Shown: one piece after another, positions 1-16,603 of the stretch
How positions within the stretch are numbered: position 1 is the stretch's first letter
Layout: each line of letters starts with the position of its first letter
Origin: Dehalococcoidia bacterium
GTDB lineage: Bacteria > Chloroflexota > Dehalococcoidia > UBA3495
Assembly (NCBI GenBank): GCA_030753265.1
Contig: JASMCQ010000014.1
Span: forward strand, 1-16,603
Length of the DNA stretch: 16,603 bases
Reading direction: 5' to 3'
The notes under the pieces: model-generated
Databases searched by the model: none
The model's input: the letters and a program-made list of their open reading frames with translations, nothing else
What the model was told of the DNA's origin: nothing
Translations under genes and position numbers: made by a program

Positions 1-18
1 CTGGGAGGCTGAGGAATA

Positions 19-1215
19 ATGCCAGAAGGCTTGCTGGCGGGCTTACGAGTTCTGGACCTGGGCAGTCACGTCGCCGGCCCCTTCTGCGCCAAGCTCCTGG
101 CCGACTATGGGGCCGATGTCATCAAGGTAGAGCCACCGGCCGCCGGCGACGTGGCCCGCCGGGCCGGGCCATTCGTGGGCGATGACCCTCACCCGGAGAA
201 GAGCGTCCCGTTTCTCTACAATAACACCAACAAGCGTGGCGTTACCCTGGACTTCGGCTCCGCGACGGGCCGGGGCATCCTCAACTCGCTGCTACAGAGC
301 GCGGACGTCCTGGTGGAGAGTTTCTCCCCGGCGGAGGCCGAGGCCCTGAGCTTGGGCTACCCGGATCTGGAAAGGGTCAACCCTGCCCTGGTGGCTACCT
401 CCATAACGCCTTTTGGACAGACCGGGCCGTACCGGGACCTGGCGTCGACGGACATCGTGACCTGCGCCCTCAGCGGCCTCATGTACCACTCGGGAGATTC
501 GGACCGGGAGCCGCTCCACAACGCCCTCGACCAGTCCCTCTACGTGGCCGGGGCCAACGCGGCTGCGGCCACGCTGGTGGCCCTCTTCCAACGCCTTACC
601 ACTGGCAGCGGCCAGCAGGTTGACGTATCGGTGGCGGAGTGCCTGGCTGCTCATCTGGTGCAGGCGGTGCCCTACTACACCTATCTGGGCGCCATCAAGG
701 GCCGCCGCCAGGTCAGGGGATCCGGTTTCGAGGAGTTGGTGCCGGCCCGCGACGGGTATGCGGTGCCCTCGGTCCAGGGCTCCCAACCGTGGTCCGTGGT
801 GGCCGATCTGATCGGCCTGGAGGAGCTGCACGACGAGCGGTTCGCCACCGGGGCGGGCCGCATCGAACATGGCGAAGAGCTGAAGCAGTTGCTGATCAAG
901 GGCCTGGCCAATTGGGACCGCAAGCCGCTCTTCCAGGCTTCCGGGGAGCGGCGTCTGGTCTTCGGCATGGCCCAGGACGCCGGAGACCTGTTCCATTGCC
1001 CCCACCTACGGGAACGGGGCTTCTTCGTGGAGTCCGAACACCCGGTAGCGGGCCGCGCCGAGTATCCGGGCATGGCCCCAAAACTTTCGGAAGGGGACTT
1101 TCAGATTCGGATGCCGGCCCCCCTCCTGGGGCAGCATAACGCCGAAGTATATTGCGAAGAGCTGGGCTACACACCCGGGGACCTGGTGAGTCTTCGGGCC
1201 CTGGGGGTGATCTAG
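19..1215 (+). CDS. CaiB/BaiF family (class III) CoA-transferase, copy 1
   Basis: Class III CoA-transferases move CoA between organic acids in the cytoplasm through an aspartyl-CoA thioester. The 398-residue length is typical. Seen: the N-terminal motif GLRVLDLGSHVAGPFCAKLLADYGADVIKVE, written here as residues 8-38, the NKRGVTLDF segment (71-79), and the TGSGQQVDVS signature near residues 196-205. D171, in LDQSLYVAG, falls where the family has its catalytic Asp (D169 in formyl-CoA transferase). The ATG at 19 is supported by GGGAGG at 3-8 and GAGG at 11-14. A second, different paralogue starts 4 nt after the stop, so the two are almost certainly co-transcribed and may act as partners or on related substrates. 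The substrate cannot be read from sequence. Anything upstream, including the promoter, lies outside the window. Confidence 0.93.
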   Translation: MPEGLLAGLRVLDLGSHVAGPFCAKLLADYGADVIKVEPPAAGDVARRAGPFVGDDPHPEKSVPFLYNNTNKRGVTLDFGSATGRGILNSLLQSADVLVESFSPAEAEALSLGYPDLERVNPALVATSITPFGQTGPYRDLASTDIVTCALSGLMYHSGDSDREPLHNALDQSLYVAGANAAAATLVALFQRLTTGSGQQVDVSVAECLAAHLVQAVPYYTYLGAIKGRRQVRGSGFEELVPARDGYAVPSVQGSQPWSVVADLIGLEELHDERFATGAGRIEHGEELKQLLIKGLANWDRKPLFQASGERRLVFGMAQDAGDLFHCPHLRERGFFVESEHPVAGRAEYPGMAPKLSEGDFQIRMPAPLLGQHNAEVYCEELGYTPGDLVSLRALGVI

Positions 1216-1219
1216 CCGT

Positions 1220-2596
1220 ATGCCTGCTCTACCCCTACACGGAATCCGCGTGCTGGACTTGAGCCGGGTCTTCGCCATGCCCTACGCCGGCGCCTACCTG
1301 GCCGACCTGGGCGCCGAGGTCATCAAGGTGGACACCCACCACTCTCAGTTCATGGAATCGACGCGGCAAGCCACCGGCCCCTTTCCCGGCAATGACCCCG
1401 GCGAACTGTATTTCGAGCGGGGCGGCACCTTTCAGACCCTCAACCGCGGCAAGCGCAGCCTGACGCTTGACCTGCGTTCCGAGTCGGCGAGGGCCGTCGT
1501 AAAGGAGCTGGTTGCCGTTTGCGACGTGGTGTTGGAGAACTTTACCCCCCGGGTGATGGCCCGGTTTGAGCTTGACTATCCCAACCTCAGGGCCCACAAA
1601 CCGGACCTGATAATGGTCTCCAACACGGGGTACGGCCACAGCGGGCCCTGGACCAACTACGGGGCCATGGCCTCGGCGCTGGAGCCAACCCACGGCACCG
1701 GCGCCTTCATGGGGTATCTGGAAGCCGATGCCGAAGGGCGCCGGGTCGCCGGGCATCTGCCGAACAAGATGGGCAACTCATACACCGATTTCCTGGCGAC
1801 CTGGACGGCGCTGGGCGCGGTGATGGCCTGCCTCCTGCACCGGGCCCGCACCGGCCGGGGGATGTGGGTCGATCTGGCCATGTACCAGGTGGGGGTATCC
1901 TTCGTGGGCGAAGGACTGCTGGATTTCGCTTTCAACGGACGGCGGACCCGGCGGTTGGGGAACCGCCACCAGACCATGTGCCCCCACGGTTGCTACCCCT
2001 GCGAGGGCGCCGACAGTTGGGTAACGCTGGCGGTGCGGGATGACGCGGACTGGAGCGCACTCTGCCGGGTTTTGGACCAGAGCGGGATTCATCTGGCCGA
2101 TGACCCGCGCTTCTCCGATCCGTTGACTCGCCGCCGGCACCAGGACGAGTTGGACGACATCATCGCCGGGTGGACATCCACTCAGGGACAGTACCCCTTG
2201 ATGGACCGGCTTCAGGCCGTGGGCGTGCCGGCCGGTCCGGTCCTTAACGCTCGTCAACTGCTGGCCGACCCCCAGTTCCACGAAAGAGGCTTTTTCGAGA
2301 GCGTTCAGCATTCCCGGGAAACCGGGCTGGGCCGGCGGGAATACATCGGCCGGGGCTGGAAATTGTCGGAGAACAACCTGTGCATTCGAGGGCCGGCTCC
2401 CCGCATGGGAGAGGCCAACAGCTACGTTCTACACGAGGTTTTGGGCCGCACCGAGAGTGACATCTCGGAGCTGCACCGGGAAGGGGTTACGGGAGAAAGT
2501 CCGGTGGGCGGCGGGCCACCGTCGGCCGTACCGCTGGAGCGCCAGGTCGAACTCGGCTGGATCGTGGAGCGTGATGAGGGTTTCCTGCCGCGGTGA
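1220..2596 (+). CDS. CaiB/BaiF family (class III) CoA-transferase, copy 2
   Basis: A second class III CoA-transferase, 458 residues, longer than its neighbour because of an insert-rich middle and a C-terminal extension after about residue 420. Seen: HGIRVLDLSRVFAMPYAG at the N-terminus, GAEVIKVD (31-38), LNRGKRSLTLDL (74-85), and TGRGMWVDLAMYQ (211-223). D190 in the YTDFLATWTALGA segment is the expected catalytic Asp. The ATG is 4 nt after the stop of copy 1. GGGGGTGATC at 1203-1212, close to the ideal ribosome-binding sequence, overlaps the end of copy 1, so translation is probably coupled. The two copies differ clearly, so this is an old paralogue pair rather than a recent duplication. Such pairs could form a heteromer or work on successive acyl-CoAs; that is inference. 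Substrate unknown. Confidence 0.93.
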   Translation: MPALPLHGIRVLDLSRVFAMPYAGAYLADLGAEVIKVDTHHSQFMESTRQATGPFPGNDPGELYFERGGTFQTLNRGKRSLTLDLRSESARAVVKELVAVCDVVLENFTPRVMARFELDYPNLRAHKPDLIMVSNTGYGHSGPWTNYGAMASALEPTHGTGAFMGYLEADAEGRRVAGHLPNKMGNSYTDFLATWTALGAVMACLLHRARTGRGMWVDLAMYQVGVSFVGEGLLDFAFNGRRTRRLGNRHQTMCPHGCYPCEGADSWVTLAVRDDADWSALCRVLDQSGIHLADDPRFSDPLTRRRHQDELDDIIAGWTSTQGQYPLMDRLQAVGVPAGPVLNARQLLADPQFHERGFFESVQHSRETGLGRREYIGRGWKLSENNLCIRGPAPRMGEANSYVLHEVLGRTESDISELHREGVTGESPVGGGPPSAVPLERQVELGWIVERDEGFLPR

Positions 2597-2602
2597 GCTG
2601 AT

Positions 2603-2618
2603 AGCCCCGGCGGCTTTT
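2603..2618 (+). terminator. weak possible terminator after the CoA-transferase pair
   Basis: AGCC (2603-2606) can pair with GGCT (2612-2615) over the loop CCGGC, followed by TTTT (2615-2618). The 4-bp stem is short for an intrinsic terminator. It is listed because it is the only stem-plus-T structure between the CoA-transferases and the pyrG promoter. Confidence 0.25.
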
Positions 2619-2689
2619 GGGTGCGTGGAATGATGGAGATTTTCGACGGATAGCGGCGGTAGACTGGGTGGAACCGGCCTCGCAATTGC

Positions 2690-2719
2690 TTGACACTAAT
2701 GCGAGACGTTATCTATAAT
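2690..2719 (+). promoter_or_regulatory. sigma-70 type promoter for pyrG
   Basis: TTGACA at 2690-2695 and TATAAT at 2714-2719, both perfect consensus hexamers, are separated by 18 nt. Transcription would start near 2726-2728, leaving a leader of about 127 nt before the pyrG ATG. The region is visibly more AT-rich than its surroundings. This is the strongest promoter match in the window and fits constitutive expression of an essential gene. Confidence 0.85.
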
Positions 2720-2725
2720 AGGGTT

Positions 2726-2853
2726 TGGTGTACCTACAAGTGTCCACGTCTTTTTTGGTGCGCCTCCCTTCTCGACCAACCAACTCTTCGCCGTAATCAT
2801 TTGTGTTGGGCTTGCAGAGGCGCCTCCCCGATATGTTGCTCTAGCGTAGGAGC
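2726..2853 (+). promoter_or_regulatory. pyrG 5' leader with nested inverted repeats
   Basis: GCGCCTC (2760-2766) is complementary to GAGGCGC (2817-2823), 7 bp. Inside that loop CCAAC (2776-2780) is complementary to GTTGG (2805-2809). A T6 run (2751-2756) precedes the outer stem and is not behind a convincing hairpin, so I do not call an attenuator. The start does not show the GGGC initial sequence used in the CTP-sensed reiterative transcription of Bacillus pyrG. A fold is possible but its role is unknown. Confidence 0.35.
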
Positions 2854-4497
2854 ATGCCCACTAAGTTTATTTTCGTCACCGGGGGAGTGGTCAGTTCAAT
2901 CGGCAAGGGGATATGCGTCGCCTCCATCGGACGCATCCTGAAAAGCCGCGGGTTATCCGTCTCCGTAATGAAGCTGGACCCGTACTTGAATGTTGACCCT
3001 GGCACCATGTCCCCGTACCAGCATGGTGAGGTCTTCGTCACTCATGACGGCGGAGAGACTGACCTTGACCTGGGCCACTACGAGCGGTTCATCGACATAG
3101 AACTCACCCGTTCCTCCAACCTTACCGCTGGGCAAGTGTATCTGAGTCTCATCGCCAAGGAGCGGAAGGGCGATTATCTGGGCGGCACCATACAGACGGT
3201 CCCGCACGTCACCAGTGAAATCAAGGTAAAGATCATCGCTCTGGCCGAAGAGACCCAGGTCGACGTGGTCGTGGTGGAAGTAGGGGGAACCGTAGGCGAC
3301 ATTGAAGGGTTGCCCTTCTTGGAAGCTATACGGCAGATACGGAATGATGTGGGTAGGAACAACGTATTCTACGTTCACGTCACCTTGCTTCCTTACCTGG
3401 CGGCGGCCAAGGAACTAAAGACCAAGCCCACCCAGCACAGCGTGAAAGAGTTGAGGAGTATCGGCATTCAGCCCGACGCCATCATCTGCCGGAGCGACTA
3501 TCCGGTGCCGGATTCGATTCGGGACAAGATCTCGTCCTTTTGTGATGTACCCGGCAACGCGGTGATACCTTTGACCACCGTGGACAACGTTTACGAGGTC
3601 CCCCTGATTCTCGAAGAAGCAGGCCTTGGCGAAATCCTCCTGAGGGAGTTGGAGATCTCGGCACTTCCCCGGGACATGGCAGACTGGGCGGCCATGGTAG
3701 ACCGGATGAAGGGTTTGACTGAAACGGTGACCATCGCCCTGGTCGGCAAGTACGTGGAGTATCCCGACTCTTACATCTCCGTCAAGGAGGCCCTCCGGCA
3801 CGCCGGACTGGCCCACGGACGAGAGGTGGAGATTCAATGGGTCCATTCCGAGGACATAGAACGGTTGGGGCCGGAGAGTCTGCTGTCGTCCGCTTGCGGC
3901 ATCGTCGTACCCGGCGGCTTCGGCCCTCGTGGAGTGGAGGGCATGGTGGAGACGGTCCGGTACGCTCGGGAGCATCAGGTGCCCTATTTGGGCCTTTGCC
4001 TGGGTCTTCAGGTAATGGTCATTGAGTGGGCCCGCAATGTTCTGGGCTTGGCTGGCGCCAACTCCTCTGAGTTGGACCCCGACACTCCCCACCCGGTGAT
4101 CCACATCATGGAGTCGCAGCGAGCGGTGACCTCAATGGGCGGCACCATGCGGCTTGGCGCCTATCCGTGCCTTCCTCAAGAGGACACTTGGACCATGGCC
4201 GCCTATAAGACCCATCAGGTCACCGAGCGCCACCGGCATCGTTTCGAGTTGAACAACACCTACCGGGAGGTGTTGCAGAACTCTGGATTGGTAGTCGGCG
4301 GCATCTCCCCCGATGGCAATTTGGTTGAGACCGGGGAGGTCAGCGGCCACCCGTTCATGGTTGGCGTCCAGTTTCATCCGGAGTTCCTCTCCCGGCCCAC
4401 TCGGCCGCATCCGCTGTTTGCCGAATTCGTGGGCGCTGCCGGAAAGACCATCCGGGAAGGGGGGCAACGGCCGTTACCCCTGGACAGCGGGAACTGA
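2854..4497 (+). CDS. pyrG: CTP synthase
   Basis: Converts UTP to CTP using ATP and glutamine-derived ammonia; this is the last step of de novo CTP synthesis, in the cytoplasm. The 547 residues match the usual length (about 545). Seen: the synthetase P-loop region in VTGGVVSSIGKG (8-19), the metal/UTP region DGGETDLDLGHYERF (65-79), and the KTKPTQHSVKELR segment (189-201). The class I glutamine amidotransferase domain has nucleophile C382 in LGLCLGLQ and H508/E510 in GVQFHPEF. The ATG at 2854 gives the standard short N-terminus before IFVTGG, and an in-frame stop at 2842 rules out any earlier start. The only Shine-Dalgarno match, AGGAG (2848-2852), ends a single base before the ATG, which is unusually close. 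First gene of a pyrG-tal-rho block, driven by the promoter at 2690-2719. Confidence 0.99.
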   Translation: MPTKFIFVTGGVVSSIGKGICVASIGRILKSRGLSVSVMKLDPYLNVDPGTMSPYQHGEVFVTHDGGETDLDLGHYERFIDIELTRSSNLTAGQVYLSLIAKERKGDYLGGTIQTVPHVTSEIKVKIIALAEETQVDVVVVEVGGTVGDIEGLPFLEAIRQIRNDVGRNNVFYVHVTLLPYLAAAKELKTKPTQHSVKELRSIGIQPDAIICRSDYPVPDSIRDKISSFCDVPGNAVIPLTTVDNVYEVPLILEEAGLGEILLRELEISALPRDMADWAAMVDRMKGLTETVTIALVGKYVEYPDSYISVKEALRHAGLAHGREVEIQWVHSEDIERLGPESLLSSACGIVVPGGFGPRGVEGMVETVRYAREHQVPYLGLCLGLQVMVIEWARNVLGLAGANSSELDPDTPHPVIHIMESQRAVTSMGGTMRLGAYPCLPQEDTWTMAAYKTHQVTERHRHRFELNNTYREVLQNSGLVVGGISPDGNLVETGEVSGHPFMVGVQFHPEFLSRPTRPHPLFAEFVGAAGKTIREGGQRPLPLDSGN

Positions 4498-4593
4498 GCG
4501 GAGGGCGGGGTCAAAGGAATCATCGATGAATTCGGGGCTCTTGGATTCTGCGCGTAGGTTAACCACGAGGTACGGCCCGGTAACCACCGGATG

Positions 4594-4621
4594 GGAGTAC
4601 CGGGGTAGCCCCGGTAACTCC
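4594..4621 (+). repeat. strong inverted repeat (12-bp stem with one bulge) in the pyrG-tal gap
   Basis: ACCGGGG (4599-4605) and CCCCGGT (4609-4615) pair around the loop TAG. The stem continues with GGAGT (4594-4598) against ACTCC (4617-4621), leaving A4616 bulged. No T-run follows, so it is not a standard intrinsic terminator. CCCGGTAAC occurs twice nearby (4576-4584 and within 4609-4618). It may be an RNA-stabilising or pausing structure between pyrG and tal, or a dispersed repeat. The rest of the 185-nt gap holds no gene or promoter that I can support. Confidence 0.6.
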
Positions 4622-4682
4622 GGCTCCCGGTCGCAGGCCCGCCGCGGTTTTAGGCGAAACTTTCTGGCGGCATGGTAACGAC

Positions 4683-5342
4683 GTGAGACTATTTCTGGAT
4701 ACAGCAAACATTCAGGAGATCCGGGATGGCGCCCGGCTCGGGGTGATCAGCGGCGTGACCACTAACCCTTCTCTGGCGGCTAGTGAGGGCATAGGAGACC
4801 GGGAAAGCTACAAAGACGCCGTCCGGGTAATCGCCGGCATCGTGGATGGCCCCATCTCAGTGGAGGTGGTCAGCCAGGACGCTGCGGGAATGGTGGCCGA
4901 GGGGAGGGAGATCGCCGGATGGATACGCCAGGCGTGGGTGAAGATACCAAGCACGGCTGCCGGGTTCGAGGCCATATCCATTTTGGCCCGTGAGGACATC
5001 AAGATCAACCAGACCCTGTGCTTTTCGATCAACCAGGCCTTGCTGGGCGCCCAAGCGGGATCGACGGCGGTCAGCCCCTTCGTGGGACGGCTGGATGACA
5101 TAGGTCACCGGGGGATGGACCTGGTGGAAGAGATAGTCCGCATCTACCAGAAATACGGCATAAAGACCCAGGTGTTGGCGGCCTCGATCCGGCACGCCCT
5201 TCACTGCCACCTGGCGGCCCAGGCCGGAGCGCACATCGCGACCATCCCCTACAAGATCCTTCTGCAAATGGTCCAGCATCCTCTCACGGATGCAGGCCTG
5301 GCCCGATTCCAGGCTGACTGGGAAAAGGCCGGTAGTTCCTGA
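4683..5342 (+). CDS. tal: transaldolase / fructose-6-phosphate aldolase family, short form
   Basis: Transaldolase-family Schiff-base enzyme. The short (about 215-residue) class either transfers dihydroxyacetone units in the pentose phosphate pathway or acts as fructose-6-phosphate aldolase; sequence alone does not separate the two with certainty. Seen in 219 residues: MRLFLDTANIQEI with the conserved D7, GVTTNPSL (24-31), the Schiff-base lysine K87 in AWVKIPST, NQTLCFS, and the family signature SPFVGRLDDIG. The GTG at 4683 gives the standard N-terminus directly before LFLDTAN. No good ribosome-binding site is visible. A tiny ATG frame (4672-4686) ends in a TGA overlapping the GTG, which could allow coupled initiation but may be chance. 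It lies between pyrG and rho, an arrangement with precedent in Firmicutes. Confidence 0.95.
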   Translation: MRLFLDTANIQEIRDGARLGVISGVTTNPSLAASEGIGDRESYKDAVRVIAGIVDGPISVEVVSQDAAGMVAEGREIAGWIRQAWVKIPSTAAGFEAISILAREDIKINQTLCFSINQALLGAQAGSTAVSPFVGRLDDIGHRGMDLVEEIVRIYQKYGIKTQVLAASIRHALHCHLAAQAGAHIATIPYKILLQMVQHPLTDAGLARFQADWEKAGSS

Positions 5343-5534
5343 GTTGGATAAAGGTGACCGACCCCCTCTGGTAATGAAATACACGATTTCTCTTCATAGT
5401 TTCCACATTAAATAGCATCGGACTACACCGGCGGCCTGAACCTTCTGTCGCTATTCCACCGCGAGAGGAGGTAACCCAGCCTCCTTCAGGCGCGACGCCA
5501 GGTGATTGATTTCCGAGATCACGACGAGGTGAGC
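5343..5534 (+). promoter_or_regulatory. rho leader region with two small hairpins
   Basis: This 192-nt gap contains an AT-rich island at about 5373-5415, where a promoter could lie, though no good -35/-10 pair is visible. It is followed by AGGAGG (5466-5471), which can pair with CCTCCT (5480-5485), and by a small hairpin GGCG-CGA-CGCC (5489-5499). The AGGAGG is not followed by a usable start codon. rho genes are often autoregulated through their leaders, so structure here is plausible, but the sequence does not prove it. Confidence 0.35.
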
Positions 5535-6824
5535 ATGGCGACGACACAACGAGTTTTGGAAGTGGCAGAGTTGGGGGCCAAGAGCAAGGATGAACTCCTC
5601 GCCCTGGCCGAGGACATGGGGCTGGCCGAGGCCGCGGCCCTGGTGAACTCACGCCGCGAAGAAGTGCTCATCCGGCTGTTCCAGTTTGCCTCCGCCCAAC
5701 AGGCCCTGATCGCCTCTGGCATCTTGGAGATCATGGACGAAGGCTACGGCTTTCTCCGTCAGATCGCCACACCGGGCACCGCCGGCGACGTGTACATCTC
5801 TCAGTCTCAGATCCGCCGTTTTGGCTTGCGGACCGGCGACACTGTCACGGGTCAGGTGCGCCCCCCCAAGGAAGGAGAACGGTATTTCGGCCTGGTTCGA
5901 GTGGAAAAGATCAACAGTGTGGACCCCGAACAGGTCAATAGCCGGTACCGGGCCCAGTTCGAACTGATGACCCCGATCTTCCCGGAAACGCAGGTGATTC
6001 TGGAGACCGATTCCAGCAACCTGTCCACCCGGATGATCGACCTGTTCGCTCCCATCGGCATGGGACAGCGCGGCCTCATCGTCTCTCCCCCCAAAGCCGG
6101 CAAGACCACCATACTCAAACAGATCGCCCATGGCGTCACGGTTAACGCCCCGGAACTGCTGCTCATGGTCGCTCTGATCGGCGAACGGCCGGAAGAGGTT
6201 ACCGACATGCGCCGGGCGGTGACTGGAGAGGTATTCGCCTCCACCTTCGACGACTCGGTGGAAGAGCAATGCCGTGTGGCGGAACTGGCCCTGGAACGGG
6301 CCAAGCGTCAGGTTGAGTTCGGACGGGATGTGGTGATATTGCTGGACAGCATCACCCGGCTCACCCGGGCCTACAACCTGGCAGTTCCTTCCAGCGGCCG
6401 CACCCTCTCCGGGGGCATCGATCCGGTGGCCCTCTATCCGCCCAAGAAGTTCTTCGGCGCCGCCCGCAATATCGAAGAAGGTGGGAGTTTGACCATCATC
6501 GCCACCTGTCTGGTGGACACCGGCAGCCGGATGGACGAGGTTATCTACGAGGAGTTCAAGGGCACCGGAAACATGGAGCTTCACCTGGACCGCCGGCTGG
6601 CGGAGCGGCGCTACTTCCCCGCCATCGATATAGTTCGCAGTGGCACGCGCCGGGAGGAGTTGCTGTTCAGCGAGGAGACCTTGAAGCAGATCTGGCTGCT
6701 GCGCCGGATGATCAGCCTCATCTCAAACGATGGGTCGGCCACCGCCACCGAGCGGGTCTTGGAGCGCCTGTCTAAATCGGGTAACAACCAAGAGTTCCTT
6801 TCCAACTTGAACAAAGAATCCTGA
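5535..6824 (+). CDS. rho: transcription termination factor Rho
   Basis: Hexameric RNA-dependent ATPase that ends transcription at Rho-dependent sites. With the ATG at 5535 it has 429 residues, close to E. coli Rho (419), so it lacks the long low-complexity insertions found in many high-GC Rho proteins. Seen: an N-terminal Rho_N helical region (about 5-45), the cold-shock RNA-binding domain with [25 protein letters not shown] and [11 protein letters not shown] (69-120), Walker A SPPKAGKT (184-191), Walker [12 protein letters not shown] (265-275), the Q-loop around [21 protein letters not shown], and the R-loop [11 protein letters not shown]. The start is chosen because GAGGTGA (5526-5532) stands 5 nt before it after the core. 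A GTG at 5502 in the same frame would add 11 residues with no better site. Last gene of the pyrG-tal-rho block. Confidence 0.98.
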
Positions 6825-7109
6825 GGATGCCTCGGTGTGAATTTAGACGGGAGCAAGGGGAACGATCGTTTAGATAAACCCCCGCCGGAATCTGGGGCCG
6901 GTGCCGGCCGCCGGCGGCCCTCACTCAGGTAGCCGATCCGGGTGAGCCTGGCCGATGAGACCTGGTACGCCGGTCCGGAAATCCCGCTGCCGGTTTCCGG
7001 AACTGCCGCCACGTCCCGCCCGGGAGTGAGTCACGACTCCGGCCCCACTCTCCTGCTGGTGAGATAGTTCCGGCATCCAGACGCACTATCCCAACTTCTG
7101 GTGGCTTGA
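6825..7109. other. gene-free gap after rho with a GC-rich nested hairpin
   Basis: No gene is visible on either strand, including no rpmE-like (ribosomal L31) reading frame. GGGCCG (6895-6900) pairs with CGGCCC (6915-6920), and within its loop CCGG (6904-6907) pairs with CCGG (6911-6914). No T-run follows, so it is not a clear intrinsic terminator. A perfect 10-bp palindrome AACGATCGTT lies at 6861-6870. GGTGG (7100-7104) is the probable ribosome-binding site of the next gene. No convincing promoter was found. Confidence 0.5.
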
Positions 7110-7952
7110 ATGAAACTACGGAAAACTCTTGCGGGCCTCTGCGTGCTCACGGTCTTGATACTGGCTTGCGGTGGGGGGGCGACCGCGACCCCTAGTCCGA
7201 CTGCTATTCCCGATCCTTTATCCAGTCCTACTCCGGAGCCAACGTCGAAGCCTTTACCTCCTACTCCTACCCCCACCCCCTCTCCGCCCGCCGAGGCTCA
7301 AGCGCATTCGGACGCGGGGATGGAACTTCGGGAGGAGGGGAAACTCGGGGAGGCCATCGCCGAATACGACCAGGCGATCGCACTGTTTCCCGAATATACC
7401 GAAGCTTACAACAATCGGGGCGCGGCCTATTTCTACATGGGTGATCTCGACCGGGCGGTGCTGGATTATAACCAGGCCATCGTTCTCGATGATGAATATG
7501 TCGAAGCCTACAACAACAGGGGCACGGCTTATCTGCAGCTAGGTGAGACCGACCGGGCCATCGAAGATTATAATCAAGCCGTTCTTTTCGACGTGGATTA
7601 TGGCGACGCCTACAACAACCGCGGCGCGGCGTATTATCGGATTGGGCAGTTTGAGCGTGCCATCAGAGATTTCGGTGATGCGATCTTCTTGGACTCCGAA
7701 GATGCCGGCGCCCACTTCAACCGTGGCTCGGCTCAGGTAGAGTTGGGCGAGATTGATCTCGGTCTGGCAGATTTCACCGAAGCCATTAGCCTGGAAGAGG
7801 AATACGCCGATGCCTACGCCAGCAGAGGCCTGGCCTTTACCAGGCTGGGTAGAGACGCCGAAGCCGGGCAGGACCTGACCCGGGCGGCCGAGCTGGGTTT
7901 GGACCGGGAACTGCTGGAACGCCTGGCCGAAGAGCTGAGGCAACAACGGTAA
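7110..7952 (+). CDS. TPR-repeat lipoprotein
   Basis: Predicted membrane-anchored lipoprotein of 280 residues exposed outside the cytoplasmic membrane. Seen: a positively charged start (MKLRK), a hydrophobic stretch, and lipobox ILAC with the lipidated C20. A Pro/Thr/Ser-rich stalk follows (about 21-62), then six uninterrupted 34-residue tetratricopeptide repeats (about 63-96, 97-130, 131-164, 165-198, 199-232, 233-266). Repeats 2-4 share AYNNRGAAY-like cores, and their DNA is similar at a 102-bp period. A short charged helix ends the protein. TPRs bind other proteins, so this is likely a surface scaffold. No partner is identifiable from neighbours: it converges on the hydrolase/amidase operon and follows rho across a 285-nt gap. 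GGTGG (7100-7104) precedes the ATG. The stalk resembles that of the peptidase lipoprotein at 15767. Confidence 0.9.
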   Translation: MKLRKTLAGLCVLTVLILACGGGATATPSPTAIPDPLSSPTPEPTSKPLPPTPTPTPSPPAEAQAHSDAGMELREEGKLGEAIAEYDQAIALFPEYTEAYNNRGAAYFYMGDLDRAVLDYNQAIVLDDEYVEAYNNRGTAYLQLGETDRAIEDYNQAVLFDVDYGDAYNNRGAAYYRIGQFERAIRDFGDAIFLDSEDAGAHFNRGSAQVELGEIDLGLADFTEAISLEEEYADAYASRGLAFTRLGRDAEAGQDLTRAAELGLDRELLERLAEELRQQR

Positions 7953-7998
7953 CCCGGGCCGCCTTTTCTGCTTCCTAACCAGGGAAGACCGAAGGGGG

Positions 7999-8037
7999 CG
8001 CGGCGTTCGCCGGGGGTGGACGCCGACGGACGCCGCG
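7999..8037. repeat. GC-rich inverted repeat downstream of the TPR gene
   Basis: CGCGGCGTTCG (7999-8009) pairs with CGGACGCCGCG (8027-8037), 11 positions with one G-U wobble, around a 17-nt loop. No T-run follows on the plus strand. First of three back-to-back palindromic structures between two convergent genes. Confidence 0.6.
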
Positions 8038-8039
8038 AA

Positions 8040-8055
8040 TAATGAGCGCTCATTA
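8040..8055. promoter_or_regulatory. perfect 16-bp palindrome, operator-like
   Basis: TAATGAGCGCTCATTA is a perfect palindrome with no spacer, so it is more likely a binding site for a dimeric DNA-binding protein than an RNA hairpin. Its form resembles operators of TetR-type repressors, which is only a resemblance. It lies between convergent genes, with no promoter recognised beside it. Confidence 0.45.
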
Positions 8056-8056
8056 G

Positions 8057-8086
8057 GTGAGGGGCTTGGCCCCTCACATTGCTTTT
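8057..8086 (+). terminator. hairpin terminator for the TPR lipoprotein gene
   Basis: GTGAGGGGC (8057-8065) and GCCCCTCAC (8069-8077) form a perfect 9-bp stem with loop TTG, followed by ATTGCTTTT (8078-8086). The T-tract is imperfect but the stem is strong and the place is right: 104 nt after the TPR stop and 31 nt before the end of the opposite-strand hydrolase. It may also slow transcription from the other direction. Confidence 0.65.
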
Positions 8087-8108
8087 AGGCCGGTAGGTGG
8101 ACGGAGGG

Positions 8109-8927
8109 TCAAGTTTTAAGGTCCAGGAACTCCCGCACCCGCTGTACGCACCATTCCGGGTGGATGGCGTTGATACCGTGGCCGAACCCTGGGTAGACTT
8201 CCAGGCGGCAGTTGGGTAGCTGTTCCGCCATAAAACGCTGTTGCTCCAAGGTGGAAGTGGGGGACTCCTCCCCTACCAGCAGTAGGACCGGGGCGGCGAC
8301 CTCTTTCAGGTGCGGGCTGAAGTCGAGGGTGTCCAGATGGGCCTGGAGCTTCAAGCCGATGACCGGAGAGGTTCGATCCATCTCGGCGATGTACCAGTCC
8401 ACCAGGCCCTGGGGCGCAACCCTCGTGTCCAGCCGCATGTCGATGGTCGAGGTGGACCAAGCTCCGATGCCCCGGCGCATCGTCTCGTCCCAGTCGCCGC
8501 CCGCCGAGAAGCGGCGGCGCAGGTAGGCGTGGGGCAGGCGGCAGGGCGTGTTGCACAGGACCAGCGCCCGGACCCGGTCCGGGTAAGCGTGGGCGAATTT
8601 CAAACCGATGATGCCGCCGAACGACTCCCCCACGAACACCACCCTTTCGATCCCGGCCTGGTCCAGGATACGCCGGACGTCATCGGCAAAGGTGTCCAGC
8701 GACGGCTCGTACTTGGCATCGTCCATGGCGGACCGGCCCATGCCCCGCATATCCGGGCGGAGAAGCTTAAACTCCCGGGCCAGCAACGGCACCCAGTTGT
8801 ACCAGAAACGCCCGTTCCGGGAGAAGCCGTGTTGAAGCAGCATGGCGGGAGCGGAGCGCCACGGGTCGGTGAAGTCGTCCTCGTAGTAATGTAGTTCCAC
8901 GTCGGGGCCAGCGGGAACAGTTAGCAT
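8109..8927 (-). CDS. alpha/beta-hydrolase fold enzyme
   Basis: Cytoplasmic alpha/beta hydrolase of the esterase/enol-lactonase type (272 residues from the preferred start). Numbered from the upstream GTG at 8936 (275 residues): oxyanion-hole segment QHGF (35-38), RPDMRGMGRS (60-69), nucleophile elbow GESFGG with S105, a lid region about 130-200 with several Trp and Arg residues, a probable acid residue in VGEESP (221-226), and catalytic H253 in GFGHG. The ATG at 8927 is preferred because GGGAGG lies 9 nt upstream of it but directly abuts the GTG at 8936. Third gene in order behind the GatC-like protein and amidase, 78 nt after the amidase stop, so probably in one operon; an ester or lactone product of the amidase pathway would fit, but the substrate is not known. 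No signal peptide. Confidence 0.93.
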   Translation of the reverse strand: MLTVPAGPDVELHYYEDDFTDPWRSAPAMLLQHGFSRNGRFWYNWVPLLAREFKLLRPDMRGMGRSAMDDAKYEPSLDTFADDVRRILDQAGIERVVFVGESFGGIIGLKFAHAYPDRVRALVLCNTPCRLPHAYLRRRFSAGGDWDETMRRGIGAWSTSTIDMRLDTRVAPQGLVDWYIAEMDRTSPVIGLKLQAHLDTLDFSPHLKEVAAPVLLLVGEESPTSTLEQQRFMAEQLPNCRLEVYPGFGHGINAIHPEWCVQRVREFLDLKT

Positions 8928-9005
8928 GGGATCCACCCTCCCGTTGAGATCGAAGGCTTGAGCACCAGCGTACTGAGGAGCCGGGTTTTCCAGGCACCGG
9001 CACGC

Positions 9006-10427
9006 CTATGCCGCCGGTGCCGTCCTCTCATGCCATGGGGTTGCCTGTTCGTAGGCTCGGGCGGCCCGGAGTAGGGTCTCTTCGGCGAAGGGACGGGCCC
9101 CCAACTGGAGCCCAATGGGCAGGTTGTCCGAGGTGAAGCCGCCGGGAATAGAGATGGCGGGCATCGCCGTGAGGGCGTAACACCCGGTGTAGGAGCGCCG
9201 GAAGAAGAACCGGGCCCGGACGTCCTCGGCATCTTGGAACGGGGCGCTGAGGACGGTATGCTTGGGCGCCGGGTACGGTGAGGTGGGGCACACCAGCACA
9301 TCCACCTGCTCCAGGGCCTCCATGAACTGGCGTCGCAGCAGCACTCGGGCCCTGGCGGCCCGGTTGTACACCTTGGCGGGCATCAGAGCCGCCGCTTGCA
9401 GCCGGGTCCTGGTGGCCCGGTCCAGCTCGCCGGGCCGGTCTCTCAGTATGTCGTCGCGAGCCCCGGCGCCTTCGGTATCCGCGATGCCAACGAAGATGGA
9501 CCCCGCCCATGGGACCATGGGAATCGACACCTCCCGTACCTGGGCTCCCAGGTCCCGGAAAACCTCCATCGACTTCTCAACGGCTTGCTTCACCTCGGGG
9601 TGCATGTCCTCGCTCTCGTGCAACTCGCGGATCAGGCCAATCCGCAGGTCCCGGACCCCGGCATCGAGGTTGGCGGTATAGTTGGGGACCGGCCTTCGGC
9701 TGGTGTAGGGGTCTTTGGGGTCAAACCCCGCGATCGCGCCGAGCACCAAGGCGCAGTCTTCAACTGTCTTGGCCATCGGAGCGGCGGAGTCCAAGAACCA
9801 GCACATTGGAGTCATACCGAAACGGCTCACCCGGGTGAAAGTGGGCCGCAGCCCCACGACGCCGCAATAGGCTGCCGGGCCCCGGCCGGAGCCGCCGGTG
9901 TCCTCGCCCACCGAGGCGGCGCACAGGTGGGCCGCCAGCGCCACCCCGGAACCGCTGCTGGACTCACCCGGCGTCCTCTCCAGGTCCCAGGGGTTTGCCG
10001 GGATGCCCCACGGTGGCCGTTCGGTGCCTCCCATGGCCAGTTCACTGAGGTTCAGCTTGCCCAACAGGATTGCACCGGCCTCTTTGATTTTGGCGATGAC
10101 CGTGCCGTCGTGGTCGGGTACGAAGTCGCGATAGACCAGGGAGCCGTTGGTGGTGAGGATATCCTTGGTCCAGAACTGGTCCTTTACCGCCATGGGAACG
10201 CCGAACAGGGGCCCAAGGGCGTCGCCCCGCGCTTGAGCCCGTTCCGCCTGGCGGGCGGCCTCCAGGGCTTCCTCTCGGCATACCGTGATGTACGCGGCCA
10301 GCCTTGAATCCAACCGGTCGATGCGCTCCAGGTAGGCTTGAACTGCCTCGACGGGTGAGACCTGCTTGGACCGGATGGCCGAGGCAGTCTCGGCCGCCGA
10401 GAGCATGGCGATCTCCTGACCGGTCAT
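9006..10427 (-). CDS. amidase signature family hydrolase (GatA-like)
   Basis: Amidase-signature enzyme of 473 residues that hydrolyses a carboxamide through a Ser-cisSer-Lys triad. Seen: K82 in MAVKDQF, cis-Ser S156 in TPGESSSGSGVALAA, and nucleophile S180 in EDTGGSGRGPA. The spacings of 74 and 24 residues are as expected for the family. GVVGLRPTFTRVSRFG follows. Two positions differ from the usual GatA pattern (GGSSGGS becomes GESSSGSG; GGSIRIP becomes GGSGRGP), which suggests a catabolic amidase rather than the tRNA amidotransferase subunit. AGGAG with a 5-nt spacer precedes the ATG at 10427. A small GatC-like gene lies 169 nt upstream and a hydrolase follows; this resembles small-partner/amidase pairs. 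A 21-bp inverted repeat (10477-10497) lies 50 nt upstream of the start. Substrate unknown. No signal peptide. Confidence 0.94.
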   Translation of the reverse strand: MTGQEIAMLSAAETASAIRSKQVSPVEAVQAYLERIDRLDSRLAAYITVCREEALEAARQAERAQARGDALGPLFGVPMAVKDQFWTKDILTTNGSLVYRDFVPDHDGTVIAKIKEAGAILLGKLNLSELAMGGTERPPWGIPANPWDLERTPGESSSGSGVALAAHLCAASVGEDTGGSGRGPAAYCGVVGLRPTFTRVSRFGMTPMCWFLDSAAPMAKTVEDCALVLGAIAGFDPKDPYTSRRPVPNYTANLDAGVRDLRIGLIRELHESEDMHPEVKQAVEKSMEVFRDLGAQVREVSIPMVPWAGSIFVGIADTEGAGARDDILRDRPGELDRATRTRLQAAALMPAKVYNRAARARVLLRRQFMEALEQVDVLVCPTSPYPAPKHTVLSAPFQDAEDVRARFFFRRSYTGCYALTAMPAISIPGGFTSDNLPIGLQLGARPFAEETLLRAARAYEQATPWHERTAPAA

Positions 10428-10476
10428 CCTTTCTCCTCTTGGGGTGCGTTCTGCTCTCGAGTTGTCTGGGGCGGAT

Positions 10477-10497
10477 GGTTAATCACGGTGATTAACC
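10477..10497. promoter_or_regulatory. 21-bp inverted repeat, probable operator in front of the amidase
   Basis: GGTTAATCAC (10477-10486) and GTGATTAACC (10488-10497) are perfect 10-bp inverted arms around a single G. The AT-rich core in otherwise GC-rich DNA and the tight symmetry point to a dimeric helix-turn-helix regulator. It lies 50 nt upstream of the amidase start and 100 nt after the GatC-like stop. No regulator gene is in the window, and no good minus-strand -35/-10 pair overlaps it. The gap around it also contains CTACCCGG twice on the plus strand (within 10506-10528). Confidence 0.65.
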
Positions 10498-10596
10498 GAT
10501 TCGGCTCTACCCGGCTTGCCCTACCCGGTTTTATGGAAACACCGGACCCGGCCGGCGTCATCTCGGAGGTTTCGGCGCCGGCGGTCCCGCACCTGC

Positions 10597-10779
10597 CTAC
10601 GGCTCCTCGGGAAATATGGCCACCGGCTGAATGCCGGATAGATCCAGCTCTTTGAGCTGCTCCAGCTCCTGCATCAGGCTGCCGAACCGGCTGGCCACCT
10701 CCGACACCTCTTCTTCCGCGATGGTGATCCCGGCCAGCCGCGCCAACTCCCGGACCCGGTCCTCATCGGACAATGCCAT
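10597..10779 (-). CDS. small GatC-like amidase partner protein
   Basis: A 60-residue protein starting MALSDEDRVRELARLAGI. It has the two-helix pattern of GatC: a first helix with RELARLAGI (10-19), then ITIAEEEVSEVASRFGSLMQELEQLKELD (18-46), and the DLSGIQPVAIFP strand (47-57) equivalent to the EGVEPT region of GatC. It stops there, about 35 residues short of full GatC, so it resembles the short GatC-type partners of catabolic amidases (AtzG-like). The ATG at 10779 is chosen over an in-frame start at 10962 because GGGAGG stands 5 nt before it and a promoter (10810-10838) would start transcription near 10803, inside the longer frame. First gene of the operon with the amidase and hydrolase. It probably stabilises or assembles the amidase; that is inference from the family. 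Confidence 0.8.
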   Translation of the reverse strand: MALSDEDRVRELARLAGITIAEEEVSEVASRFGSLMQELEQLKELDLSGIQPVAIFPEEP

Positions 10780-10809
10780 GGCGTCCTCCCCTCGGTTTGC
10801 CCGGACCTC

Positions 10810-10838
10810 AATATACCCTTGGCCCAACCACGTGTCCA
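10810..10838 (-). promoter_or_regulatory. sigma-70 promoter for the GatC-like/amidase/hydrolase operon
   Basis: Read on the minus strand, TGGACA (10838-10833) and TATATT (10815-10810) are separated by exactly 17 nt. Each hexamer has one mismatch to consensus. The predicted start, near 10803, leaves a short leader of about 24 nt carrying GGGAGG before the ATG at 10779. Confidence 0.75.
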
Positions 10839-10957
10839 GCCGCATACCGGCCGCAACACCCGCGGGCGAATTCCGGTGGCGATGCTGTTCGTCTATCTGA
10901 GCCAGGCAAGCAGCAATCGATCCCCGCGAGCACCGCCGGCGGCCTCGGGCCGAACGC

Positions 10958-10987
10958 TTCACACACTTGGACGGGTGATGCTATACT
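10958..10987 (+). promoter_or_regulatory. sigma-70 promoter for the zinc-ribbon kinase gene
   Basis: TTCACA (10958-10963) and TATACT (10982-10987), one mismatch each to consensus, are 18 nt apart. TG at 10979-10980 just before the -10 makes an extended -10 element (TGC-TATACT). The predicted start, near 10994, leaves a leader of about 128 nt. AGAGG (11108-11112) serves as ribosome-binding site for the ATG at 11122. The broken gene therefore still has intact start signals. Confidence 0.7.
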
Positions 10988-11121
10988 CGCCCACATCAGT
11001 GCTCAGCCGGGTGCCCGGAAACCTTCGAGCCGCCTCGTGTGGCTCCCAGGCGCCGTTTGCGGTTGGTTGAAGCCGCGGAGAATCCAAACTCTTGGGGCAT
11101 TGAAGGAAGAGGAAATCTCCG

Positions 11122-12198
11122 ATGCTCTGCCCGTCCTGCGGCCAGGAAAACCCTGAAGACTCGAAGTTCTGCGGCCAATGCGGCAGTTCCCTTGCCGCGG
11201 AGCATCCGTGTCCCACCTGCGGCCACCTCAATCCCCCGGACCTGCGATTTTGCCGAGGCTGCGGCACCTCCTGGGGTGCGGCTGACAAACCGGTTTCTTT
11301 TCCCGGCACTGAGCGCAGTGGGAAGGGCGCCATCCATCCCACATCCTTCGCCAACGGGCGCTACCAGGTCCGAGATTTTCTCGGTGAGGGTGGCAAGAAG
11401 AAAGTGTACCGGGCCCACGACGGCATCCTGGACCGCGATGTGGCCCTGGCGGTCATCAAGGCCGAAGGTTTGGATGAGACATCCAGGGCCCGCGTTATCA
11501 GGGAAGCCCAGGCAATGGGCCGTTTGGGCGACCACCCGAACATCCTCCAGATCCACGACCTGGGTGAAGAACAGGGCCAACCCTACCTGATCTTGCCGTT
11601 GATGCCGGGTGGTGCTGTCGACGGGCTTATTGGGGACGCTCCCGATCACCGCATCGGCCTGGAGCGGGCGCTGTCCATCGCCAAAGGACTGTGCGGCGGC
11701 CTGGGGTTTGCCCATTCCCGGGGAGTCGTCCATCGGGACCTGAAGCCGGGGAACATTTGGCTGACGGCAGACGGTACCGCCAAGATCGGCGATTTCGGCC
11801 TGGCGGTGGTGCTGGACTACTCCCGCATCACCACTGAGGGCATGATGGTGGGCACGGTGGCGTACATGCCGCCGGAGCAGGCCATGGGCGGCGAAGTGAC
11901 CCCGCAGTCCGACCTGTACTCGCTGGGGGCCATGCTGTACGAGATGATTACCGGGAGGCCGCCGTTCCTTGGAGATGATCCGGTGGCCATCATTGGCCAG
12001 CACATCAACACGCCCCCGGTGGCCCCCACTTGGCATAATGGACAATGCCCGCGTCCCTTTGAAGCGTTGATTCTCCGGCTCTTGGCCAAAGACCCATCGG
12101 ACCGGCCGGGGTCGGCCGCTGACGTGCTCGCAGCCCTGGAGGGGATTGATCTGGGGGCAGATGTAGGGGCCACAGTATGCGGCGCCCCTACAAGATGA
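11122..12198 (+). CDS. double zinc ribbon-Ser/Thr protein kinase (N-terminal piece of the broken gene)
   Basis: A 358-residue open frame. Two CxxC zinc ribbons (C3/C6/C17/C20 and C30/C33/C44/C47) precede a Hanks-type kinase domain (about 81-340). Seen: HRDLKPGN (204-211), DFG (224-226), the MPPEQ activation-segment end (249-253), and SDLYSLGAMLYEMITG (263-278). Two odd points: the glycine loop reads GEGGKKKV (88-95) rather than GxGxxGxV, and the strand-3 lysine is not in the usual VAxK place (VALAVIK, K113, two residues late). I recall close relatives sharing these, so they may be a family trait rather than decay. The frame ends at 12198 inside a palindromic insertion region; the last ten or so residues are not native. 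It may be expressed alone as a soluble kinase. Confidence 0.85.
   Translation: MLCPSCGQENPEDSKFCGQCGSSLAAEHPCPTCGHLNPPDLRFCRGCGTSWGAADKPVSFPGTERSGKGAIHPTSFANGRYQVRDFLGEGGKKKVYRAHDGILDRDVALAVIKAEGLDETSRARVIREAQAMGRLGDHPNILQIHDLGEEQGQPYLILPLMPGGAVDGLIGDAPDHRIGLERALSIAKGLCGGLGFAHSRGVVHRDLKPGNIWLTADGTAKIGDFGLAVVLDYSRITTEGMMVGTVAYMPPEQAMGGEVTPQSDLYSLGAMLYEMITGRPPFLGDDPVAIIGQHINTPPVAPTWHNGQCPRPFEALILRLLAKDPSDRPGSAADVLAALEGIDLGADVGATVCGAPTR
12159..12197. mobile_element. palindromic mini-element inserted in the kinase-ATPase linker
   Basis: TGTAGGGGC (12162-12170) and GCCCCTACA (12184-12192) are perfect 9-bp inverted arms around a 13-nt loop. AGATG occurs directly on both sides (12159-12163 and 12193-12197), consistent with a target duplication. 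Deleting one 34-bp unit leaves CTG GGG GCA GAT GAC ACC CAC, which joins the kinase frame to the downstream frame (LGADDTHALDRLAGGVFVGRQ) without a break. Arms of the GTAGGGGC type belong to short palindromic repeats that I recall as scattered in many bacterial genomes. I found no second full copy in this window. Confidence 0.7.
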
Positions 12199-12444
12199 CA
12201 CCCACGCTCTGGACCGCCTGGCCGGGGGCGTTTTCGTGGGACGGCAGCAGGAGATGGGTGAGCTGAAGGCGGCCCTGGAAGACGCGTTGTCGGGCCGGGG
12301 GCGGCTGGTGATGCTGGTGGGGGAGCCGGGCATCGGCAAGACCGCACGGCCCAGGAGCTGGCCACCAATGCTGGACTGCGCGGCGCCCAGGTGCTGTGGG
12401 GCCGCTGCTACGAGGAGGCGGGAACGCCTCCCTACTGGCCCTGA
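12199..12444 (+). pseudogene. P-loop segment of the AAA ATPase, split over two frames
   Basis: In frame 2 the sequence reads DDTHALDRLAGGVFVGRQ, then QEMGELKAALEDALSGRG, then LVMLVGEPGIGKT, with Walker A encoded around 12323-12342. From about 12343 the sensible reading moves to frame 1 and continues AQELATNAGLRGAQVLWGR, then CYEEAGTPPYWP, ending at the TGA at 12442-12444. The shift is explained by one lost C (ACCGC for ACCCGC). The Walker A motif is thus cut off from the rest of the ATPase. A GTG at 12236 opens a frame to 12502, but its C-terminal half is nonsense-like (Arg/Pro/Cys rich) and it has no clear ribosome-binding site. Confidence 0.75.
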
Positions 12445-15400
12445 GTGCAGGCGATTCGGTCCTACGTCCGGGACCGGGATCCGGAGCAGGTGCGGTCGGT
12501 GATGGGGTCTGGGGCAGCCAACATCGCCGAGATAGTTTCAGACGTAAGTGAGCGGCTGCCGGGCTTGGGGAGGCCACCAGCCCTGGAGCCGGACCAGGGA
12601 CGGTTTCGCTTGTTCGACTCCATTGCGGCTTTCTTGAAGACCGCGAGCCAGCGGCAGCCATTGGTCCTGATGCTGGACGACCTGCATTGGGCCGACAAGC
12701 CCTCTTTGCTATTGCTGGAGTTCCTGGCTCGTGAATTGGCTGGAGCCCGGCTGCTGGTGATCGGCACCTACCGGGACATGGAGCTTAATCGCCAGCACCC
12801 GCTGGCTGAGACCCTGGGCGGGCTGAACCGGGAGCGGCTATTCCAACGAGTGCTGCTGCGGGGCTTGGCTCAGCAGGATGTGGGGCGCTTTATCGAGATA
12901 GCTGCCGGGATCACGCCTCCCGGAGGCTTGGTGGAGGCGGTGCACGCCCACACCGAGAGCAACCCCTTGTTCGTGACCGAGGTGGTCCGGCTGTTGGTCC
13001 AGGAAGGAGAGCTTACGCCGGAGCGGTTGGGCAAGAGGGGGTCGTGGCGCTTTCGGATACCCGAAGGGGTGCGGGAGGTGATCGGGCGGCGGCTCAACCG
13101 GCTATCCCAAAGGTGCAACGAGACTCTGACCATTGCCTCGGTTATCGGCCGGCAGTTCGAATTCAGGCAGCTGGCGCCCCTGGTCGAGGATATGTCTGAC
13201 GACCGCCTTTTGGGAGTGCTGGAGGAGGCGCTGGGGGCGCGAGTGATTGAGGAGCCTCCCCAGACCGTCGGCCGCTACCAGTTCACCCACGCCCTGGTCC
13301 AGGATACTCTGGCCCAAGAGTTGTCCACCACCCGGCGGGTGCGGCTCCACGCCCGCATTGCCCAAGCCCTGGAGGAGCTGTACGGCGAGGATGCGGGGGT
13401 CCACGCTGGGGAGTTGGCCCGGCACTTTGCCGAGGCCCAGACGGTGCTGGGCACTGAAAAGCTGGTGCGATACTCCCTGCTGGCCGGGGAGCGCGCGTTG
13501 GCTGCCTTTGCCTACGAGAGGGCGCTGGGGCACTTCCAGCGGGCGCTGGCCGCCAAGGAAGGGCAGCCTGTTGACGCCGAGACGGCGGCACTGCTGGTTG
13601 GTCTCGGCCGTTCCCAGATGGCGCTTCTGGACGATGAAGCATACTCCACCCTCCGCCGGGCTTTGGACTACTATGCTGATTCCGGAGACTTGGAACAGGT
13701 AGTGGCCATCGCGGAGTTCCCGGACTATGGGGCAGCGAGGCGTATCGGACTGGGGCAACTCGTCGCTCGGGCTCTACCTCTCGTCCCGGCGGATTCGTTG
13801 CAGTCAGGCCGGCTGCTGTCACGCTATGGGCAATTCATCGGCTTGCAAGATGCCGCCTTCGACGAAGCCCTTGACGCACTGAACCAGGCCATCGTCATCT
13901 CACGACGTGAAGGAGATGAGGCCCTGGAGTTGCAAAGTTTGGTAGCGCTCGCTTCCGTGTACTCCAATCACATGCGATATGACGAAGCCCTGGATAGCGG
14001 CCTCCAGGCGATCGAGTTGACCAAGCGTGTACCCGATCCCCGTTCGGAGGTGTCTGCCCTTTACTTCGTGGTAACCTGCCTGATCGAAAAAGGTGAGTTG
14101 GAGGCGGCCAAGCGCCATGCGTCGGAGATGCTGCCGCCGGCAGAACAGTTGCGTGACCGGTTCTGGCTGGAGGGCGCTTTTGGGAAGAACGCGATGACGT
14201 TGCGTCTCGCCGGAGAGTGGGAGATGGCGCGGTCGTTTAGCCAACGCACTTTGGAGATAGGGTCACGTCCTTTCCATTCGTGGGTTGAACTAGCTCTGAT
14301 TGAACACGAAACAGGGGACCATCATCAGGGCAACCTCCACTTGGATTTGCTGTCAAAGGCTTCTGATGAAGCGAGAGAATCCGCATTCATGAATACATCC
14401 GTTTCCGGCCGTATGGCGTTGATAGCGCCATTAGTCGGCAGGATTACCGGGGTAGTGGGTCATTTAGAGTCCGCCAAGAATGCTGCTGAGCGTGTTCTGG
14501 GATATGCCCAGGCCACTCCACTCGCAGCCGGGTACTCTAACGCTGGTCTGGCCATGATAGCGGTTCTATCGGGTGACGCCGATTTGGCCGGGAAGCAATA
14601 CGCCGCGATCAAACCATGGCGGCACACATTCTCGCTTTTCGTGATTTCCGCTGACCGTCTCTTGGGCCTGTTGGCTCAGATCATGGGGAAGCTCGATCAG
14701 GCGATCATCCACTTCGACGACGCCTTGATCTTCTGCCGTAAAGGGGGTTACCGGCCCGAGCTGGCCTGGACCTGCTGTGACTATGCCGACGTGCTAAGAG
14801 TCCGCGATACGGAGGGTGACCGCGCCAAAGCCATCGCTCTGCTAGACGAGTCCCTGGCCATCTCCAGCAACCTGGGCATGCGGCCCTTGATGGAACGAGT
14901 CCTGGCTCGCAAGCTGGAGCTACAAGGTGTAGCATCGGTGGACATCAGGACTTCCATTGACGCGGTGGCCTTAGCAGTATCCATAGAACGACCCGACCTG
15001 CGCCACCATTCGGCCCCTGACGGCACCGTCACCATCCTGTTCAGCGATATTGAAGGCTTCACCCCCCATGACCGAGCGGCTGGGAGATCAGCGGGCGCAA
15101 CAGGTGCTGCGGGAGCACAACGCCATCGTCCGGCACCAGGTGGCGGCCCACCGGGGGTTCGAGGCGAAGTCCCTGGGCGACGGCTTCATGCTGGCTTTCT
15201 CATCAGCCCGCCGTGCTTTGCAATGCTCAATCGCCATCCAGCAGGCCTTTGCCGCCCACAATCGAGAGCACCCGGATGGGCTCGTGATGGTCCGCATTGG
15301 AATGCACACCGGGGAGTTCGTCCGGGAAATGGAGGACTTCTTTGGCAAGAACGTAATCCTGGCGTCGCGCATCGCGGACCAGGCCCGAGGCGGGGAGATC

Positions 15401-15741
15401 CTGGTGTCGGCGCTGCTCAAAGAACTGACGGAGAGTGCCGGAGACATCCGGTTCGGGCAAGAACGGGAGGTCGAGCTGAAGGGACTGGCCGGGGTGAACC
15501 GGGTGCACGCGGTGGACTGGAACTAGTCCGGGCTCATCGAAATGCCCTTCAACCTGGATTGGCCAGGCGAGACAGTCTGTTTTCGTCCATCGCGGACAGG
15601 CGCAATGATCGCCCAATTTCGTACCAGTCTATAATGTATTGTGTAACGTTGAGTCGAAGCGGCCAGACTGCCGGTCCGCGCGGTACCGCGCCCTGGGGCC
15701 GGGGCCTGGGGCTGGCCCAACCCGGATTGTATCGCAATTGA
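12445..15741 (+). CDS. AAA ATPase C-terminal part and TPR region, with frame-shifted tail (middle piece of the broken gene)
   Basis: Open frame of 1,098 codons starting directly after the in-frame TGA. Native content runs from VQAIRSYVRDRD to about residue 873: Walker B LVLMLDDLHWAD (73-84), the sensor-like LLVIGTYRDMEL (103-114), a winged-helix-like stretch ending in YQFTHALVQDTLAQEL, helical TPR-type repeats (about 345-840), and the first cyclase strand TVTILFSDIEGFTP near residue 860-873. After the C6 run at 15062 the frame is wrong: the final 220 or so residues are Gly/Pro/Arg-rich and resemble no protein. The piece lacks Walker A, so it should not work as an ATPase. No ribosome-binding site precedes 12445, so it is probably untranslated. 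Confidence 0.75.
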   Translation: MQAIRSYVRDRDPEQVRSVMGSGAANIAEIVSDVSERLPGLGRPPALEPDQGRFRLFDSIAAFLKTASQRQPLVLMLDDLHWADKPSLLLLEFLARELAGARLLVIGTYRDMELNRQHPLAETLGGLNRERLFQRVLLRGLAQQDVGRFIEIAAGITPPGGLVEAVHAHTESNPLFVTEVVRLLVQEGELTPERLGKRGSWRFRIPEGVREVIGRRLNRLSQRCNETLTIASVIGRQFEFRQLAPLVEDMSDDRLLGVLEEALGARVIEEPPQTVGRYQFTHALVQDTLAQELSTTRRVRLHARIAQALEELYGEDAGVHAGELARHFAEAQTVLGTEKLVRYSLLAGERALAAFAYERALGHFQRALAAKEGQPVDAETAALLVGLGRSQMALLDDEAYSTLRRALDYYADSGDLEQVVAIAEFPDYGAARRIGLGQLVARALPLVPADSLQSGRLLSRYGQFIGLQDAAFDEALDALNQAIVISRREGDEALELQSLVALASVYSNHMRYDEALDSGLQAIELTKRVPDPRSEVSALYFVVTCLIEKGELEAAKRHASEMLPPAEQLRDRFWLEGAFGKNAMTLRLAGEWEMARSFSQRTLEIGSRPFHSWVELALIEHETGDHHQGNLHLDLLSKASDEARESAFMNTSVSGRMALIAPLVGRITGVVGHLESAKNAAERVLGYAQATPLAAGYSNAGLAMIAVLSGDADLAGKQYAAIKPWRHTFSLFVISADRLLGLLAQIMGKLDQAIIHFDDALIFCRKGGYRPELAWTCCDYADVLRVRDTEGDRAKAIALLDESLAISSNLGMRPLMERVLARKLELQGVASVDIRTSIDAVALAVSIERPDLRHHSAPDGTVTILFSDIEGFTPHDRAAGRSAGATGAAGAQRHRPAPGGGPPGVRGEVPGRRLHAGFLISPPCFAMLNRHPAGLCRPQSRAPGWARDGPHWNAHRGVRPGNGGLLWQERNPGVAHRGPGPRRGDPGVGAAQRTDGECRRHPVRARTGGRAEGTGRGEPGARGGLELVRAHRNALQPGLARRDSLFSSIADRRNDRPISYQSIMYCVTLSRSGQTAGPRGTAPWGRGLGLAQPGLYRN
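15068..15526 (+). CDS. class III adenylate/guanylate cyclase catalytic domain (C-terminal piece of the broken gene)
   Basis: Frame beginning at an internal ATG (MTERLGDQRAQQVLREHN) and running 152 residues to HAVDWN. Seen: AKSLGDGFMLAF with the second metal-binding Asp, VRIGMHTGEF, FFGKNVILASRIADQARGGEILVS with the conserved Arg, and the ELKGLAGVNRVHAVDW end common to these cyclases. The first metal Asp (FSDIEGF) is encoded upstream in the other frame (15041-15060), so the domain is split by the extra C in 15062-15067. With five Cs it would be continuous. Cyclases of this kind make cAMP or cGMP; the split domain lacks a metal ligand and should be inactive unless the frameshift is an error. 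Confidence 0.8.
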   Translation: MTERLGDQRAQQVLREHNAIVRHQVAAHRGFEAKSLGDGFMLAFSSARRALQCSIAIQQAFAAHNREHPDGLVMVRIGMHTGEFVREMEDFFGKNVILASRIADQARGGEILVSALLKELTESAGDIRFGQEREVELKGLAGVNRVHAVDWN

Positions 15742-15766
15742 AACTGTCGAAGTTCACTAACTGTCC
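15527..15766. other. gap before the peptidase: isolated -10 box, palindrome and G-rich run
   Basis: TATAAT occurs at 15630-15635, but the sequence 16-18 nt upstream is a poor -35 match. A perfect 14-bp palindrome GCGCGGTACCGCGC lies at 15678-15691. Three GGGG runs follow (about 15694-15710), with a GGCCC that could pair back to GGGCC. It may contain the end signal of the broken gene and the promoter of the peptidase; neither is clear. Confidence 0.35.
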
Positions 15767-16603
15767 TTGAAGAATCACCTTGCATCGGGAGTGGCAGTTG
15801 GCCGGCCGGCGGTCATCGCAGGTATTGTAGGATTCCTGGCCGCCGGGGTGCTGGCGTGCTCCGGCGGTGCAGTCCCGGCCACGCCCACTTCCGCCCCTGC
15901 TCCTACCTCTGTCTTCAACCCTACTCCAGCCCCCACTGTTATCCCCACGTCTACTCCCAAACCCACCGATGCGCCCACTCCCACCTTCACTTCGGTCCCC
16001 ACGCCCGGCCGGCGAGTGGATTCGACTCCCCCCGTCCCCGGCCTTACCGATCTCGCCTTCGGTTACCTTACCGAGCTTGCAGAGGGCCTGGGACCGAGGG
16101 AGAGCGCCACCGGCCAGGAACGGGCGGCGGCGGAATACCTGGCGACTCAACTGGAGGGCTTTGGCTACGCCGTTGAGTTACAGCCCTTCGCCGTGAAGAG
16201 CCTGTCCGCGGAAGTGTCTGGCGTGGCTCTGGACGGGCCGGTTCTCGAACCGCTCAATTCCCTCCCGCTGGTGAAATCCGGCACGGCCGACGCTTCAGGG
16301 GTCCTGGTGCCCGTGGGCCGGGCTTTGGATGGGGATATTCCCGAGGGAGGACTGGAGGGCAAGATCGCCTTGGCCGAGCGGGGCCTCATATCCTTCGAGG
16401 CCAAGGTCAACCGGGCCGCGGCGGCCGGCGCCATCGCGGTTGTCATCTATAACGACCGGCCCGGAAATTTCCAGGGAGTCCTCGTCGGTCCGCACACCAT
16501 TCCCGTTCTGTCGATCACTCGGATCGACGGGAGGCGGCTCGAAGAGCTGGCATCTGGCGGAACGGTGGAGTTGCGTGTGTCGGTCAAGCTGGACCAGCGG
16601 CTG
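15767..16603 (+). CDS. lipoprotein M28-type peptidase with PA domain, 3' end cut by the window
   Basis: Start of a secreted zinc peptidase, 279 codons seen. N-terminal signal with MKNHLASGVAVGRP, a hydrophobic stretch and lipobox VLAC (C31 from this start). Then comes a Pro/Thr/Ser-rich stalk (about 32-85), a segment GLGPRESATGQERAAAEYLATQL typical of the front of M28 aminopeptidases (about 106-128), and a protease-associated (PA) domain (about 160-275) with GLEGKIALAERG, AAAAGAIAVVIYN and IPVLSITRIDG. The zinc ligands would lie beyond the window. Start codon uncertain: TTG at 15767 gives a charged signal start, GTG at 15791 gives a shorter one with M-A-V-G-R; neither has a good ribosome-binding site. 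An in-frame stop at 15758 sets the upstream limit. Expected role: trimming peptides outside the cytoplasmic membrane. Confidence 0.82.
   Translation, partial: MKNHLASGVAVGRPAVIAGIVGFLAAGVLACSGGAVPATPTSAPAPTSVFNPTPAPTVIPTSTPKPTDAPTPTFTSVPTPGRRVDSTPPVPGLTDLAFGYLTELAEGLGPRESATGQERAAAEYLATQLEGFGYAVELQPFAVKSLSAEVSGVALDGPVLEPLNSLPLVKSGTADASGVLVPVGRALDGDIPEGGLEGKIALAERGLISFEAKVNRAAAAGAIAVVIYNDRPGNFQGVLVGPHTIPVLSITRIDGRRLEELASGGTVELRVSVKLDQRL

Follow-up and report, generated by a model that had tools for sequence, protein, structure and literature searches.

A REP-like palindrome at the kinase–ATPase linker of a probably decaying Chloroflexota gene

A REP-like repeat most likely resides in the tolerant linker of a decaying kinase–ATPase gene in the window (the whole 16,603-nucleotide stretch of DNA analysed here), and a transposon caught in the act of breaking that gene is an unlikely description of it. 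We assign a probability of roughly 0.8 to a reading in which a dispersed, REP-like palindrome once lay in frame in this linker and the frame change inside it is a small length change that arose during decay of a multiply damaged gene. The host protein appears to be a PknK-like signalling protein that joins a Ser/Thr kinase to an AAA ATPase, with its best matches in SAR202-type Chloroflexota. The features of the gene and of its palindrome are collected in Table 1.

Table 1. Coordinates of the palindrome, its flanking motifs and the pieces and lesions of the gene in the window.
Feature	Position	Strand	Basis or remark
Double zinc ribbon and Ser/Thr protein kinase reading frame	11122..12198	+	Ends within linker as ...ADVGATVCGAPTR; Pfam
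Left AGATG	12159..12163	+	Overlaps first two palindrome bases; chance level
REP-like palindrome TGTAGGGGC-13 nt-GCCCCTACA	12162..12192	.	Sequence, family search, homologue linkers
Second piece, next frame: most of palindrome, linker, AAA ATPase start	12167..12331	+	Gapless match to P0017 and P0126
Right AGATG	12193..12197	+	Overlaps kinase-frame stop TGA (12196–12198); chance level
Second lesion: frame reverts at Walker A (GEPGIGK) region	12320..12350 (bounds approximate)	+	Homologue comparison
Third lesion: in-frame TGA	12442..12444	+	Homologue reads PYWPWVQAIR there
ATPase/TPR reading frame	12445..15741	+	ORF shared with cluster P0001 (31 members)
Fourth lesion region and guanylate-cyclase-like domain, shifted frame	15005..15526	+	Lesion absent from cluster P0002

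Frame and integrity of the kinase–ATPase gene

The perfect 9-bp inverted repeat that the initial annotation placed at the stop of the kinase frame is present, with its left arm at 12162–12170, its right arm at 12184–12192 and a 29-bp core, GTAGGGGC...GCCCCTAC, at 12163–12191, and the kinase ORF ends 6 nt beyond the palindrome. The pentamer AGATG indeed occurs on both sides, the two copies lying 34 bp apart from start to start, and the stretch that follows the palindrome is read in the next frame as described. The cause offered for this frame switch, the gain of a 34-bp unit, is not borne out by the phase of the two arms. At the palindrome the kinase frame reads ...LGADVGA and aligns to DVGA of P0126, and the next frame, starting within the palindrome, reads QYAAPLQDDTHALDRLAGGVFVGRQQEMGELKAALEDALSGRGRLVMLVGEPG and gives a gapless alignment with P0017 (AQHAAPLQDQAHALDSLAGG...) and with P0126, two homologues known at the protein level only, of which P0126 looks frame-shifted near its own C-terminal end. 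Searched apart, the two pieces of the window meet within the palindrome, as ADVGA in frame 1 and as QYAAPLQDDTHALDRLAGGVFVGR in frame 2, the latter again gapless against P0017 and P0126. Since the left arm keeps the kinase phase and the right arm the ATPase phase, the reading frame shifts within the palindrome, and not through a 34-bp gain. The window copy would thus once have been in frame, each arm being phased with its adjoining domain as in homologues that are uninterrupted there, and the present frame change would be a small length change amid decay, accompanied by three other lesions; its putative cause is replication slippage at the hairpin.

The three lesions beyond the palindrome suggest that the gene is a pseudogene, and the arrival of the palindrome probably did not break it, the gene appearing to decay in several places. 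Downstream of the palindrome, Pfam places AAA_16 and TPR_12 in one ORF and the guanylate cyclase domain in another. The fourth lesion, a frame change near 15050, is missing in cluster P0002 (14 member sequences). That difference, together with the presence of four lesions within one gene, would also fit an intact gene whose frame changes are assembly or sequencing errors, but the palindrome-linked stop is common to ENA cluster P0121 (99%, 8 member sequences) and the ORF that begins just after the TGA recurs in NCBI cluster P0001 (31), although the members of both clusters may not be independent, and we consider such errors an improbable explanation.

Homologue linkers, the dispersed family and its flanks

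By their labels, the 76 related loci come mostly from Chloroflexota MAGs and in a few cases from Deltaproteobacteria, Acidobacteria or Myxococcales. The three highest-ranking relatives in the genome collection are all contigs of a single SAR202 MAG. In SAR202 Io17-Chloro-G2, the four paralogues L001, L002, L003 and L040 carry a perfect-armed 29-bp palindrome at the kinase–ATPase linker, in frame, where it is read as VGAGLKPAPT or VGAGFKPAPT; a fifth paralogue of this genome (P0011) is without such a linker. Degenerate palindromes occupy the same linker in L005 and L036 at the DNA level. That the same kind of element stands in frame across the linker of these four paralogues is what the initial annotation itself had named as speaking against its proposal of an element caught breaking a gene, and, together with the three other lesions, it tells against that proposal.

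At the protein level, 34 of the 156 deduplicated linkers were VGA-type by a loose pattern, and two that had been wrongly so labelled (P0073 and P0199) were reset to none before tree building, leaving 32 and the window; such protein-level classes rest on the pattern, the DNA having been seen for the loci only. The calls for P0079, P0130, P0144, P0224 and P0235 are loose, and P0043 was kept in the palindrome-less class despite a VGA-like linker. The comparison shows the linker to tolerate palindromes in frame, which it hosts repeatedly and which are read as VGA... and then PL or APT. The protein most like the window among the matches listed (P0123, 85% over the kinase) and the nearest rows of the window in the tree (P0138 and P0176) are scored palindrome-less, and we therefore infer in-frame residence in the close lineage of the window from more distant homologues.

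A second palindromic family was also observed at this place. In L041 (827–907), a CCCCCTTTGGTAAAGGGGGA palindrome fills the same linker position at the DNA level, and the family CCCCCTT...AAGGGGGA occupies it in other homologues (P0030, P0044 and others; DNA for L041). This second family is dispersed in the same genomes as the first, and its pattern is repeated in 9 of the 10 genomes tested, with up to 58 forward matches, although its backwards control was non-empty, with between 1 and 4 matches on a strand for 6 of the 10.

An inverted repeat of this size is by itself unremarkable. Perfect 9-bp arms with a spacer of 3–20 nt occur four times in the window as compared with 2.3 expected in first-order Markov sequence, and at least one perfect 9-bp inverted repeat arose in 85% of 300 first-order Markov simulations of the window; rarity of the inverted repeat was rejected as proof for this reason. 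The palindrome stands above chance because of its sequence, that is, the arms of a dispersed family, and not because of the inverted repeat alone. Two further perfect inverted repeats lie at 8057–8077 and 10477–10497 of the window, one between convergent ORFs (terminator-like) and the other upstream of an amidase ORF (GGTTAATCACGGTGATTAACC, operator-like).

Membership of the window palindrome in a gene-less, REP-like dispersed palindrome family is supported. The pattern GTAGGGGC-N{4,24}-GCCCCTAC is present in 14 of 24 genomes, hand-picked among the genomes of the 76 related loci, with 0 copies in the other ten; copies per genome reach a maximum of 82, with 26 in SAR202 Io17-Chloro-G2 (1.6 Mb) and 23, 21, 14 and 13 in others. 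By comparison, the pattern read backwards gave 0 matches in 21 of the 24 genomes and one in each of three. Members measure 23–38 bp at 121 distinct sites, the window included (the pattern allows 20–40 bp). The arms and the GTAG/CTAC pairing are fixed by the search pattern, whereas the interior is free to vary, and it does so (AGGTTT-N-AAACCT, ACGGCATGCCGT, GCAGCATGCTGC and TCCCGAT...ATCGGGA) while remaining mostly self-complementary over the 121 sites (659 of 801 interior pairs). The interior of the window copy is poorly self-complementary, with one of six interior pairs, and its predicted RNA fold reaches –16.1 kcal/mol as compared with –24.7 and –26.6 kcal/mol for two homologue copies. A search of Rfam at the gathering threshold returned 0 matches. 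The literature matches listed for the exact palindrome arms are unrelated by title, and we do not claim the family as undescribed. In one genome, two contigs (L188 and L190) terminate at a palindrome to within at most one base, and assemblies may break at these repeats.

Copies of the family lie mostly outside genes. Among the 120 non-window sites, 116 are outside frames that stay open for 300 nt to either side, in a sample that held all 26 Io17-Chloro-G2 copies and only part of those from other genomes, and in which flanks were ~500 nt for most sites (shorter at contig ends) and copies near gene ends were scored non-genic. In Io17-Chloro-G2, four of the 26 copies sit in frames that remain open for 300 nt or more in each direction, and every one of these is a kinase–ATPase linker; the same four linker copies, from one gene family, are the genic copies among all 120 sites. 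The Io17-Chloro-G2 figure is the fair one, because L001–L003 and L040 had been sampled for being relatives of the kinase.

The AGATG pair, which had been taken for a target duplication, does not exceed chance for the family. Flanking direct repeats of 3, 4, 5 and 6 bp occur, in any tested register, at 83, 37, 8 and 2 of the 121 sites, as compared with permuted means of 85, 33, 8.1 and 2.0, and target duplication was rejected as a family trait on the 5-bp count. In the exact register of the AGATG pair, a direct repeat is found at 1 of 121 sites, which is necessarily the window itself. The label of a REP/MITE-like mini-element consequently holds in part: the dispersed REP-like family in 14 of 24 genomes agrees with it, and the target duplication of MITEs does not, such that the family shares with MITEs, as these are described in PMC10969869, the character of a non-coding inverted-repeat mini-element and differs from them in a target duplication that does not exceed chance.

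A recent insertion of a mini transposable element that duplicated AGATG and disrupted a previously intact kinase–ATPase gene would agree with the 34-bp spacing, which matches the observed frame shift, with the existence of a 5-bp direct repeat, with membership of the palindrome in a dispersed family and with closest rows that have no palindrome. It is opposed by the in-frame palindromes at this slot in homologues, by the right half of the palindrome, whose ATPase-frame reading matches homologues, as would be unexpected for a fresh insertion, by direct repeats at chance level over the 121 family sites and by three other lesions in the gene, and we judge it very unlikely. A chance hairpin with no repeat family involved, for which one might cite the 2.3 inverted repeats of such size expected in the window, is practically dismissed, since the arms are exactly those of the family and homologues share the site.

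Immediately beyond the palindrome, inverted symmetry of 4 bp or more was observed at 10 of the 121 sites, as compared with a mean of 1.5 and a maximum of 7 in 1000 permutations. It spans 4–9 bp (sites L182, L164, L167, L106, L139 and five others), and these copies look as if set mid-way in older palindromes, indicating that some copies lie within, or have grown into, longer palindromes.

Comparison with known palindromic repeats

GTAG REPs are short (20–40 bp), high-copy palindromes with a GTAG end that are mostly intergenic, with some inside ORFs, and their hosts include Chloroflexi (Di Nocera et al. 2013, PMC3733652). The family described here agrees with them in size and copy number (23–38 bp, up to 82 copies) and in being mostly extragenic. 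Its differences concern pairing, location and gene association. The GTAG tag of GTAG REPs is unpaired as described in that article, whereas here GTAG pairs with CTAC within the stem, a pairing that fold prediction gives for the window copy and for two homologue copies and that is imposed elsewhere by the search pattern. At roughly one recB position, X. campestris and X. oryzae carry distinct REPs (PMC3733652); here, one linker of one protein family is occupied repeatedly.

The association with RAYT genes appears weak in the present family. Y1_Tnp (PF01797) exceeds the cut-off in 7 of the 24 genomes, namely 3 of the 6 that carry 10 or more copies and 4 of the remaining 18, and in neither the 26-copy nor the 23-copy genome, which are draft MAGs. 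The rank correlation of PF01797 with copy number (0.54, p 0.006, n = 24) is uncorrected for relatedness and at most hints at a link to REP transposases; the search with PF01797 identified no transposase whose ends match. The family may have spread through single-strand transposition, with a REP-type transposase as the candidate enzyme, or through conversion between copies.

Palindromic elements of Rickettsia, of ~150 bp, lie in frame within unrelated protein-coding genes (PMC10969869). In-frame residence inside protein-coding genes is common to both systems as described there, but the elements here are shorter than 40 bp and the sampled genic copies (4 of 120) are all in one linker. Palindromes as short as these generally lie outside genes, and frequent in-frame residence has been described for Rickettsia (PMC10969869). 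The repeated occupancy of one linker is the part worth following.

Turnover of the linker

Rows for a comparison of linkers were taken from the best 120 of 4721 and the best 120 of 5348 proteins together with the 76 loci, 156 remaining after filtering, to which the window was added; rows left out for too little kinase or no anchor include P0042, P0112 and P0116. A tree of these 157 rows was built from the kinase and ATPase parts with the linker removed. On it, the GTAG class (33 rows) requires 21 parsimony changes, a weak count because 76 of the 153 inner branches are open, and the firmer figure is the 7 changes forced by well-supported branches. The second class (19 rows) requires 15 changes, of which 2 are forced. 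Labels of both classes are clustered beyond shuffling, with a shuffled mean of 30.2 and none of 500 shuffles as low as 21 for the GTAG class, and a shuffled mean of 18.3 and 3 of 500 as low as 15 for the second class, indicating that inheritance plays a part. The numbers of changes would likewise be inflated by any recombination among paralogues. In addition, palindrome-less linkers (for example, VEQPAAGVDEAHALD) could be decayed palindromes of one old insertion, in which case gains become losses.

Relative to the nearest palindrome-less row, linker length differs by a median of 2 residues in the GTAG class (range –1 to 6; 32 rows) and likewise by a median of 2 residues in the second class (range 2 to 9; 19 rows); a 28–38-bp palindrome would encode ~9–12 residues. 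From these sequence comparisons, turnover of the linker looks like replacement more than addition. One may go further and picture the linker as an exchangeable cassette slot, in which at least two palindromic families (the GTAGGGGC type and the CCCCCTT...AAGGGGGA type) take the place of the whole linker, keeping the frame and nearly keeping the length, by hairpin-driven gene conversion or swapping transposition, giving rapid turnover of the kinase–ATPase joint; we put this forward as a tentative and rather doubtful model. A single linker that is reoccupied between very similar flanks at near-constant length would be suited to asking whether such repeats are inserted or replace what was there, and would also let one ask whether repeats reshape proteins at their joints.

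The eight closest pairs listed per class are 92–97% identical outside the linker. In one comparison, that of P0030 with L029, the kinase–ATPase flanks are 96.6% identical and the linker looks wholly different, that of P0030 being 2 residues longer.
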